A DNA stretch of 64,000 bases from Geobacter sp. (GTDB lineage Bacteria; Desulfobacterota; Desulfuromonadia; Geobacterales; Geobacteraceae). The first letter of the stretch is position 1, and each line of letters opens with the position of its first letter. The position numbers were made by a program, and so were the translations under genes. The notes beneath the pieces were generated by a model. That model did not search any database and was not told the origin of the DNA. It saw only the letters and a list, made by a program, of their open reading frames with translations. Location: NCBI GenBank assembly GCA_016177775.1, contig JACOUQ010000015.1, forward strand, positions 248,001 to 312,000. The letters run 5' to 3'. This document shows positions 1-64,000 of the stretch, piece by piece.

Positions 1-2
1 AG

Positions 3-65
3 TGCATCCGCCTGCCGGGGGAGGAAACCCCGATGCCGGCTACCGTCACGGTGGAGGCGGAGTAG
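3..65 (+). CDS. C-terminal end of an unidentified protein (partial)
   Basis: An open frame enters from the left edge and ends at TAG 63-65. Only 20 residues are visible, ending PATVTVEAE. A perfect hairpin with a T-rich tail follows 29 bp later, which supports this being the real end of a plus-strand transcription unit. No function can be assigned. Confidence 0.5.
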   Translation, partial: CIRLPGEETPMPATVTVEAE

Positions 66-94
66 GGGAAGCGATCTTCAAGCGAACAACGTCA

Positions 95-130
95 AAGGGT
101 CGTCTACATTTCAAACTGTAGACGACCCTT
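95..130 (+). terminator. Intrinsic terminator, 14-bp perfect stem
   Basis: AAGGGTCGTCTACA at 95-108 pairs perfectly with TGTAGACGACCCTT at 117-130 around an 8-nt loop, followed by CTTCATTC. It lies between the partial plus-strand gene and the convergent gene at 169-1128 and could serve both. Confidence 0.7.
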
Positions 131-168
131 CTTCATTCAGACGTCCCCGCTGCTTTGTTCAGGGGGGA

Positions 169-1128
169 TCAAGGGACCAGGGAAATGGAATCGCTTCCCT
201 TGATGGGAGTGGAGTCGAAAAGATTCCCGACCAGGGTAGCCGTGGTGGTCCCCGCCGCGATCTCGTCGGTATCCTTGATCTGGACTACCAGGTCCTCGAT
301 GCCGTCGCTGTTCACGTCGTCATAGTGCGCCAGGAGTTTTCCCGCGGAGTTCGCCTTCACCGGCATGTTCTCCAGTAAAAGCGTTTTCGGGTTAACCTTC
401 CGCACGTTGAAGTCGGATGATCCCAGGATCGCCACCGGTATCGCCCCTTTTCCGTTGGCGTTCACACTGTTGGGAACTTCCCCGGGCTTGATGTCTATGG
501 CTACTTCCAGGACTTCTTCGCGAATAACGGCCTCGATCCCGGTGGAATCGCCCCAGTAGGCACCGTTACCGAACCCTACGGTGAAATCGATCGTCTCTCC
601 CGCCTTCACCTGCTCGACCAGAGAGAAGGAAGTGGGGATTCTGTAGCTGTTGATGGCATCGGAGAATATCTCGGTGGCGCCATGAAGAATTGCGACGTCG
701 GTGGTGGTCGGAAAGGCGAAGTCGTTGCCGGTGAACAACCCTTCGATCCGGTACCTTCCAGTGGCTGGCGCGGTCCAGCGGATCACGCTGTTTTCACCAC
801 GGGGTCCGGGATGGAAGTTGACTGTCCCGGCAGGGACGTTAACGGTCGGGTGATGGATCTCCGTGACTGCGTAGGCGATATGATAGAGGGCACCCTCGAA
901 ATTCGGCGCTTGCCAAGCCTTCATGGTGCCCCCGTACCAGTAGCCCTCGAAGGTCTGGGTGTCCGGGATGAAGTCGGAGCCCCGGCTTGCGGACCAACCG
1001 TAACTCCAGGCGCCGTTAGGGTTGCGATCAATCGAGAAATCCTTTGCCAGATCGAACGTTGCCGCAGTGGCAATGCCGCAGGACAGGCAGAGTAGTGTCA
1101 TTGCCGCAAAAATCAGATGTTTCCGCAT
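169..1128 (-). CDS. Secreted protein of unknown function (319 aa)
   Basis: An N-terminal signal peptide (about residues 1-22, MRKHLIFAA followed by a hydrophobic stretch ending ATAA) sends it out of the cytoplasm. The middle region (about 60-200) is rich in aromatics, Gly and Thr and looks like a beta-sandwich. It includes a WTAPATGRYRIEG segment typical of lectin-like or adhesion-like extracellular modules. Residues about 210-315 contain IDIKPGEVPNSVN and a DVNSDGIEDL element resembling a calcium-binding dockerin or FG-GAP-like loop. There are no catalytic motifs I recognise and no C-terminal sorting signal. It is a single-gene unit on the minus strand with a well-placed GGAGGG ribosome site upstream of ATG. 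Confidence 0.75.
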   Translation of the reverse strand: MRKHLIFAAMTLLCLSCGIATAATFDLAKDFSIDRNPNGAWSYGWSASRGSDFIPDTQTFEGYWYGGTMKAWQAPNFEGALYHIAYAVTEIHHPTVNVPAGTVNFHPGPRGENSVIRWTAPATGRYRIEGLFTGNDFAFPTTTDVAILHGATEIFSDAINSYRIPTSFSLVEQVKAGETIDFTVGFGNGAYWGDSTGIEAVIREEVLEVAIDIKPGEVPNSVNANGKGAIPVAILGSSDFNVRKVNPKTLLLENMPVKANSAGKLLAHYDDVNSDGIEDLVVQIKDTDEIAAGTTTATLVGNLFDSTPIKGSDSISLVP

Positions 1129-1526
1129 AATTGAACCCTCCTGAATTTGATGAAATAAAACCTATTTGTCACGTAACACATCTCAAGTGCAAGCAGTTGG
1201 CGTGCAACCATCTTGCAACCTTTAAAAACCTCCCTTCATAATAGTTGCCTCCCAGTTCATTTGACTATTATTAGCATAAGATGTTTAAGAATATGAATTT
1301 AGGCCCGCCTAATATTGCAAACCCCTATCAAATCTGTCAACAAAAAATTACGTCATAAGTAGGGGGCTATTCAATGCCGACAGACTTATCTGTTCGTTGC
1401 TATCTGAAAAATCGTTGACGAGGGGCGTTGGGAGGAGTAGTTAAGGATTGTTCACGTGCATTTCATGCAGCCGGACCTGTGTTGTGGATTTGCATTTATC
1501 GCGTAGAGGGTAGTGAAGGAGGGGAG
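1129..1526. other. Gene-free stretch
   Basis: About 400 bp, AT-richer than its surroundings, between two divergent genes. It presumably holds both promoters. No convincing -35/-10 pair, repeat or RNA gene was seen. Confidence 0.4.
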
Positions 1527-1793
1527 ATGGCGGCTAACCTGAAAGAGTTGGCGCAACGATACAAGGCCGACCCCGAGTCGGTCTACAACACATGGTTCAT
1601 CGACAACGAGACACGGATGAAGGCGTTTCGCTCTATCCGGCGCGGGGTCATCGATGTCGTCGAGTCGATAAAGCGTGGCTCATTTCCCAACGACTTCAAG
1701 GGTTCGCCGCTGGAGTTCGTACTTACCTGCATCACGAAGGGAACAGCCGGGTCAGGCCTGCATAGTTGCAATACGACCTCCTACTACTCTTGA
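1527..1793 (+). CDS. Small protein of unknown function, possibly truncated (88 aa)
   Basis: I start it at ATG 1527, which has GGAGGGG immediately upstream. A longer frame opens at 1428 but has no ribosome site there. The N-terminal part (MAANLKELAQRYK, then SVYNTWFIDN and FKGSPLEFVLTCIT) reads like a well-folded, conserved-looking domain. After residue 70 or so the sequence becomes Gly/Ser/Cys-rich and ends SYYS, which looks like out-of-frame readthrough. My interpretation is a gene remnant whose 3' part was lost. It could also be a complete small protein. It lies directly before the DUF4143-type ATPase gene. Confidence 0.45.
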   Translation: MAANLKELAQRYKADPESVYNTWFIDNETRMKAFRSIRRGVIDVVESIKRGSFPNDFKGSPLEFVLTCITKGTAGSGLHSCNTTSYYS

Positions 1794-1807
1794 TTTGTCA
1801 TCAATCA

Positions 1808-1824
1808 TGCAATATTACATTGCA
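1808..1824. promoter_or_regulatory. Small inverted repeat TGCAAT-N5-ATTGCA
   Basis: Dyad in the AT-rich gap 31 bp before the ATPase gene at 1855. It could be an operator, but no promoter elements were confirmed. Confidence 0.25.
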
Positions 1825-1854
1825 ATTTTGCAGTTCAGATGATAGAAATCCTCT

Positions 1855-3135
1855 ATGGACTCTATCAGACGCTCCATCCTCGACATCATTGCAGCCCGCC
1901 TGAAGCATGAGCTGGTAGTGGTGCTGACCGGTGCACGCCAGACAGGCAAGACGACCCTCTGTGAGGTCTTGCTGCCGGAACTCCTGCATCTTCCCTTTAC
2001 CTACATTTCCTTTGACGATCCCGATGAACGGCTCCGTTTCCAGAAGTCGGCAGTGTCGATACTGGAGTCGATTACGACCCCACTGGTCATCCTTGACGAG
2101 GTGCAGAAGATCCCTGCCCTGTTTGATCCCCTGAAGCTGGTGGTGGACCGGGAAAACCGAAAACCGGCCGCCGGACGGAAAAGGTTCGTGCTTACCGGCT
2201 CGTCGCAACTCCTGATGATGAAAAGTATCCGGGAGACCCTGGCGGGCAGGGTGGCGCTCAGCCATATGTACCCGTTCTCCCTTCACGAGCTGACCGGAGG
2301 TGGCGAGCCGCCGCTCTTGACCAGGATCTGGCAGGAGCAGGCGATTCCCCGTGAGGCTGTCGAGCGGTTGCAGCTTGCCTCGCCGCAGCACCTGCGCGGG
2401 TTGCGGGCGGTGCGGGACGACCACCAGGCGTGGGGCGGCTATCCACCGGTATGGCAGCGCCAGGGAACAGCGGAACGCCACAACTGGCTGAAGGATTACC
2501 GGAAGACCTATCTGGAGCGGGACATTGCCGACGTGGGGCAGGTGGCGAATATCGACACGTTTGCCTTGGCACAAAAGCTCCTCTGTGCCCGCACCGCGAA
2601 TCTCCTCTCGATCAGCGAGGTGGCGCGGGATCTGGGTTTGGCGGTCAACACGGTCAAACGCTACCTGGAACTGCTGACCATGTCGTTCCAGTGTGTCCTG
2701 CTTCCTCCTTGGCACGAGAACGTCGGCAAGCGGCTCGTCAAGAGCCCGAAACTCTTTTTTCCCGATGTGGGGCTGAACCGGGTGATCCTGGGAGAGCTTT
2801 CCGTCAGCCGGGGAGCGGCCTATGAAAGCTGGTTTTTCGCCGAGCTCCTGAAGTGGAAGCAACTCCAGCCGGTGGAGCCGGAGCTCTATTTTTACCGTAC
2901 CGCCGCCGGTATGGAGGTTGATTTCCTCCTGACAGGGGAGCAGGGCATTATCCCCATCGAAACCAAGTCTTCTGGCCGGGTGACCGCGGCTGATGGACGG
3001 AGTGTGGCGACGTTCCTAGCTGAACACCCTAAAGCTGCACGGGTGGGACTTGTGGTCTATACCGGGGACGAGTTGGTCGAGATCAGGGAGAACGTGTGGG
3101 GGGTGCCGGACTGGTATCTCCTGGGGGCGCTCTGA
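1855..3135 (+). CDS. AAA-family ATPase with DUF4143-type C-terminal domain (426 aa)
   Basis: Residues about 1-130 form an AAA_14-type P-loop domain: Walker A GARQTGKTT near residue 26, Walker B LVILDEVQK near 77, and a sensor-like FVLTGSSQLLM near 118. The C-terminal half (about 200-400) contains a winged-helix-like segment (ISEVARDLGLAVNTVKRYLELL). It then has the nuclease-fold-like core of DUF4143 (AAYESWFFAELLKWK, AAGMEVDFLLTGEQGIIPIETKSS). Such proteins occur widely as stand-alone ATPases of uncertain role, sometimes tied to mobile or toxin-antitoxin functions. Length is normal for the family. No partner gene is evident, so its substrate is unknown. Confidence 0.9.
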   Translation: MDSIRRSILDIIAARLKHELVVVLTGARQTGKTTLCEVLLPELLHLPFTYISFDDPDERLRFQKSAVSILESITTPLVILDEVQKIPALFDPLKLVVDRENRKPAAGRKRFVLTGSSQLLMMKSIRETLAGRVALSHMYPFSLHELTGGGEPPLLTRIWQEQAIPREAVERLQLASPQHLRGLRAVRDDHQAWGGYPPVWQRQGTAERHNWLKDYRKTYLERDIADVGQVANIDTFALAQKLLCARTANLLSISEVARDLGLAVNTVKRYLELLTMSFQCVLLPPWHENVGKRLVKSPKLFFPDVGLNRVILGELSVSRGAAYESWFFAELLKWKQLQPVEPELYFYRTAAGMEVDFLLTGEQGIIPIETKSSGRVTAADGRSVATFLAEHPKAARVGLVVYTGDELVEIRENVWGVPDWYLLGAL

Positions 3136-3200
3136 TTCAGCGAATTCGGGGGACCGTTTACTACAAGGGAAATTGTGGGGTCGAGATTGAAGATTTGAAG

Positions 3201-3593
3201 ATGATACTGAAAACCACGACAATCTGGGCCTCCTTCATCCCCATCGCCATCATGAACGGCCTCCTCCGCGAGAAATGCCTCGCCCCTCTCATCGGCCAGC
3301 GCCTCGCCCTGCCGCTCTCCGGCATCTCCGGCTCGATCCTTTTCTTTCTCCTTACATACCTCACCCTCCCGTGGCTCGGCCCGCTGAAGCCCCGCCACTA
3401 TCGGCTGATCGGTCTTGCATGGCTCGTCATGACAGTGCTGTTCGAAATCCTCATTGGTCGCCTCGTGGCGCACAAATCGTGGGGGGAGCTGCTACAGGCT
3501 TACGATCCCACCACCGGGAACCTCTGGCTCCTGGTACTCCTGGTGATTGCCGTCTCGCCATATATTGCCGCGAAGATGAGGAGGATATTTTAA
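3201..3593 (+). CDS. Small integral membrane protein (130 aa)
   Basis: Start placed at ATG 3201 (MILKTTTIWASF); an in-frame start further upstream would overlap the ATPase gene. There are four predicted membrane helices: about residues 5-22, 38-58, 68-88 and 105-124. One loop carries the charged sequence GPLKPRHYR. I do not recognise a catalytic motif. Short four-helix proteins with this pattern are usually labelled conserved membrane proteins. The gene ends 6 bp before a REP element. Confidence 0.65.
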   Translation: MILKTTTIWASFIPIAIMNGLLREKCLAPLIGQRLALPLSGISGSILFFLLTYLTLPWLGPLKPRHYRLIGLAWLVMTVLFEILIGRLVAHKSWGELLQAYDPTTGNLWLLVLLVIAVSPYIAAKMRRIF

Positions 3594-3598
3594 CATCT

Positions 3599-3721
3599 GT
3601 AGGGGCGGACCTGTGTGGCCGCCCTGATCCAACCTGACATACGCGTCGAGCCGGGCGCACACGCAGGTGCGCCCCTACCCGGAATGTCAGCATCGGGCGC
3701 ATGCACAGGTACGCCCCTGCC
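3599..3721. repeat. REP/BIME element, copy 1 (two nested hairpin units)
   Basis: Begins GTAGGGGCGG and holds two units: GGGGCGGACC...GGCCGCCC and GGGCGCACACGCAGG...GCGCCCCTAC. Nearly the same 122-bp arrangement recurs at 4015-4136 inside the neighbouring transposase gene, and single units recur at seven or so sites up to 30.6 kb. Confidence 0.85.
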
Positions 3722-3750
3722 AAAACCATTACGTGATATGGTGTTCATTC

Positions 3751-4374
3751 ATGATCTACAATTCCGACATCCATCATCGTCGTTCCATCCGCCTGCGTGA
3801 TTTCGATTATTCATCGCCAGGGGCATATTTCGTCACCATCTGTGTGCAGGAGCGGGCCGGCCTCTTTGGCGACGTGGTGGACGGCGTGATGGTGGCCAAC
3901 GATGCGGGGCGGATGGTGGGAAAATGGTGGCCTGAATTGGCGAGCAAATTCCCGTCTGCTGAACTTGATATGTTTGTCATTATGCCGAATCATTTTCCCG
4001 GCATTATCCTTCTGGTAGGGGCGGACCTATGTGTCCGCCCTGATCAACCTGACATACGCGTCGAGCCGGGCGCACACGCAGGTGCGCCCCTACCCGGAAT
4101 GTCAACATCGGGCGGACACACAGGTCCGCCCCTACCAACGATAATTCAATGGTTCAAAACCATGACGACCAATGAATATATGAAGAACGTTGCGCAATCA
4201 GGTTGGCCGCCATTTCCCGGACGTCTCTGGCAACGTAATTATTACGAAAGAATCATCCGTAATGACGCTGAACTGGAAAAGTTTCGCGCCTACATCCAGC
4301 ACAACCCGGAACGATGGGGAGAGGACGAAGAGAACCCGCTAATTGCCGCCAAGCTCAAGGAGAATATGCCATGA
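3751..4374 (+). CDS. REP-associated tyrosine transposase (RAYT, Y1_Tnp), with REP insertion and altered HUH motif
   Basis: I start it at ATG 3751 (MIYNSDIHHRRS). The N-terminal RLRDFDYSSPGAYFVTICV and C-terminal WQRNYYERIIRN and YIQHNPERW blocks are hallmarks of RAYT proteins, single-strand transposases related to IS200 that mobilise REP hairpins. The metal-binding HUH site, normally MPNHxH, reads MPNHFPG here: the second His is Pro. About 40 residues after it (from VGADLCVRP to GPPLP) are the in-frame translation of a REP element at 4015-4136. The putative nucleophile Tyr is in the RNYYE block. With one His missing the enzyme is probably inactive. The stop overlaps the next start (ATGA-type overlap). 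Confidence 0.85.
   Translation: MIYNSDIHHRRSIRLRDFDYSSPGAYFVTICVQERAGLFGDVVDGVMVANDAGRMVGKWWPELASKFPSAELDMFVIMPNHFPGIILLVGADLCVRPDQPDIRVEPGAHAGAPLPGMSTSGGHTGPPLPTIIQWFKTMTTNEYMKNVAQSGWPPFPGRLWQRNYYERIIRNDAELEKFRAYIQHNPERWGEDEENPLIAAKLKENMP
4015..4136. repeat. REP/BIME element, copy 2, within the transposase coding region
   Basis: Same two-unit layout and nearly the same sequence as 3599-3721, but in frame inside the RAYT gene. It adds about 40 codons without introducing a stop. Confidence 0.85.
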
Positions 4375-4835
4375 TCATTCAACGTGCCACCATCGACGAC
4401 GCTGCCGAAATTCTGGCCCTGCAGAAACTCGCCTACCTGAGCGAGGCGGAGCTGTACGACGACTACTCGATTCCGCCGCTCACCCAGACCTTGGAGGAGC
4501 TGATCGACAGCTTTTTCCGCAACACCATCCTCAAGGCGGTGGAGGAGGGGAGAATCGTCGGCTCGGTGAACGGTCGGCTGAGCGAGGGGCGTTGCCTCGT
4601 CGGGAGGCTGATGGTGCATCCGGATGTCCAGGGGAAGGGGCTCGGGACGGCGCTGATGGCGGCCATCGAGAAGGAGTTTCCGCAGGCGGAGGCGTACCGG
4701 CTCTTTACCGGCGAGCGGAGCGAGCGCAACATTCGGCTGTACGAGCGGCTCGGGTATCTGATTTACGAGCGGAAAGAGGTTCCCGGAAGCTTCGGGATTG
4801 TCTTCATGGAAAAGGTGTTTATCCCCCGATTTTAG
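4371..4835 (+). CDS. GNAT-family N-acetyltransferase (154 aa)
   Basis: Starts at ATG 4371, overlapping the transposase stop by 4 bp, with AAGGAGAA upstream. It is a compact GNAT fold. The acetyl-CoA pyrophosphate loop VHPDVQGKGLGTAL lies near residue 80 (canonical R/Q-x-x-G-x-G/A), and the C-terminal ERNIRLYERLGY block near 120 is also typical. No substrate-specific domain is attached, so the acceptor is unknown. The overlap with a transposase gene suggests the pair may have travelled together or that the gene now depends on that transcript. Confidence 0.85.
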   Translation: MIIQRATIDDAAEILALQKLAYLSEAELYDDYSIPPLTQTLEELIDSFFRNTILKAVEEGRIVGSVNGRLSEGRCLVGRLMVHPDVQGKGLGTALMAAIEKEFPQAEAYRLFTGERSERNIRLYERLGYLIYERKEVPGSFGIVFMEKVFIPRF

Positions 4836-4895
4836 CCCCTCTCAGTCCTTTGGGCCAAATACCTTGGCCGCCCATTTCTTGATGCTTAAAAAAAG

Positions 4896-4924
4896 TTGCA
4901 AAATGCAAATAAAGGCGGTATTCT
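4896..4924 (+). promoter_or_regulatory. Promoter with overlapping palindromic operator for the marR-hgcAB operon
   Basis: TTGCAA 4896-4901, a 17-bp spacer, then TATTCT 4919-4924 make a plausible sigma-70 promoter. The -35 box is the left half of a palindrome TTGCA-AAA-TGCAA (4896-4908), so a dimeric repressor bound there would block RNA polymerase. A second TTGCA-N3-TGCAA dyad lies at 5398-5410 just ahead of hgcA. The MarR-type protein encoded immediately downstream is the natural candidate to bind both. Confidence 0.5.
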
Positions 4925-4943
4925 CTTAGTCAGGAGGATGACG

Positions 4944-5414
4944 ATGGAAAATGTTCGCGAACAACTCCGGCTTTTCGTTCGCCGCTTTGGGCTGCTGAAT
5001 GCCTCATGCTGCGAAGTATGCTGCGGCGAGCAGGTGTCTCTGGTCCAAAGCCATATCCTGCTTGAGGTCCGGCGGGTGGGAAATCCCTCCATGCAGCAGG
5101 TGGCGGACGAACTGGGGATGGATGTCACTACCTTCAGCCGGCAGGCCAAGACCCTTGAGGGGAAAGGGCTCATCGCCAGGCGGGTCTCTCCGGAGGACCG
5201 GCGGGTGACCCTGCTGGGGCTGACAGGGGAGGGGGAGCGGGTGCTGGGGCAGATCGACCGCTACATGGCAACCAAGATCGAGCAGATATTCTCCTTCATG
5301 ACCCCCTTCGAGCGGGAGACCGTGAGCAGGTCGCTCGGGCTCCTGAACGAGGCGGTGGCCAAGGCGGGGTGTTGCTGTGCGCCGTCGGATGAAAACATTG
5401 CATGTTGCAAGTAA
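4944..5414 (+). CDS. Cys-rich MarR-family transcriptional regulator, first gene of the hgcAB operon
   Basis: Start ATG 4944 is chosen because AGGAGG (4931-4936) is 7 nt upstream; an ATG at 4938 is too close. The winged helix is clear: NPSMQQVADELGMDVTTFSRQ (recognition region), then GLIARRVSPEDRR (wing). Unusual for MarR proteins are two cysteine clusters: SCCEVCCGE near residue 19, before the DNA-binding domain, and GCCCAPSDENIACCK at the very C-terminus. This suggests sensing of a thiophilic metal or metalloid, or of redox state. It sits 18 bp before hgcA, and regulators next to hgcAB are common in methylators. Ligand and effect on hgcAB are inferred. Confidence 0.85.
   Translation: MENVREQLRLFVRRFGLLNASCCEVCCGEQVSLVQSHILLEVRRVGNPSMQQVADELGMDVTTFSRQAKTLEGKGLIARRVSPEDRRVTLLGLTGEGERVLGQIDRYMATKIEQIFSFMTPFERETVSRSLGLLNEAVAKAGCCCAPSDENIACCK
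5398..5410. promoter_or_regulatory. Second TTGCA-N3-TGCAA dyad, upstream of hgcA
   Basis: TTGCATGTTGCAA lies in the last codons of the regulator gene, 22 bp before the hgcA start. It matches the half-sites of the dyad at 4896-4908. It may be a second operator or coincidental coding sequence. Confidence 0.35.
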
Positions 5415-5432
5415 AGGTGCGGGGAGGTGGGC

Positions 5433-6584
5433 ATGGAGATAAAGGAAATCAGAACGATTGCGGAAGCGAAGATCAAATCCACCCCTGCCGGCTGCGGCGC
5501 CGGTGGCGATGAACCGGACAAGCCCCCCTGCTGAGGACCGCGTCCCCCCGCCGGCGGCGGGGATATCGACGAGACGGTTCCCGGTTTTCTCGGCTGGCGC
5601 GAAAACGCTGCGGGACGGGTTGCGCGGATTGCCACGGAGCTCACGTTCACCGACCGGCTCGGAAGATGGAAGGCCCGCTGGGGTATCGGCCGGATGATCT
5701 ACCTGGTCCCCCCCGGCCTCTATGCCATCGGCGCCCCGGCGCCTGATGATCCGGTGGTGGTGACCGCCAACTACAAGATGAGCTACGACATCGTGCGGCA
5801 GGCACTCTCCGGGCGCAACGTCTGGCTCCTGGTGCTGGAGACCTTCGGCATCAACGTCTGGTGCGCGGCAGGGAAGGGGACCTTCGGCACCGATGAGCTG
5901 GTGCGGCGCATCGAGGCGACAGGGCTTGCCGGAGTGGTGACGCACCGCCGGCTGCTGCTGCCGATTCTCGGGGCGCCTGGTGTGGCCGCCCATGAGGTCA
6001 AGCGGCGCACTGGCTTCACCGTCCATTACGCGACGATCCGGGCGGCTGATCTGGCGGAATATCTGGATAACGGCATGGTCACCACCCCAGCCATGCGGGA
6101 GCTGACCTTCACCTTCTCCGAGAGGCTGGCGCTGGTGCCGGTGGAGTTGGTGCAGGCCCTGAAGCCGGCCACTGTCATTATCCTTTGTTTGTTTCTCATC
6201 GGCTATCTGTTTTGGACCCCGATTGCCGGGCTTAAGGCGAGTCTTGCCTATCTGGGCGCGATGCTGACCGGCGTTGCGGTGGGACCGATGCTCCTTCCCT
6301 GGCTTCCGGGAAGGGGTTTTTCCATCAAGGGGGCCGTGACCGGGCTGGCCTGGAGCGCGGCCTGGTATCTGCTGGCCGGAGGAAACGGCTGGGGATGGCC
6401 GGTGACTGCCGCAGCCTTCATCGCGCTGCCGGCGGTGAGCGCCTTCCATACCCTCAACTTTACCGGCTGTTCCACCTATACCTCCCGCACCGGGGTCAAG
6501 AAAGAGATGCGCCTGAGTATGCCGGCAATGGGCGGGGCTATTGCCGTGAGTTTACTACTGCTGCTGGCCGGAAGGTTTCTGTAG
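5433..6584 (+). CDS. hgcA: HgcA, corrinoid mercury methyltransferase, read as a selenoprotein (Sec34)
   Basis: HgcA passes a methyl group from a cobalt corrinoid to Hg(II). The cap-helix motif NVWCAAGKGTFGT is present; its Cys144 would be the lower cobalt ligand. About five membrane helices follow (roughly residues 255-380), as in the family. The best start is ATG 5433, preceded by GGGGAGGTG. One in-frame TGA (5532-5534, codon 34, right after Cys33, context PPC-U-GP) interrupts it. The frame continues without another stop. The segment just before Met88 (ATELTFTDRLG, ARWGIGRM) is recognisably HgcA, and there is no ATG, GTG or TTG between the TGA and Met88. With the hairpin at 5546-5562 and selD nearby I read it as Sec, giving 383 residues. 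The alternative is a truncated protein starting at Met88. Confidence 0.9.
5532..5562 (+). other. Candidate bacterial SECIS element in hgcA
   Basis: UGA 5532-5534 is followed by a 7-bp perfect stem, CCCCGCC (5546-5552) with GGCGGGG (5556-5562), and a GGC loop. The loop starts 18 nt after the UGA and begins with G, matching what is known of bacterial SECIS hairpins recognised by SelB. Confidence 0.7.
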
Positions 6585-6600
6585 CAGAGAGGAGGTCGAC

Positions 6601-6891
6601 GTGAAGGGATTCAGATATCTGCGTGATGCCACGACGCTGGAGTTGCACGAGTCCGCCTGCATCGGCTGCGGCAGGTGCCTGGATGTATGTCCGCACCTCG
6701 TGTTCTGCCTGTCGGACAAGAAGGCCCGAATCACGGACCGTGATGCCTGCATGGAGTGCGGGGCCTGCCGGCGCAACTGTCCGGCAGATGCGATATCGGT
6801 CGATGCCGGGGTCGGCTGCGCCTCGGGGATCATCAATGAATGGCTCCGGGAACGAAAGATCAGAGGAGTCGGCGGCGGGTGTTGTTCCTGA
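6601..6891 (+). CDS. hgcB: HgcB, dicluster ferredoxin for mercury methylation (96 aa)
   Basis: GTG start 6601 with GGAGG upstream, 16 bp after hgcA. Two [4Fe-4S] motifs are intact: CIGCGRCLDVCP (about residues 20-31) and CMECGACRRNCP (about 51-62). The HgcB-specific Cys in GVGCA (about 74) and the C-terminal vicinal Cys pair (GGGCCS) are present. HgcB is thought to reduce the HgcA corrinoid and hand over Hg(II). Size and motif spacing are normal. Together with hgcA this predicts mercury-methylating ability. Confidence 0.96.
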   Translation: MKGFRYLRDATTLELHESACIGCGRCLDVCPHLVFCLSDKKARITDRDACMECGACRRNCPADAISVDAGVGCASGIINEWLRERKIRGVGGGCCS

Positions 6892-6937
6892 TTTATTGCC
6901 GCCGTATGGGAAACGTCAACCAACCAGAGGAGGGACC

Positions 6938-7234
6938 ATGCTTCCGGAGAAACAGCAGAAAAGGTACGCGGAATTCTACGACTCGGCTCGAAACAACGGC
7001 ATCCTCGACCCGAAGACGACGCTTCTCGTCCATCTCGGGGCGGCGATGGCACTTGGCTGCTCACCCTGAATGGAGTACTACCTTGGCGTGACCAGGGAGC
7101 AGGGAATAACGGACCAGGAGGTAGGTGCAGTACAGGCAGTGGTGATGGCAGTAGCGGCCGGACGGGTCAATGCCCAGTTTCGGGAGGCGGAGAAGCGGTC
7201 TCGAAAAGAAATGAAGACAAGTTGCTCGGGGTGA
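6938..7234 (+). CDS. AhpD/carboxymuconolactone decarboxylase-like selenoprotein (98 aa, Sec44)
   Basis: ATG 6938 follows a strong AGAGGAGGG. The first 43 codons (MLPEKQQKRY ... VHLGAAMALGCSP) run into TGA 7067-7069. The same frame then continues MEYYLGVTREQG...VQAVVMAVAAG to TGA 7232-7234. The joined product is a single-domain CMD-fold protein with the redox motif C-S-P-U, where family members carry CxxC. Sec-containing distant AhpD homologues are known in Geobacter-type genomes. The likely role is a thiol/selenol peroxidase-like or disulfide-exchange function. It is the last gene of the marR-hgcAB operon, which raises the possibility of a role in the same process. Confidence 0.88.
7067..7097 (+). 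other. Candidate bacterial SECIS element in the AhpD-like gene
   Basis: UGA 7067-7069, then CCTTGG (7081-7086) pairs with CCAGGG (7092-7097; one G-U) around loop CGTGA. The loop begins 17 nt after the UGA and has G at its second and fourth-type positions, within the normal SelB-SECIS range. Confidence 0.6.
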
Positions 7235-7275
7235 AACAGCCGTTTGCCGCATGATGGAAAGTGAACAGTGCCCGA

Positions 7276-8043
7276 CTATTTTCTTGCGACAAAAATGGCT
7301 GTGCTGTGCGTCATCATAACCCGTCCGCCTTCCCAACGAACTTTCAAGCCGGCCAAGTCTTCCTCTAATGACCGGAGCATCAGCTCTCTGGCGTGCTGTC
7401 GGTTGTCATGCCCCGCGCCGGTCGTTTCCAGCCATTCCTCGAAATCCTGCTGCTGTTCGTAATGGTGGATGCCAACCAGCGGCAGCCCCTGGGCTGCCAG
7501 CAGGGCCTGGATTTCGGTAGGCGAATAGACCTTGACCTTGGATGGAGTGCGCAGCTTTTCGATCCGGTTGTGGTATTCCTGCTTTTCTCCATCTTTCGAG
7601 GCGACCCGGTCGATCAGGACCAGCCGCGCACCGCTTTTTGCGACCCTCTTCATTTCTCCAATGGCGCGCCCGGGGTCCGGGAAATAGTGAAGGGCAAGCT
7701 TGCAGGTGACGATGTCGAAGCTTTCGTCGGGAAAAGGCAATTCCTCCCCATCCGCCAACTCAAAGCCGGTATTTGCAAGGCCCAGGACTATGGCCGCATT
7801 CCGCGCCGCCGCCAGCATCGCCGGGCTCAGATCGACACCAACCGCTGTCCGGACGACAGGGGCGAACTCATTGACGAGAAACCCGGCGCCGCACGCAACG
7901 TCAAGCGTATGGTCTTCGGGCCTCGCTTTCGCCAGCCGCACGATCAATTCAAGCAATACCCTGTCCGCCATGGGGCTGTTTTCGAGATAGTGGCGCGCGC
8001 AGCGGTTGAACTGCTCCTGCACGGTGCTCTTCATGGTTTCCAT
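7276..8043 (-). CDS. Class I SAM-dependent methyltransferase (255 aa)
   Basis: It has a UbiE/Methyltransf_11-like Rossmann fold: SAM motif I LDVACGAGFLVNEF near residue 47, acidic residue at the end of beta-2 (VGVDLSPAM), and post-motif VTCKLALHYFPDP near 112. Its start ATG overlaps the TAA stop of the desulfurase-SelD gene by one base, so the two are translationally coupled. No specific family name is safe. Given the coupling, methylation of a selenium- or sulfur-containing small molecule is a reasonable guess but is not shown by sequence. Confidence 0.85.
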   Translation of the reverse strand: METMKSTVQEQFNRCARHYLENSPMADRVLLELIVRLAKARPEDHTLDVACGAGFLVNEFAPVVRTAVGVDLSPAMLAAARNAAIVLGLANTGFELADGEELPFPDESFDIVTCKLALHYFPDPGRAIGEMKRVAKSGARLVLIDRVASKDGEKQEYHNRIEKLRTPSKVKVYSPTEIQALLAAQGLPLVGIHHYEQQQDFEEWLETTGAGHDNRQHARELMLRSLEEDLAGLKVRWEGGRVMMTHSTAIFVARK

Positions 8044-10241
8044 TAAGGTTCGATCCGGATGCGGTTCTCCGGGTCTTCGACGATCTCCCCGATCTCCGCC
8101 GCAATCGGCACGTTCCTCCTCCCAAGTTCCTCATTCATACGCCGTGAATTGCTGGCGGGAACCGCAATGAGGAGCCCGCCGGACGTCTGGGCGTCGGCCA
8201 GCACCAGCAGCTCATCCTCACCGATGCCTGGAGCGGCGTCGATCCGGTCCCGCAGGAACTCCAGGTTCCTCCGGCTGCCGCCCGGCGCAATCCCTTGCCG
8301 CACCAAAGCCCACGTTTCCTCCAGGACCGGCACCTGTGCAAGCTTGATGACTGCTCCGACGCCGCTGCCGCGGACCATCTCCGAGAGATGGCCGAGAAGG
8401 CCGAAGCCGGTCACGTCGGTGCACGCGTGCGCCCCCACCGCGACCATCGCTTCGGCTGCCTCTTTGTTGAGAGCGGTCATGACGGCAACTGCCTCGGCAA
8501 TGCTCTTCTCCGAAACCTTCCCCTGTTTCATGGCGGTGGTGATGATCCCGATCCCGAGCGGCTTGGTGAGGATCAGCCGGTCGCCCGGCTTGGCCCCGGC
8601 GTTACTGATCACCTTTTCCGGGTGTATGACGGCTGTGACTGCCATCCCATATTTCGGCTCGGCGTCCTTGATGGTATGGCCGCCGATGATGCTGATACCC
8701 GCTTCCGTAGCCTTGTCGGCGCCACCCTGGAGTATCCTGGAGAGGACATCCAGGGGAAGAGTGTCCGCCGGAAACCCGGCGATGTTCAGGGCGAACAGGG
8801 GGGTGGCTCCCATGGCGTAGATGTCGGAGAGTGAGTTTGCGGCGGTGATCTGGCCGAAGGTGTAGGGATCGTCCACGACCGGGGTGAAGTAGTCGACCGT
8901 CTGGACGATGGCGAGGGTGTCGCTCACCCGGTAGACGGCTGCGTCGTCTGCTGTTTTGGTGCCGATCAGAACATTTGGGTCGGTGATGCTGGGTAGCTGA
9001 CTCAAGACTTGAGCCAGGTCCTGTGGACTGAGTTTCGCAGCTCAGCCGGCGCAGGAGGCCAGCGCCGAAAGGCCGGTGCGTTCAAGCGCCTGGGAAGCCC
9101 CTCCCCGGATGGCGCGCAGTTCCTTCACTTTGGTCGCCACGATCCGCGCGGCGCGGTCGACCTCCTCGGCGGTGCTGAGGCGGCCGAGGCTGAAGCGGAC
9201 CGCGCCGAACCCCTGTTCGCGCTGAGTTCCCATGGCTTTGAGCACCCCGGAAAGCTCGCCGCTCCCGTCGTGGCAGGCGGACCCGGTGGATGCGGCGATC
9301 TCCGGGGTCTGTGCCAGGAGCTCCGCGCCTGCAACTCCCCGGAAACTGATGTTGAGGGTGTTGGGGAGGCGGTCGGTCGGGTGGCCGTTCAACTCTACGC
9401 CGTCAACCAGTTCGAGAAGAAGGCCGTGGAACCCCTCCCGAAGGCTGAGGATGCGCTCGCTGTCGATGGCCAGGCGCTCCCCGGCAAGTTCCGCCGCCTT
9501 CCCCAGGGCCGCGATGTACGGGACGTTCTCCGTCCCGGCCCGGCGTCCGCCCTCGTGCCCCGCGCCGTGCAGATAGGAATCTATCTTTACACCGCGCCGG
9601 ATGTAGAGGGTGCCGATCCCCTTGGGCGCATAGAGTTTGTGCCCCGCCACCGTCAGGAGGTCGACCCGCAGCTCGTCCACCAGGGTCGGGACCTTTCCCA
9701 CCGACTGGGCCGCATCGGTGTGAAACAGGATGCCGCGTTCGCGGGCGATCGCGCCGATCTCGGCAAGGGGCTGGATCGTTCCCACCTCGTTGTTGGCGTG
9801 CATGACGCTGATCAGGATGGTCTCGCTGGTGATCGCCCGGCGTACCGCTTCCGGGTCGACCCGTCCGGTTCCGTCCACAGGCAGGAGCGTCACCGTGAAG
9901 CCATGCCCTTCCAGCCACCGGAGCGGGTTCAGTACCGCCGGGTGCTCGATGGCGGTGGAAATGATGTGTCTCCCCTTGTCCCGATTGGCGAAGGCGGTGC
10001 CGATGAGGGCCTGGTTGTTGGACTCGGTGCCGCCGCTGGTGAAGACTATTTCCGTTGGTGCGCAGCCCAACAGGGCCGCCATTCTCACCCGCGCCAGTTC
10101 CACCGCCTGTTTGGCCCTTTGCCCATAGGGGTGGTTGCTGGAGGGGTTGCCGAATCCTTCCCGCAGGAAGTGGAGAAGCTCGTCGACGATGGACGGATCG
10201 ACGGGGGTGGTAGCGTTGTAGTCGAGGTAGATGGGGTCCAT
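8043..10241 (-). CDS. selD: Cysteine desulfurase-SelD fusion selenoprotein (732 aa, Sec400)
   Basis: Residues 1-399 are a complete NifS/IscS-type PLP enzyme: TSGGTESNNQ substrate loop, PLP lysine in VAGHKLYAPKG, and catalytic Cys in GSACHDGSGE. Its apparent stop is TGA 9044-9042. The same frame continues, without any start codon before TTG 9005, as the N-terminus of selenophosphate synthetase: SCAG-U-AAKLSPQDL, then DPNVLIGTKTADDAAVYR through to the end. The UGA falls exactly where SelD has its catalytic Cys/Sec (GAGCGCK in E. coli), three residues before the essential Lys. The fused protein would release Se (or S) from an amino acid and phosphorylate selenide for Sec-tRNA synthesis. GGAGGC precedes ATG 10241; a sulfur-regulon dyad lies 22 bp upstream of the start. 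If the UGA were a stop, both halves would be lost as a working pair. Confidence 0.92.
9018..9044 (-). other. Sec codon and possible SECIS hairpin at the desulfurase-SelD junction
   Basis: On the minus strand UGA (9044-9042) is followed after 13 nt by GTCC-ACA-GGAC (9028-9018). Stem and distance fit a SECIS, but the 3-nt loop lacks G, so this one is weaker than the two on the plus strand. Confidence 0.45.
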
Positions 10242-10262
10242 CGTTGCCTCCTTGATAAAAGT

Positions 10263-10277
10263 CTATAGACTTAATAG
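10263..10277 (-). promoter_or_regulatory. CTAY-N7-ATAG dyad before the desulfurase-SelD gene
   Basis: CTAT-N7-ATAG, 22 bp upstream of the start codon. Identical half-sites precede the sulfur-regulon genes at 11710, 18751, 19265, 21875, 22381, 22450, 27455, 35494 and 35551. Confidence 0.6.
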
Positions 10278-10369
10278 GCTTGATATCACGCATGTAGCCA
10301 TCGTGTCAAGAGTATTATTGATTTAATCGATGGATTCAGGGATATGGTTCGGTAATTGCGATGGATCGG

Positions 10370-10912
10370 TCAGGGCGTGAACGGCGGAGGTTCGTGAACC
10401 GATGGATCGAAAGCGAGGCGGAGGGCACCGGTGATCTCGCCGTACGTCGCGCCGAGCTCTGTCCAGAGAAAGACGAGAAGCGCTTCGCCGACGCAGGTGG
10501 GGCAGGTGGAGGCATGGGGTTCGTATGCCCCGGCCTTTCCATCTTTGAGGAAGCAATGAAGGAGGTCGGTGTGGTTCTGTTCCTCGCAACCGCAGTAGCA
10601 TGGGTAGCGGCGCAGGATGTCCGGCTTTTTGGTCGCGATCCGGTAGGCCGTGTAAATCGGAGCACTTTTGAAAACATACTCGGGGAGGGTATTGCGGAAC
10701 AGGCTCAACTCGTCGGCAGGGTTGAAGGCAGGGGAGGCAATCCAGTCTTCCTGCTCGTCCAGGGTCTGCGAGGCCTTTTCGGCCAGTTTTGACACCGGGA
10801 GCTGCAGGTATTGCTGAAATTCCCCGTAGTGGCCGCTATCCATGGCCGGCAGGGGGGCGGCAAGGAGGAGTGGCGCGCAGAGAGTGATCGCGATGATGAT
10901 AAGGCGGCGCAT
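10370..10912 (-). CDS. Exported PCYCGC-motif protein (180 aa)
   Basis: An N-terminal signal sequence (residues 1-23, MRRLIIIAITL...PLPA) is followed by a mostly helical region. Then comes the defining RYPCYCGCEEQNHTDLLHCF segment near residue 105 and a second Cys pair, STCPTCVGEAL, near 140. Proteins with the PCYCGC motif are exported, probably metal- or redox-binding, and of unknown function. Eight cysteines/histidines are grouped suitably for a metal site. No lipobox is visible. It stands alone between the SelD fusion and a second methyltransferase, both on the same strand. Confidence 0.8.
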   Translation of the reverse strand: MRRLIIIAITLCAPLLLAAPLPAMDSGHYGEFQQYLQLPVSKLAEKASQTLDEQEDWIASPAFNPADELSLFRNTLPEYVFKSAPIYTAYRIATKKPDILRRYPCYCGCEEQNHTDLLHCFLKDGKAGAYEPHASTCPTCVGEALLVFLWTELGATYGEITGALRLAFDPSVHEPPPFTP

Positions 10913-10995
10913 GAAATGGGCCTTATTACGCTAAAGTTGACTGCCTTTTCTTACTATAGCAGAAGTCGCCGGGAATCGGAATTTCCTCAGCAGCT

Positions 10996-11541
10996 TCAGT
11001 CATCGACCTTCTGGTACAGGACGGCAACGGCATGCCGGCGATAGTAATGGCTGAGCCTGCGGAAGCCGAAAGGGGTGACCAGCCTGTCCAGCTCGTCGTG
11101 GGAATAGGTCTTGACGCAACTGGGGCATTTCGCATGGAAGGAGCAGCCGGTTCCGCAGGCGGCGTCCTCCCGGCGGCAGCGCGTTTCGATGAGGAGATAA
11201 CCCTCGTCGCGGAGGTTGATGCTGATGTTTTTCAGGTACGACCATTTCTCCGCGCCGTCCGGGATGATGTTAAGGACGTAGGTCGACAGCACCATGTCCA
11301 CACCGAGCGCCCCCCGTTGCAAGGCCCCCGTCTCCAGTATCCCCGCCAGGCCGTTGCTGGCCGACATCCGCATGATGCGACGCACCTGTTCCGGCACGTC
11401 CGCAGCGTAGACCGAGAACCCCTTTTCAGAGAGGAACCGGGCGTTGCGAAGGGTGCCCGCCCCGTAATCGAGAATGGTCCGGACCCCCTTCCTCTCGAAA
11501 AAGCCGAAGTATGTCCGGATGCTCCCCGCGATCATTGCCAT
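10996..11541 (-). CDS. SAM-dependent methyltransferase with internal Cys cluster (181 aa)
   Basis: Start ATG 11541 is chosen because GGAGG lies 7 nt upstream; a longer in-frame opening at 11610 has no ribosome site. SAM motif I is ILDYGAGTLRNARFL near residue 24, followed by VYAADVPEQ. Near residue 125 is a cysteine-rich insert CRREDAACGTGCSFHAKCPSC with C-x3-4-C and CxxC spacings that look like a structural zinc knuckle. Dyad CTAT-N7-CTAG at 11619-11633 upstream hints that it belongs to the sulfur regulon. Substrate unknown. Confidence 0.75.
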   Translation of the reverse strand: MAMIAGSIRTYFGFFERKGVRTILDYGAGTLRNARFLSEKGFSVYAADVPEQVRRIMRMSASNGLAGILETGALQRGALGVDMVLSTYVLNIIPDGAEKWSYLKNISINLRDEGYLLIETRCRREDAACGTGCSFHAKCPSCVKTYSHDELDRLVTPFGFRRLSHYYRRHAVAVLYQKVDD

Positions 11542-11618
11542 GGATGGCCTCCTTCTTCGCATTTGCAATCTATCTGACATTGCGAATATGGTATGGTCAA
11601 AACGTAACATAAATTTGC

Positions 11619-11633
11619 CTATAGAACAACTAG
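11619..11633. promoter_or_regulatory. Imperfect copy of the sulfur-regulon dyad (CTAT-N7-CTAG)
   Basis: One half-site differs from the CTAY-N7-ATAG consensus. It lies between the divergent methyltransferase and ABC-permease units and may serve the former. Confidence 0.4.
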
Positions 11634-11678
11634 AGAAATGAGCTAGGGTAATAAATTTTCAATGCCCGAAAAAAGTGG

Positions 11679-11724
11679 TTGACTTCTTCAAGTCTAAAGT
11701 GTATTAAATCTATTAATTTAATAG
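11679..11724 (+). promoter_or_regulatory. Promoter and operator of the ABC-permease/nitrogenase-like operon
   Basis: TTGACT 11679-11684, 17 bp, TATTAA 11702-11707. The dyad CTAT-TAATTTA-ATAG covers 11710-11724, from the -10 end across the start site, so a bound regulator would repress. Confidence 0.65.
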
Positions 11725-11738
11725 TGTAATAGTGGATC

Positions 11739-11797
11739 GACCGGACAGACCGGAGGTCTCGCGCAGAAGCATGCGACGGGGCCTCCGGTTTTTTTAT
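11739..11797 (+). promoter_or_regulatory. Leader hairpin and overlapping terminator (attenuator), copy A
   Basis: GA-CCGG-ACAGA-CCGG-AGG: hairpin CCGG 11741-11744 with CCGG 11750-11753. The second CCGG plus AGG (11750-11756) can instead pair with CCTCCGG (11782-11788), followed by seven T. The two structures exclude each other, as in riboswitch or attenuator leaders. Related leaders occur at 19297 and 27538. Confidence 0.6.
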
Positions 11798-11851
11798 TTT
11801 TTGGCGATGATTGGATTTTCGGGCAATTTCGGTCAGCAGGCTGGAGGAGCG

Positions 11852-12634
11852 GTGCGAGAAGATTTAACCAGCAAGGTGGGTAACGGATTTCAGAAGGGGA
11901 TTGCCATATTGTTCTTCATTCTGCTGTGGGAGTTTATGCCACGGTTCAAGATCGTTGACCCGTTCATTCTCACCCCTTTCACCGACGTGATAAGGGCGTT
12001 GGTTCGCCTGACCGCGTCGGGAGAAATACTCAGGCATCTGTTGAGCAGCTTCCAGCGGTCCTTTGGCGGGTTCGTTCTGGCCATGTTCGTCGGAATTCCG
12101 GTCGGAGTTCTTATGGGGTGGTTCAAGAGGTTCGAAAGAATGGTCGATCCGCTGCTCCAGGTCTTCCGCAATACCTCGATCCTTGCCCTGTTTCCGGTCT
12201 TCATACTTGTCTTCGGTCTCGGGGAGGTTTCCAAGATCGCCATCATCTTCTGGGGGACCCTCTGGCCGACCCTGCTCAACACCATCGGCGGGGTTAAGAA
12301 CGTTGACCCGATCCTCGTCAAGTCGGCCCGCTCCATGGGGATATCGCAAGCTGGGCTCCTCTTCAAGGTCGTTCTGCCGGCTGCCAGCCCCTCCATCCTG
12401 ACCGGCATTCGCTTAAGCGCGGCAAGCGCGATTCTTGTCCTCGTGGCGGCGGAGATGCTCGGCGCCAATTCCGGGCTCGGCTTCCTCATCTTTTACGCGG
12501 AGCAGTCGTACGCCGTTCCCGACATGTATGCAGGGATCCTTTCTCTGTCGGTCATCGGCTGCACCGTCAATTACGTACTTGTGGAGGTTGAGCGGCGTGT
12601 CACCCGGTGGAAGGAGGAGGTGCATGCAGGTTGA
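11852..12634 (+). CDS. ABC transporter permease, SsuC/TauC type (260 aa)
   Basis: An open frame reaches back into the leader terminator, so I place the start at GTG 11852, directly after GGAGGAG, giving the usual permease length. There are about six membrane helices. The EAA-loop (ILVKSARSMGISQAGLLFKVVLPAASPSILTG) is characteristic of importers of sulfonates, taurine, nitrate or thiamine precursors. It is first in an operon with a matching binding protein and NifD/NifK-like genes. No ATPase gene follows; one must be shared from elsewhere, for example cysA or an unlinked ssuB. The sulfur-type operator favours an organosulfur substrate. Confidence 0.85.
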   Translation: MREDLTSKVGNGFQKGIAILFFILLWEFMPRFKIVDPFILTPFTDVIRALVRLTASGEILRHLLSSFQRSFGGFVLAMFVGIPVGVLMGWFKRFERMVDPLLQVFRNTSILALFPVFILVFGLGEVSKIAIIFWGTLWPTLLNTIGGVKNVDPILVKSARSMGISQAGLLFKVVLPAASPSILTGIRLSAASAILVLVAAEMLGANSGLGFLIFYAEQSYAVPDMYAGILSLSVIGCTVNYVLVEVERRVTRWKEEVHAG

Positions 12635-12666
12635 GGGGTTAGGACTGCCTGAGTGGCCCCCGCACT

Positions 12667-12693
12667 CGGGCAACCACGCAGGGTTGCCCCTAC
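12667..12693. repeat. REP half-unit between permease and binding-protein genes
   Basis: GGGCAACCACGCAGGGTTGCCCCTAC-type hairpin; its left partner unit is decayed. Confidence 0.7.
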
Positions 12694-12726
12694 AAAACAA
12701 TATCAGGACGAGAGAAGGAGAGTGAC

Positions 12727-13791
12727 ATGAACGAAAAATGGTGGCGACTCATAGTCGCAGGAATGGCGGCATTGTTCTTTGCACTGCCGGCGGGGAGCAG
12801 GGCCGAAAGCAAGGAGAACGGCAAAGGGGACGTGGTCAGGCTGGCGGACTCTTTCGGGACCGTTAGCGTATATCCCCCCTATATTGCCGATGATCTCGGT
12901 TTCTTCGCCGAGGAGGGGATCAAGGCGGAGTTCGTCGGCGTGGTCCCGCCGCCGCAACTGGTGGCTGCAGTCATTGCCGGTCGGCTCGACGTTGGTGGCG
13001 CCCATGTCAACCGGACCATCTCCGGCATCAATGCCGGGGCGAAGATCAAAGCGGTGGTGGCCGCCACGGAGACGACCAGGGAGCAGCCGCACATGGTCTT
13101 CGTCGTGCCGGCCAACAGCCCGATAAAGTCGCCCCGTGACCTCATCGGCAAGCGGGTGGCGATCATGGCCTATGGCGGTTGCAATGAGTACACCCCCTAT
13201 GAATGGCTGCGGAAAAACGGTGTCGCCAGCCCCAAGGGAAAGCTCACGATCGTCGTAGTTCCGCCTGGCAAGGAGATCGACGCCGTCAAGCACGGCGACG
13301 CCGACGTGGCTGGCGCCCACATCAACCCGGCAGACCTGGCGAAAAAGGGGAACGATCTGCGGATACTCTTCACCGACTACGACGTCTGGGGTACTCAGGG
13401 TGGGGCAACTCCCCAATACTTCTCTGAAAAGTTCATAAAAGAGAAGCCGGACGTGGTGAGGCGTTTTGTAAGGGCACTTGCCAAGACCAACAACTGGATC
13501 AACGCCAACCCGGAGAAGGCGAAGATCGTCTTCGCCAAGAGGGCAAAGGTCGACCCGGCGCAGGTGAGCGTCAACCACTACGCCCCGGACGGGATCATCA
13601 AGGACGACAGCGTTAAGCTCTGGATCAGCCTCCTGACAGACTACGGCGAGGTCAAGCCGGGGATCAGGACGGGCGAGATTTTTACCAATGCCTTCAACCA
13701 GCCGATTGAGAGGAAAAAGAAGGAAAAGAAGGGTAAGACGGCAAAGGTGAAAGGAAATGATACAGGTTTGATTTCGGAACTGACGAAGTGA
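12727..13791 (+). CDS. ABC transporter periplasmic binding protein, SsuA/NMT1 type (354 aa)
   Basis: The signal peptide covers residues 1-26 (MNEKWWRLIVAGMAALFFA...SRA). The mature part follows the NMT1/THI5-like fold of aliphatic-sulfonate and taurine receptors: YIADDLGFFAEEGIKAEFVG near 55, LDVGGAHVN near 85, HMVFVVPANSPIKSPRDLIGKRVAI near 120, FIKEKPDVVRRFVRAL near 240. The C-terminus is Lys-rich. ATG 12727 has GAGAAGGAGAG upstream. Expected to deliver a small organosulfur compound to the permease at 11852. The exact ligand cannot be read from sequence. Confidence 0.85.
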   Translation: MNEKWWRLIVAGMAALFFALPAGSRAESKENGKGDVVRLADSFGTVSVYPPYIADDLGFFAEEGIKAEFVGVVPPPQLVAAVIAGRLDVGGAHVNRTISGINAGAKIKAVVAATETTREQPHMVFVVPANSPIKSPRDLIGKRVAIMAYGGCNEYTPYEWLRKNGVASPKGKLTIVVVPPGKEIDAVKHGDADVAGAHINPADLAKKGNDLRILFTDYDVWGTQGGATPQYFSEKFIKEKPDVVRRFVRALAKTNNWINANPEKAKIVFAKRAKVDPAQVSVNHYAPDGIIKDDSVKLWISLLTDYGEVKPGIRTGEIFTNAFNQPIERKKKEKKGKTAKVKGNDTGLISELTK

Positions 13792-13840
13792 TTGATAAGA
13801 GCTTGCTCGCAAGTAGAAGCTCGGGAAAGGAGTGAACACC

Positions 13841-15373
13841 ATGGGTTTGAAAGAAGACAAAGTGGTTCCAGGCAGGGAAGAACGGGTGGCGGCCTGCATG
13901 GCTTACGGCGGGAGCGCCTGCGGGATCGGGAGGGAAAACAAGGTCTGCCTGAAGAACAGCGAGCGGGGGTTTTCGCAGGCGGGGCTCTGTCAGCTCCTGC
14001 CGACGCTCGGCATGCTCCTGACGCTGCCGGAGACGGCGGTGGTGGTGCATGGCGCCATCGGCTGCGGCTCCACCGGCTTCGGCACCAATGTCAGCATGAA
14101 GCTCCACCACCTGCTGCGGGGGAACCCGAATGCCAAGGACGGCATATGGGTCTCCACCAACCTGGAAGAGGCGGACGTGGTACACGGGGGGGAGGGGAGG
14201 CTGGAGGAGACGATCCTGGAGGTGGACCGGCGCTTTGCACCGAAATCCATCATCGTCATTCAGACCTGCGCCCCGTCCATCATCGGCGACGACCTGGAAG
14301 GGGTGATCGAGAAGGTGAGGGCGCAGATCGACACGCCGCTCCTCTATTCCCACTGCGAGGGGTTCAAGACAAAGATCTGGGCCACCGGCTACGATGTCGC
14401 TTTCCACGCCATGGTCCACGGCTTCATCGAAAAGGACCGCGAGGGACGCCCGCCCCGCAAGGAAGGGAGAAAGCCGGAAGAGCGGCCGGTGGTGAACGTC
14501 ATCAACCTCGCCTCCGTCGGCCGTCCCGACGAGCAGGAGATGGAGCGGCTTCTGAACGCCATCGGCATCGACGTCATCATCGGCCCCAACTTCGGCAGCC
14601 GGGAAAAGATCCGCTCCATGACCCAGGCGGACCTGACCGTCAGTGTCTGTCCCACCCATGACGACTATTTCGTCGACTACCTCCACACGGAGTACGGCAT
14701 CCCGTTCGTGCTGAAGGACATGCCGATCGGGCTGGAAAACACGCGGAACTGGCTTCTGGACATCGCCCGGCACTTCGGGCTGGAGAAGGAGGCGCAGGCA
14801 TTCATCGAGCGCGAGGAGGCCCAGGCGAAAAAGTCGGTGGAGAAATTCCTGCCGCTCCTGAAGGGGAAACGGGTCTTCCTCTCCGCCGGCGAATTCCGGG
14901 CGCTGGTCACAGCCGGTCTCTTCCAGGAGCTGGGGCTGGAGGTTGTGGGGCTTCGCTCCTACCACCACGATGACTTCGGCACCGAGTATTACGGCAAGAT
15001 CGTGGGGGCGCAAGGAGGGAAGGATTTCCCGGTGGACATCGCCAACTTCCAGCCCTTCGAGCTGGTGAATCTCCTCAAGAAAATCGACGTCGACCTGTTC
15101 GCCGGCCATATCTGGGACAACGCCTGGGCAGCGCGGCTGGGGCTTCCGACCATCACCATCTTCCGGATATTCGACTATTACGTCGGTTACCGGGGCTTCT
15201 ACGAGGTGGCGAAGAAGACGGCCCGCATCCTCCGCAACCACTCCTTCAACACGAACCTGAGCCGCCATGTGCCGGGCGCCTACCGGCAGGAGTGGTACGA
15301 GGAGAACGCATTCAAATATATCAAGAGCTTCCAGCCGGAGGAGACGTCGGAGCCGGAATCGGCGGCGGCGTAA
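13841..15373 (+). CDS. NifD-like subunit of a nitrogenase-like reductase, copy 1 (510 aa)
   Basis: Start ATG 13841 with AAAGGAG upstream. Three cysteines in P-cluster-type positions are visible: Cys50 (GLCQLLP), Cys75 (HGAIGCGS) and Cys143 (IQTCAPSIIGDD). Cys270 (SVCPTHDDYF) aligns with the cofactor-ligand Cys275 of NifD. The cofactor His442 of NifD is replaced: the matching block is YVGYRGF, with Val at that place. There is also an N-terminal C-x7-C-x8-C set (Cys19, 27, 36) absent from standard NifD but shared with the second copy at 32485. This points to a catalytic nitrogenase-like enzyme with its own metal cluster, not a nitrogenase. Methylthio-alkane reductase MarD is the best functional precedent. 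Confidence 0.88.
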   Translation: MGLKEDKVVPGREERVAACMAYGGSACGIGRENKVCLKNSERGFSQAGLCQLLPTLGMLLTLPETAVVVHGAIGCGSTGFGTNVSMKLHHLLRGNPNAKDGIWVSTNLEEADVVHGGEGRLEETILEVDRRFAPKSIIVIQTCAPSIIGDDLEGVIEKVRAQIDTPLLYSHCEGFKTKIWATGYDVAFHAMVHGFIEKDREGRPPRKEGRKPEERPVVNVINLASVGRPDEQEMERLLNAIGIDVIIGPNFGSREKIRSMTQADLTVSVCPTHDDYFVDYLHTEYGIPFVLKDMPIGLENTRNWLLDIARHFGLEKEAQAFIEREEAQAKKSVEKFLPLLKGKRVFLSAGEFRALVTAGLFQELGLEVVGLRSYHHDDFGTEYYGKIVGAQGGKDFPVDIANFQPFELVNLLKKIDVDLFAGHIWDNAWAARLGLPTITIFRIFDYYVGYRGFYEVAKKTARILRNHSFNTNLSRHVPGAYRQEWYEENAFKYIKSFQPEETSEPESAAA

Positions 15374-15396
15374 AGGACGGTTTGATCGTGAATTAT

Positions 15397-15464
15397 GTAG
15401 GGGCGGTCCTGCGTGACCGCCCGCTTCATCCCGAAAACGGGCAACCACACAGGATTGCCCCTAC
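15397..15464. repeat. REP element between the NifD-like and NifK-like genes (copy 1 pair)
   Basis: GTAGGGGCGG...GACCGCCC unit followed by a GGGCAACC...GATTGCCCCTAC unit, inside one operon. Confidence 0.85.
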
Positions 15465-15492
15465 AGAAGATTTCAAATAAGGAGATTCATAT

Positions 15493-16836
15493 ATGAGTAC
15501 CGGCACCTTCATAGAACGCCCCCGTTACCAGTGCGCGCTGGGCGGGGCGCTTGTCACCATCAATTCCATCGACAGGGCGGTGGCCATAGTCCATGCCTCC
15601 CCCGGCTGCGCGGCCAGCGCCGACGGCGCCGCCACCGTGGGGAGCGGCTACTGGGGGACCACCGTTACTGACGGGAGGGCAACCCCGAGCACCAACATAG
15701 TCGAGAAGGAGATCATCTTCGGCGGCGAGGAGCGGCTGGCGGAACAGATCGAATCGACCCTCAAGGTTGTCGACGCCGATCTCTACGCCGTCATCACCGG
15801 CTGCATGACCGACATCATCGGGGACGACGTGAAGTCGGTGGTTGGGGAATTCCGCAAGCAAGGAAAGCCGGTGATCTTCGCCGAGACAGGCGGTTTCAAG
15901 GGGGACTCCTCCGTCGGCTACGAGTTCATCTGGGACGCCATCATCAACCAGTACGTGGAGAAGGGGTTGCCGAAAAACCCGAGGCTGGTCAACATCCTCG
16001 GCCTGGTGCCGGCCCAGGACGTCTTCTGGCGCGGGAACCTCGCGGAACTGAAAAGCCTCCTCACCGCCATCGGCCTGGAGGTCAACACCTTCCTCACCCC
16101 CTTCGACGACCTGGCGGCGCTGAAAACCTCGTCCCAGGCGGCCCTGACCATCGTCCTGTCCGACGTGCACGGCGATAAGGCGGCACGCCTTTACGAAGAG
16201 GCGCACGGCATCCCCTTCGTGAACGAGCCGCTCCCCATCGGCCCCACTGCCACGACTGAATTCCTGCGGAGAATAGCCGAGCGCTTCAACCTCGACCGGC
16301 AGCAGGTGGAGAATGTGATCGACGAGGAGAGCCGATGGTATTACAGTTTCATCAACCCCCTTACCGACCTCTTCACCGACCAGGACTTCCAGCGCTTTGC
16401 CGTGGTCGTCGGCAACGCCGACTACGCCTATGCCGCCACCCGGTTCGTCGCCAACGACCTTGGCTGGATTCCGTACTTCGCGGCGATCACCGATGTCTTG
16501 ACCGATGAGGAGAAGAAACGGGTGCAGGAGAGATTCGCTGCAATCGAGCCCGATCTGCGGCCCAAGGTGGTGTTCGAGACCGACACCAGCCAGGTACAGG
16601 CCCGTCTGCAAGAGGAGTTGGCGAAGGAGGATGACCCGTACGGCACCCCCATCAGCCCCGCCTTTGTCCTGGGGAGCACTCTTGACCGGCCGCTGGCGGC
16701 TGATATCAAGGCGGCATTCTGGGGCATCTCCTATCCCATCACCAACAGGATAATCACCGACCAGGGGTATGTTGGTTTCAGGGGGGGATTGCGCCTCGCC
16801 ACCGAGATAGTCAGCGTCCTGGTGAGCAACAGGTAG
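15493..16836 (+). CDS. NifK-like subunit of a nitrogenase-like reductase, copy 1 (447 aa)
   Basis: AAGGAG precedes ATG 15493. The three beta-subunit P-cluster-type cysteines are present: Cys14 (RYQCALGG), Cys39 (ASPGCAAS) and Cys104 (TGCMTDIIGDD). It also has the family blocks ETGGFKGDSSVGYE near 137 and LPIGPTATTEFLR near 245. It lacks the N-terminal extension of true NifK and is shorter. It pairs with the NifD-like gene just upstream and is equal in length to the second NifK-like protein at 34078. Electron supply would come from the NifH-like protein at 26587. Confidence 0.88.
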   Translation: MSTGTFIERPRYQCALGGALVTINSIDRAVAIVHASPGCAASADGAATVGSGYWGTTVTDGRATPSTNIVEKEIIFGGEERLAEQIESTLKVVDADLYAVITGCMTDIIGDDVKSVVGEFRKQGKPVIFAETGGFKGDSSVGYEFIWDAIINQYVEKGLPKNPRLVNILGLVPAQDVFWRGNLAELKSLLTAIGLEVNTFLTPFDDLAALKTSSQAALTIVLSDVHGDKAARLYEEAHGIPFVNEPLPIGPTATTEFLRRIAERFNLDRQQVENVIDEESRWYYSFINPLTDLFTDQDFQRFAVVVGNADYAYAATRFVANDLGWIPYFAAITDVLTDEEKKRVQERFAAIEPDLRPKVVFETDTSQVQARLQEELAKEDDPYGTPISPAFVLGSTLDRPLAADIKAAFWGISYPITNRIITDQGYVGFRGGLRLATEIVSVLVSNR

Positions 16837-16850
16837 GAAAGGCAGGTTGT

Positions 16851-16913
16851 CAGGCTGAAGGCTGAAGGTAGACCGAGTCTCCTCTTCAGTCTTAACCTTC
16901 AGCCTTCAGCCTG
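16851..16913. repeat. Hairpin repeat, GGCTGAA heptamer family
   Basis: Arms of 19 bp, CAGGCTGAAGGCTGAAGGT (16851-16869) and its exact complement (16895-16913). The same heptamer family occurs at 33993-34048 and in one-armed form at 59783-59859. Confidence 0.8.
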
Positions 16914-16928
16914 TATCAGGAGGAACCC

Positions 16929-17414
16929 ATGGGCTTCAACCACGTACATCTATCCCAATATCTGAACAAGACGCGCTTCATTACCCTGTCAACGGTGAAG
17001 AACGGCAATCCGGCATTGAGGACAATGGCAGCCTTTGCCGCTGAGGGGATTTCACCGGTCTTTTCGACCCACAGGGATACGGACAAGGTGCGGCAGATCG
17101 AGGAAAACCCCCACGTCTCCATCCTTTTCCAGCATGAAAACCAGCATCTCCGGACATTCGTCAACATAACCATATCCGGAATTGCGCGGCGCGTCGACGA
17201 CAGGGACGACCAGGAGCGGATCATCGCCCTCATTGGCGCCAGGAACCTCCGTTACCAGGAGCGGGCGGCGCGGGGGGAGTTGATAGAGCATCTGTTCTAC
17301 CGGGTGGAACCGGTCGAGATCAAGATACTAGACTTCGCCAGGTCGCCAAGCCCGCAAGGGGTGCAACTGGTACGGCTTTCTGGCGGGAAAGAGAAGGCTG
17401 CCCGGGCGGCATGA
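16929..17414 (+). CDS. Pyridoxamine 5'-phosphate oxidase-family flavoprotein (161 aa)
   Basis: A split-barrel FMN-binding fold is indicated by FITLSTVKNGNPALRTMAAF near residue 16, then PVFSTHRDTDKVRQIEENPHVSILFQ and IRGIARRVDD-like strands. The final KILDFAR segment is typical of general-stress-protein-26-like members. It is not the biosynthetic PdxH, as it is short and lacks that enzyme's substrate motif. It follows the NifK-like gene by about 90 bp, with only a hairpin between, so it may belong to that operon. Redox partner unknown. Confidence 0.8.
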   Translation: MGFNHVHLSQYLNKTRFITLSTVKNGNPALRTMAAFAAEGISPVFSTHRDTDKVRQIEENPHVSILFQHENQHLRTFVNITISGIARRVDDRDDQERIIALIGARNLRYQERAARGELIEHLFYRVEPVEIKILDFARSPSPQGVQLVRLSGGKEKAARAA

Positions 17415-17430
17415 GGAAGTTGAATATTAT

Positions 17431-18672
17431 ATGCTTCACGAATCCAATCGACTGGAGCTGCGTCTGATGGCGCAGGCCGGGCATCCGTCCCGGCAGGGGC
17501 TGCTCAGTTTCCTCTCCCTCAATTTCCTCTGCGGCTGCGCCAGCGGGATTCTGCAACTGGCCCTGCCGCTGTACGCCCTTTATCTGCACGCGAACACTGT
17601 CCAGCTCGGCCTGATCGCCGGGGTGAGCAGCGTTGGGCGGATGCTGATTATCATCCCTTCCGGGCTCCTCATCGACCGTATCGGGGCACGCCGGCTTTAC
17701 TTCCACGGCACGTCCCTGTGCGCCATTCTTGTGGGTGCGCTGGTCCTGGTATCCTCGCCGTGGGCGCTCATGGCGGTGATGCTTTTCCAGGGGATGGCGC
17801 AATCGGTCAGCTTCCTCGCTCTCCAGGCCGGGTTCCTGAAGCGCCTGCCGTTTCTGGACCAGACCCAGGCCGGATGGCAGCGGGGCTCGACCCAGCTCGG
17901 CTATTACCTGGTCGGGCCGGTCGCCGGCGGCCTTCTGCTCCAGGAGAACCTCTATCCCCTCACCTTCCTGGTGGTGGCGGCCGTCTTCTCCCTTGCGGTC
18001 CTGATATCGCTCTATCGCCGCCTCCGTGGGTTCCGGGAGGTGGCCGATACGGCAGTTCAGTCACACACAGGAGAATGGGGCAAGCTGCGCGCGCTCCTTG
18101 CCGATCCGTTGCTTCTCCAAGTGCTGGGGATCGAATGCCTCGGCGCGGCCATTTTCATGATCTTCCGCACCTTCGCCCCCCCTGTGGCGGTGGAGGTGTT
18201 ACACCTGCCGATACGTGCGATCTCCTTCCTCATCATCCTCCAGGGGTCCGCGGCCATGTCGAGCCTGTTCTGCGGCGGACGCCTGCTGCTCCGGTATTCA
18301 GCCGGCCAGGTGTTTACCGGCGCCTCCCTTCTTGTCACAACAGGGATGATCCTGCTGGCCACGGCCCAAGGGTTCCCGCTCTTCCTTCTTGGCGGCACCA
18401 TCTACGGCGTCGGCACCGGACTTTTGAGCCTCTGCAGCCTGACCAAAATTGGTAGCGTCGCGGGGGAAAAGGGGAAGATCGCCGCCCTCTTCAGTCTCAG
18501 CATCGCCGTCGGCAATACCTTCGGCCCTGTCCTGGGCGGTGTGGTGGGCGAGCTTCTGACGGTGCAGGCGGCGTTCCTTACTCCGGTGGCGCTTTTCACC
18601 GGCATCCTCGCCATCGCCAGCTATTATCGGTTCAGGAGTTACGAGGTTGAGACGGAGACGGTCGGTGACTGA
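17431..18672 (+). CDS. Major facilitator superfamily transporter (413 aa)
   Basis: Twelve membrane helices are predicted, with the MFS loop signature SGLLIDRIGARR near residue 73 and a C-terminal half repeat (VLGGVVGELLTVQAAF near 370). The N-terminal helix contains GCASGILQLALPLYAL. It starts 16 bp after the flavoprotein gene, so the two are likely cotranscribed at the end of the nitrogenase-like operon. It may export a product or import a substrate. No substrate-specific motif is recognisable. Confidence 0.85.
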   Translation: MLHESNRLELRLMAQAGHPSRQGLLSFLSLNFLCGCASGILQLALPLYALYLHANTVQLGLIAGVSSVGRMLIIIPSGLLIDRIGARRLYFHGTSLCAILVGALVLVSSPWALMAVMLFQGMAQSVSFLALQAGFLKRLPFLDQTQAGWQRGSTQLGYYLVGPVAGGLLLQENLYPLTFLVVAAVFSLAVLISLYRRLRGFREVADTAVQSHTGEWGKLRALLADPLLLQVLGIECLGAAIFMIFRTFAPPVAVEVLHLPIRAISFLIILQGSAAMSSLFCGGRLLLRYSAGQVFTGASLLVTTGMILLATAQGFPLFLLGGTIYGVGTGLLSLCSLTKIGSVAGEKGKIAALFSLSIAVGNTFGPVLGGVVGELLTVQAAFLTPVALFTGILAIASYYRFRSYEVETETVGD

Positions 18673-18707
18673 AAGGTAATGCTTCAGTTAAATATTGGGA
18701 AAAATGA

Positions 18708-18765
18708 TTGACAGCTTGATTTTAAACCGGTAAGGTACAGTACATAAAATCTATAAAACTAATAG
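18708..18765 (+). promoter_or_regulatory. Promoter and operator of the exported glutaredoxin-like gene
   Basis: TTGACA 18708-18713, 17 bp, TAAGGT 18731-18736; the dyad CTAT-AAAACTA-ATAG lies at 18751-18765 over the expected transcript start. Confidence 0.55.
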
Positions 18766-18790
18766 ACTAAAGGTTGACTTGATCGACAAG

Positions 18791-18824
18791 AGACCGGATG
18801 CGTTGCAGCGTCCGGTCTTTTTTT
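18791..18824 (+). terminator. Terminator within the leader of the glutaredoxin-like gene
   Basis: AGACCGGA (18791-18798) pairs with TCCGGTCT (18811-18818) and is followed by a run of seven T in all. Lying between the promoter and the gene, it is probably an attenuator. It lacks the CCGG-ACAA-CCGG hairpin of the other three leaders. Confidence 0.7.
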
Positions 18825-18876
18825 GTCTCAAACTTTTTCATTCTGCAGCCCGCTTCCACGGCTCAGGAGGGAAAAC

Positions 18877-19245
18877 ATGAAAAAAATGGTCGGATTCACG
18901 TTCCTGGCGGTTCTTCTTGCCAGCTTCTCCATGGCATTGGCCGGAACAGGCCCGGTTGCCGCCGGGGGGGCGATGTACCCGGAAGTGGTGATCTATTCAA
19001 CCCCATGGTGCGCCAGCTGCAAGGCTGCCATGGAATACCTGGCGAAAAACGATATTCCCTTCGTGAAGAAGGATGTGACCGTGGACGGGAGTTACATGGA
19101 AGAGCTGCAAACCAGGTACAGGAGCAGCGCGGTGCCGCTGATAGTGATAGGAAGGGACGAAAAGGTATTGAAGGGTTTTGTCCTGGAGGCGTTTCAAAAG
19201 GCCTACAGGGAGGTGGTGGCGAAGAGATCGCGAAGTAGGGATTAA
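18877..19245 (+). CDS. Exported glutaredoxin/thioredoxin-fold protein (122 aa)
   Basis: Start ATG 18877 has AGGAGGG upstream. A signal peptide (residues 1-22, MKKMVGFTFLAVLLASF...ALA) precedes a glutaredoxin-like domain. That domain has the active site TPWCASC near 43-49 and the cis-Pro loop AVPLIVIG near 90. Periplasmic thiol-disulfide exchange is expected. The upstream sulfur-regulon dyad and attenuator place it in the same response as the transporters and nitrogenase-like enzymes. Confidence 0.85.
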   Translation: MKKMVGFTFLAVLLASFSMALAGTGPVAAGGAMYPEVVIYSTPWCASCKAAMEYLAKNDIPFVKKDVTVDGSYMEELQTRYRSSAVPLIVIGRDEKVLKGFVLEAFQKAYREVVAKRSRSRD

Positions 19246-19264
19246 ATTTTTTTACCTCAAAAGT

Positions 19265-19279
19265 CTACTAAACAAATAG
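19265..19279 (+). promoter_or_regulatory. CTAY-N7-ATAG dyad before the lipoprotein-porin operon
   Basis: CTAC-TAAACAA-ATAG, followed 20 bp later by leader copy C. Confidence 0.6.
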
Positions 19280-19296
19280 AATAAATGGCAAAAGCT

Positions 19297-19341
19297 GACC
19301 AGATAACTGGAGGCCGGCCCCGCTGGGGTTCCGGCGTTTTT
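19297..19341 (+). promoter_or_regulatory. Leader hairpin and terminator, copy C
   Basis: GA-CCAG-ATAA-CTGG-AGG: relative to copy B both sides of one base pair have changed (CCGG/CCGG to CCAG/CTGG), which keeps pairing. GCCGG (19313-19317), CCCC-GCT-GGGG and CCGGC (19331-19335) then form a terminator with GTTTTTG. Confidence 0.6.
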
Positions 19342-19361
19342 GCCGGAAAGAGAGGGTGATT

Positions 19362-20393
19362 ATGCAGCAGAGCGTATTGGGCGTGGAGGGTGAAAAACAG
19401 GTCGGGATTGAACGATCGATGGCGATCAGGGTGTGGGTCCGCTGGGCCTCCCTTCTCATCATGGCGGCATCGGTTCTTCTCGGGGGGTGCGCGGTTAATC
19501 GTCAGGCAGTCAGTACCGAGGATTACGTGGAAATCGACAATCCCTTTTATGATCCCGTAACCAATGATTCACCGAAGATATGGGTGCCTCGGAGTTACGT
19601 GGAGAAGGGGGTCCCGCGCGGAAAGAAGTTGCTGAAGAAGGGGTATGAACAGGTGGCTGGGACAACCCAGGCACCGTCAAGTGACCAGGGATTAGCCCTG
19701 CAACGTAAGTCTTACCGGCTTCGACTTCGGCTGGCGGTATTTGAGCCGGGAGGGCCGGCTCTCGGGGCGCGGCTTCAGCAACTGCTCAGCCGCGGAAACA
19801 TCATTCGCCCGTATGTCAAGCCGGTATCCAGCGTGTCCGAGTCCGACCGGCAACGGCTGGCGTACCTCGGCGCCCTCGACGCGCAGCCGGGCGGGGGGCC
19901 TGCCCTGGTTCTTGCGGCGCCGGAAGGGACCGGCCCGGGGTCACGCATCAAGGCCGATCTTTACGATATCCGTGGCCCGGTCCTCATCCGCTCCTTCACT
20001 CTGACCGTTCCCCCTGCCGCGAAGGATGAAACTCGGGAGGATGCGGAGCGGAAAACGCTCGGTGGCCTCACCGACGCGGTTCTGAGTTCACTGGAATGGT
20101 TCACCTGGTACGGCAGGGTAGTGAACGTTAGCGGAGGAAGGGTGTACGTGGACGCCGGGGCGGAAACAGGGCTCAAGACCGGCCAGCGGCTCACCGTGTA
20201 TCGGGGCGGGGAAACGGTCAAGGGGATCGGCTTCGCGCCGGGAGAGCGGGTTGCGTCCATAACTGTCGCCGCGCTGGTGGGACCGGACGGGGCGTATGCC
20301 GAAACTTCCGACGCCGCAATAATCAAACCGGGTGATTTTGTCGAACTGGAAATTAATCCTGATGTAGACCACACCAAGGAGGATAATAAATGA
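19362..20393 (+). CDS. Lipoprotein of unknown function (343 aa)
   Basis: A lipobox LLGGC closes a hydrophobic segment (VRWASLLIMAASV), so it is lipid-anchored. I use ATG 19362 because GAGAGG precedes it. An internal ATG at 19419 would give a more usual lipoprotein signal length but has no clear ribosome site. The C-terminal region (about 240-330: VNVSGGRVYVDAGAETGLKTGQRLTVYRGG) resembles the small beta domain found in FlgT-like and other envelope proteins. Its stop overlaps the porin start (ATGA), so the two are coupled. Confidence 0.75.
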   Translation: MQQSVLGVEGEKQVGIERSMAIRVWVRWASLLIMAASVLLGGCAVNRQAVSTEDYVEIDNPFYDPVTNDSPKIWVPRSYVEKGVPRGKKLLKKGYEQVAGTTQAPSSDQGLALQRKSYRLRLRLAVFEPGGPALGARLQQLLSRGNIIRPYVKPVSSVSESDRQRLAYLGALDAQPGGGPALVLAAPEGTGPGSRIKADLYDIRGPVLIRSFTLTVPPAAKDETREDAERKTLGGLTDAVLSSLEWFTWYGRVVNVSGGRVYVDAGAETGLKTGQRLTVYRGGETVKGIGFAPGERVASITVAALVGPDGAYAETSDAAIIKPGDFVELEINPDVDHTKEDNK

Positions 20394-21760
20394 AGAAATT
20401 GTCAGTACTGTTTGCCGTAGCGCTGTTTGCCGCCACACCGGCCCTGGCCGCCGAAGAGCCCGCAAAGGGCCCGGCCCAGACCCCCTTCAATTGCGATTTC
20501 GAACCGAATTGCGAAGTCGCGCCCGGCATTTACGGGGCCTTGCAGGCCCCCACAACCAGTAAGTTCAATCTTGCCATCGGCGGCTTTGTCAAGCTCGACT
20601 ACGCCTATAACTCGGTCAACTTCGGCCCGACCGGCTTTCTCACGCCGTCTAACGTGCCGAAGAGATCCTCAATTCAGGGACAACGGGACCAGTCGATCCT
20701 GTCAGTCCGGCAGTCCCGCCTCTGGTTCAAGACCAACGGCCCCACCCTGCTGGGCGCAAAGACGACCGGCCTTGTGGAGTTCGACTTCCACCAGGGGGAC
20801 AACAGCAACAACCTGAATCCGAGCCCGCGCCTGCGCCACGCCTATGCCAACATCGACTGGGGAAAGACCCAGGTCCTCTTCGGGCAGAGCGGCGACAATT
20901 TCGGGATACTCTCCGGCAATACGGTTGATTTCAACTCCGGCGCCCAGTCGGGCTTTGCTCCTGGGACGAGAAACCCGCAGATCAGGCTGACCCAACGGGT
21001 CAACCTGAGCAAGGACAACTCCCTGAAACTCGTCCTCGCCGTCCAGACCCCATACCAGGAGAACAACTCGACGTCCGGCACGGCCGGGTCGCCCGGCACC
21101 ACCGGCGACACATGGGGGGTGCAACCGAATGTCGTCGGGCAGGCGCTCTTCATCAGCAAAGCCCTAGGGGTTGCCCCCGGTTACTACGGGCTCAGCCAGA
21201 ACAACTTCACTGCCGGCTTTTTCGGCCTTTACGGCAACAACCACATCCAGGGACAGTCCGAGAAGCTCGATTCCTGGGGGGCCGGTTTCTATACGTTCGT
21301 GCCGGTACTGAGATCGGTTGACGGTAAGAACCGCGCCAGGACCCTGTCGTTCGAGGGGCAGACCTACCTGGCCGCCAATCTGAACGCCAACGGTGCCACC
21401 GGCGCCAATACGGTCAGGCCGGGAGGCGTCGGTACCGACTTGAAGGCGGCGAAGGGATACGGCATCGCCGGCCAGTTCATCCTCTACACCACCCAGGACC
21501 TCGGAATCTCCGCCGGATACGGCCGGAGGAACGCCATCAACTATGCCAACTACAGGAACAACACGAACTTCGAGAAATACAACGAGCTCGTATTCGCTAA
21601 CGTCTCTTATGACCTGAACGCAGCGATACGGGTGGCCACGGAATACCAGCACCTCAAGACCAAATACGGTAATGTGGCCAGCGGCGCCGGTCCACTCGCC
21701 GGAACAGCCGACACGGGTGAGGCCAATATCGCCCGGCTTGCGCTCTACTACTTCTTCTGA
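20390..21760 (+). CDS. Outer-membrane porin-like beta-barrel protein (456 aa)
   Basis: The signal peptide is residues 1-20 (MKKLSVLFAVALFAATPALA). The mature protein is rich in alternating aromatic/polar strands (GGFVKLDYAYNSVNFG, RLWFKTNGPTLLG, ATEYQHLKTKYG) and ends in an aromatic residue (RLALYYFF), the usual signal for BamA-dependent insertion. It resembles DcaP/trimeric-porin-like proteins used for small anionic substrates. Coupled to the lipoprotein gene and preceded by the sulfur operator and leader, it probably admits sulfur compounds. A strong terminator follows. Confidence 0.85.
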   Translation: MKKLSVLFAVALFAATPALAAEEPAKGPAQTPFNCDFEPNCEVAPGIYGALQAPTTSKFNLAIGGFVKLDYAYNSVNFGPTGFLTPSNVPKRSSIQGQRDQSILSVRQSRLWFKTNGPTLLGAKTTGLVEFDFHQGDNSNNLNPSPRLRHAYANIDWGKTQVLFGQSGDNFGILSGNTVDFNSGAQSGFAPGTRNPQIRLTQRVNLSKDNSLKLVLAVQTPYQENNSTSGTAGSPGTTGDTWGVQPNVVGQALFISKALGVAPGYYGLSQNNFTAGFFGLYGNNHIQGQSEKLDSWGAGFYTFVPVLRSVDGKNRARTLSFEGQTYLAANLNANGATGANTVRPGGVGTDLKAAKGYGIAGQFILYTTQDLGISAGYGRRNAINYANYRNNTNFEKYNELVFANVSYDLNAAIRVATEYQHLKTKYGNVASGAGPLAGTADTGEANIARLALYYFF

Positions 21761-21784
21761 TATAAATTGACCATATTCGCTGTG

Positions 21785-21818
21785 GGGCAGGGGCTAGTGA
21801 AGCCCCTGCCCTGTTTTT
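21785..21818 (+). terminator. Intrinsic terminator after the porin gene
   Basis: GGGCAGGGGCT (21785-21795) pairs with AGCCCCTGCCC (21801-21811), followed by TGTTTTTCT. Confidence 0.85.
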
Positions 21819-21840
21819 CTCCGAAAAATGAAAAAAATTG

Positions 21841-21889
21841 TTGACTCACGGGCGAGTAATTGTTATACATTTGTCTATCGGAGAGATAG
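21841..21889 (+). promoter_or_regulatory. Promoter and operator of the Rrf2 regulator gene
   Basis: TTGACT 21841-21846, 17 bp, TATACA 21864-21869, and dyad CTAT-CGGAGAG-ATAG at 21875-21889 directly before the gene: a layout for autorepression. Confidence 0.65.
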
Positions 21890-21898
21890 AGAAAAAGA

Positions 21899-22360
21899 AT
21901 GATCTCGAAAAAAACAAAATACGCGCTCAAGGCGCTCATCTATCTTGCCCAGGAATATGACAAGGGGCCGATCCTCATCGCCGATCTTGCAAAGGAAGAG
22001 CGGATCCCCAAGAAATTTCTGGAGTTGATTCTCCTTGCCCTCAAGAACAACGGTATCCTCCAGAGCAAGAAGGGTAAAGGTGGCGGGTATTTCCTCGGGA
22101 AGCCGCCGCGGAAGGTGAGCATGGGGCAGGTCATCCGGATATTGGAAGGCCCGCTGGCCCCGGTACCCTGTGTCAGCGAGACCGCCTATGCCCACTGCGA
22201 TGAGTGTGACGATGAGGCTACCTGCGGTATCAGGATGGTCATGAAGGATGTCCGTGATGCCATGGCCAATATCCTCGACAATACCACCCTTGCCGATGTG
22301 CTGGAAAAGATCGATCACGCCAGGAAGCAGGGTAAGAACGTCCTCGATTTCGTAATCTAG
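21899..22360 (+). CDS. Rrf2-family regulator, candidate sulfur-response (CymR-like) repressor (153 aa)
   Basis: An Rrf2 winged helix: MISKKTKYALKALIYLA at the start, then [45 protein letters not shown] with the recognition helix and wing. The C-terminal half has three cysteines (PCVSETAYAHCDECDDEATC) placed roughly as in IscR-type Fe-S binding members, with four Cys in total between about 92 and 110. It could therefore carry a cluster, or sense cysteine status like CymR. Ten matching dyads in this window, including one before its own gene, make it the obvious regulator of the region. That assignment is by proximity. Confidence 0.85.
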   Translation: MISKKTKYALKALIYLAQEYDKGPILIADLAKEERIPKKFLELILLALKNNGILQSKKGKGGGYFLGKPPRKVSMGQVIRILEGPLAPVPCVSETAYAHCDECDDEATCGIRMVMKDVRDAMANILDNTTLADVLEKIDHARKQGKNVLDFVI

Positions 22361-22380
22361 AATTTTTTTATTCTATAACA

Positions 22381-22395
22381 CTACTCAATCTATAG
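22381..22395 (+). promoter_or_regulatory. CTAY-N7-ATAG dyad, distal copy before sbp
   Basis: CTAC-TCAATCT-ATAG; first of two sites in front of sbp, spaced 69 bp apart. Confidence 0.6.
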
Positions 22396-22449
22396 ATTTA
22401 TAATTATACTTTCAGGCTTCACGAAACAAAAAATTTTTGTCCCAAAACA

Positions 22450-22464
22450 CTACTCTGTCTATAG
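22450..22464 (+). promoter_or_regulatory. CTAY-N7-ATAG dyad, proximal copy before sbp
   Basis: CTAC-TCTGTCT-ATAG, 25 bp before the sbp start; extended symmetry CTACTCT...AGAGTAG. Confidence 0.65.
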
Positions 22465-22489
22465 AGTAGAACAACAAAGGAGGCTGGTC

Positions 22490-23503
22490 ATGTTGCTTAA
22501 AAACATTCGGAAAATCGCGCTTGTTTCTCTCCTTGTCCTCTCATTCCCACTCGGGGCGTTGGCGGAGGTGAACCTCCTCAACGTCTCCTACGACCCGACC
22601 CGCGAGCTTTACCAGGACTTTAACGCGGCATTCGCCAAGTACTGGAAGAAGAAGGCCGGCGAGGATGTGGTCGTGAAGCAGTCCCACGGCGGCTCCGGCA
22701 AGCAGGCCCGCGCGGTGATCGACGGCCTGGAGGCGGACGTGGTGACCCTGGCGCTCGCCTATGACATCGACGAGATCCACGACAAGGCGAAGCTGATCCC
22801 CGAAAACTGGCAGAAGCGCCTCCCCCACAACAGTTCCCCCTATACCTCCACCATCGTCTTCCTGGTCCGCAAGGGGAATCCCAAGAAGATCAAGGACTGG
22901 AATGACCTGGTGAAGCCGGGTGTGGCGGTCATCACCCCCAATCCCAAGACCTCCGGGGGTGCCCGCTGGAACTACCTGGCTGCCTGGGCCTATGCCCTGA
23001 AGCAGAAGGGGGGGAACGATGCCAAGGCGAAGGAGTTCGTGACAAAACTGTTCAAGAATGTCCCGGTGCTCGATTCCGGCGCCCGCGGCTCCACCACGAC
23101 CTTTGTCCAGAGAGGGCAGGGCGATGTGCTCCTGGCATGGGAGAACGAGGCGTTCCTGGCGGTGAACGAGCTGGGGAAGGACAAGTTCGAGATCGTGGTT
23201 CCGTCGCTCAGCATTCTGGCTGAGCCGCCGGTTACGGTGGTGGACAAGGTGGTGGACAGGAAGGGGACCCGCAAGGTGGCCGAGGAGTATCTGAAATACC
23301 TCTACACCCCTGAAGGTCAGGAACTGGCGGCGAAGAACTACTACCGCCCCATCGACAAGAAGGTGGCCGCTAAATACGCCAAGACCTTCACAAAGGTGAA
23401 GCTCATCACCATTGACGAGGTCTTCGGCGGGTGGCGCAAGGCCCAGAAGACGCACTTCGCCGACGGCGGGGTGTTCGACCAGATCTATACACCTTCGAAG
23501 TAA
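22490..23503 (+). CDS. sbp: Sulfate/thiosulfate-binding periplasmic protein (337 aa)
   Basis: The signal peptide is residues 1-25 ([16 protein letters not shown]...GALA). The mature sequence has all Sbp/CysP landmarks: [17 protein letters not shown] near 27, [19 protein letters not shown] near 62, and [17 protein letters not shown] near 145, which contribute the sulfate-binding backbone and side chains. ATG 22490 has AAGGAGG upstream. It is the first gene of the sulfate importer, behind two sulfur-regulon dyads. Confidence 0.95.
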
Positions 23504-23509
23504 TATAAG

Positions 23510-23578
23510 GTAGGGGCGGACCTATGTGTCCGCCCTGTTACCCCATCAGAATGGGCGCACACACGGGTACGCCCCTAC
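23510..23578. repeat. REP element between sbp and cysT
   Basis: GTAGGGGCGGACC...GTCCGCCC and GGGCGCACACACGGG...GCCCCTAC units. Confidence 0.85.
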
Positions 23579-23588
23579 GGAAACTGAA

Positions 23589-24419
23589 ATGGCATTGCAT
23601 AACAAAAAAAATTCCGTCATCCCGGGCTTCGGCCCGACCCTCGGGTACACCATTTTCTACCTGAGCCTGATTGTCCTGATCCCGCTCTCGGCGCTGGTCA
23701 TAAAGTCGACCGACCTCTCCTGGCAGCAGTTCGTTGGTGCGGTGACAGCGGATCGGGTGCTGGCTTCGTACCGGGTCACCTTCGGCGCGGCGCTCATGGC
23801 TGCGGCGGCCAACGCCTTCTTTGGCGTGCTGGTCGCCTGGGTCCTGGTCCGCTACCGGTTTCCGGGGAAGAGGCTCGTGGACGCCCTGGTGGACCTGCCG
23901 TTCGCGCTCCCGACAGCGGTAGCCGGCATCACCCTTGCCACGGTCTACTCCTCTAACGGCTGGCTCGGCAGGTACCTGGAGCCACGCGGCATCAAGGTGG
24001 CCTTCACCCCTGTCGGGATCTTCGTGGCTATGACCTTTATCGGCCTTCCTTTCGTGGTCCGGACGGTCCAGCCGGTCCTGGAGGAGCTGGAGAGCGAGGT
24101 GGAAGAGGCTGCTGTCTGCCTGGGAGCCTGCCGCTGGCAGACCTTCAGCCGGGTCCTCTTCCCGACTCTGCTGCCGTCTGTCCTGACCGGATTCGCCCTG
24201 GCGTTCGCCCGGGCAGTGGGAGAGTACGGCTCGGTGATCTTCATTGCCGGCAACATGCCGATGGTCTCCGAGATTACCCCGCTCCTCATTATCACCAAGC
24301 TGGAGCAGTACGACTACGCCGGCGCAACGGCCATCGCTTCGGTGATGCTGGGGGCGTCGTTCATCCTACTCTTTGCCGTCAATCTCCTTCAGTGGTGGAG
24401 CAGAAGATACGCTGAGTAG
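23589..24419 (+). CDS. cysT: Sulfate ABC transporter permease CysT (276 aa)
   Basis: Start at ATG 23589, just after the REP element (an earlier in-frame ATG lies inside the repeat). About six membrane helices; the CysT core [24 protein letters not shown] near residue 105 and the EAA loop [26 protein letters not shown] near 175. It pairs with CysW. The TAG stop at 24417-24419 is the TAG of GTAGGGG, the first bases of the next REP. Confidence 0.95.
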
Positions 24420-24496
24420 GGGCGGCCCTGCGTGGCCGCCCTTCAGCCCTGCGTGGCCGCTGCCAAATCAGGGCAACCACACAGGGTTGCCCCTAC
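24416..24496. repeat. REP element between cysT and cysW, supplying the cysT stop
   Basis: Three partial units including GGCGGCCCTGCGTGGCCGCC and GGGCAACC...GGTTGCCCCTAC. Its opening GTAG contains the cysT stop codon. Confidence 0.85.
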
Positions 24497-24540
24497 CAAG
24501 GGACGCTTAATTGCCGTAAGAATCAGAGGAGAAACAACTC

Positions 24541-25404
24541 GTGCATCTTCCGGGAAGAAAAAATAGAGATTCCACAGCCTTTGCCGGCAGGGGGATGACC
24601 GAGCCGGCTTTGGTCCGCTGGTTCCTCATCGCTTCGGCATTGGCATTCCTTGCGCTCTTCCTCTTCGTCCCCCTGGCCGCGGTCTTCAGCCAGGCGCTGG
24701 AGAAGGGGTGGGATGCCTATATCGAGGCGATCCGCGAGCCGGATGCCCTGACTGCCATCAAGCTGACCGTTGTGACGGCGGCCATCGCCGTGCCGCTCAA
24801 CCTGGTTTTCGGGGTGTCTGCCGCCTGGGCCATCGCCAAATTCAAATTTCGCGGCAAGAGCTTCCTCATCACCCTGATCGATCTGCCGTTCTCGGTCTCG
24901 CCGGTCATCTCCGGCCTCATCTACGTCCTCCTCTTCGGCCTGCAGGGTTGGCTGGGGCCATGGCTCCAGGAGCACAACGTGAAGATCATCTTTGCCGTGC
25001 CTGGGATCGTGCTCGCCACCATCTTCGTCACCTTTCCCTTCGTGGCCCGTGAGCTGATCCCGCTCATGGAGGCCCAGGGGAAGGACGAGGAGGAGGCGGC
25101 AACGGTCCTCGGCGCTAGCGGGCTCCAGACCTTTTTCCGCGTTACCCTGCCGAACGTCCGGTGGGGAATCATCTACGGAGTGATTCTCTGCAATGCCAGG
25201 GCAATGGGGGAGTTCGGCGCGGTCTCCGTAGTCTCGGGACACATCCGGGGTTCGACGAATACGGTTCCGCTGCATGTGGAGATTCTTTATAACGAATACA
25301 ACTACGCGGCGGCCTTTGCCGTGGCGTCCCTCCTGGCTCTGCTCGCCTTGGTAACCCTGGCGGTGAAGAGCGTGGCGGAGTGGAAGATGAGGAAAGAGGC
25401 GTAG
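24541..25404 (+). CDS. cysW: Sulfate ABC transporter permease CysW (287 aa)
   Basis: GTG 24541 is used because AGAGGAG lies 8 nt upstream; an ATG at 24595 is a weaker alternative. About six helices, the block [24 protein letters not shown] near residue 115, and the EAA loop [26 protein letters not shown] near 190 are typical of CysW. The end ([18 protein letters not shown]) matches the family. The TAG stop lies in the opening bases of a REP element. Confidence 0.95.
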
Positions 25405-25470
25405 GGGCGACGCATGCGTCGCCCGACAAAGGCAATAGCAGTAAGAGGGCGAGGCATGCCTTGCCCCTAC
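25401..25470. repeat. REP-like element between cysW and cysA, supplying the cysW stop
   Basis: GTAGGGGCGACGCATGCGTCGCCC then GAGGGCGAGGCATGCC...GCCCCTAC; a sequence variant of the family with the same ends. Confidence 0.8.
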
Positions 25471-25490
25471 ACGATCACGAAAGGCAATAC

Positions 25491-26564
25491 ATGAGCATCG
25501 ATATTCGCGACGTAAACAAGAAATTCGGCACCTTCGAGGCGCTCAGGAATGTAAGCCTAACCGTTCCGTCAGGAGAGCTGGTGGCGCTTTTGGGGCCGTC
25601 CGGCTCCGGCAAGACAACGCTTCTGCGCATCATCGCCGGCCTTGAGTCCCCCGATGGCGGCAAGATCCACTTCTCGGGGGAAGATGCGACCAACCTGCAC
25701 GTGCGGGAGCGCCAGGTCGGTTTCGTGTTCCAGCACTACGCCCTGTTCCGGCACCTGACCGTGTTCGACAATGTCGCCTTCGGCCTGAATGTGAAACCGC
25801 GCAAGGAGCGTCCTGCCAAGGGCGCCATCAGGGAAAAGGTCCTTGAGCTGCTGCGCCTCGTCCAGCTTGAGCAGCTGGCGGACCGTTATCCGTCCCAGCT
25901 GTCTGGCGGGCAGCGGCAACGGGTTGCCTTGGCCAGGGCGCTGGCGGTGGAGCCTAAGGTGCTCCTCCTGGACGAGCCGTTTGGAGCCCTGGACGCCAAG
26001 GTGCGGCTGGAACTGAGACGCTGGCTGCGCCGTCTCCACGATGAGATCCACGTCACAAGCGTCTTTGTCACCCACGACCAGGAAGAGGCGCTGGAGGTGG
26101 CCGACCGGATCGTGGTGATGAACGAGGGGCGGGTGGAGCAGATGGGGACTCCGGAGGAGGTCTACGATAACCCGGCTTCGCCGTTTGTCTATAACTTCCT
26201 CGGGAACGTGAACCTGTTCCACGGCAGGATCGACGGCGGGGAGGCCCGGATCGACAACATCAGCATCGAGGTGCCGGATTTCGGTTCCGGCGACAACATC
26301 CCGGCCGTCGCCTACGTCCGCCCCTACGACATAGAGATATACCGCAGCCGCAGAAACCACGAGGATATAGAATCGGTCGTCCGCCACATCCAGGGGGCCG
26401 GGGCAGTGGCCCGCCTGGAGCTGGAACGGCTCGACACCAGGGAATTGATCGATGCCGAGCTGACGAGGGAGCGTTACCGGGAGCTGGCTCTGCGGGTGGG
26501 AGAGGCTGTCTATATCCGTCCTCGCAATCTGCGCGTGTTCGCGGGCGGGGATTACCAGATTTGA
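25491..26564 (+). CDS. cysA: Sulfate/thiosulfate ABC transporter ATPase CysA (357 aa)
   Basis: Start ATG 25491 ([13 protein letters not shown]); an earlier opening runs through the REP. Walker [10 protein letters not shown] near 37, signature [16 protein letters not shown] near 137, Walker [13 protein letters not shown] near 159, and the H-loop His in FVTHDQEEA near 193. A C-terminal TOBE-like regulatory domain follows (residues about 235-355). It powers CysTW and, as the only complete ABC ATPase here, might also serve the orphan permease at 11852. Confidence 0.95.
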
Positions 26565-26586
26565 TCTGGGGTTGAAAGGATATTCC

Positions 26587-27453
26587 ATGTCAGCACAGCA
26601 CATTGCATTTTACGGGAAGGGGGGAGTAGGGAAGTCGACCATTGCGACCAACGTAGCCGCGGCGCTTGCGGAAAAGGGGATACGCGTGCTCCTTATCGGT
26701 TGCGGCCCCCGCGACGACTCGACCACCCTGCTTACAGGAGAGAATAAGCGGCCGTCGGTGCTGGAACTGCTGCGGGAAGGGCGGAAAGTGCGTGCCGGCG
26801 ACGTGACGCTCGAGGGATTCAACGGGGTCCGCTGCATTGAGCTGGGGGACATCTATCAGTCCGGGGATTGCGCGGGCGAGGGGATTGCCGCGGCCCTTTC
26901 CGCCCTTACCGACGGGGGGGTGTTCGCCGAAGTCGACCCCCATGTCGTGTTTTACGACGTGCCGGGAGAGATTGTCTGCGGCGGCCTGGCCCTCCCCATG
27001 AAGAACTCCCTGGTCCGAAAAACTTACGTGGTCAGCTCACCTGACCTGGTTTCACTCTACGCGGTCAACAACATCTTCAGGACCATCAGCCGGTTTGGCC
27101 GAGAGGGGGGCGCCCGCCTTGGCGGCATCATCGCGAACGGGCTCACTTCATCCTTTGCAGAGTCGTACATAACAGACTTTGCCGGGAAGACCGGCTCAGG
27201 CGTGATCTCATTCATACCAAGATCGCTGATAACCCTGCAGAGCGAGCTGTATGGCAAGACCGTCATCGAGGTCGCGCCGAACTCCAATCAGGCTTACATC
27301 TATCGAAGGCTCGCGGGTCTAATCATAGAGAACGACAACACCACCATCCCCACTCCGCTCGATCAGCCGGAACTCCGGTCATGGGCCCGGCAATGGGGTG
27401 ACCGCATCTTCGAGCTGGAAACCGGAGTTATCAGGGAAGGCGCGGCAATCTAA
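26587..27453 (+). CDS. NifH-like reductase component of the nitrogenase-like system (288 aa)
   Basis: ATG 26587 with GAAAGGA upstream, 22 bp after cysA. The P-loop YGKGGVGKST occupies residues 9-18. The two Cys that hold the bridging [4Fe-4S] cluster of the homodimer are present at 95 (GDCAGEG) and 131 (EIVCGG). The Arg after the first cluster Cys, the ADP-ribosylation site in NifH, is Glu98 here, so that control is not expected. It is the only NifH-like gene in the window and must serve both D/K pairs. Placement inside the sulfate-uptake operon ties electron delivery to sulfur demand. Confidence 0.9.
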   Translation: MSAQHIAFYGKGGVGKSTIATNVAAALAEKGIRVLLIGCGPRDDSTTLLTGENKRPSVLELLREGRKVRAGDVTLEGFNGVRCIELGDIYQSGDCAGEGIAAALSALTDGGVFAEVDPHVVFYDVPGEIVCGGLALPMKNSLVRKTYVVSSPDLVSLYAVNNIFRTISRFGREGGARLGGIIANGLTSSFAESYITDFAGKTGSGVISFIPRSLITLQSELYGKTVIEVAPNSNQAYIYRRLAGLIIENDNTTIPTPLDQPELRSWARQWGDRIFELETGVIREGAAI

Positions 27454-27454
27454 A

Positions 27455-27469
27455 CTACTTGGTAAATAG
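27455..27469 (+). promoter_or_regulatory. CTAY-N7-ATAG dyad upstream of the corrinoid operon promoter
   Basis: CTAC-TTGGTAA-ATAG, starting just after the NifH-like stop. Unlike the other sites it lies upstream of the -35 box at 27488. Confidence 0.55.
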
Positions 27470-27487
27470 AGTTTGTCGAAAAAGTTC

Positions 27488-27516
27488 TTGCAATTCTCGG
27501 GCAGCTTTTTTATACT
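27488..27516 (+). promoter_or_regulatory. Promoter of the corrinoid methyltransferase operon
   Basis: TTGCAA 27488-27493, 17 bp, TATACT 27511-27516. Confidence 0.55.
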
Positions 27517-27537
27517 CCCGACAAATATCTGCCGGCT

Positions 27538-27596
27538 GACCGGACAACCGGAGGCTGAGGTTTTCTTTTTCCACGGAAAAGACCTCAGCCTTTTTT
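27538..27596 (+). promoter_or_regulatory. Leader hairpin and terminator, copy B
   Basis: GA-CCGG-ACAA-CCGG-A (27538-27552) followed by GGCTGAGG (27553-27560) pairing with CCTCAGCC (27583-27590) and six T. Clear attenuator geometry between promoter and gene. Confidence 0.65.
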
Positions 27597-27628
27597 ATTT
27601 TCTGCGGAAAACTTCGGAGGATTGGATC

Positions 27629-28300
27629 ATGGCAAAGTCAAAAGAGGAGCTCTTCCGGGAACTCTCGGAGTCGGTGGTGGAGATGGAGGAGGAGCGGACG
27701 GTCAAGGTGGCGGAGGAGGTGGTCCGCCAGGGGGAAGACGCGTACGAGGCAATAGAGAAGGGGCTTTCCCACGGGATGGAGCGGGCGGGACAGCTTTTCG
27801 AGGAGGAAGAGTACTTTATTCCAGAGCTGCTGATGTGTTCCGATGCCATGTATGCCGGTCTCGATGTCTTGAAGCCGCATCTGAAGCGGACCGGCGAGAA
27901 AAAGGGGAGAGTGGTCATCGGCGTGATCGAAGGGGACACCCACGACATCGGCAAGAACATGGTGCGGATCATGCTGGAGACCGGGGGGTTCGAGGTCACC
28001 GACCTGGGGCGGGACGTGCCTCCACGCAGATTCGTGGACACCGCCAAGGAGATCGATGCCGACATCATCGCTCTCTCCACCCTCATGACCACCACCATGG
28101 ACGGCATGGGGAAGGTGGTTAAGATCCTGGAAGAGGAGCAGATCCGCGCGGGATTCAAGGTCATGGTTGGTGGCGGCCCCATCTCCCCAGGTTTCGCGAA
28201 GAGGATCGGCGCCGACGGCTACGCGGTGAACGCCGCCGAGGCGGTCAAGGTGGCTAAACGGCTCCTTGAAGGAGTTGGCGGAGTGCAGGTGGTCGCATGA
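27629..28300 (+). CDS. Corrinoid (B12-binding) methyl-carrier protein, MtaC/MtbC type (223 aa)
   Basis: ATG 27629 with CGGAGG upstream; an earlier opening includes the leader. Residues about 1-90 form the helical cap domain (EEEYFIPELLMCSDAMYAGL). The Rossmann-type B12 domain follows with the cobalt-ligand motif GDTHDIGKN (DxHxxG, near residue 106), the SxL block ALSTLMTTTMDG and a GG motif MVGGGPIS. It carries methyl groups between substrate-specific and acceptor methyltransferases. The next gene, an MtaA-type methyltransferase, overlaps by 4 bp. Confidence 0.93.
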   Translation: MAKSKEELFRELSESVVEMEEERTVKVAEEVVRQGEDAYEAIEKGLSHGMERAGQLFEEEEYFIPELLMCSDAMYAGLDVLKPHLKRTGEKKGRVVIGVIEGDTHDIGKNMVRIMLETGGFEVTDLGRDVPPRRFVDTAKEIDADIIALSTLMTTTMDGMGKVVKILEEEQIRAGFKVMVGGGPISPGFAKRIGADGYAVNAAEAVKVAKRLLEGVGGVQVVA

Positions 28301-29349
28301 ACGCGTTGCAGAGATTCGCGGCGATGACCAAGGGAGAGCCGCTCGACCGCCTCCCCTGTGTCCCGATAATCGGCAACACAGCGGCCAGGGTCATCGGGGT
28401 AAAAGTATCCGCCATCCGCGGCGACGCCAGGCTTCTGGCCGATGCCCAGGTGGCCGCCTACCGCAGATTCGGCTTCGACGTGATCCGGGTCTTCACCGAC
28501 CTCTATGTGCAGGCCGAAGCCATGGGGGCGCGGGTGAAGGTCCCCGAAGACGAGACCGCCTACCTCGACGCGCCGGCCATAACCGATATCGCAGAAATAG
28601 ACCGCTTGCGGCCCCTCAACCCGAGTCGCGACGGTCTGATTCCCGCTCACCTGGAAGCGATGCGCAGGGTTGCGGACGCGGTGGGTGGCGAGGTGCCGGT
28701 TACCGGGGCCCTCTGCGCCCCCTTCACCACCGCGTCTCTGCTGGTCGGCGCGGAACAGCTCGTGCGCCTGACCCTGAAAGACCCGGAAGCGGTCCATCGC
28801 CTCTGCCGTCTGGCGCTGGAGTCGTGCCTGGCTTACGCCGACGCCATCATCGAAGCCGGAGCGACCCCCAGCCTCACCGACCCGATGGCCTCAGCCACGG
28901 TGATCAGCCCGCGCCAGTTCAGGGAATTCGCCTTCCCCTACCTCAAGGAGCTGATTGGCCATATCCACTCGCGCGGCAGGAGCGTCACCCTTCACATCTG
29001 CGGCCGGACCTCGAAGATCTGGGAAGCGATGGCCGAGGCAGGGGCGGACTGCCTGAGCATCGACAACGAGGCGAGCCTTGCGGACGCCAAGGTTGCCGTG
29101 GGTGAGCGGGTCCGGCTCATGGGGAACGTGCGGCCGTCCGAGGTGATGCTCCAGGGGACGCCGGCCGACGTCCGCAGGGGGGTGATCGACTGCGTGTGTG
29201 TAGCCCACGACAGCCCGAAGGGATACATCGTCGCCTCGGGGTGCAGCCTCCCCACGGAGACCCCCTTCGCCAACATTCACGCCATGATGGACGCGGTGCG
29301 GGAGATCGGCTGGCCGGTCAGGCCGGAAAAGCTTGGAGGAAGAACCTGA
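28297..29349 (+). CDS. MtaA/UroD-family corrinoid methyltransferase, copy 1 (350 aa)
   Basis: ATG overlaps the corrinoid-protein stop. It belongs to the uroporphyrinogen-decarboxylase superfamily in its methyltransferase branch: LDRLPCVPIIGN at the start, VTGALCAPFTTASLL near 133, and the zinc-site block VTLHICGRTSKIWEAMAEAG near 230 with the H-x-C arrangement. A second Cys lies near 305 (ASGCSLPTETPFAN). These zinc enzymes move methyl groups to or from the corrinoid carrier (MtaA, MtbA, CmuA, MtsA). Substrate not readable; sulfur context suggests a methylthiol or thioether. Confidence 0.9.
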   Translation: MNALQRFAAMTKGEPLDRLPCVPIIGNTAARVIGVKVSAIRGDARLLADAQVAAYRRFGFDVIRVFTDLYVQAEAMGARVKVPEDETAYLDAPAITDIAEIDRLRPLNPSRDGLIPAHLEAMRRVADAVGGEVPVTGALCAPFTTASLLVGAEQLVRLTLKDPEAVHRLCRLALESCLAYADAIIEAGATPSLTDPMASATVISPRQFREFAFPYLKELIGHIHSRGRSVTLHICGRTSKIWEAMAEAGADCLSIDNEASLADAKVAVGERVRLMGNVRPSEVMLQGTPADVRRGVIDCVCVAHDSPKGYIVASGCSLPTETPFANIHAMMDAVREIGWPVRPEKLGGRT

Positions 29350-29356
29350 AAATCGT

Positions 29357-29464
29357 CTCGCGCAAAGCCGCCAAGGCGCAAAGAACATCAAGACAAAAAC
29401 TCTTCTGGATTTAATGATAAACCGTTTCTCGCTCTCCTTTGCGGCCTTTGCGCCTTTGCGCGAG
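29357..29464. repeat. Hairpin repeat, GCAAAG heptamer/octamer family
   Basis: Left arm CTCGCGCAAAGCCGCCAAGG, right arm CCTTTGCGCCTTTGCGCGAG (imperfect complement). Same family at 43997-44078 and 53938-54040. Confidence 0.75.
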
Positions 29465-29497
29465 TAATATCTTTTTGGTTTTACAGGAGCCCGTCAC

Positions 29498-30517
29498 ATG
29501 AGTTCAACAAGCCCCAGGGAGCGGCTGGTCCGGGTATTGCAGAAGAAGTCCATCGACCGTCCCCCCGTCATCTGCACCGGCGGGATGATGAACGCGGCCA
29601 TCGTCGACGTGATGGAGACAACCGGACATACGCTGCCAGCCGGTCATGGCGATGCCGGGCTCATGGCGGAGATCGCCACCGACGTCCACCGGGCCACCGG
29701 GTTCGAGAACATCGGCATCCCCTTCTGCATGACGGTGGAGGCCGAGGTTCTCGGGAGCGAGATCAATTTCGGGAGCCTTGAGTGCGAGCCGAAGATCGAG
29801 AGGGAGCCCTTTCCTTCGGTGCGGCAGGTGGAGTTCCGCGACATCTCCGGGATGCTGAAAAGCGGCCGCATAGGCACGGTGGTGGAGGCTGCCAACAACC
29901 TTTCCCGCCGCCACCCCGATCAGCCGGTCATCGGCAGCCTGACCGGGCCGATCAGCACCGCCGCTGCCATTGTCGACCCGGTCACCTTTCTCAAGGAGCT
30001 GCGCAAGGACCCGGAAGGGGCGCACCGCGTCCTCTCCTACGTGAGCGATCTTCTCGTCGCCTTTGCCCAAGAGCTGGTGGACAACGGCGCCACCCTCATC
30101 GCTATCGGCGACCCGACCGCCACCGGCGAGATCCTCGGCCCACGGATCTTCGGCGACTTTGCGGTCCCCTACCTCAACAGGGTGATCGACGCGGTCCACG
30201 GCATGGGCGCACCGGTGATCGTCCATATCTGCGGAAAGCTCCAGGCGGTAAAGGGCTCTATCCCGCTGATCCGCGGCGACGCCATCAGCACTGACGCCCT
30301 GGTGAACCTGAAGCTCCTCAAGGAGGAATTCCCCCAACTCGTCACCATGGGGAACGTGAGCACCTTTCTCCTGGAAATGGGGGAGGCAGACAAGGTGGCC
30401 CGCCAGACCGGGCAACTGGTCCGGGACGGGGTGGACATCATCGCACCCGCCTGCGGCCTGAGCACGTCGTCGCGGCTGGAGAACATCCAGGCCATGACGG
30501 GGGTCGTGAAATCGTAG
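29498..30517 (+). CDS. MtaA/UroD-family corrinoid methyltransferase, copy 2 (339 aa)
   Basis: Same superfamily as the gene upstream but divergent in sequence: IDRPPVICTGGMMNAA near the start, VIGSLTGPISTAAAIVDP near 140, VIVHICGKLQAVKGSIPLI near 240 (zinc HxC) and IAPACGLSTSSRLEN near 310 (distal zinc Cys). Two such enzymes beside one corrinoid carrier fit a donor-side and an acceptor-side methyltransferase. AGGAGCC precedes ATG 29498. TAG stop 30515-30517 is part of the following REP. Confidence 0.9.
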   Translation: MSSTSPRERLVRVLQKKSIDRPPVICTGGMMNAAIVDVMETTGHTLPAGHGDAGLMAEIATDVHRATGFENIGIPFCMTVEAEVLGSEINFGSLECEPKIEREPFPSVRQVEFRDISGMLKSGRIGTVVEAANNLSRRHPDQPVIGSLTGPISTAAAIVDPVTFLKELRKDPEGAHRVLSYVSDLLVAFAQELVDNGATLIAIGDPTATGEILGPRIFGDFAVPYLNRVIDAVHGMGAPVIVHICGKLQAVKGSIPLIRGDAISTDALVNLKLLKEEFPQLVTMGNVSTFLLEMGEADKVARQTGQLVRDGVDIIAPACGLSTSSRLENIQAMTGVVKS

Positions 30518-30589
30518 GGGCGGCCCTGTGTGGCCGCCCTTGTCTGCATCGCCACCCAAAGGCGGGCAACCACATGGGGTTGCCCCTAC
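30514..30589. repeat. REP element supplying the stop of the second methyltransferase
   Basis: GTAGGGGCGGCCCTGTGTGG...GCCGCCC and GGGCAACCACATGGGGTTGCCCC units; GTAG holds the stop codon. Confidence 0.85.
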
Positions 30590-30613
30590 AAGACCGCCAC
30601 GGAGGCGAACGCA

Positions 30614-32278
30614 TTGTTGAACATCACCTTCCATCCCAACAACAAAACGGTCCAGGTCCCGCCCGGCACCACCATCCTTGCGGCTGCCCGCCTGGCAGGG
30701 GTCACCATCGAGACCCCCTGCAACGGCGCCGGGCATTGCGGCAAGTGCGTGGTCCGGGTCGATCCGGCGCTCCTCGATTCGCTTGTACTTCATGCCGAAT
30801 GCCAGCTTGCCGGGGAGGGGGATGGACTCGTGCTTGCCTGCCATGCGGAGGCTGTGGCCGACCTGACGGTATATCTGGTGGAGAAGGAAGAGAAGGGGCT
30901 CAAGATCGTCACCGCGGGCGTTGGTCATGAGACGCGCCTGAAGCCGCACATGACGAAGCGGTTCGATGCCGGAAGAAGGACCACGCGGGTCTTTGCCGGC
31001 GGGGAGTTGCTGGCCGAGGAGCCAGGCGATACTTCCGGCCGGCTTGTTGGCGCTGCAATCGACATCGGCACAACCACACTTGTCGTCTCCCTCGTTGACC
31101 TTTTGAGCGGCAGGGAACTGGTCTCCCTCTCCGCGCTCAATCCCCAGAGCCTCCATGCCCAGGATGTCCTCTCCCGCATCCGCTTTGCCTCGGAGGCAAA
31201 CGGACTGCGAACCATGCAGCGGGACGTGATCAACGCGCTCAACCTCCTGATTGCGGAGGGGGGCGAACAGGCGGGAATCGCCGTCAGCGACATCCATGAA
31301 GCCGTGTTCAGTGGCAATACCTGCATGCTCCATCTGGCGGCCGGGGTCGATCCCGCTCCGATCGGCAAGTGTCCGTTCATCCCGGCGCTGCGGGGGGGGA
31401 GTTATCTGGCCATGGCCGAAACTGGGGTGCAAGGGGCGCCAGCCGGCATTGTCTACCTGCCGCCGGTCATTTCCGGCTACGTGGGGGCCGATATAACCGC
31501 CGGCATGCTGGCTGCGCGTCTCACTGAGCTCCCCGGCACTATCCTCTTCATCGACATCGGCACCAACGGCGAGATGATCCTCGCCGTTGACGGCAGGCTC
31601 ACTGCCACTTCCACCGCCGCAGGCCCGGCCTTCGAGGGGATGAACATCTCATGCGGGATGCGGGCCGCCAGGGGGGCGGTGGAGTATGCGCAGGTGGAGG
31701 AGGACGGAGCCCTTGCAATACGCACCATCGGCGAGACTGAGCCGTCGGGCATCTGCGGCAGCGGCCTGCTCGACTTGGTGGGGGAGCTGGTCCGGACCGG
31801 TATGGTCGGGAAAAGCGGCCGTTTCGCGGACCCGGCCGATCCCTCGCTCCTTCCGCTTTTGGCCGCGCGGCTGACAAAGGCGGATGGCAAGACGGAGTTC
31901 CGGGTTTCCGAGCGGGTTTACCTGACCCAGAAGGACGTCCGCCAGGTGCAGCTCGCCAAGGGGGCAATCCGGGCGGGAATCGAGTTCCTCCTCAAGGAGA
32001 AGGGGGTGGCAGTCGCCGACATTGACCGGGTGTTGATCGCCGGCTCGTTCGGCTATCATCTGCGTGAGGAGAGCCTGATTACGCTGGGCCTCCTACCCCG
32101 GGGCGTTGCCGGGAAAGTGAGCTTTCTCGGCAACACCTCCAGGACAGGGGCCGAGATGCTTCTCATCAACGGCGAGCTGCGAAGCGGCCTGGAGAAACTG
32201 GTCCTGGATGTGGAACAGGTGGAGCTGACGGCCCGGGCCGACTTCGACAAGGTGTTCGTCGACGCCATGGGATTTTGA
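30614..32278 (+). CDS. Corrinoid-activating [2Fe-2S] ASKHA ATPase, RACo/DUF4445 type (554 aa)
   Basis: TTG start at 30614, 8 nt after CGGAGG; upstream sequence is REP. Residues about 1-85 are a plant-type ferredoxin domain with CNGAGHCGKC near 36-45 and a distal Cys (LACHAEA). A linker leads to an ASKHA kinase-fold region: VGAAIDIGTTTLVVSL near 150, IDIGTNGEMIL near 315, GICGSGLLDLVGEL near 380. This is the RACo architecture, which reduces inactive Co(II) corrinoid to Co(I) using ATP. Its presence indicates a working corrinoid methyl-transfer pathway. Confidence 0.92.
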   Translation: MLNITFHPNNKTVQVPPGTTILAAARLAGVTIETPCNGAGHCGKCVVRVDPALLDSLVLHAECQLAGEGDGLVLACHAEAVADLTVYLVEKEEKGLKIVTAGVGHETRLKPHMTKRFDAGRRTTRVFAGGELLAEEPGDTSGRLVGAAIDIGTTTLVVSLVDLLSGRELVSLSALNPQSLHAQDVLSRIRFASEANGLRTMQRDVINALNLLIAEGGEQAGIAVSDIHEAVFSGNTCMLHLAAGVDPAPIGKCPFIPALRGGSYLAMAETGVQGAPAGIVYLPPVISGYVGADITAGMLAARLTELPGTILFIDIGTNGEMILAVDGRLTATSTAAGPAFEGMNISCGMRAARGAVEYAQVEEDGALAIRTIGETEPSGICGSGLLDLVGELVRTGMVGKSGRFADPADPSLLPLLAARLTKADGKTEFRVSERVYLTQKDVRQVQLAKGAIRAGIEFLLKEKGVAVADIDRVLIAGSFGYHLREESLITLGLLPRGVAGKVSFLGNTSRTGAEMLLINGELRSGLEKLVLDVEQVELTARADFDKVFVDAMGF

Positions 32279-32292
32279 AACAGATACCGAAC

Positions 32293-32459
32293 CCGTGAGA
32301 ATTGAGCGCCCTGCCGCGCTCAGAGTCCCCTCGCTCCGCCGCAGTACGGCTCATTCCGCGCCCCCCTTCGCAGAATCGCTTCGGGGGGCTTTGCTCCATG
32401 TCGCCTACTGCGGCTGGAACTCGGGCACATTCGCGCCACAGGACACTCAATCCTCACGG
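32293..32459. repeat. Long nested inverted-repeat element
   Basis: Outer arms CCGTGAGAATTGAG (32293-32306) and CTCAATCCTCACGG (32446-32459) match at 13 of 14 positions. Inside are a CCGCAGTA/TACTGCGG pair and a CCCCCC...GGGGGG stem. Probably a MITE-like or large structured element. No coding potential. Confidence 0.6.
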
Positions 32460-32484
32460 ATTCGGTGAGATATCGGGAGGTCGC

Positions 32485-33999
32485 ATGTCAACCATAGAGT
32501 ATTTCAAGCACAAAGACCCGCCAAAGCGGGAAGAGCGGCTCAAGGCGTGCATTGCCCATGGCGATACCGTCTGCGGCCTGGCGAGGAAGGGGAAGGGGTG
32601 CCTGACCCAGGACGGGGAGCGGAGCTTCACCCAGGGGTCGATCTGCCTCCTGCTGCCGGCCCTGGCCATGCTCAACAGCCTCCCCGACAACGTGGTGCTC
32701 CTTCACTCCGCGCTGGGGTGCGGCTCCTGCACCCATTCGCAGAACGCCAACGTCCGGATGGGGGGGAATGTCCGGTGGGGGAGGGTAAAGGACGGGGTCT
32801 GGCTTTCCACGGCCCTGGACGAGACCGACGTCATCAGCGGCGGCGAGCCGAAGCTGGAGCAGGCGATCATCGAGGCGGACCGCCGCTACCGGCCGCGGAC
32901 CATAACGGTGGTGGCGGGCTGCGTCCCGGGAATCATCGGCGACGACATTGACGGCGTGGCCCAGAAGGTCCAGCCCCAGGTCGCGGCCCGCATCCTCCCG
33001 GTCCATTGCGAGGGATTCAAAACCAAGATCTGGGCCACTGCCTATGACGCCGTCTTCCATGCGGTCGGCCGCAATCTCCTGGAAGATCCGGAGGAACGGC
33101 AGCCGGTCCTGCCGGACGAGGAGGGATCGGGGCGGGAAAAGATCCGCCTGCAACGGACCGTGAACCTGATGAACGTCTCCTCCATGGGAAGGGTAGACGA
33201 AGTGGAGCTGGAGCGGCTCCTTAATTCCCTGGGGCTGGAGGTGAACATCTTCCCGGTATTCTCCCGTCCCGACGATATGGTGAAGGCGACCCGCGCAGCC
33301 CTTTCCATCAGCACCTGCCCCACCCACGATGACTATTTCCTTTCCTACCTCCACGAGCGGTTCGGGGTCCCCTTTGTCCTGAAACACATGCCGATCGGGA
33401 TCAATAATACCGGGCTCTGGATCAGGGACGTGGCGACTCGCTTCGGACAGGAGGAAGCGGCCGAGCGGCTCATCGCCGCGGAAGAGGCGGAGTTGGAGGA
33501 GGCGCTGGCAGAGTTCCGGCCGCTCTTCGCCGGGAAGACGGTGTTCGTTTCCGCCGGCGAGTTCCGGGCGCTCGCCACGGCAAAACTGCTGGAGGAGCTG
33601 GGCTTCCGGGTGGTGGGGATTCGCTCCTTCCACCACGACGCATACGCCGAAGGTGAATACGAGAAGCTCGCGGCCACCGCCGGCGAGGACTACGTGATCG
33701 ACATCGCCAATGTCCAGCCCTTCGAAGAGGCGAACCTGCTCAGCCGGATCAGGCCCGACCTCTTCCTAGGTCATGCCAACGGGAACATGACGGCGGCGAA
33801 ACTGGGGATTCCGACCCATGTCATTTACAACACTGGGCTCGCCTACATCGGCTACCGAGGCGTCTATGAGATCGCGCGCAGGCTCCACCGCCAGCTCAGG
33901 AACCCGATTTACAACCGCAAGCTCAGCCGCCATCTCCAGCTCCCTTACAGCGATGAGTGGTACGGGGAGTCGCCGTTTTCGCATATTAAAACAGGCTGA
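32485..33999 (+). CDS. NifD-like subunit of a nitrogenase-like reductase, copy 2 (504 aa)
   Basis: ATG 32485 with GGGAGG upstream. P-cluster-type Cys54 (SICLLLP), Cys79 (SALGCGSC) and a third in VAGCVPGIIGDD. A cofactor-type Cys lies in STCPTHDDYF; the NifD His442 position is Ile (YIGYRGV). It shares the N-terminal C-x7-C-x8-C set (Cys22, 30, 39) and the HCEGFKTKIWAT block with copy 1, so the two arose from one ancestor. They differ enough to suspect different substrates. An extra Cys82 sits next to the second ligand. The TGA stop lies in a hairpin repeat. Confidence 0.88.
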   Translation: MSTIEYFKHKDPPKREERLKACIAHGDTVCGLARKGKGCLTQDGERSFTQGSICLLLPALAMLNSLPDNVVLLHSALGCGSCTHSQNANVRMGGNVRWGRVKDGVWLSTALDETDVISGGEPKLEQAIIEADRRYRPRTITVVAGCVPGIIGDDIDGVAQKVQPQVAARILPVHCEGFKTKIWATAYDAVFHAVGRNLLEDPEERQPVLPDEEGSGREKIRLQRTVNLMNVSSMGRVDEVELERLLNSLGLEVNIFPVFSRPDDMVKATRAALSISTCPTHDDYFLSYLHERFGVPFVLKHMPIGINNTGLWIRDVATRFGQEEAAERLIAAEEAELEEALAEFRPLFAGKTVFVSAGEFRALATAKLLEELGFRVVGIRSFHHDAYAEGEYEKLAATAGEDYVIDIANVQPFEEANLLSRIRPDLFLGHANGNMTAAKLGIPTHVIYNTGLAYIGYRGVYEIARRLHRQLRNPIYNRKLSRHLQLPYSDEWYGESPFSHIKTG

Positions 34000-34048
34000 A
34001 GACCGAAGGCTTAAGGTTATGCCGAATCTTTCCTTCAGTCTTCAGCCT
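33993..34048. repeat. Hairpin repeat, GGCTGAA family, supplying the NifD-like stop
   Basis: AGGCTGAAGACCGAAGG (from 33993) against CCTTCAGTCTTCAGCCT (34032-34048), one mismatch. The TGA of the left arm is the stop of the NifD-like gene. Confidence 0.75.
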
Positions 34049-34077
34049 ATCAACCTGAACCAAAGGAGATGCAGTCA

Positions 34078-35421
34078 ATGAGTAGTCATTTTATCGAACG
34101 CCCCCGCTACGTCTGCTCCCTGGGTGGGGCGGCAGCGACCGTCACCGCGCTTCCCGGCGCGATTCCGATTCTGCATGCCGCCTCCGGGTGCGCCGGCAAC
34201 TTCGCCTGGACCTGGAACGGCGGGAGCGGCCTCCAGGTGGGTGGCTACTGCGGCTCGCTCACTGTCCCGAGCTCCAATGTCCAGGAACATGAGGTGGTCT
34301 TCGGCGGGACCGACCGCCTCACGGAGGAGATCCGGAACACCCTCCGGATAATGAAGGGGGAGCTGTTCGTGGTCCTGACCGGCTGCGTGACCGAGGTGAT
34401 CGGCGACGACATCCGCTCGGTGGTGAGCGGGTTCAGGGAGGAAGGGGTCGCCATCGTCGGCGCCGAGACCGGCGGCTTCAAGGGGACCTCCTATTACGGC
34501 TACGACCTGGTGCTTCAGGCACTCTTCCGTGACTACGTGGAAAAGGGGACGCCACCCGTAAATGGGCTTGTCAACCTCTGGGGGATCGTCCCCTATATGG
34601 ACCAGTTCTGGCGCGGAAACATAGAGGGGGTCCGGAAGCTCCTGGAATCCATCGGGCTCACGGTCAACTCCTTCTTTGCTACCGACGATACCCAGGCGGG
34701 GCTGAAAAACGCGGCTGCCGCCGAGTTGAACATCGTCGTCTCCGATGTATACGGCATCGAGGCGGCAGAGACCTTCCGGGAGGTCCACGGTATCCCATAC
34801 CTCCCGTTACCCCTGCCGGTCGGCCCTTCCGCTTCCGACGCCTTCCTCAGGGAAGTGACGGAACGGCTCGGCATCGATCCCACCCGGACGGAAGCGGTGA
34901 TCGTAAGCGAGAACAGCCGATACTACCGCTACCTGGAGCCGCTCACCGACTGCTACAATGACCTCGATCTGCAACGCTACGCCGTGGTGGTGGGGGACGC
35001 CAACTACGCCCCGGCATTGGCCCGTTTCCTGGCCGACGACCTGGGGTGGCTTCCCGAGTTGACCGTCTGCACTGACCAGTTGGGCGAGGATGAAAAGGAG
35101 CGGCTTGGAGGACGCCTCAGGGCGCTTGAATCGGGTTTTTCGACCAACCTTGTCTTCGAGACCGACGGCAGCGAGGTGATCAACCACCTCAACAGCTCGC
35201 GTCCCCGTTATGCGGACCGGAAATACCACAACCCCTTTTCTCCCGCCTTCGTGCTCGGGAGCTCGCTGGAGCGGGAACTGGCCCAGGGGATCGGGGCGCC
35301 GCACCTGTCGGTTTCCTTTCCGGTGGCCAACCGGGCGGTCCTCGATCGCGGTTATACCGGATATAGCGGGGGGCTGCGTCTCACGGAAGACATACTTTCC
35401 GCCGTGGTCGCGGCTCGATGA
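34078..35421 (+). CDS. NifK-like subunit of a nitrogenase-like reductase, copy 2 (447 aa)
   Basis: ATG 34078 is chosen (AAAGGAG 10 nt upstream); ATG 34069 touches the ribosome site. Cluster-type cysteines: Cys13 (RYVCSLGG), Cys38 (AASGCAGN) and the TGCVTEVIGDD Cys. Same length as copy 1 and shared starts (FIERPRY) and ends (GLRLTEDILS). It also shares the GAETGGFKGTSYYGYD block. Pairs with the NifD-like protein just upstream. Confidence 0.88.
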   Translation: MSSHFIERPRYVCSLGGAAATVTALPGAIPILHAASGCAGNFAWTWNGGSGLQVGGYCGSLTVPSSNVQEHEVVFGGTDRLTEEIRNTLRIMKGELFVVLTGCVTEVIGDDIRSVVSGFREEGVAIVGAETGGFKGTSYYGYDLVLQALFRDYVEKGTPPVNGLVNLWGIVPYMDQFWRGNIEGVRKLLESIGLTVNSFFATDDTQAGLKNAAAAELNIVVSDVYGIEAAETFREVHGIPYLPLPLPVGPSASDAFLREVTERLGIDPTRTEAVIVSENSRYYRYLEPLTDCYNDLDLQRYAVVVGDANYAPALARFLADDLGWLPELTVCTDQLGEDEKERLGGRLRALESGFSTNLVFETDGSEVINHLNSSRPRYADRKYHNPFSPAFVLGSSLERELAQGIGAPHLSVSFPVANRAVLDRGYTGYSGGLRLTEDILSAVVAAR

Positions 35422-35464
35422 TTTACGCGGTTGCTGAAAAGACCAAATATTTGAAAAAAAAGAA

Positions 35465-35508
35465 TTGACAAAAAATGCATTGCAATAAATAATCTATCAA
35501 AACAATAG
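35465..35508 (+). promoter_or_regulatory. Promoter and first dyad before yezD
   Basis: TTGACA 35465-35470 with an A/T-rich -10 region near 35488; dyad CTAT-CAAAACA-ATAG at 35494-35508 covers the start region. Confidence 0.6.
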
Positions 35509-35550
35509 ATAATGTCGGCCATGATCGGCCCATTTCTTTCAACCATTAGA

Positions 35551-35565
35551 CTACTAAACTGATAG
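35551..35565 (+). promoter_or_regulatory. Second CTAY-N7-ATAG dyad before yezD
   Basis: CTAC-TAAACTG-ATAG, 17 bp before the start codon. Two sites here, as before sbp. Confidence 0.6.
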
Positions 35566-35582
35566 ACAAAATGAGGTGAGAC

Positions 35583-35771
35583 ATGGGGGCGGAACGCATA
35601 CCTGTTTCCACGGAATTGAAGCGAGAGGTGGAGAACGAGATACTCAAAGCGATCCAGGGAATCCGGTTCGGGTCGGTGGAGATCATAATCCAGGATTCAC
35701 GGGTGATCCAGATCGAACGGAAGGAGAAGGTGCGGTTCGACAGGGTCGCGGGGAACAACGGGAGGCTGTGA
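35583..35771 (+). CDS. YezD-family (DUF2292) small protein (62 aa)
   Basis: MGAERIPVSTELKREVENEILKAI then IRFGSVEIIIQDSRVIQIERKEKVRF: the DUF2292 fold, which binds no known cofactor. In Bacillus the homologue yezD is under the cysteine regulator CymR, and family members often sit in sulfur-uptake operons. The upstream pair of dyads agrees. GAGGTGAG precedes ATG 35583. Function unknown. Confidence 0.85.
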   Translation: MGAERIPVSTELKREVENEILKAIQGIRFGSVEIIIQDSRVIQIERKEKVRFDRVAGNNGRL

Positions 35772-35773
35772 CT

Positions 35774-36109
35774 GTGGAAGCGCGGGTCGCAATTGCCACG
35801 AGTGACGGGAAAGAGATCGATCAGCATTTCGGCAGGGCAAGGGATTTTCGGATATACCTGCTGGAGGGGGGGAGACCCCGCTTTGTCGAGAGGAGGGTGA
35901 ATGTTCCTCCCTGTGACGGCATCTATCATAACGATCAGTTGCTCGACCGGACGGTCGAGCTTCTCTCCGACTGCCGCGCCGTTGCAGCGGCCCGGATCGG
36001 TTCCGGCGCCATCGACGCGCTGCTGGCCCGGGGGATTCTGCCGCTGGCGCTCGAATCAACCGTGGAAGAAGCCCTCGGAACTTTGGCGAACTCGAAGTTT
36101 TTGCTTTGA
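35774..36109 (+). CDS. NifX/NifB-C-terminal-like cofactor-binding protein (111 aa)
   Basis: Begins at GTG 35774 or GTG 35768 after GGGAGG, next to the yezD stop. VAIATSDGKEIDQHFGRARDFRIYLLEGG is the start of the dinitrogenase iron-molybdenum-cofactor-binding domain shared by NifX, NifY and the tail of NifB. The DCRAVAAARIGSGAIDALLARGI and ALESTVEEALGTL segments complete it. Such proteins hold or pass cofactor precursors. Next to two nitrogenase-like enzymes it suggests they use a complex metal cluster and not only simple [4Fe-4S]. No NifB gene is in the window. Confidence 0.85.
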   Translation: MEARVAIATSDGKEIDQHFGRARDFRIYLLEGGRPRFVERRVNVPPCDGIYHNDQLLDRTVELLSDCRAVAAARIGSGAIDALLARGILPLALESTVEEALGTLANSKFLL

Positions 36110-36185
36110 TGGTCGCGGATTCATGGCAAGTCAAATAATCTCATAGCGCGGGAAAGAGACAAAATAAACCGAAAAGGAGAACAAC

Positions 36186-37115
36186 ATGGCCAAGATTCAC
36201 AACAATCTGACGGAACTCATTGGGAAAACACCGCTGCTCAGGCTGCAGCGCGCAGGGGAAGGTGCAGTGGCGGACCTGGTGGTCAAGCTCGAATCCTTCA
36301 ACCCGGGCGGGAGCGTGAAGGACAGGATCGGCTTCAGCATGATCAAGGATGCCGAGGAGAAAGGACTCCTGACGAAAAACAGCATCATCATCGAACCGAC
36401 CAGCGGCAACACCGGGATCGCGCTCGCTTTTGTCGCCGCCGCGCGCGGGTATCGGCTGATCCTCACCATGCCGGACACCATGAGCATCGAACGGCGCAAC
36501 CTGCTCAAGGCCTACGGCGCGGAACTTGTCCTGACACCGGGTGCCAAGGGAATGAAGGGGGCGATAGAAAAGGCGGAGGAACTGGCGGCAGAGACCCCCA
36601 ATTCCTATGTGCCCCAGCAGTTCAAGAACCCGGCGAACCCCGCGATTCACCGAGCCACCACGGCAGAGGAAATCTGGGAGGATACCGACGGGAAGGTGGA
36701 CATCATCATTGGCGGTGTCGGTACAGGTGGCACCATCACCGGTGTCGGCGAGGTGATCAAGAAGAAGAAGCCCGGCCTCAAGGTGGTTGCGGTCGAGCCT
36801 TTCGACTCGCCGGTCCTTTCGGGAGGACAGCCCGGTCCCCACAAGATCCAGGGTATCGGTGCCGGGTTCGTCCCTGATGTTCTAAATACAGGGATCATCG
36901 ATGAGATATTCAAGGTGAAGAACGAAGAGGCGCTTGAGACGGGGAGGCTTCTGGCGGAGAAAGAGGGGCTTCTGGTCGGCATCTCATCCGGCGCTGCCGC
37001 CTTTGCCGCGATACAGATCGCAAAACGGCCGGAGAACAAGGGAAAGCTCATCGTTGCCGTGTTGCCTGACACAGGCGAGCGTTACCTGTCGACGGCATTG
37101 TTCCAGCAGGACTGA
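36186..37115 (+). CDS. cysK: Cysteine synthase A (O-acetylserine sulfhydrylase, 309 aa)
   Basis: PLP lysine in NPGGSVKDR near residue 44, phosphate loop [11 protein letters not shown] near 68, [17 protein letters not shown] near 178, and [12 protein letters not shown] near 265. Makes cysteine from O-acetylserine and sulfide. It follows the NifX-like gene by 76 bp and is closed by a terminator at 37147. It is the natural sink for sulfide released by the transport and reductase genes upstream. Confidence 0.97.
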
Positions 37116-37146
37116 TGGAGCAGTGCCGGAAAGGTTCGCATGCTCG

Positions 37147-37180
37147 AAAAGCTTCACTGTGCCAAGCGGTGAGGCTTTTT
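37147..37180 (+). terminator. Terminator after cysK
   Basis: AAAGC-T-TCAC (37148-37157) pairs with GTGA-G-GCTTT (37169-37178); T-run to 37180. Confidence 0.7.
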
Positions 37181-37542
37181 AACGCGTTGTCATTTATCAA
37201 CTGCTCAGAGAGATACCCAGATGCTTGCGACGGCGGTAGTTGATTATGGTGAGGTTAAATATATGGTTTTTTTTGACCGCTGACCGTGCAATGTGCTATA
37301 GATATTTCAACTCCAAAGAAGAGGGCAGCTTCCAGTTTTTGGAGGTCTTTTTGGAGGTATGTCGGTAAAATTGAATTTTGGAATTGCCGGTATATCAAAG
37401 TGTTGTGGGGTCAGTTCAATGGACTGCACCATTAATAAAGTCCGGCAAGGTCCGGACAAGACCGAAAAGCCCTGAGAAATCAGGGCTTTTTGTATTGCTG
37501 ATGGGATGTTTCCGGAAGGCCGAAAACGCCGAGGTCATAGCC
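37181..37542. other. Gene-free stretch with one terminator hairpin
   Basis: About 360 bp, AT-rich in its first half. It contains the terminator-like hairpin at 37465 and a GTCCGGACAAGACC sequence loosely like the sulfur-leader hairpins. No dyad of the CTAY-N7-ATAG type, no RNA gene recognised. Confidence 0.4.
37465..37492 (+). terminator. Terminator or attenuator before the radical SAM gene
   Basis: AAAAGCCCTGA (37465-37475), GAAA loop, TCAGGGCTTTT (37480-37490), then T. Lies 50 bp before the start codon. Confidence 0.75.
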
Positions 37543-38424
37543 ATGCCCACATACGTAGAACCGGTTTTCCGCCCGCCGAGCGAGGCGCGGAGCCTCATTT
37601 TCCAGATCACCGTCGGCTGTTCCCAGAACAGTTGCGCCTTTTGCGGCATGTACAAAATGAAGAAGTTCCGCATTCGCCCCGTGGCCGAGGTCTGCGCCGA
37701 GATCGACGAGGTCCCCGAACGCTACCGACTCCATGTGGACCGGGTTTTTCTCGCCGACGGCGATGCCCTGGTCTACCCGTTCGACGGTCTCGTCACCATC
37801 CTCGACCGCCTGGCCGCCACCTTCCCCGGTCTTGCCCGGGTCGGCTCCTACGCATCGCCGGCGAGCCTTCGCACCAAGTCCCCCTCGGAACTGGCGGTAT
37901 TGCGGGAAAAGAAGCTGCGCATCCTTTACTTCGGCCTGGAATCCGGGGACGACGCGACGTTGGCCCTTGCAGCCAAGGGGTTTACCGCCGATGAGATGGC
38001 GTGCGAGGCCGAAAAGGCCCGAGCCGCTGGGCTGAAGCTCTCGGTAACCGCGATCCTTGGCCTTGCCGGACGGGCGCGCAGTCTCGCGCACGCCCGCGCC
38101 ACCGTCGCCTGGGTAAACCGGGTGAACCCGGAGTACTTCTCGCTTCTCACCCTTTTTCACCGCCACAACGAGTCGTTCGTGCAGGGGCTGGAGCAGTGCA
38201 GCCGGGGCGAGCTCCTGGCAGAGGCCCGGGAACTGGTCACCCATCTCAACCCGACACGGACGATCCTGCGCTCCAACCACGTCTCCAACTTCCTCAACCT
38301 CGCCGGCAGCTATCCGAAGGACCGGGAGAACATCATCGCCGCGGTGGATGCTGCCATTGCCCGGGCAGCGGGCATTCCTGGTTATCTTGACGCCGTGCCG
38401 GAGTATGCGGAGGAGTATTACTAA
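37543..38424 (+). CDS. Radical SAM protein (293 aa)
   Basis: ATG 37543 follows GAGG; longer frames would cross the terminator at 37465. The cluster motif near residue 27 is TVGCSQNSCAFCGMYKMKKFR, a C-x4-C-x2-C variant seen in this group in place of C-x3-C-x2-C. The HVDRVFLADGDAL and LRILYFGLESGDD blocks and ILGLAG continue the TIM-barrel. The closest general resemblance is to Elp3/HemN-style radical SAM proteins without an added domain. Substrate unknown. Confidence 0.85.
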   Translation: MPTYVEPVFRPPSEARSLIFQITVGCSQNSCAFCGMYKMKKFRIRPVAEVCAEIDEVPERYRLHVDRVFLADGDALVYPFDGLVTILDRLAATFPGLARVGSYASPASLRTKSPSELAVLREKKLRILYFGLESGDDATLALAAKGFTADEMACEAEKARAAGLKLSVTAILGLAGRARSLAHARATVAWVNRVNPEYFSLLTLFHRHNESFVQGLEQCSRGELLAEARELVTHLNPTRTILRSNHVSNFLNLAGSYPKDRENIIAAVDAAIARAAGIPGYLDAVPEYAEEYY

Positions 38425-38591
38425 TAGGAAATTATGGTAATGGTCGACTGCAATGCTTATAGTATATGTTGCCTTGTCGGATCGAATCCGGCGAAATGGG
38501 GTGGCGGTTGGGGGAGGAACTCTGCCGCAACGATGAGGATTGACCGGCTCAGGGCCGAAATCGAGCGGTTTGGGAAAAGATAGGGGATTCC

Positions 38592-39971
38592 ATGCTCAAG
38601 GCCGTCCTTGCCTTCATACGCGAACACGATCTCTTCCGGAAAGGGGAGAGGGTTGTGGTGGCGGTTTCCGGCGGTGCCGATTCGGTTGCGCTTCTCGATA
38701 TCCTCGCATCACTGGAAGAATACCGGTTGCAGCTGGTGGTGGCACATCTGAACCATAGGCTGCGGGGTACGGAGTCGGATGGCGACGAGGCCTTCGTCAG
38801 GGACCTGGCCGCGCGTTACGGCATTCCCTGCGAAGTGGCGACCGAGGATGTTCTGGCACTTAGCCGCGCGCGGAAGCTTTCCCTGGAAGAGGCCGGGCGG
38901 CTGGCCCGCTATCGCTTTTTCGACAGCCTTGCGGAGAAGCATGACGCTTCCGCCATTGCCTTGGCCCATCACGCCGACGACCAGGCAGAAACTGTCCTCA
39001 TGCGCCTGCTTCGCGGAGCAGGGACGGGAGGGCTGGCCGGCATGGCGCCTAAGAGCGGGCTTTACATCAGGCCGCTGCTGCATGTCCGTCGTGCCGATAT
39101 CGAGCGTTATCTGTTCTCTCGCGGCCTCTCCTTCCGCACAGACAGTTCCAACCGCGACGCCGCTTTCCTTCGGAACCGCGTAAGGCTCGATCTCCTGCCG
39201 CTTCTTTCCTCCTACAATCCCTCCATTGCCGAGAGGCTTGCCGATACCGGCGAAATTCTTGCCGCCGACGAGGCTTATCTTGCTGAGATTTCCAATGAGC
39301 GATTCAGCAGGCTGGCCAGATTCGAAGGAGGCGCGCTTGCCCTTTCGCTGGAAGAACTTGCCCATGAGCCACGCTCTCTGGTTCTGCGACTTATACGCCG
39401 GGCGATCCTGGATGTGAAGGGAGACCTGCGGGCGCTCTCGTACCGCCATATCGCAGCCATCGAACGGTTGCTATCTTCTCCGAGGGCACACGCAACCCTG
39501 ATGCTCCCTGGAGGGGTGGTCGTGAAGAAGTCGTATGGTACTATCCGTTTCAGCACTTTCGTTGGTGAAGCGTTCGTCCCTTACGAGATGATGATCGCGG
39601 GGTCGGGGACCTATCGGTTGCCAGGCGGGTTTGAGCTTGCCATCGAGCCCGCATCGCCGCCTTCCGACTGGCAGGGGATCGGAAGCCGTACTGCCTTCAT
39701 TGATCCTTCCGCAGCTCCTTTCCCCTGGACTGTGCGAACGTTTCGCACCGGTGACCGCATCCGCCCGATGGGGGTGGGGGGAAGTAAAAAAGTGAAGGAC
39801 CTCTTTATTGACCGGAAAATCCCGCTCGACGTGCGCCGCCGGCTTCCTCTGCTGTTTGCCGGGGAGGCCCTTCTGTGGGTGGCGGGAGTGGTGAGGGGGG
39901 ACGCTGCCCTCGTGACCAAAAGTTCAGGGGAAGTGCTGAAGGTTGAGTTGCGGGTCGTAGACACTGTATGA
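38592..39971 (+). CDS. tilS: tRNA(Ile)-lysidine synthase (459 aa)
   Basis: The PP-loop VAVSGGADSVALLDIL near residue 22 activates the C34 of tRNA-Ile(CAU) with ATP to attach lysine. The HLNHRLRG and ALAHHADDQAETVLMRLLRGAG blocks are TilS-specific. C-terminal substrate-binding domains (TilS and TilS_C; RPMGVGGSKKVKDLFIDRKIP near 395) are complete. It precedes ftsH, the common bacterial order. Essential gene, normal length. Confidence 0.96.
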   Translation: MLKAVLAFIREHDLFRKGERVVVAVSGGADSVALLDILASLEEYRLQLVVAHLNHRLRGTESDGDEAFVRDLAARYGIPCEVATEDVLALSRARKLSLEEAGRLARYRFFDSLAEKHDASAIALAHHADDQAETVLMRLLRGAGTGGLAGMAPKSGLYIRPLLHVRRADIERYLFSRGLSFRTDSSNRDAAFLRNRVRLDLLPLLSSYNPSIAERLADTGEILAADEAYLAEISNERFSRLARFEGGALALSLEELAHEPRSLVLRLIRRAILDVKGDLRALSYRHIAAIERLLSSPRAHATLMLPGGVVVKKSYGTIRFSTFVGEAFVPYEMMIAGSGTYRLPGGFELAIEPASPPSDWQGIGSRTAFIDPSAAPFPWTVRTFRTGDRIRPMGVGGSKKVKDLFIDRKIPLDVRRRLPLLFAGEALLWVAGVVRGDAALVTKSSGEVLKVELRVVDTV

Positions 39972-40083
39972 TGCTTGTACAGAATGGACATTTATGGTAT
40001 TTTAAAACGATTAACCGAATAATTTTTCCTTTTGGGCGTTTCCTGCGGCGCAATGCAGGCACGCCCCACTTCCGGGGGTAACA

Positions 40084-41919
40084 TTGAATCAGTTTTACAA
40101 GAATCTCGCACTCTGGCTCGTCATCAGCCTTATGATGATCCTTCTCTTCAATCTCTTCAACAAGCCGAAACCGGTGCAGGAAAAGGTTTCGTACAGTGAT
40201 TTCATCACAGCCGTTGATACCGGCCGGGTGGGTTCGGTTGTCATCCAGGGGAACGATATCATCGGCAAGTACTCGGACGGCAAGGACTTCAAGTCTTATC
40301 GGCCGAATGACGAGCCGAGCCTGGTCCGAACCCTTCTGGACAAAAAGGTGAACGTTTCCGCCAAGCCGGAGGAGGAGAAGGTTTCCTGGTTCTCCATCTT
40401 CATCTCCTGGTTCCCTCTGATCCTGCTGGTCGGTGTCTGGATATTCTTCATGCGCCAGATGCAGGTGGGTGGCGGGAAGGCGATGGCCTTCGGCAAAAGC
40501 CGCGCCAAACTGCTCACGGAGACCCAGGGAAGGCTAACCTTCGAGGATGTGGCGGGGGTGGACGAGGCGAAGGAAGAGCTGGAGGAAATCATCCAGTTCC
40601 TGAAAGACCCGAAGAAGTTCACCAAGCTTGGGGGGCGAATCCCCAAAGGGGTCTTGCTGGTAGGCCCGCCGGGCACCGGTAAAACCCTTCTTGCCCGGGC
40701 CGTGGCCGGTGAGGCGGGGGTCCCCTTCTTCTCCATATCCGGCTCCGATTTCGTAGAGATGTTCGTCGGAGTGGGGGCGAGCCGGGTGCGCGACCTTTTC
40801 GTGCAGGGGAAAAAGAGTGCTCCCTGCATCATCTTCATTGACGAGATCGACGCGGTCGGCAGGCATCGCGGCGCTGGACTCGGCGGCGGCCATGACGAGC
40901 GGGAGCAGACCCTGAACCAGCTCCTGGTTGAGATGGATGGCTTCGAGTCCAATGAAGGGGTTATCCTGATCGCCGCCACCAACCGCCCGGATGTCCTGGA
41001 TCCGGCGCTGCTGCGTCCGGGGCGCTTCGACCGGCAGGTGGTGGTGCCGCAGCCTGACGTGAAGGGGCGGGAGGCCATTCTCAAGGTCCACTCCAAGAAG
41101 GTGCCGCTGGCCCCGGATGCCGATCTGGCCGTTATCGCCAGGGGTACTCCAGGCTTCTCCGGCGCCGATCTGGCCAACGTGGTGAACGAGGCGGCTCTGC
41201 TGGCGGCCCGCAAGGACAAGAGCATGGTCGACATGAAGGATATCGACGATGCCAAGGACAAGGTCCTCATGGGTGTGGAGCGGCGCAGCATGGTCATCTC
41301 CGACGAGGAGAAGAAGAACACCGCTTACCACGAGGCAGGACACACCCTGGTAGCCAAGTTGATACCTGGGACCGATCCGGTCCACAAGGTCTCCATCATT
41401 CCGCGCGGCCGAGCCCTGGGACTGACAATGCAGCTTCCGATGGAGGACAAGCACAGCTACAACACACAGACTCTTCTCGACAAGGTCGCCGTGCTCATGG
41501 GTGGACGCGCCGCCGAGGAGCTCATCTTCAATGCCATGACCACCGGCGCGGGTAACGATATCGAGCGTGCCACGGAAATCGCCCGCAAGATGGTCTGCGA
41601 ATGGGGGATGAGCGAGAAGATGGGGCCGGTCACCTTCGGCAAGAAAGAGGAATCCATCTTCCTCGGCCGCGACATGTCCATGCACAAGAACTACAGCGAG
41701 GCGACCGCTGTGGAGATCGACTCCGAGATCCGCCGGATCGTCGAGGACAGCTATCGCCGTGCGAAGAACCTGCTGCTGGACAATATTGCGATACTGCACC
41801 AGCTGGCCCACAACCTCATCGAGAAAGAAAACCTGACCGGCGCAGAGGTGGACCGTATCGTCACCGCCACTATTCCTGCCAGCGCGGCAGAGCCTGCTCC
41901 GGAGGGGGTGCCGGCCTGA
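40084..41919 (+). CDS. ftsH: ATP-dependent zinc metalloprotease FtsH (611 aa)
   Basis: TTG start 40084 ([11 protein letters not shown]) after a GGGGGT site. Two membrane helices (about 5-25 and 105-125) flank a short periplasmic domain. AAA module: Walker A GPPGTGKT near 197, Walker [12 protein letters not shown] near 255, [22 protein letters not shown] near 305. The zinc site HEAGH is near 422. It degrades membrane and regulatory proteins. Its stop overlaps the folP start (TGATG). Confidence 0.98.
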
Positions 41920-42776
41920 TGGGCGTGCCATCCGGCTCTGCCGGAGCCCATTGGACAACTTCCCGCAGGGTAATCGATCTCTCGCGCCCCTGCATCATGG
42001 GGGTCCTCAATGTGACCCCCGATTCCTTCTCTGGCGGTAGCCGCTTTACCGATCCCGAGCTTGCCCTGGACCGGGCCCTGCAAATGGAGGAAGAGGGGGC
42101 CGACATCATTGACGTCGGAGGGGAGAGCACCCGCCCGTTTGCCCCGCCGGTAGACGCGGAAGAGGAGCTGCGTCGCGTTCTGCCTGTGGTGGAGCGGCTT
42201 GCCGCCAAGCTCAGGGTCCCTGTCTCTGTCGATACCTACAAGGCGTGTGTGGCTGATGCGTCCTTGCATGCAGGGGCGGAGATCGTTAACGACGTCAGCG
42301 GCCTGACCTTCGATCCCGATATGGCGCGAGTCGTTTCAGCCTCGGGTGCAGGTGTGGTGCTTATGCACACCCGCGGCACGCCGCAGGAGATGCAGAAGGA
42401 CACAGCCTACGTTTCTCTGGTCCAGGAAATCATCGCCACTCTCGGGGAATCTCTCTCCCTGGCCAGGAAGGCCGGCATCGCCGAAGACCGGATAGTCGTC
42501 GACCCCGGCATCGGTTTCGGCAAGAGCGTTGAGGCAAACCTGGAGATACTCGGGCGGCTGCGCGAATTCCAGGTTCTGGGCCGACCGGTGCTCATTGGCA
42601 CATCCCGCAAGTCTTTCATCGGCAAGGTGCTTGGCCGGGAGGTCGAGGAGAGGCTTTTCGGCACTGCCGCCACGGTTGCCGTAGCGCTCATGAACGGCGC
42701 CACGATTTTTCGCGTCCACGATGTCCCTCCCATGCGGGATGTGGTTGATATGACTCAAGCAATTCTCCATTCCTAA
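41919..42776 (+). CDS. folP: Dihydropteroate synthase (285 aa)
   Basis: Starts at ATG 41919, overlapping the ftsH stop. Motifs: MGVLNVTPDSFSGG near 27 (pyrophosphate site), DVGGESTRPFA near 65, AEIVNDVSGL near 122, VVDPGIGFGKS near 198 and LIGTSRKSFIG near 228. Condenses a pterin diphosphate with p-aminobenzoate in folate synthesis. Normal length. Confidence 0.97.
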   Translation: MGVPSGSAGAHWTTSRRVIDLSRPCIMGVLNVTPDSFSGGSRFTDPELALDRALQMEEEGADIIDVGGESTRPFAPPVDAEEELRRVLPVVERLAAKLRVPVSVDTYKACVADASLHAGAEIVNDVSGLTFDPDMARVVSASGAGVVLMHTRGTPQEMQKDTAYVSLVQEIIATLGESLSLARKAGIAEDRIVVDPGIGFGKSVEANLEILGRLREFQVLGRPVLIGTSRKSFIGKVLGREVEERLFGTAATVAVALMNGATIFRVHDVPPMRDVVDMTQAILHS

Positions 42777-42803
42777 TCCCTTTCCCGAAGGCAGCTGATC
42801 GCG

Positions 42804-43577
42804 ATGATGACGATAATCCAAAATTTCGGATGGATCGACCTGCTGGATATCGCTATCGTTGCCATAATCCTGTACGGCGTCATTCTACTCATCAGGGAAA
42901 CCATGGCTATCCGGCTTCTGGCCGGCATTGCCGTGGTTTTTCTGCTTTACCTCGCGGCGCAGCTTGCCGGTTTCAAGGCGCTGTATCTCCTCCTCGACAA
43001 TCTCCTCGTCTATCTGGTCCTGATTCTGGTGATGATCTTCCACGGCGATATCCGCCGGGCGCTTCTGACTCTGGGCAAGTTCCGCATTATGCCTGCCAGG
43101 AAGGGGGAAGAGGAGTCGGCGGTCATCGACGAGCTGGTCACGGCAGCCGAATCGCTGGCTTCCAAGAAGATCGGTGCGCTGATGGTCATCGAGCGCGACA
43201 TGAATGTGAACAATTTCCTCGAACTCGGAACCGAGATCGACGCAAAGGTGACGAGCGAACTGATCACCTCCATTTTCCTCCCCTATTCCCCCATTCATGA
43301 CGGCGCGGTGCTGATTCAGAACGGCAAGCTGACGCGGGCAGGATGTTTCCTCCCCCTAACCCAGAACCCCGATGTCAGCATGGCCTTGGGGACTAGGCAC
43401 CGGGCGGCAATCGGCCTGACCGAGCTGGTGGATTCCGTGGTTGTCGTCATTTCCGAGGAAACCGGGAAGGTATCGGTGGTGTTTGGCGGCCGCATGACCC
43501 GCGATCTCGATCCGCAGACGCTCCGCAAGGTCTTGAAGCGACTTCTTGCTTTGACTGTCGGGAGGTGGAGGTCGTGA
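42804..43577 (+). CDS. cdaA: Diadenylate cyclase CdaA (257 aa)
   Basis: Three N-terminal membrane helices (residues about 10-90) precede a DisA_N catalytic domain with DGAVLI near 172 and GTRHRAAIGLTE near 200, the two signature motifs of c-di-AMP synthesis. The gene order folP-cdaA-ybbR-glmM is widely conserved; in Gram-positives CdaR (YbbR) and GlmM modulate CdaA. Confidence 0.96.
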   Translation: MMTIIQNFGWIDLLDIAIVAIILYGVILLIRETMAIRLLAGIAVVFLLYLAAQLAGFKALYLLLDNLLVYLVLILVMIFHGDIRRALLTLGKFRIMPARKGEEESAVIDELVTAAESLASKKIGALMVIERDMNVNNFLELGTEIDAKVTSELITSIFLPYSPIHDGAVLIQNGKLTRAGCFLPLTQNPDVSMALGTRHRAAIGLTELVDSVVVVISEETGKVSVVFGGRMTRDLDPQTLRKVLKRLLALTVGRWRS

Positions 43578-43579
43578 CA

Positions 43580-43972
43580 ATGCGGAAACTTTTCACGCAA
43601 AACCTCCCTGCCAAGCTGATCGCCCTTGTACTGGCACTGCTTCTCTGGTTTTACGCCGCCTGGGAGAGGAATGCGGAGCAGGATTTTCGGGTGACACTGG
43701 AGTTGAAGAACCTGCCTGTTGGGCTTGCCGTGGCAGGGAAGAAGCAACCGCCCCAGCTGGACATCTCCGTGGCCGGCCCGCGCATTCTTCTAAAGAAGCT
43801 CGAATACGCCCCGCCCGCAGCTGCCATCGACATAGCCAGGGCAAGGGAGGGGACATCGGTACTCACCGGCTTCGAGAAGCTGGTTAAGGTGCCGCCGGGG
43901 TTGACGGTGACGAGGGTCTATCCGGCCTCAATTGAGATCAAGCTGGAAAAATCAACAATGCAAGACCGATAA
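43580..43972 (+). CDS. YbbR-domain protein, CdaR-like (130 aa)
   Basis: ATG 43580, just after the cdaA stop, preceded by GGAGGTGGAGG. One N-terminal membrane anchor ([16 protein letters not shown]) and a single YbbR domain ([37 protein letters not shown]). Gram-positive CdaR carries several YbbR repeats; this short one has about one. Probably a partner of CdaA at the membrane. Confidence 0.85.
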
Positions 43973-43996
43973 GCTCTATCAGAACTTTGCCCCAAA

Positions 43997-44078
43997 CTTA
44001 ACGCAAAGACGCAAAGACGCAAGGAACTTCTTCCCTTGGTTCGTTTTACTTTGCGTCTTAGCGTCATTGCGTTATAAG
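43997..44078. repeat. Hairpin repeat, GCAAAGAC family
   Basis: TAACGCAAAGACGCAAAGACGC against ACTTTGCGTCTTAGCGTCATTGCGTTA (imperfect), in the ybbR-glmM gap. Confidence 0.75.
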
Positions 44079-44114
44079 GTTTTATACGGTTTGACACTTC
44101 TCAAGGAGCATGCA

Positions 44115-45470
44115 ATGAAAAAACTGTTCGGAACGGACGGCGTGCGCGGGGTCGCGAACGTCTACCCGATGACAACCGAGATGGCCATGCAGATCGGCAG
44201 GGCGGCCGCATATATATTCAAGAACGGCAACCGGCGGCACCGGATCGTGATCGGCAAGGACACGCGGCTGTCCGGTTACATGATCGAGAATGCCCTGGCT
44301 GCCGGGATCTGCTCCATGGGGGTGGACGTTCTTCTTGTGGGGCCGCTCCCCACTCCCGGTATCGCCTATATCACTTCCTCCATGCGGGCCGACGCCGGCG
44401 TGGTGATCTCCGCATCGCATAACCCCTTCCAGGACAATGGCATCAAGTTCTTCTTCAAGGACGGGTTCAAGCTCCCCGACGAGATGGAACTCAAGATCGA
44501 GGAACTGATCTTTGCCAAGAAGATCGATTCGCTTCGCCCCATCGCCTCCGAGGTGGGGAAGGCTTCCCGCATCGAAGACGCCGCCGGCCGTTACGTGGTG
44601 TTTCTCAAAAGCACCTTCCCCAAGGAACTGGACCTGACCGGCATGAAGATCGTGCTCGACTGCGCCAACGGTGCGGCTTACAAGGTAGCGCCGGCGGTGC
44701 TGGAGGAGCTGGGGGCCGAGGTCATCGCCATCGGTGTGAAGCCGAACGGCACCAACATCAATGCCGGCTGCGGCTCGCTCCATCCCGATCTTCTTTCCGA
44801 GGCGGTAAAGGAGCACCGGGCCGACCTGGGAATCGCCCTGGACGGGGATGCCGATCGGGTAATCTTTGTCGACGAGTTCGGAAACGAGGTGGACGGCGAC
44901 CATATCATGGCCATCTGCGCCACCGACATGCTCAAGCACCGCAAGCTGCGCAAGAATACCCTCGTGGCCACGGTGATGAGCAATATGGGGCTCGACATCG
45001 CAGTGAAGAAGGCTGGAGGGAAGGTGGTCAAGACCTCGGTTGGCGACCGCTACGTTGTGGAGGAGATGCGCAAGGGGGGGTACAACCTGGGTGGCGAGCA
45101 GTCGGGACACATGATCTTCCTCGACCACAACACCACCGGCGACGGGATGCTGTCGGCCCTCCAGGTGCTGGCCATCATGCAGCGGCAGAAGAAATCGCTG
45201 GCCGAGCTTGCCGAGGTGATGATCCCGCTGCCGCAGGTCCTGGTGAATGTCCGGGTCAAGGAGAAGCAGGATATCATGACCATTCCCGAGGTGTCGAAGC
45301 TGATCAATGGGATCGAGGGCAAGCTCAAGGACGAGGGGCGGATACTGATCCGCTATTCCGGGACGGAGCCGCTTCTGCGGATCATGCTTGAGGGGCAGGA
45401 CAAGTACCAGATCACCAGTTGGGCCAAGGAGATCGCCGAGGCGGTAGAGAACAGGATAGGGGGGAAGTAG
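44115..45470 (+). CDS. glmM: Phosphoglucosamine mutase (451 aa)
   Basis: ATG 44115 follows [24 protein letters not shown] starts the protein; the active-site serine lies in [17 protein letters not shown] near residue 100; the metal loop DGDADRV is near 245; GEQSGH and [12 protein letters not shown] complete the four domains. Converts glucosamine-6-phosphate to the 1-phosphate for peptidoglycan. Confidence 0.98.
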
Positions 45471-45473
45471 GGG

Positions 45474-46190
45474 ATGGCAAAGCTGGGCGTTAACATCGAT
45501 CATGTGGCAACCATTCGCCAGGCTCGGGGAGGGGTGGAACCCGACCCGGTTGCCGCCGCCGCCATTGCCGAACTGGCGGGGGCAGACGGCATTACCATTC
45601 ATCTGCGCGAGGACCGGCGGCATATCCAGGACCGCGACCTGAACCTGTTGAGGCAGACGGTGAAGACCAAGCTGAACCTTGAGATGGCGGCCACCGACGA
45701 GATGATAAACATCGCCCTGAAGGTGAAGCCGGACATGTGTACCCTGGTGCCGGAGAAGCGTCAGGAGCTCACCACCGAGGGGGGGCTGGAGGTGCGCGCG
45801 AACCTGGCATCGGTCAAGCAGGCCGTGGAGAGGTTGCAGGACGGTGGGCTGATCGTCAGCCTCTTCGTGGATCCGGACCCGGACCAGGTGAAGGCCGCAG
45901 ACAAGGCTGGGGCGGACTACATCGAGATCCATACCGGGGCCTATGCCGAGGCGAGGGATTGGAAGAGCGAGGACGAGGAGCTGGAGAAAATCGAAAACTC
46001 AATCAGGCTCGCAGCCAAGCTGGGGCTAGGCATCAACGCGGGACACGGACTCAACTATACCAACATCAAGCGAATTGAGGCCATTGGCGGCATCGAGGAG
46101 TACAACATCGGCCACTCCATCATTTCCAGGGCGGTCCTGGTGGGGCTGGACCGCGCCGTGCGGGACATGGTGGAGTTGATCAATCCCTGA
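45474..46190 (+). CDS. pdxJ: Pyridoxine 5'-phosphate synthase PdxJ (238 aa)
   Basis: Starts 3 bp after glm[15 protein letters not shown] at the N-terminus, [14 protein letters not shown] near 43, [10 protein letters not shown] near 68, [15 protein letters not shown] near 89 and [11 protein letters not shown] near 186 hold the catalytic residues. Makes PLP precursor from deoxyxylulose phosphate. Its 3' end overlaps the convergent DUF3108 gene by 11 bp. Confidence 0.97.
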
Positions 46191-47232
46191 CTTCAACCTT
46201 CCGTAGTTCAGCAGTAACCTTCCCTATCTTTATCTTGGTCTCCACGCGGACCGGGGTCTTGTTTTCATCATTGGTGAGCCAGATGAAGATGTCACCGGTT
46301 CGCTTGAAGAGCCCCTCGGTCTTGAGCACCGGCTTAACCAGGATCATTTCCGCTTCCTTCCCATCGGGGAGTTCCTTCCTCTCTGTTCTTAGCACCTCCA
46401 CTTCCGTGCTGACGAATTTATTGTTGTCGAACATGTCGATGAAGACCGGCTTCCCCACCGTAAGCGATTGGGTCCGCAGGTAGAAGAACGCTGACATCAC
46501 GTCCCACAGCCGTTTCTCCCTCATGGGATGCTTCTCGGACGTCTGGTTCAGGTGGTTGAAAAACGTCACGGTCCCCTCTGCCGCGTCGAACCGAGTCTCC
46601 TTGTCTCCCCGGTGTTTCCCCTCGCTCTGCTTCAGCTTGAAACTGATTGCCCTGCCGTTGACCACCCGGCTCTCCGCGTAGTCCTCCACCTGGTAGAATG
46701 CCGAGATTACCGCGTTGGACGTGACCGTGGAGGTGATCTTCTCCTCCCCTTCTTTGGCGCTAATCTCCATCACCGCCTGGCCGACATGGATTCCCGACCA
46801 GTAAATGTCGAAGTGGAAGGTTTCACGCTGATGCCTTGCGAGCCTGACCTGCCGAGTGGTTTCAGGGACCGCTCCTTTTTCCGTTGGTGGGGCGGCAGGT
46901 GCAACCGCTTCACCCCTTGCCCCCTCTGCCGGTGGGGCCGGCGGCGCTTCGGCGGAAGGCTCGGCCTGTTTCCCTTCGGTCTTTGACGCCTCTTTGGGTG
47001 CAGCCGGTCTGGCGGTCGGCGGGGTGGGCTCGCGCTCAAGCGCGGGAGAGGGTGGTGGCGTGACCGGCGGAGGAGGTTCGGAAATCTCGACGTCGATGTT
47101 GCCGATGATGTGGAGTGGCAGGAGGAACCCTCCCTGCCCTGCGATCACCAGGAAAGTCGCCGCGTGCAGGAGAACGGAGGCTAACACTATGGCGATGAAT
47201 ATGATGGTCTCTTTTTTTCTGAGCACGGTCAT
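46180..47232 (-). CDS. DUF3108 protein with TonB-like N-terminus (350 aa)
   Basis: An N-terminal membrane anchor ([24 protein letters not shown]) is followed by a Pro/Ala-rich periplasmic linker (about 55-130, [14 protein letters not shown] and more). A DUF3108 domain (about 135-345) has [39 protein letters not shown] and a C-terminal [13 protein letters not shown] strand. The layout resembles envelope proteins that reach across the periplasm. DUF3108 proteins are thought to form lipoprotein-like beta barrels. Function unknown. Confidence 0.8.
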
Positions 47233-47414
47233 TACCGAAAATTTTGAGATTATTCGTATTTATATTTTACTCCAAAACTTCCTTTTCGTTCAGTCAAAGA
47301 TTTTGTTTCAAAAGTCGTAACGGCTGCCGAGGGTGGAAAAAAATGAATTTGGTCTTAAACTTGTTTACTGAATAAGAGTAAGCTCTAAAAATCCAATGTA
47401 TTCGAGGAAGCGGC

Positions 47415-48197
47415 ATGTTCGGCGCGATTGTGGATAGGGTAACGGTTGCGGGCATTTTTGTCGCTGACCTGTTCGATCTGATAGTCCAGGCAGGGCGGGA
47501 TACCCTCCTGACCATGCGGCAGGGGCGCGGGCCGGTGCTGAGTGTCTACTTCCGGCAGGTTTATTTCACCGGGATGGAGGCGGTCCGGATAATCCTGGTG
47601 ACCTCTCTCATCATTGGAACTGTGGTTATCTCCCAGATCGTCAGTATTGCCGGCTCCGGCAGCGAATATCTGAGCGGCAGGGTCATGGTCTGGGTGGTGG
47701 TGCGGGAGCTTGCGCCGCTTCTGACCGCGATCATAGTCATTGCCCGGAGCGGTACCGCCGTTGCGGCGGAGCTGAGCCAGATGAAGATCGGCGGAGAGAT
47801 CGAATGCATCGAGGCCCTCGGCATCCCCACCTCCCATTACCTCATCATGCCTCGCATCTGGGGGATGACGACCGCCATGGTGTTCCTCACGGTCTATTTT
47901 GCCGCCGGCGCGGTTCTGGGCGGCTTCATCGTGGCCTCGGCCGGCTGGCATGTGCCGCTGGAGCAGTATTCACGGGGGATTTTCGCGGTTCTTTCACTAT
48001 GGGAAATATCCCTGTCGCTGGCAAAGGGGGTCGTGTTCGGCATGGTGACCGCTGCAATATGCTGCCGGCAGGGGCTCAAGGCGGGGCGGAGCGTTACCCA
48101 GATCCCCCAGGCGGCGACGAAGGCCGTGATGCAGAGCCTGTTCCTGGTGTTCATACTAGATGCCGCGATGTCGGTGATTTTTCTCAGCTTGACCTGA
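47415..48197 (+). CDS. mlaE: MlaE-family lipid ABC permease (260 aa)
   Basis: MlaE fold: QVYFTGMEAVRIILVTSLIIG near 45, then VVRELAPLLTAIIVIARSGTAVAAELSQMKIGGEIECIEALGI near 93-140, the most conserved block of the family. About five membrane helices. First gene of an mlaE-F-D set for inner/outer-membrane phospholipid traffic; MlaB and MlaC are absent here. Confidence 0.92.
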   Translation: MFGAIVDRVTVAGIFVADLFDLIVQAGRDTLLTMRQGRGPVLSVYFRQVYFTGMEAVRIILVTSLIIGTVVISQIVSIAGSGSEYLSGRVMVWVVVRELAPLLTAIIVIARSGTAVAAELSQMKIGGEIECIEALGIPTSHYLIMPRIWGMTTAMVFLTVYFAAGAVLGGFIVASAGWHVPLEQYSRGIFAVLSLWEISLSLAKGVVFGMVTAAICCRQGLKAGRSVTQIPQAATKAVMQSLFLVFILDAAMSVIFLSLT

Positions 48198-48203
48198 GGG
48201 GCC

Positions 48204-48857
48204 ATGGAAGCTGTCAGATTCGACAGAGTTACAGCGGATTCGCTGTTGGAAAACGTCTCCTTTGTCATCCCAGGCGGGGCATTGGCGTCTCTGGTGACCC
48301 CGAAAAACGAGGCGAGCGAGCTCCTGGTGCGGCTCATGCTCGGGATGACGACTGCGGATGCTGGGAGGGTAACGGTGCTCGGTTGCGATCTGACCGGAGT
48401 TTCCGAGGATGAAGTTTTCGGGCTCCGGCGGAGAATTTCTGTTGTCCATCCCTCCGGGGGGCTGGTGTCGAACCTGAAGGTCTGGGAAAACCTTGTCCTC
48501 CCTCTTGAATACCAGGGGAGCAAAGCCCCGGCGGAGATCGAGAAAGCGGGTCTGGCCGTGCTGCGCCGTCTGGGGTACGAGGGGAGGCTGATGGAGCTTC
48601 CCGGCCCCCTCCCGCTCTACAAAAAGCGGTTGCTCGGGCTGGGGAGGGCCATGCTTTCCGAGCCAGAGCTGATCATCTACAGTGGCATCCTGACGGGGAT
48701 CAGCGGGGAGGAACGGGGGCTCATCGTGAAAACCGCCCTGGAATTTCACCGAGAGCGCGAAGGGCGGACATCGATCTTCATCACTGCCGATCCGCAGAGC
48801 ATCGGGGGCATCTCCTTCGATGCAAAAGTCAGTCTGATTCAGGGGGGAGTCGCATGA
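48204..48857 (+). CDS. Degenerate MlaF-like ABC ATPase domain (217 aa)
   Basis: By position and fold this is the MlaF ATPase, but its nucleotide sites are lost. Where Walker A should be (after FVIPGGALASL) it reads VTPKNEASELL, lacking G-x4-GK-S/T. The signature region reads PGPLPLYKKRLLGLGRAML, without LSGGQ. The Walker B stretch ELIIYSGILTGI lacks the Asp-Glu pair. Otherwise length and strand pattern are normal and the frame is intact, with an overlap into the mlaD gene. It is probably a non-hydrolysing structural subunit; a true ATPase would have to come from another locus. Confidence 0.8.
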   Translation: MEAVRFDRVTADSLLENVSFVIPGGALASLVTPKNEASELLVRLMLGMTTADAGRVTVLGCDLTGVSEDEVFGLRRRISVVHPSGGLVSNLKVWENLVLPLEYQGSKAPAEIEKAGLAVLRRLGYEGRLMELPGPLPLYKKRLLGLGRAMLSEPELIIYSGILTGISGEERGLIVKTALEFHREREGRTSIFITADPQSIGGISFDAKVSLIQGGVA

Positions 48858-49801
48858 TCAAGGAAGAAGATCCCCGCTTCATGCATCTCAGGAAGAAGGT
48901 CGCCGTCTTTGTCGTGGTTGCAGCCCTGTTTCTCGTTGCCGTGGTGGTGCTGATCGGCAGGGAGAACGACCTGTTCTCGCCGAAATACGAGCTCGGCTTC
49001 ACTGTGCCCAAGGGGACCGGCTTTACCCGTGGCATGCCGGTGAAACTCTCCGGTTTCAGGATCGGAAGGGTCAAGTCGATCTCACTGAACGAATCCGCCC
49101 AGGTGGACATCGTCCTTCAGATTGCCCGCAAATATCAGAAGTGGATCAGGCGCGATTCCTACGTCAAACTGGTGAAAGAGGGACTGGTGGGGGAAACGGT
49201 GGTGGAGGTCTCGGTCGGCTCCGCCGCGCAGCCGGTCCTGGAGGAACACGGGAAGCTCACTTACGTCAAGACCAAGGGGCTGGACGAGATTGCGGATGAG
49301 CTTGCGGAAAAGGTAAAGCCGGTGCTGGGGGACATTCGGGACATTATCAGCTACGTCAACGACCCGCAGGGGGATGTCAAGCAGTCCCTTCGCAATATCA
49401 ACACGCTTACGAGGGACCTGGAGATTACCCGGGGGCATTTCGACACCCTTCTGCTGGACGTGAGGGCCGATGTGCACGATGTGTCAGCCAAGTTTTCCAC
49501 GGTGCTGGACGATGCCGACCGCACGGTGGGGAAGCTGGACAAGCCGATATCAGAGCTGGACCGCAAGCTCCCCGGCATACTGGAAAAGGCGGAAAGCACC
49601 ATGGGGAATGCGGAGAAGGTGAGCAGCGATTTCAAGGCCACAGCTGAACAGTCGTTACCCAAAGTGCCGCTTCTGCTGGACAAGTCAGAGAAAGTGCTGG
49701 ACAAGACAGAGAAAGTGCTGGACGGGACGAACACGGTCATTGACGCGGTCAAGGACATCTGGCCGATCAGGAGTCACGTCAAAAAGCCGAAGGGGAAGTG
49801 A
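48854..49801 (+). CDS. mlaD: MlaD-type MCE-domain protein (315 aa)
   Basis: One N-terminal anchor (KKVAVFVVVAALFLVAVVVLI). The MCE domain (about 42-120: YELGFTVPKGTGFTRGMPVKLSGFRIGRVKSI) forms a ring that passes lipids. A long helical C-terminal part (about 190-300) has coiled-coil-like KVPLLLDKSEKVLDKTEKVLD repeats, expected to make a periplasm-spanning tube. Start overlaps the previous stop by 4 bp. Confidence 0.92.
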   Translation: MIKEEDPRFMHLRKKVAVFVVVAALFLVAVVVLIGRENDLFSPKYELGFTVPKGTGFTRGMPVKLSGFRIGRVKSISLNESAQVDIVLQIARKYQKWIRRDSYVKLVKEGLVGETVVEVSVGSAAQPVLEEHGKLTYVKTKGLDEIADELAEKVKPVLGDIRDIISYVNDPQGDVKQSLRNINTLTRDLEITRGHFDTLLLDVRADVHDVSAKFSTVLDDADRTVGKLDKPISELDRKLPGILEKAESTMGNAEKVSSDFKATAEQSLPKVPLLLDKSEKVLDKTEKVLDGTNTVIDAVKDIWPIRSHVKKPKGK

Positions 49802-49832
49802 TGGTTTACAATTACTTCACAGTTAAACAAAA

Positions 49833-49868
49833 AAGGGGTTACGCCATTGACGTAACCCCTTGATTTTT
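49833..49868. terminator. Bidirectional terminator between mlaD and tRNA-Val
   Basis: AAGGGGTTACG (49833-49843) pairs with CGTAACCCCTT (49851-49861). T-rich after it on the plus strand and, through the six A before it, T-rich on the minus strand too. Confidence 0.8.
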
Positions 49869-49870
49869 CA

Positions 49871-49945
49871 TGGTGGGCGCTACTGGGATTGAACCAGTGA
49901 CCCCTGCCGTGTGAAGGCAGTGCTCTCCCGCTGAGCTAAGCGCCC
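49871..49945 (-). tRNA. tRNA-Val (anticodon CAC)
   Basis: Minus-strand cloverleaf of 75 nt with encoded CCA. Acceptor GGGCGCT pairs with AGCGCCC, D-arm has GCTCAGCGGGAGAGC, anticodon arm CTGCC-TTCACAC-GGCAG gives anticodon CAC, T-arm contains GGTTCAATCC. Confidence 0.95.
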
Positions 49946-50080
49946 ATGAGACAGTATGAATAGCAAATGAGCGGCGTGATGTCAAGCTCATTTCGGCGGC
50001 ATGACGCCCGCCTCACCGCCCTGACATTTGACCGGTTTTTTATCTAAAATAAAAAATCGTTATAAAATAGTGAATTCACC

Positions 50081-50110
50081 TTGACACCACAGTCGGGCGC
50101 TTGCTATATT
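50081..50110 (+). promoter_or_regulatory. Sigma-70 promoter of the enoyl-CoA hydratase gene
   Basis: TTGACA 50081-50086, 18 bp, TATATT 50105-50110; 47 bp before the start codon. Confidence 0.65.
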
Positions 50111-50157
50111 CCTTGGGCATTCGACGACTTTATTACCGCTAAATTCAGGAGTCTCAC

Positions 50158-50937
50158 TTGAGCAATTCCAACCTGACGCTTCGACGCGAAGGAGATGTGG
50201 CGGTCCTGGCGCTCAACCGTCCGGAGAGCCTTAACGCCCTTACACCGGCAGCCCTGCTGGTCATGAAAGAGATGATCGAGCGGCTGCGTGATGATGCCGC
50301 GGTAAAGGGGATTGTGCTGACCGGCGAAGGGAAGAGCTTCTGCGCCGGGGCTGATATCGGCGAAATGGCCCGCATGGCCCCGATGGAGGCGGCCCGGTTC
50401 GCCGAGCAGGGGCAGGCACTGATGTTCGCTATCGAACGGGTCGGAAAGCCGGTCATCGCCGCGGTGAACGGCCATGCCCTGGGGGGGGGGCTGGAGTTGG
50501 CGCTTGCCTGCGACTTCATCGTGGCCGCTGAATCCGCCATTCTGGCGGCGCCTGAAGTGCGCTATGGCATAATTCCCGGCTTTGGCGGCACCCAGCGCCT
50601 TGCCCGCCTGGTCGGCAAGGCAAAGGCCAAGGAATTGATTTTCAGCGGAGACCCTCTTACCGCCCATGAGGCATACGCAATCGGGCTTGTAAATCGCGTG
50701 TTCCCTGATGTGGCGCTACTTCCGGAAGCTGTCGGGCTGGTGGACAAGATTTGCAGCCGCGGCACCCTGTCGCTCCGGATGGCCAAGGAGATCATCGACG
50801 CCGGTTACGACATGGACCTGCGCAACGCCTGCCTGATGGAGCGGGACGCCTTCGCCCTCTGCTTCACCACCGAGGACCAGAAGGAGGGGATGGGGGCTTT
50901 CGTGGAGAAACGGCCGGCGAGGTTTAAGGGCAAGTAA
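50158..50937 (+). CDS. Enoyl-CoA hydratase/isomerase (259 aa)
   Basis: TTG 50158 after CAGGAG. Crotonase oxyanion-hole blocks: GEGKSFCAGADIGEMA near 57 and GHALGGGLELALACDFIVA near 104. The catalytic Glu of hydratases is in APEVRYGIIPGFGGTQRLARLVG near 130, a second Glu less clearly. Expected to hydrate a crotonyl-type CoA ester. Near it are genes for B12 adenosylation and methylmalonyl-CoA mutase. Confidence 0.9.
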   Translation: MSNSNLTLRREGDVAVLALNRPESLNALTPAALLVMKEMIERLRDDAAVKGIVLTGEGKSFCAGADIGEMARMAPMEAARFAEQGQALMFAIERVGKPVIAAVNGHALGGGLELALACDFIVAAESAILAAPEVRYGIIPGFGGTQRLARLVGKAKAKELIFSGDPLTAHEAYAIGLVNRVFPDVALLPEAVGLVDKICSRGTLSLRMAKEIIDAGYDMDLRNACLMERDAFALCFTTEDQKEGMGAFVEKRPARFKGK

Positions 50938-50945
50938 ACTGGAAA

Positions 50946-51036
50946 GCGTGAGTTGTGAGATGTGAGATGTGAGATGTGAGACGTGAGAAAAAATGCGGGA
51001 TATGGTTTCCTCACGACTCACGATTCACAACTCACC
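50946..51036. repeat. Hairpin repeat, GTGAGAT heptamer family
   Basis: GTGAGTTGTGAGATGTGAGA... on the left arm, CTCACGACTCACGATTCACA on the right. Related CACGACTCACC copies lie at 60582-60604. Confidence 0.75.
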
Positions 51037-51039
51037 GGA

Positions 51040-51573
51040 ATGAATATGTTAGAAAAAGGCTACATACAAGTTTACACCGGCAACGGCAAGGGGAAGACCA
51101 CCGCGGCGCTTGGTTTGGCTTTCCGTGCCGTGGGCCGTGGCCTGCGGGTCTGCATGATCCAGTTCATGAAGGGGGGCGGCCCTTACGGAGAGCACCTGGC
51201 CGCGGAGAAGCTGAAGCCGTATCTGACCATAATCCCCACCGGCCGGGAAGGGTGGGTCAGGCGCGACAATCCGGACCCGGAGGACGTGAGGCTGGCCAAT
51301 GAGGCACTCCGCATGGGTCGGGAGGCTCTAGCCGTCGGGGAGTATGATCTGGTCATCCTGGACGAGGTGAATGGTGCCGTGTCGTTCGGGCTTCTGGATG
51401 TGGACGATGTTCTCGACCTGATGCGCTCGAAGCCTGCTGAGGTGGAGCTGGTGCTGACCGGGCGCAATGCCCACGAGAAGGTGATGAAAGCGGCGGACCT
51501 GGTGACGGAGATGCGGGAGATCAAGCATTATTACAAGGCGGGTGTAGCCTCCAGAATCGGTATAGAAAAGTAA
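51040..51573 (+). CDS. cobO: Corrinoid adenosyltransferase CobO/BtuR (177 aa)
   Basis: ATG 51040 (or 51046). P-loop YTGNGKGKTTAALGLAFRA near residue 10 binds ATP in inverted orientation; VCMIQFMKGGG near 35 and YDLVILDEVNGAV near 95 are family blocks. Makes adenosylcobalamin, the cofactor of methylmalonyl-CoA mutase, whose parts are encoded next. Confidence 0.94.
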   Translation: MNMLEKGYIQVYTGNGKGKTTAALGLAFRAVGRGLRVCMIQFMKGGGPYGEHLAAEKLKPYLTIIPTGREGWVRRDNPDPEDVRLANEALRMGREALAVGEYDLVILDEVNGAVSFGLLDVDDVLDLMRSKPAEVELVLTGRNAHEKVMKAADLVTEMREIKHYYKAGVASRIGIEK

Positions 51574-51579
51574 TAATAA

Positions 51580-51650
51580 CCACGGAGACACGGAGGCACG
51601 GAGGAAAAGCAGCAGTTGTAGACTTTCTCCGTGTCTCTGTGCCTCCGTGG
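51580..51650. repeat. Hairpin repeat, ACACGGAGG family
   Basis: CCACGGAGACACGGAGGCAC on the left arm, GTGCCTCCGTGG at its right end; arms also carry CTCCGTGTCTC. In the cobO-mutase gap. Confidence 0.8.
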
Positions 51651-51686
51651 TGAATAAATCGATTTATCTGCCAAAAGGAGCAAGTC

Positions 51687-52091
51687 ATGTCTGAAAGAAA
51701 GCTGCGCGTTTTAGTGGGAAAACCGGGCCTGGACGGCCATGACCGGGGGGCCAAGGTGGTGGCGCGGGCCTTCCGTGACGCCGGTTTCGAGGTCATCTAC
51801 ACCGGCCTGCACCAGACCCCGGAGCAGATCGTCTCCGCCGCCATCCAGGAGGATGTGGACTGCATCGGCCTGTCGATCCTGTCCGGTGCTCACAACACTT
51901 TGCTGCCGCGAGTCTGCCAGCTCCTCAAGGAGAAGAACGCTGAAGACATCACGGTGTTCGGCGGCGGAGTCATTCCCGAGGACGACATTCCCGGCCTCAA
52001 GGCTGCCGGGATTCGGGAGATATTCACTCCCGGCTCGTCCACGGACATGATCGTGCAGTGGGTAAGGGACAACGTCAAGCCTCACGCTTGA
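51687..52091 (+). CDS. Methylmalonyl-CoA mutase small B12-binding subunit (134 aa)
   Basis: Stand-alone B12 domain: [23 protein letters not shown] near residue 13 carries the D-x-H-D-R-G form of DxHxxG; then [18 protein letters not shown] and [13 protein letters not shown]. It matches the C-terminal module of methylmalonyl-CoA mutase and split mutases such as McmA2. The catalytic large subunit is not in the window. Confidence 0.92.
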
Positions 52092-52114
52092 AACCGTGAA
52101 TGGTGAATGGAAAA

Positions 52115-52882
52115 ATGCCCTACAAGAAACTCAAAATCGAGATTAAAAACCGCGTCGCCTATATCCTCCTGGATTCGGGGGCACGCTTCAACAAGCTTTC
52201 CATCACCACCATCCGGGAATTGAAGCAGGCCTTTGCCGGGCTTGAGGCGGACGACAATGTCGGCTGCATCGTCATCACCGGCTATCCGGGGGAGTCCTTC
52301 GCTGCCGGGGCGGATATCGCCCAGATGCGGGATTTTACGCCGGCAGAGGCCTTTGCCTTCGGGGAACTGGGGCAGTCGCTCTTCGATATGATGGAGTCTT
52401 CCGCCAAGCCGATCATAGGTGCCCTGAACGGCATTACCATGGGGGGCGGCGTGGACCTGGCCCTGGCCTGCGATATTCGTATTGCCTCCGAATCCTTGAT
52501 GATCGCCCATCCGGGCGCCAAGCTCGGGATCATCACCGGCTTCTGCGGTACCCAGAAGCTGCCTCGTCTGGTGGGGAAGAACCGGGCGCGGGAGATATTC
52601 ATGACCTCCGACCCTTACAGCGCCCAGGATGCGCTCCGCATGGGGCTGGTTAACCGGGTCTGCGCTGTCGACCGGTTCTGGGGGGACGTCACCGATTTTG
52701 CCGCGGGGATTGCCCGGCATTCGGCCGATGCCTTCCGCTATGCCAAAAAGCTGGTCAATGCCTCGGAGGACGTGGACCTGAAGAACGGGTGCGCCATGGA
52801 GCTGGGGATTTTCTCCTCCCTCTTTTCCAGCGAGGTCACCTGTCGCAAGATGAAGGATTTTCTGGATAGAAAGAGAAACTGA
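52115..52882 (+). CDS. Enoyl-CoA hydratase/isomerase family protein (255 aa)
   Basis: ATG 52115 (MPYKKLKIEI). Crotonase fold: GYPGESFAAGADIAQMRDF near 55, GALNGITMGGGVDLALACDIRIA near 98 and HPGAKLGIITGFCGTQKLPRLVG near 128. It differs from the gene at 50158 in the catalytic region, so its reaction may be different, for example methylmalonyl-CoA decarboxylase-like. One-base overlap with the meaB gene. Confidence 0.88.
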   Translation: MPYKKLKIEIKNRVAYILLDSGARFNKLSITTIRELKQAFAGLEADDNVGCIVITGYPGESFAAGADIAQMRDFTPAEAFAFGELGQSLFDMMESSAKPIIGALNGITMGGGVDLALACDIRIASESLMIAHPGAKLGIITGFCGTQKLPRLVGKNRAREIFMTSDPYSAQDALRMGLVNRVCAVDRFWGDVTDFAAGIARHSADAFRYAKKLVNASEDVDLKNGCAMELGIFSSLFSSEVTCRKMKDFLDRKRN

Positions 52883-53829
52883 TGTCACTGGCCGAAAGGA
52901 TACTGCAAGGGGATATCCGCGCTGCGGCACGCCTGATGCGCGATATCGACGACGGCTTCGGCAGCGCCGTAGAGGAATTGAAGACGCTCTACCCGCACAC
53001 CGGCAACGCTTACATCATCGGCATTACCGGCCCGCCGGGGGCCGGCAAGTCGACGCTTGTGGACCAGGTAACCGCTGCCTACCGCAGCCGGGGGAAGCGG
53101 GTCGGCATCGTGGCCATCGACCCCACCAGCCCCTTCACCGGCGGGGCGATTCTAGGCGACCGGATCAGGATGAACCGGCACGCCAGCGACGAAGGTGTTT
53201 TCATCCGCAGCCTGGCGACCCGCGGCCATCTCGGCGGGCTATCCCACTCAACTGGCGATGTGGTCAATGTCATGGATGCCATGGGGATGGATGTGGTCAT
53301 CATTGAGACAGTCGGGGTGGGGCAGGACGAGATCGACATCGTCCGCATGGCCCACACCACTGTGGTCGTGATGGTGCCGGGGCTCGGGGACGATATCCAG
53401 GCGATCAAGGCAGGTATTCTGGAGATAGGAGACCTGTTCGTGGTGAACAAGGCGGACCGGCCCGATGCCGACCGGACGGTGCGCGAGCTGGCAGTGATGC
53501 TGGAGATGAATAGTTACCGCGAAGGGGCGTGGCGGCCGAAGGTGCTGAAGACCGAGGCCCAGAAGAACCTGGGGATTGAGGAGATGGTGAACGAGGTGGA
53601 GGCCCACCGCGAGCACCTGTTCGGCACGGGGGAGATCAGGCGGATCATCGAGGAGAAGCATGCCAAGCAGTTCCTGGACAACCTGCGCGACCGGCTGTTC
53701 GCCGAGGTGTACGGCCACATCCACATAAACGGCAGATTCCGCAAGATTCTGGATGATATCGTGGAGCGCCGCCGCGACCCGTACAGCGCGGTGGAGGAGA
53801 TCATTGCCGAGCATCTTGGGCGGGACTAG
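52882..53829 (+). CDS. meaB: MeaB/ArgK GTPase chaperone of methylmalonyl-CoA mutase (315 aa)
   Basis: P-loop GITGPPGAGKSTLVDQ near residue 48, GDRIRMNRHASDEGVFIRSLATRGHLGGLS near 90 (the switch regions), IIETVGVGQDEID near 140 and VVNKADRPDADRT near 190. Loads and protects adenosylcobalamin in the mutase. Its neighbours (cobO, the B12 subunit) are the expected partners. Confidence 0.95.
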   Translation: MSLAERILQGDIRAAARLMRDIDDGFGSAVEELKTLYPHTGNAYIIGITGPPGAGKSTLVDQVTAAYRSRGKRVGIVAIDPTSPFTGGAILGDRIRMNRHASDEGVFIRSLATRGHLGGLSHSTGDVVNVMDAMGMDVVIIETVGVGQDEIDIVRMAHTTVVVMVPGLGDDIQAIKAGILEIGDLFVVNKADRPDADRTVRELAVMLEMNSYREGAWRPKVLKTEAQKNLGIEEMVNEVEAHREHLFGTGEIRRIIEEKHAKQFLDNLRDRLFAEVYGHIHINGRFRKILDDIVERRRDPYSAVEEIIAEHLGRD

Positions 53830-53878
53830 CTTTTTCTTGACCGGCTTTGGAAAAAGTGATACTTTTTGACTACTTGGT

Positions 53879-53905
53879 AATGGGGCGCAAGCCCCATTCT
53901 TTGTT
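53879..53905 (+). terminator. Terminator after meaB
   Basis: AATGGGGC (53879-53886), GCAA, GCCCCATT (53891-53898), then a T-rich stretch. Confidence 0.8.
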
Positions 53906-53937
53906 TTTGCAAACTGTTTAACCTAAAAACACATTTA

Positions 53938-54040
53938 CTCGCGCAAAGGCGCAAAGTACGCAAAGAAATTCAAATACTAAAGAGGATTGACCCGATAAAG
54001 TTTGATTTTTCTTTGCGTACTTTGCGAGCTTTGCGCGAAA
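53938..54040. repeat. Hairpin repeat, GCAAAG family
   Basis: CTCGCGCAAAGGCGCAAAGT near 53938 and its imperfect complement TTTGCGAGCTTTGCGCGA ending near 54040. Confidence 0.8.
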
Positions 54041-54075
54041 CGGCTTTTTGAGGTTTAACCTACAAAGAGGTTCCA

Positions 54076-54969
54076 ATGTTTCGCCTGGTAGTCATCGTGC
54101 TGGCCCTGTTCCTGTTCGGGGCCATCGTTGTTTCTTCTCCGTCCACCATCTCCGACCCCGCCGCCAATCCCAGCGACCCTGCCAAGGAAGACCTGAGCCG
54201 GGTGGAATATCCGAGCCTGGCGAGCATCGACTGGGAGCCCCATTTCATCAAGCCCAACGAGAGTCTCGAATCTCTCTTTGGAAAGGATTGGGTGCTGGTG
54301 GCCCGTATGAACCGGATCGACCGGCGTCACATCTATCCGGGGATGACCATCAAGGTGCCGAAAAAGATCGAAGACATCCGCGGTTACACCGCGCTTCCCC
54401 GGGAATACGAACCGGCCAAACGGCACCGCAAGTATATCCTCATCAGCCTAACCGAACAGTGGATCGGGGCCTATGAGAACGGCAAGCTGAAGTTCTCCAT
54501 GCCGGCCGCAACTGGTGCTGCCGGCCACGAAACCCCCACCGGCGCGTTCCGCGTCGCTGTGCGCCATCGTAACCATACCTCTTCCCTTTACAAGACCGAG
54601 GACGGGGAGGACCAGTATCCCATGGACAATGCCATGCTGTTCCATTATGGCGGTGACAATGTGGCCTACTGGATGCATGCCCGGGACCTGCCGGGCAAGC
54701 CTGCTTCCCACGGCTGCGTCGGCCTTTATGACGAGGCGATGCAGAAGCGCGTCTACGGCATACCGGAAAAGCCGGTGCTGCTCGACTCCCAGAAGCTTTA
54801 TGCCTGGGCCGTCGGAGGAGAGGAAAACGGGGAGGATTCCGGGGACCCGGAGGATGTCTGGGACGGCCCGATGGTGGAGGTTACGGGAGCGAACCCGAAG
54901 TACCACGACAAGCCGCTGAAGCCCCTGCCGGAAAAGAACCGCTATGCGGCGGCGGTCAATAAAAAGTAG
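54076..54969 (+). CDS. L,D-transpeptidase with LysM-like segment (297 aa)
   Basis: Hydrophobic N-terminus (RLVVIVLALFLFGAIVV) for export or anchoring. A LysM-like stretch (NESLESLFGKDWVLVARMNR, then YPGMTIKVPKK) is followed by a YkuD domain (about 118-255). The catalytic block H-x14-S-H-G-C is WMHARDLPGKPASHGCVGLY near 205; Cys is the nucleophile. It cross-links or attaches proteins to peptidoglycan in the periplasm. Confidence 0.92.
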   Translation: MFRLVVIVLALFLFGAIVVSSPSTISDPAANPSDPAKEDLSRVEYPSLASIDWEPHFIKPNESLESLFGKDWVLVARMNRIDRRHIYPGMTIKVPKKIEDIRGYTALPREYEPAKRHRKYILISLTEQWIGAYENGKLKFSMPAATGAAGHETPTGAFRVAVRHRNHTSSLYKTEDGEDQYPMDNAMLFHYGGDNVAYWMHARDLPGKPASHGCVGLYDEAMQKRVYGIPEKPVLLDSQKLYAWAVGGEENGEDSGDPEDVWDGPMVEVTGANPKYHDKPLKPLPEKNRYAAAVNKK

Positions 54970-55046
54970 ACCTGAAGTTATCTCCCTTTCGCGATTTTTC
55001 ACCTTTCCCTATTCCCTTTTCCCGTTTTTAATGCACAATAGAGTGC

Positions 55047-57698
55047 ATGGACGTCATAACCACACACGTCAATGCCGATTTTGACTGCCTCGGGGCGATG
55101 GTTGCCGCCAGGAAGCTTTATCCCGAAGCGCTCATGGTATTCTCCGGTTCGCAGGAGAAGAGCATGCGCGACTTCTTCCTCAAGTCCACCGGCTACGTCC
55201 TCAATTTCCACCGTATCAAGGACATCGACTTCTCCGCCATCACCCGCCTCATTCTCGTCGACTGCCAGCACACTAGCCGCATCGGCAAATTTGCCGAGAT
55301 CGTGGGGCGCCCCGGCCTGGAAATCCACATCTACGACCATCACCCGGAGACCCACGGCGACATAGCACCGACAAGCGGCGAAATCCGGCTGTGCGGCTCC
55401 TCAACCGCCATTCTTGCCCGGATCCTCATGGATCGTGGCATCGAGGTGAACCCCACCGAGGCAACCCTCATGATGCTCGGCATCTATGAAGATACCGGTA
55501 ATCTCACTTTTCCCTCCACCAGCGTCGACGACTATCGCGCCGCTTCTTGGCTCCTGGAGCGTGGAGCGAACCTCAATACCGTGGCCGAATTTGTGACCCA
55601 GGAGCTGACAGCAGAACAGATGTCGCTTCTTGGCGATCTTATCCGCTCTCTCAAGAATGTGACGCTGGATGGTGTCGAAGTTTCCGTTGCCCACGCCACG
55701 CGCGACTACTATGTAGGGGACATAGCGGTGCTCGCCCACATGATCCGGGATATGGAAAACCTGCAGGCTATCTTCCTGGTGGTGGAGATGGGAAGCCGGG
55801 TGCACATGGTGGCGCGGAGCCGGGTGCCGGAAGTGGACGTGGGGGAGATTCTGCGGGAGTTCGGGGGAGGGGGGCATGCAACGGCGGCATCCGCCTCGGT
55901 AAAGGGCCTGACCCTGATCCAGGTGATGGAAAAGCTTTCCGGGGTCCTTTGCGCGAGAATCACACCGGCGCGGACCGCGCGTTTTCTGATGTCGACGCCG
56001 GTCAAGACGGTTTCTGCGGATACGACCATTGCCGAGGCGGGGGAGCTCCTGGTGAGGTATAACATCCACGCCATGCCGGTGATGCAGGACACCACGATGG
56101 TCGGGATCATCTCCCGGAATATCGTGGAGAAGTCTCTCTATCATGATCTGGGGCACCTGCTGGTCAGCGAATACATGCACACCGAGTTCCTGCGGGCCAC
56201 CCCGGACACCGAAATCAGCGCAATCCAGGATTACATCATCGGCCAGAACCGGCGGTTCGTGCCGATCTTTGAAAACGAGCAGCTCGTGGGGGCTGTGACC
56301 CGCTCAGACCTGCTCCGCTACATGTATGCCGGGCTCAGGACCGGCCCCGAACCATTGTACGATCTGGCCGTGGAAACGCTCCCGGAAAAGCGGCGCGGCA
56401 TTGAGGGGGCCATGGCCAGACACTTGCCGCCCACCATATTGCGTCTGCTGCAGGAGATGGGGAGGGTGGGAGATGAGCTGGCCCTGCCGGTCTATGCCGT
56501 GGGGGGGTTCGTGCGGGACCTGCTCCTGCGCGTGGAGAACGTCGATGTGGACATAACCGTTGAGGGAGACGGCATCCTGTTCGCGGAAACATTTGCCGGG
56601 GAGCGCGGTTGCCGGGTCAAAAGCCACGCCAAGTTCGGGACTGCCGTCATCATCTTTCCGGACGGATTCAAGGTCGATGTTGCCAGCACGCGCCTGGAAT
56701 ATTACGAATCCCCCGGCGCGCTTCCCACTGTGGAGCGTTCATCGCTGAAACATGATCTCTACCGGCGCGATTTTACTATCAATACTTTGGCAATTTGTCT
56801 CAACCGACAGAAGTTCGGCCAACTGATCGACTACTTCGGTGGTCAGCGGGATATCTCCGAAAGGGTGATCAGGGTGCTGCACAACCTCTCCTTCGTGGAG
56901 GACCCGACCCGCGTGTTTCGGGCCGTACGCTTCGAGCAGCGCCTTGATTTCCATATTGCCAGGCATACCGAAAATCTTGTCAAGAATGCCGTAAGGATGA
57001 ATTTTCTGGAAAAGCTCGGGGGGCGTCGTCTTTTGACGGAACTGATCCTGATTCTGCGTGAAAGGGACCCCCTCAAGGGGATAGAGCGGATGGCCTCCTT
57101 CAATCTGCTGCAATACCTGCATCCGGAACTGAAGCTCGACCTGGAGACCAGGCGAGTGCTGGAAGAGGCGCACCGGATAGTCTCGTGGTACGAACTGCTT
57201 TTTCTCGATCAACCTTACGAGAGATGGGGGGTCTATTTCCTGTCCCTCTGCCAGGGGTTGGACAGTGACCAGTTCTGGGGGGCGTGCATCAGGTTGTCGG
57301 TGCCCGAGCATTATCGCGATAAGCTTTTAGAGTCGCGGAAGCGGGGCGAAGCCATTTTGCAGGCCATGCAACGGGAAATCGGCCGGGGGCGCGAGATCAG
57401 GAAGAGTGAGGTTTACAGGTGGATGCTCGGCATGGCGGTGGAGGTACTGCTGTACACGATGGCTAAGACCGATGATGAGGAGGTGAAGAAGCATATATCC
57501 CTCTATTTCACGCATCTCCAAGGGGTCCATCGCAGGATTGGCGGCGAGGAACTGAAACGGCTCGGGGTCCCACGCGGGCCTTTGTTTGGCAAAATCCTGG
57601 ACGAGGTACTGTCCGCCTGCCTGGACGGTGAAGCCGTGACTCTGGAAGACGAATTGAGAATCGCGGGGAAAGCTGCCAAAGTGCTTATGCACCAATGA
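55047..57698 (+). CDS. DHH-CBS-tRNA nucleotidyltransferase fusion (883 aa)
   Basis: Domains in order: a DHH phosphoesterase (about 1-310) with HVNADFDCLGAMVA near 7, DHHPE near 97 and the DHHA1 block EFGGGGHATAASASVKG near 275. Two CBS repeats follow (about 315-440; FLMSTPVKTVSADTTIAEA, then VSEYMHTEFL). Last is a class II polymerase-beta-type head (about 470-640) with VGGFVRDLLLR and DVDITVEGDG, and the RNA-binding body to the end. Such proteins are poly(A)/A- or CCA-adding enzymes in deltaproteobacteria, in which the DHH part may be a nuclease. I cannot tell A-adding from CCA-adding by eye. Confidence 0.92.
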   Translation: MDVITTHVNADFDCLGAMVAARKLYPEALMVFSGSQEKSMRDFFLKSTGYVLNFHRIKDIDFSAITRLILVDCQHTSRIGKFAEIVGRPGLEIHIYDHHPETHGDIAPTSGEIRLCGSSTAILARILMDRGIEVNPTEATLMMLGIYEDTGNLTFPSTSVDDYRAASWLLERGANLNTVAEFVTQELTAEQMSLLGDLIRSLKNVTLDGVEVSVAHATRDYYVGDIAVLAHMIRDMENLQAIFLVVEMGSRVHMVARSRVPEVDVGEILREFGGGGHATAASASVKGLTLIQVMEKLSGVLCARITPARTARFLMSTPVKTVSADTTIAEAGELLVRYNIHAMPVMQDTTMVGIISRNIVEKSLYHDLGHLLVSEYMHTEFLRATPDTEISAIQDYIIGQNRRFVPIFENEQLVGAVTRSDLLRYMYAGLRTGPEPLYDLAVETLPEKRRGIEGAMARHLPPTILRLLQEMGRVGDELALPVYAVGGFVRDLLLRVENVDVDITVEGDGILFAETFAGERGCRVKSHAKFGTAVIIFPDGFKVDVASTRLEYYESPGALPTVERSSLKHDLYRRDFTINTLAICLNRQKFGQLIDYFGGQRDISERVIRVLHNLSFVEDPTRVFRAVRFEQRLDFHIARHTENLVKNAVRMNFLEKLGGRRLLTELILILRERDPLKGIERMASFNLLQYLHPELKLDLETRRVLEEAHRIVSWYELLFLDQPYERWGVYFLSLCQGLDSDQFWGACIRLSVPEHYRDKLLESRKRGEAILQAMQREIGRGREIRKSEVYRWMLGMAVEVLLYTMAKTDDEEVKKHISLYFTHLQGVHRRIGGEELKRLGVPRGPLFGKILDEVLSACLDGEAVTLEDELRIAGKAAKVLMHQ

Positions 57699-57948
57699 AG
57701 CGGCGGCTTTCGATTGTAGTAATATTCCGGAATAAAACGGATTTCTCCTGCTGTTGCCATCACTTTGCCGCGAAAAGGCGGCGCCTTATTCAAGCTCCCG
57801 ACCGTAAAATCAAGCTTAGTCCATTCTAATCCCCAAGACTCCCAACTGCTGGCGATTTGGCAAAGATGATCGCAAATGAATATTTTGGCACTGGAGTTGC
57901 TTCCAAATAGATCAAGACGACCTGTAAGACGTAAAGCGAGGTACAGGG

Positions 57949-58335
57949 ATGCAAAAAATGAAAAGAATCTTTTCGCTACTCTTCTCGCTGCTCTGCGTTT
58001 CCGGTTGGTCGCTCCCCTGTTATGCGGGGGACAACGACATGAAGGACGTCTTCCAGAGTGCGGTTTACGGGGGATTGACCGGCGTGGTGGTCGGGGCTGC
58101 CGTTCTGGCCTTTACCGACAAGCCTGGTGACCATCTGGATTACCTTGGATATGGCGCCGCCGCAGGTACGCTGGCCGGAACCGCGTACGGAATTTTCGTG
58201 AAGACGCGCTCCCTGGCCGAGGTGGAAAACGGGAAGGTCAAGTTTGCCATTCCTACCGTCATGCCCAGTGTCAGGGAAGGGAATGCCAGCTCTTCGATGA
58301 TGATTACTGCGGAGTTGATCCGGGGTAAGTTCTGA
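57949..58335 (+). CDS. Exported glycine-zipper-like protein (128 aa)
   Basis: Signal sequence (RIFSLLFSLLCVSGWSLPCYAG). The middle has two Gly/Ala-rich hydrophobic segments, AVYGGLTGVVVGAAVLAF and GYGAAAGTLAGTAYGIF, of the glycine-zipper type, suggesting an envelope or pore-like protein. The end is polar. Terminator at 58362. No relatives recognised. Confidence 0.7.
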   Translation: MQKMKRIFSLLFSLLCVSGWSLPCYAGDNDMKDVFQSAVYGGLTGVVVGAAVLAFTDKPGDHLDYLGYGAAAGTLAGTAYGIFVKTRSLAEVENGKVKFAIPTVMPSVREGNASSSMMITAELIRGKF

Positions 58336-58361
58336 TTTGATATGGAATTGAATGGATGACG

Positions 58362-58388
58362 GGGTGGCCGAAAGGCCACCCTTTTTTT
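58362..58388 (+). terminator. Terminator between the glycine-zipper gene and bioA
   Basis: GGGTGGCC (58362-58369), GAAA loop, GGCCACCC (58374-58381), T7. Confidence 0.85.
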
Positions 58389-59745
58389 ATGCCGTGACCG
58401 CCTTGATGGACGCTTCCACGCCGTCCATCAGGGTTTCCAGCTCTTCCAGCGAAATAACCAGAGGGGGGAAGACAACCACCACATTCCCCAGCGGCCTGAG
58501 AAACAGGCCGTGTTTGCGCGCCTCCAGACAGACCTTCATACCCATCCGCTTCTCCCACGGGTAGGAGGTGCGGCTCTCTTTGTCGGCTACCAGTTCTATC
58601 CCCGCAGCAAGGCCGATGTGGCGGATATCTCCCACATGGTCAAGTCCAGCAAGTTTCTCCAATCGCTCCGACAGGTAACCGATTTTCGGCTGCATATTCT
58701 CCAGCACACGGTCCGTTTCGAACAGCTCCAGGCTGGCCAGGGCCGCAGCGCAGGCGAGCGGGTTGCCGGTAAAGGTGTGGCCGTGGAAAAAGGTCTTCAG
58801 CTCCGCGTAGTTGCCCAAATAGGCATTGTAGACCCTTTGCGTCGCCATGGTGACGGCCAGCGGCATGTATCCCGCGGTGATCCCCTTGGAGAGGGCCATG
58901 ATGTCAGGCGATACATTTTCCTGTTCGCATGCGAACATAGTGCCGGTCCTGCCGAAGCCGGTGGCGACTTCGTCGGCGATCATCAGCACATCGTATCTGT
59001 CGCAAAGCTCCCGGACCCTGCGCACAAAGCCTGTCGGCTGCACGATCATCCCACCCGCCCCCTGGAGCAAGGGCTCAATCACCAGGCCGGCCAGCTCCTC
59101 GGCATGGGTGGCCATGAGGCGTTCCAACTCGTCCAGGCAATGCTGACCACAGGTGTTGATGTCGGTGCACCCCGCCTCGCAGTGGTAGCAGTAGGGGGAA
59201 GGGGCCTGGATGGTTTTGAAGAGGAGCGGCCGGAAAACGCCGTGGAAGAGGTCGATGCCGCCGACGCTCACGGAGCCGATGGTGTCCCCGTGGTAGGCAT
59301 GGCGGAAGGTCAGGAATTTCGTTTTTTGGGATTGCCCCAGGTGCCGCCAGTACTGGAAGGCCATCTTGATGCCGACCTCCACGGCGGTGGAGCCGTTGTC
59401 GGAATAGAAGACCTTGCACAGTCCAGTGGGGGCGATGTCCACGAGGCGCTTGGCGAGGAAGATCGATGTGTCGTTCGCCAGACCGAGGAGAGTCGAGTGT
59501 TCGAGCCGGTCGATCTGGGCCTTGACAGCCTCGTTGATCTCCGGCCGGCAGTGTCCATGAACATTGGTCCAGATGGAGGCCACGCCGTCCAGGTAGCGGT
59601 TGCCGTCGGAGTCGATCAGGTAGACCCCTTCGCCCCTCGTGATGACGATGGGGTTTTCCGCCTCCCAGTCGCGCATCTGCGTGAAGGGGTGCCAGATGTA
59701 CTTTTTGTCCCAAGCCTGCAATGTGGCGGTATCCGGCATATCCAT
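58387..59745 (-). CDS. bioA: Adenosylmethionine-8-amino-7-oxononanoate transaminase (452 aa)
   Basis: Class III PLP transaminase: IWHPFTQMRDW at the N-terminus (BioA hallmark), YLDGVASIWTNVHGH near 50, YSDNGSTAVEVGIKMAF near 115, LMIADEVATGFGRTGTMFA near 245 and the PLP Lys in ALSKGITAGYMPLAV near 275. Makes DAPA in biotin synthesis. First-made gene of no operon here: it is downstream of bioB and bioD on the minus strand. Confidence 0.97.
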   Translation of the reverse strand: MDMPDTATLQAWDKKYIWHPFTQMRDWEAENPIVITRGEGVYLIDSDGNRYLDGVASIWTNVHGHCRPEINEAVKAQIDRLEHSTLLGLANDTSIFLAKRLVDIAPTGLCKVFYSDNGSTAVEVGIKMAFQYWRHLGQSQKTKFLTFRHAYHGDTIGSVSVGGIDLFHGVFRPLLFKTIQAPSPYCYHCEAGCTDINTCGQHCLDELERLMATHAEELAGLVIEPLLQGAGGMIVQPTGFVRRVRELCDRYDVLMIADEVATGFGRTGTMFACEQENVSPDIMALSKGITAGYMPLAVTMATQRVYNAYLGNYAELKTFFHGHTFTGNPLACAAALASLELFETDRVLENMQPKIGYLSERLEKLAGLDHVGDIRHIGLAAGIELVADKESRTSYPWEKRMGMKVCLEARKHGLFLRPLGNVVVVFPPLVISLEELETLMDGVEASIKAVTA

Positions 59746-59782
59746 ACCTTGTTTCCTTGTATCGGGTTTTAAACCTTCAGCC

Positions 59783-59858
59783 TACAGCCTACAGCCTACA
59801 GCCTACAGCCTACAGCCTACAGCCTACAGCCTACAGCCTACAGCCTACAGCCTACAGC

Positions 59859-59859
<1 letters not shown>
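59783..59859. repeat. Eleven tandem copies of TACAGCC
   Basis: Eleven perfect heptamers after CTTCAGCC, with a truncated twelfth. No right arm, so unlike related sites no hairpin forms. The bioD stop (TAG, minus strand, 59861-59859) is in the end of the array. Confidence 0.9.
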
Positions 59860-60587
<728 letters not shown>

Positions 60588-60596
60588 TCACCTTTC

Positions 60597-61619
60597 TCAC
60601 GACTCACCGGATTTATCTCCCCGCTTTTCACAACACCCTTCCACCGTAAGCTCTAGGTCGCGCAGCATCTGCCAGTCCTGATCCGGGTCGCGGCCGGTGG
60701 TGGTCAGGTAATTGCCGATCATGGTTCCGTTGGCGCCGGCCAGGAACATCCATGATTGCAAGTCCCGCAGGTTCTTTTCCCGGCCGCCGCAGACCGTGAT
60801 CCGCTTGGTCGGTAGGATGAACCGGAACAGGGCGATGGTCTGCAAGCATTCCATCGGCGTGATGTTGCTGGCTCCGGCCAGACGCGTCCCCTCAATGGGG
60901 TTGAGGAAATTGAGCGGCACCGAATCCACGCCCAGCTCCCGCAGTGTAAGGGCCATCTCGATCCGCTGCGCAACCGTTTCGCCCAAGCCGAAGATGCCGC
61001 CGCAGCAGACCTTGAGCCCGGCCTGCTTCACGGCATGGACGGTTGCCACGTCTTCCTCGTAGTTGTGGGTGGAGCAGATGTTGGGAAAGAAGCTGCGGGC
61101 AGTCTCCAGGTTGTGGTGATAGGTCTCCATTCCTGCGTCCCGCAAGGCACTGGCTGTTTCAAAATCGATGATCCCCAGGGAGCAGGAGGGGGTGATGCCG
61201 GTCTCGGTCTTGATCCGCCGGATTGCCCTGCAAATTCGCTCCAGTTCTTCACCTTTGCTGATGGTGGTGCCGCTGGTGATGATGCCGTAACAGCTCGATC
61301 CGTTTTGCTCGGCTTCCCTGGCGCAGGCCACCATCCGTTCCTCATCCACCAGAGCGTAGACGGGGGCATTAGTGTCATGGTGGGCCGATTGGGCGCAGAA
61401 GGCGCAGTTTTCCGGGCAGCGACCCGATTTGGCGTTTATGATGGAGCAGAGATGGACGGCGGTGCCGACGAAATGCTCCTTTATTCTGTTCGCCTCGGCA
61501 AGGATGAAGAAGAAGTCGGGGCCGGTCGCGGCAGCAAGTTCCATGACATCTGTTTCGGTCAGCGGGAAGTGGTCCACGACCTTGTCGGCGAAATGGGCAA
61601 TGCGTTCTCTCGTAGTCAT
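60597..61619 (-). CDS. bioB: Biotin synthase (340 aa)
   Basis: Start ATG 61619, preceded by GGAGGT; an in-frame opening 25 codons upstream has no ribosome site. Radical SAM motif GRCPENCAFCAQSAHH near 65-80, then the BioB blocks GTTISKGEELERI, YHHNLETARSFFPNICSTHNYEED and GGIFGLGET. Inserts sulfur into dethiobiotin, using its [2Fe-2S] cluster as donor. First gene of bioB-bioD-bioA. Confidence 0.98.
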   Translation of the reverse strand: MTTRERIAHFADKVVDHFPLTETDVMELAAATGPDFFFILAEANRIKEHFVGTAVHLCSIINAKSGRCPENCAFCAQSAHHDTNAPVYALVDEERMVACAREAEQNGSSCYGIITSGTTISKGEELERICRAIRRIKTETGITPSCSLGIIDFETASALRDAGMETYHHNLETARSFFPNICSTHNYEEDVATVHAVKQAGLKVCCGGIFGLGETVAQRIEMALTLRELGVDSVPLNFLNPIEGTRLAGASNITPMECLQTIALFRFILPTKRITVCGGREKNLRDLQSWMFLAGANGTMIGNYLTTTGRDPDQDWQMLRDLELTVEGCCEKRGDKSGES

Positions 61620-61797
61620 GCAGAATACCTCCGGATTTTGACTTATCACGGAGCAACGACGATTGTCAACTCTTAATTCGGCTTTGGTTGACAACCCGTT
61701 TCCAAAGCCACATCTTTCGGCTTTCTGTCTGAAAAAAACGCTTGCTTTTTAGCTGGTCGCGTGCTAAAAAAACTTTACAAGTTAATGTTCACTTCAA

Positions 61798-61827
61798 AAG
61801 TGAGCTCCTCCAGCTCGCTTTTTTTAT
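61798..61827 (+). terminator. Attenuator in the leader of rimP-nusA
   Basis: AAGTGAGCT (61798-61806) pairs with AGCTCGCTT (61812-61820), one G-U, loop CCTCC, then a T-rich run. Placed 15 bp before rimP, it may allow NusA-dependent control of its own operon. Confidence 0.7.
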
Positions 61828-61841
61828 TTTCAGGATAGCAA

Positions 61842-62327
61842 ATGGCAAAGGGTGGCGTCGACATAGCAGCGCGGGTTACCGGACTGGTGCTGCCGCTTCT
61901 CGATTCGATGGGGCTTGAGTTGGTGGATCTCGAATACAAGCCCGAGGGGCACGGAAAGGTGCTGCGCCTGTACGTCGACAAGCCGGGGGGGGTGACCCTC
62001 GACGACTGTAGCGCGGTAAGCCGCGAATTGTCGGAGTTGCTCGATGTCGAGGACTTCATTCGTGACAGATACACCCTTGAAGTCTCGTCGCCGGGGATCA
62101 ACCGTCCCCTGAAGTCCGATGCCGATTACCGCCGCTATACGGGGCGCCTGGTGAAGATCAGGACCTTCGAGCTGCTGGAGGACGAGGCGGGTAACCAGCG
62201 CAAGACCTTTCTGGGCGAGTTGCTCGGGATGGAGGAGGGCGTGGTTACGGTCCGGCTTTCGGAAGGACCGCTGGCGCGCATTCCTGTTGAGAAGATCGCC
62301 AAGGCGAACCTGGAATACGAATTCTGA
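61842..62327 (+). CDS. rimP: Ribosome maturation factor RimP (161 aa)
   Basis: LLDSMGLELVDLEYKPEGHGKVLRLYVDKPGGVTLDDC near 14-50 and FIRDRYTLEVSSPGINRPLK near 68 are the conserved N-domain; an SH3-like C-domain follows. Needed for 30S assembly. Standard first gene of rimP-nusA-ylxR. Confidence 0.96.
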   Translation: MAKGGVDIAARVTGLVLPLLDSMGLELVDLEYKPEGHGKVLRLYVDKPGGVTLDDCSAVSRELSELLDVEDFIRDRYTLEVSSPGINRPLKSDADYRRYTGRLVKIRTFELLEDEAGNQRKTFLGELLGMEEGVVTVRLSEGPLARIPVEKIAKANLEYEF

Positions 62328-62362
62328 TTTATTTTCACTGATTCCAATAAAGGAGATCCAAC

Positions 62363-63559
62363 GTGGATGCCAGTGTAAATCTCAAGCATACCATTGATCA
62401 AATCGTGAAGGAGAAGGGGATCGACCGAAGCATCGTTGTCGAGGCCCTGGAGCAGGCGGTCCTTACCGCGGCTAACAAGAAATTCCGCAACACCCGCGAT
62501 CTCGAGGCTCATTACAACGAGGAAGTCGGCGAGGTGGAGCTTTTCGAGTTCGTTACGGTGGTCGAGGATGTGCAGGATTCCTATCGTGAGATCACGCTGG
62601 AGGAAGCCCGGGAGGAAGACCCCGAGGTGGAGTTCGGCGATTCCATCGGCATGAAGCTCGATTCCAGCTCTTTCAGCCGCATCGCTGCACAGACCGCCAA
62701 GCAGATCATCATTCAGAAGGTGCGCGAAGCAGAGCGGGAAAACATTTTCAACGACTACCGCGACCGCAAGGGTGAACTGATTACGGGGATGGTGCGCCGC
62801 TTCGAGAAAGGCGAGCTGGTGATCGACCTGGGACGGGCCGAGGCAATTCTCTCCCACAAGGAGCAGGCCCCCCGCGAGGTCTATCGCCAAGGGGACCGGA
62901 TCAAGGCGTACATCTACGATGTCCGCATGACACCGAAAGGGCCCCAGATACTCCTTTCCCGCGTCAATTCCCAGATGCTGGCAAAGCTGTTCGAGGAAGA
63001 GGTGCCGGAAATCGCTGAAGGGATCGTAGAAGTCAAGACTGTTGTGCGGGAGCCGGGGAGCCGCGCCAAGGTGGCTGTCTACTCCAACGACGCCAGCGTC
63101 GATCCGGTCGGAGCCTGCGTCGGCATGCGCGGTGCCAGGGTGCAGAATGTGGTTTCCGAGCTGCGCGGCGAGAAGATCGACATCATCCCCTGGTCCGAAG
63201 ATGTTGCCCGTTTCGCGTGCAATGCTCTTTCGCCGGCCGTTGTTTCCCGTGTCTACGTAGACGACTCCAGCCGGAGCATGGAAATCATCGTTGCCGACGA
63301 CCAGTTGTCTCTGGCCATCGGTAAGCGGGGCCAGAACGTTCGCCTCGCCGCCAAGCTGGTCGGCTGGAGGATCGACATCAAGACCGAATCGGCTTCCACC
63401 GAGGGAGAGGCAGCGGAATACGCCTCCTATGACGGGACGGCCGAGGAAGAACCTGAGGAGCCGGTGCAGACCGAAGAAGCCGGCGAGGGCATCGCTGCTG
63501 AAGCTGAAGCTGGTGCTGAAGCTGGTGCTGAAGCTTCGGTGGAGGAAGAGACCGAATAG
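62363..63559 (+). CDS. nusA: Transcription factor NusA (398 aa)
   Basis: GTG 62363 with AAGGAG upstream. N-terminal polymerase-binding domain, S1 domain (about 135-200, [24 protein letters not shown]) and two KH domains ([21 protein letters not shown] near 250, [18 protein letters not shown] near 318). The tail is a short acidic, Glu/Ala-rich repeat ([12 protein letters not shown]) in place of the C-terminal repeats of E. coli NusA. Confidence 0.97.
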
Positions 63560-63562
63560 ACC

Positions 63563-64000
63563 ATGCCGAAAGAGCTGCCCCAGAGAAGCTGCATCGCCTG
63601 CCGGCAGGTTCTGCCCAAGGCAAGCCTGCTCAGGTTCGTTCAGGCCCCTGATTTGACCCTTGTTCCTGATTTGCAGGGTAAGTTGCCCGGACGCGGCGCC
63701 TATACATGCGTGAAGCGCAGCTGCGTTCAGCAGGCATTGGCCAGAAAGCAGTTTTCACGGGCATTCAAAGGGAATGTTACGTTGCCTCCTGCAGATGAAC
63801 TGGTTCGGCAGGTCGTTGGGTTCATGGAGGCCCGGGTCACTTCCTATCTGGCCTTGGCCAACAAGGCCGGCAAAATCGTTTCCGGCAACGAACAGGTAAT
63901 GGACTTCCTGCGCAAGGGTAAAAAGGGTGTCCTTGTCGTGGCTTCGGACATATCCCCGGACATCGGGGAAAAGCTGCTCCAGACTGCCAGGCGCAGCAAC
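63563..64000 (+). CDS. YlxR (DUF448) fused to L7Ae-like domain, partial
   Basis: ATG 63563, 3 bp after nusA. YlxR motif QRSCIACRQVLPK near residue 7 and LPGRGAYTCVKRSC near 44. From about residue 95 the L7Ae-type RNA-binding fold begins (LALANKAGKIVSGNEQVMDFLRKGKKGVLVVASDIS). In many bacteria these are two genes (ylxR, ylxQ); here one frame, cut by the window edge at residue 146. Confidence 0.9.
   Translation, partial: MPKELPQRSCIACRQVLPKASLLRFVQAPDLTLVPDLQGKLPGRGAYTCVKRSCVQQALARKQFSRAFKGNVTLPPADELVRQVVGFMEARVTSYLALANKAGKIVSGNEQVMDFLRKGKKGVLVVASDISPDIGEKLLQTARRSN

Follow-up and report, generated by a model that had tools for sequence, protein, structure and literature searches.

Mercury methylation by HgcA and HgcB has been described as a reaction in which SAM is the methyl donor, a cysteine thiolate is the ligand of cobalt and HgcB supplies electrons through two 4Fe-4S clusters, as set out in PMC11588087, which also covers the functional role of HgcA Cys93. 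In HgcB, a Cys94/Cys95 double mutant lost 95% of activity, and the flexible tail that carries this pair has been proposed to move Hg (PMC7305189). Selenium has already been connected with both proteins. A 2026 review (PMC13188914) includes among its selenoproteins the entry 'Mercury methylation corrinoid protein HgcA, NF040863, CU', with WP_250697417.1 as the example under NF040863, and HgcB with the motif GVGU. For both proteins as selenoproteins, PMC11588087 (2024) refers to Haft and Gwadz 2023. The suspicion voiced in the original prediction for the DNA analysed here, that selenocysteine (Sec) in HgcA was undescribed, is overturned by these entries. The Sec form of HgcA is itself not new, and what is added here is how general it is, together with the Met88 start of the protein on record. 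A literature search that left subscription literature mostly outside its reach returned no paper that treats order-wide dominance or the hairpin by title or abstract, and a term search of the main text of PMC2398784 (PLoS Genet 2008), which PMC13188914 cites beside Haft and Gwadz for this family, gave no mention of an HgcA-type protein.

The window, as we call the whole 64,000-nucleotide stretch analysed, comes from a draft Geobacter genome (85% complete, 37 contigs). Its hgcA gene (5433..6584, forward strand) encodes 383 residues with a predicted Sec at position 34. The frame runs from ATG 5433, which is preceded by the purine-rich, ribosome-binding-like GGGGAGGTG (5421..5429, forward strand), to TAG 6582-6584, and its one internal stop is the TGA at 5532..5534, directly after Cys33. 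The original prediction had described such a single frame interrupted by this TGA alone, which translation bore out, as well as the ribosome site, which is present, and the lack of a usual start codon, which agrees with the ORF listing: no in-frame ATG, GTG or TTG lies between the TGA and Met88 (5694). The NCBIfam model for HgcA, NF040863, matched residues 63-382 with 452 bits against a curated cut-off of 275, and 25 of the matched positions precede Met88, which supports both the HgcA identity and the HgcA-type sequence that had been claimed between the TGA and Met88. The cap-helix motif NVWCAAGK occupies residues 141-148, and its Cys144 (5862..5864, forward strand), which we take to be Cys93 of the ND132 protein, is invariant in an alignment of 35 sequences. 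Five long helices between residues 228 and 382 of an AlphaFold2 model form the expected C-terminal membrane domain, and hgcB lies immediately downstream, as expected for HgcA. A search of solved structures with HgcA returned three matches, all of them distant corrinoid iron-sulfur protein subunits. Judged by its sequence, the product is HgcA, and mercury methylation activity is predicted for it.

We next turn to the codon at position 34 in other HgcA, where the original prediction had proposed looking for Cys or Sec. Among 141 genomes of the order searched with the HgcA model, matches above the cut-off occurred at 96 loci in 94 genomes; four further genomes with weaker matches only were left out of the codon reading. 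The site codon is TGA at 84 loci, TGC at 10 and TGT at 1, and the remaining locus starts beyond the site, at a contig end. Cys is the alternative to Sec at this position (CC-G-P versus CU-G-P), which divides the genomes into 83 of Sec type and 11 of Cys type. One Sec-type genome (G037) carries two hgcA copies that are identical across the 65 residues compared. The contigs of named genomes, whose 64 loci partly overlap the order set, gave 60 TGA and 4 Cys, with one of the Cys calls (L105) stemming from a differently arranged Cys-rich tail; the TGA-type strains include Geomonas, Oryzomonas, Geotalea and Citrifermentans. Across 93 distinct sequences from the order, the C before the site and the G and P after it are invariant, in part by selection, since finding the site relied partly on this motif, and the tail further upstream is variable. 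Upstream of the site, 94 of 95 cases show an open stretch that contains a possible start codon, and the remaining one lies at a contig start.

Downstream of the TGA stands a SECIS-like hairpin with a loop of GGC (5546..5562, forward strand), in which 5546-5552 pair with 5556-5562, 18 nt separate the UGA from the loop and the MFE is -13.6 kcal/mol. The 7-bp hairpin with a G-starting loop that had been claimed 18 nt downstream is thus present, weak when taken alone and strong across relatives. Its dimensions fall within the bSECIS rules quoted in PMC13188914 (loop of 3-9 nt, stem of 4-16 bp, G in the first two loop positions, spacing of 16-37 nt and MFE of at most -7.5). Four of 200 dinucleotide shuffles folded at least as well, and z for the 41-nt stretch was -0.66, which made single-sequence folding too weak as proof of a SECIS element, and a comparative test was used in its place. 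Pairs were scored at fixed positions, 14-19 against 25-30 with the T of TGA as 0, in 104 Sec sequences, all unique and drawn from 144 loci (order and named sets pooled), and 14 unique Cys sequences. All six pairs form in 85 of the Sec sequences, five in 16, four in 2 and three in 1, whereas none of the Cys sequences has all six and one has five. For the order loci alone, 73/84 Sec and 0/11 Cys are fully paired. The outer pairs vary on both sides, occurring as CG, TA, AT and TG. Controls that leave shared descent in place formed fewer pairs: exchanging codons among sequences with the same amino acid, with peptides unchanged, gave a mean of 5.40 (2000 shuffles, sd 0.03, maximum 5.48) and at most 68 fully paired sequences, compared with the observed 5.78 of 6 and 85, a mean of 3.65 pairs resulted when the sequences were re-encoded according to the codon usage of the genes themselves (1000 trials, at most 4.0), and sliding the partner strand by 1-3 bases left 2.3 to 4.5 pairs. 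Because pairing exceeds these controls, the hairpin is conserved for its own sake, as far as can be judged from sequence. Rfam at gathering thresholds returned a tRNA only for the whole window.

The genome of the window also encodes the means of Sec insertion. The original prediction had named selA, selB and selC as genes to confirm, and selA (635 bits), selB (387 bits) and tRNA-Sec (76.5 bits) were all found above their cut-offs. The selD gene that it had placed nearby is there as well, as the second half of a NifS-SelD fusion (8043..10241, reverse strand), read as one frame with NifS and SelD family matches and with its own in-frame TGA at 9042-9044. This TGA would encode a Sec in the SelD active-site loop, within SCAGUAAKL at the junction, and translation table 11 splits the fusion into two ORFs. 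Across the order, selA was detected at E 1e-60 in 77/83 Sec-type genomes (76 above the cut-off) versus 7/11 Cys-type genomes (Fisher p 0.015, uncorrected for kinship). As a sharp marker of Sec-type hgcA, selA is weak, and because 7/11 Cys-type genomes carry it above the cut-off, Sec machinery alone does not set the choice between Sec and Cys. At E 1e-5 the six Sec-type genomes without selA again gave no match, and one Cys-type genome (G107) gave a fragment. Three of the six (G057, G071 and G073) have selB above the cut-off, and it was not found at that level in G016 (78% complete), G080 or G091. The last two (loci L041 and L046) are about 99% complete and have a TGA-type hgcA with the hairpin, and with neither selA at E 1e-5 nor selB above the cut-off, Sec decoding there is only predicted; assembly gaps are our guess for the missing genes.

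Immediately downstream of hgcA, hgcB (6601..6891, forward strand; NF040864 125 bits, cut-off 99) encodes a dicluster ferredoxin that contains GVGC and ends in a Cys-Cys tail. Sec at GVGC was ruled out, with Cys found in the window and in 62/62 HgcB readings (two of them GAGC), and the TGA after the terminal Cys pair is taken as an ordinary stop. At six other loci (L065, L079, L082, L091, L095 and L105), TGA follows a single Cys in HgcB where most relatives have Cys-Cys, and this codon may be a candidate for terminal Sec. The next gene (6938..7234, forward strand) encodes an AhpD-like (CMD) protein, P0002, with a predicted CSPU motif at TGA 7067-7069; it matches Pfam CMD with 45.8 bits and lies below the cut-offs of the NCBIfam models matched. 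It is probably a second selenoprotein, with a weak hairpin in the window and a better one in L109, and AhpD-like selenoproteins with CxxU are listed in PMC13188914. P0002 has matches at 15 places in 14/141 order genomes, of which 5 have TGA and 10 a Cys codon for the second Cys of CxPC; hgcB falls inside the locus read in 9/15, including three of the five Sec forms. Between this gene and nifS-selD, a methyltransferase-domain protein (7276-8043, reverse strand) gave below-cut-off NCBIfam matches to selenoprotein methyltransferase families. Upstream of hgcA, a MarR-type regulator (4944..5414, forward strand; Pfam MarR) is Cys-rich at both ends, with CCEVCCGE close to the N-terminus and a final ACCK, and is a candidate sensor of metals or organomercury for hgcAB. 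It has a tblastn match upstream of hgcA in 19/64 named loci, and among these 19 (one partial) CCxxCCG is kept in 16 and an ACCK or ACCN end in 14. The ORF at 3667-4374 presumably resembles a REP-associated tyrosine transposase, and GADLC-type readings recur in overlapping ORFs near it.

Beyond the order, a protein search of 395 genomes from the phylum gave HgcA matches in 126, from which 110 loci were read, leaving out the matches of G159, G417, G170 and G411 (228-239 bits) and all those below 228 bits. Eight of the 110 loci belong to the order itself, the window included. By rule, the N-terminal tail contains an in-frame TGA at 44/110 loci; in one of these (L272) it lies outside a Cys-type motif, which leaves 43 Sec-type loci, made up of 7/8 from the order and 36/102 others. 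Because other tails exist (by rule, a CC motif in 31/110 and neither or unclear in 35/110), the HgcA family as a whole can do without Sec. The hairpins after the TGA codons differ in sequence and mostly share their geometry. Seven of the 44 loci (L192, L194, L209, L215, L222, L225 and L249) have GGCTCAGGTGAGCC, a hairpin unlike that of the window, and in some others, such as L202 and L257, the hairpin is short or misplaced.

Taking together the choice between TGA and Cys in relatives, a hairpin kept beyond the needs of the peptide and the presence of Sec machinery in the genome, we conclude that the UGA in the window is very likely read as selenocysteine, giving Cys33-Sec34, as had been proposed. 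A sequencing error or a decayed gene could be suspected in a draft genome as incomplete as this one, yet the remainder of the hgcA frame is intact and TGA stands at the same codon in dozens of other assemblies, including the Geomonas, Oryzomonas, Geotalea and Citrifermentans strains; this codon comparison refutes an error at the TGA, and the chance that error or decay explains it is negligible. Alternatively, translation could stop at the UGA and restart at Met88, which would make the front piece a leader peptide and HgcA a shorter protein. The predicted protein on record (P0003) is exactly this piece of 296 residues. However, a restart would drop HgcA positions 63-87, including D74, R82, W83 and R87, which are invariant in the alignment of 35, and it sits badly with a TGA that takes a Cys position in 84/96 loci and with a hairpin that goes with TGA and not with Cys. 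A start at Met88 is rejected by the comparison with relatives and by the extent of the HgcA model, and we regard a restart there as very improbable.

With the UGA read as Sec, the remaining question is what a Cys-Sec pair would do in the N-terminal tail. In the AlphaFold2 model, built on the alignment of 35 sequences (mean pLDDT 73.8), residues 1-41 score under 50. Disorder of this tail is suggestive only, because the alignment is shallow and the corrinoid cap loop 138-150 is also of low confidence. Our main reading is that HgcA with the UGA very likely contains Sec and that its Cys-Sec pair, in a probably flexible tail, likely binds mercury for delivery to the corrinoid site, a reading to which we assign a probability of about 0.6. 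SelB would read the hairpin and insert Sec34, which would place Cys33-Sec34 in a disordered tail of residues 1-41. This tail would act as a carrier arm, akin to the C-terminal Cys-Cys tail of HgcB, in which the pair binds mercury and hands it over to the corrinoid site, and Sec may be kept since a selenolate would be superior to a thiolate in binding and exchanging Hg(II) or CH3Hg+. Sec34 could also be real and serve a redox function, in which a Cys-Sec selenenylsulfide would hold the thiol of the cap helix or the corrinoid in the reduced state and the pair would have no part in carrying mercury. The chemistry of a CU pair lends itself to selenenylsulfide formation, and a CxPU AhpD-like protein is encoded directly after hgcAB. 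Against this stand the placement of the pair in a tail without a confident fold and the supply of electrons that already comes from the two 4Fe-4S clusters of HgcB (PMC11588087), and we consider the redox role unlikely, at less than half the weight of mercury transfer.

For the route of Hg(II) to the HgcA corrinoid, the conserved Cys-Sec pair offers a specific residue that can be examined, and it ties methylmercury formation to selenium. We also offer, tentatively and at somewhat less than even odds, a broader view in which selenium is a normal part of bacterial mercury methylation: Sec-HgcA would be the default in the order and common in the phylum, its Cys-Sec tail would be a mercury-loading arm, methylmercury output of these bacteria would depend on selenium supply and standard gene calling would hide the arm by trimming it away. 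Because the protein on record is predicted without its first 87 residues, some of which belong to the HgcA domain, the tail would be missing from any constructs, models and counts that are based on such predictions.

Compared with described systems, the HgcA of the window shares its family and CU motif with the listed selenoprotein HgcA (PMC13188914; Haft and Gwadz 2023), to which it is likened by the listed motif. Cys-type HgcA is the same protein with Cys in place of Sec at 11/96 order loci, and differs in its TGC or TGT codon and in its hairpin, which is fully paired in 0/14 unique sequences. The HgcB selenoprotein with GVGU (PMC13188914) would place Sec in the same complex, whereas HgcB of the window has Cys, as GVGC. 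A NifS-SelD fusion is mentioned as unpublished data in PMC2398784, and selD of the window is such a fusion, likened by that mention alone. The Cys-Cys tail of HgcB (Cys94 and Cys95 in ND132) resembles the Cys-Sec pair of the window as a vicinal chalcogen pair on a flexible tail in the same complex. It differs in belonging to the other subunit, in being C-terminal and in having two cysteines, and no homology is claimed; by analogy, a further flexible pair that sits on HgcA and contains selenium would most simply be another mercury-handling arm.
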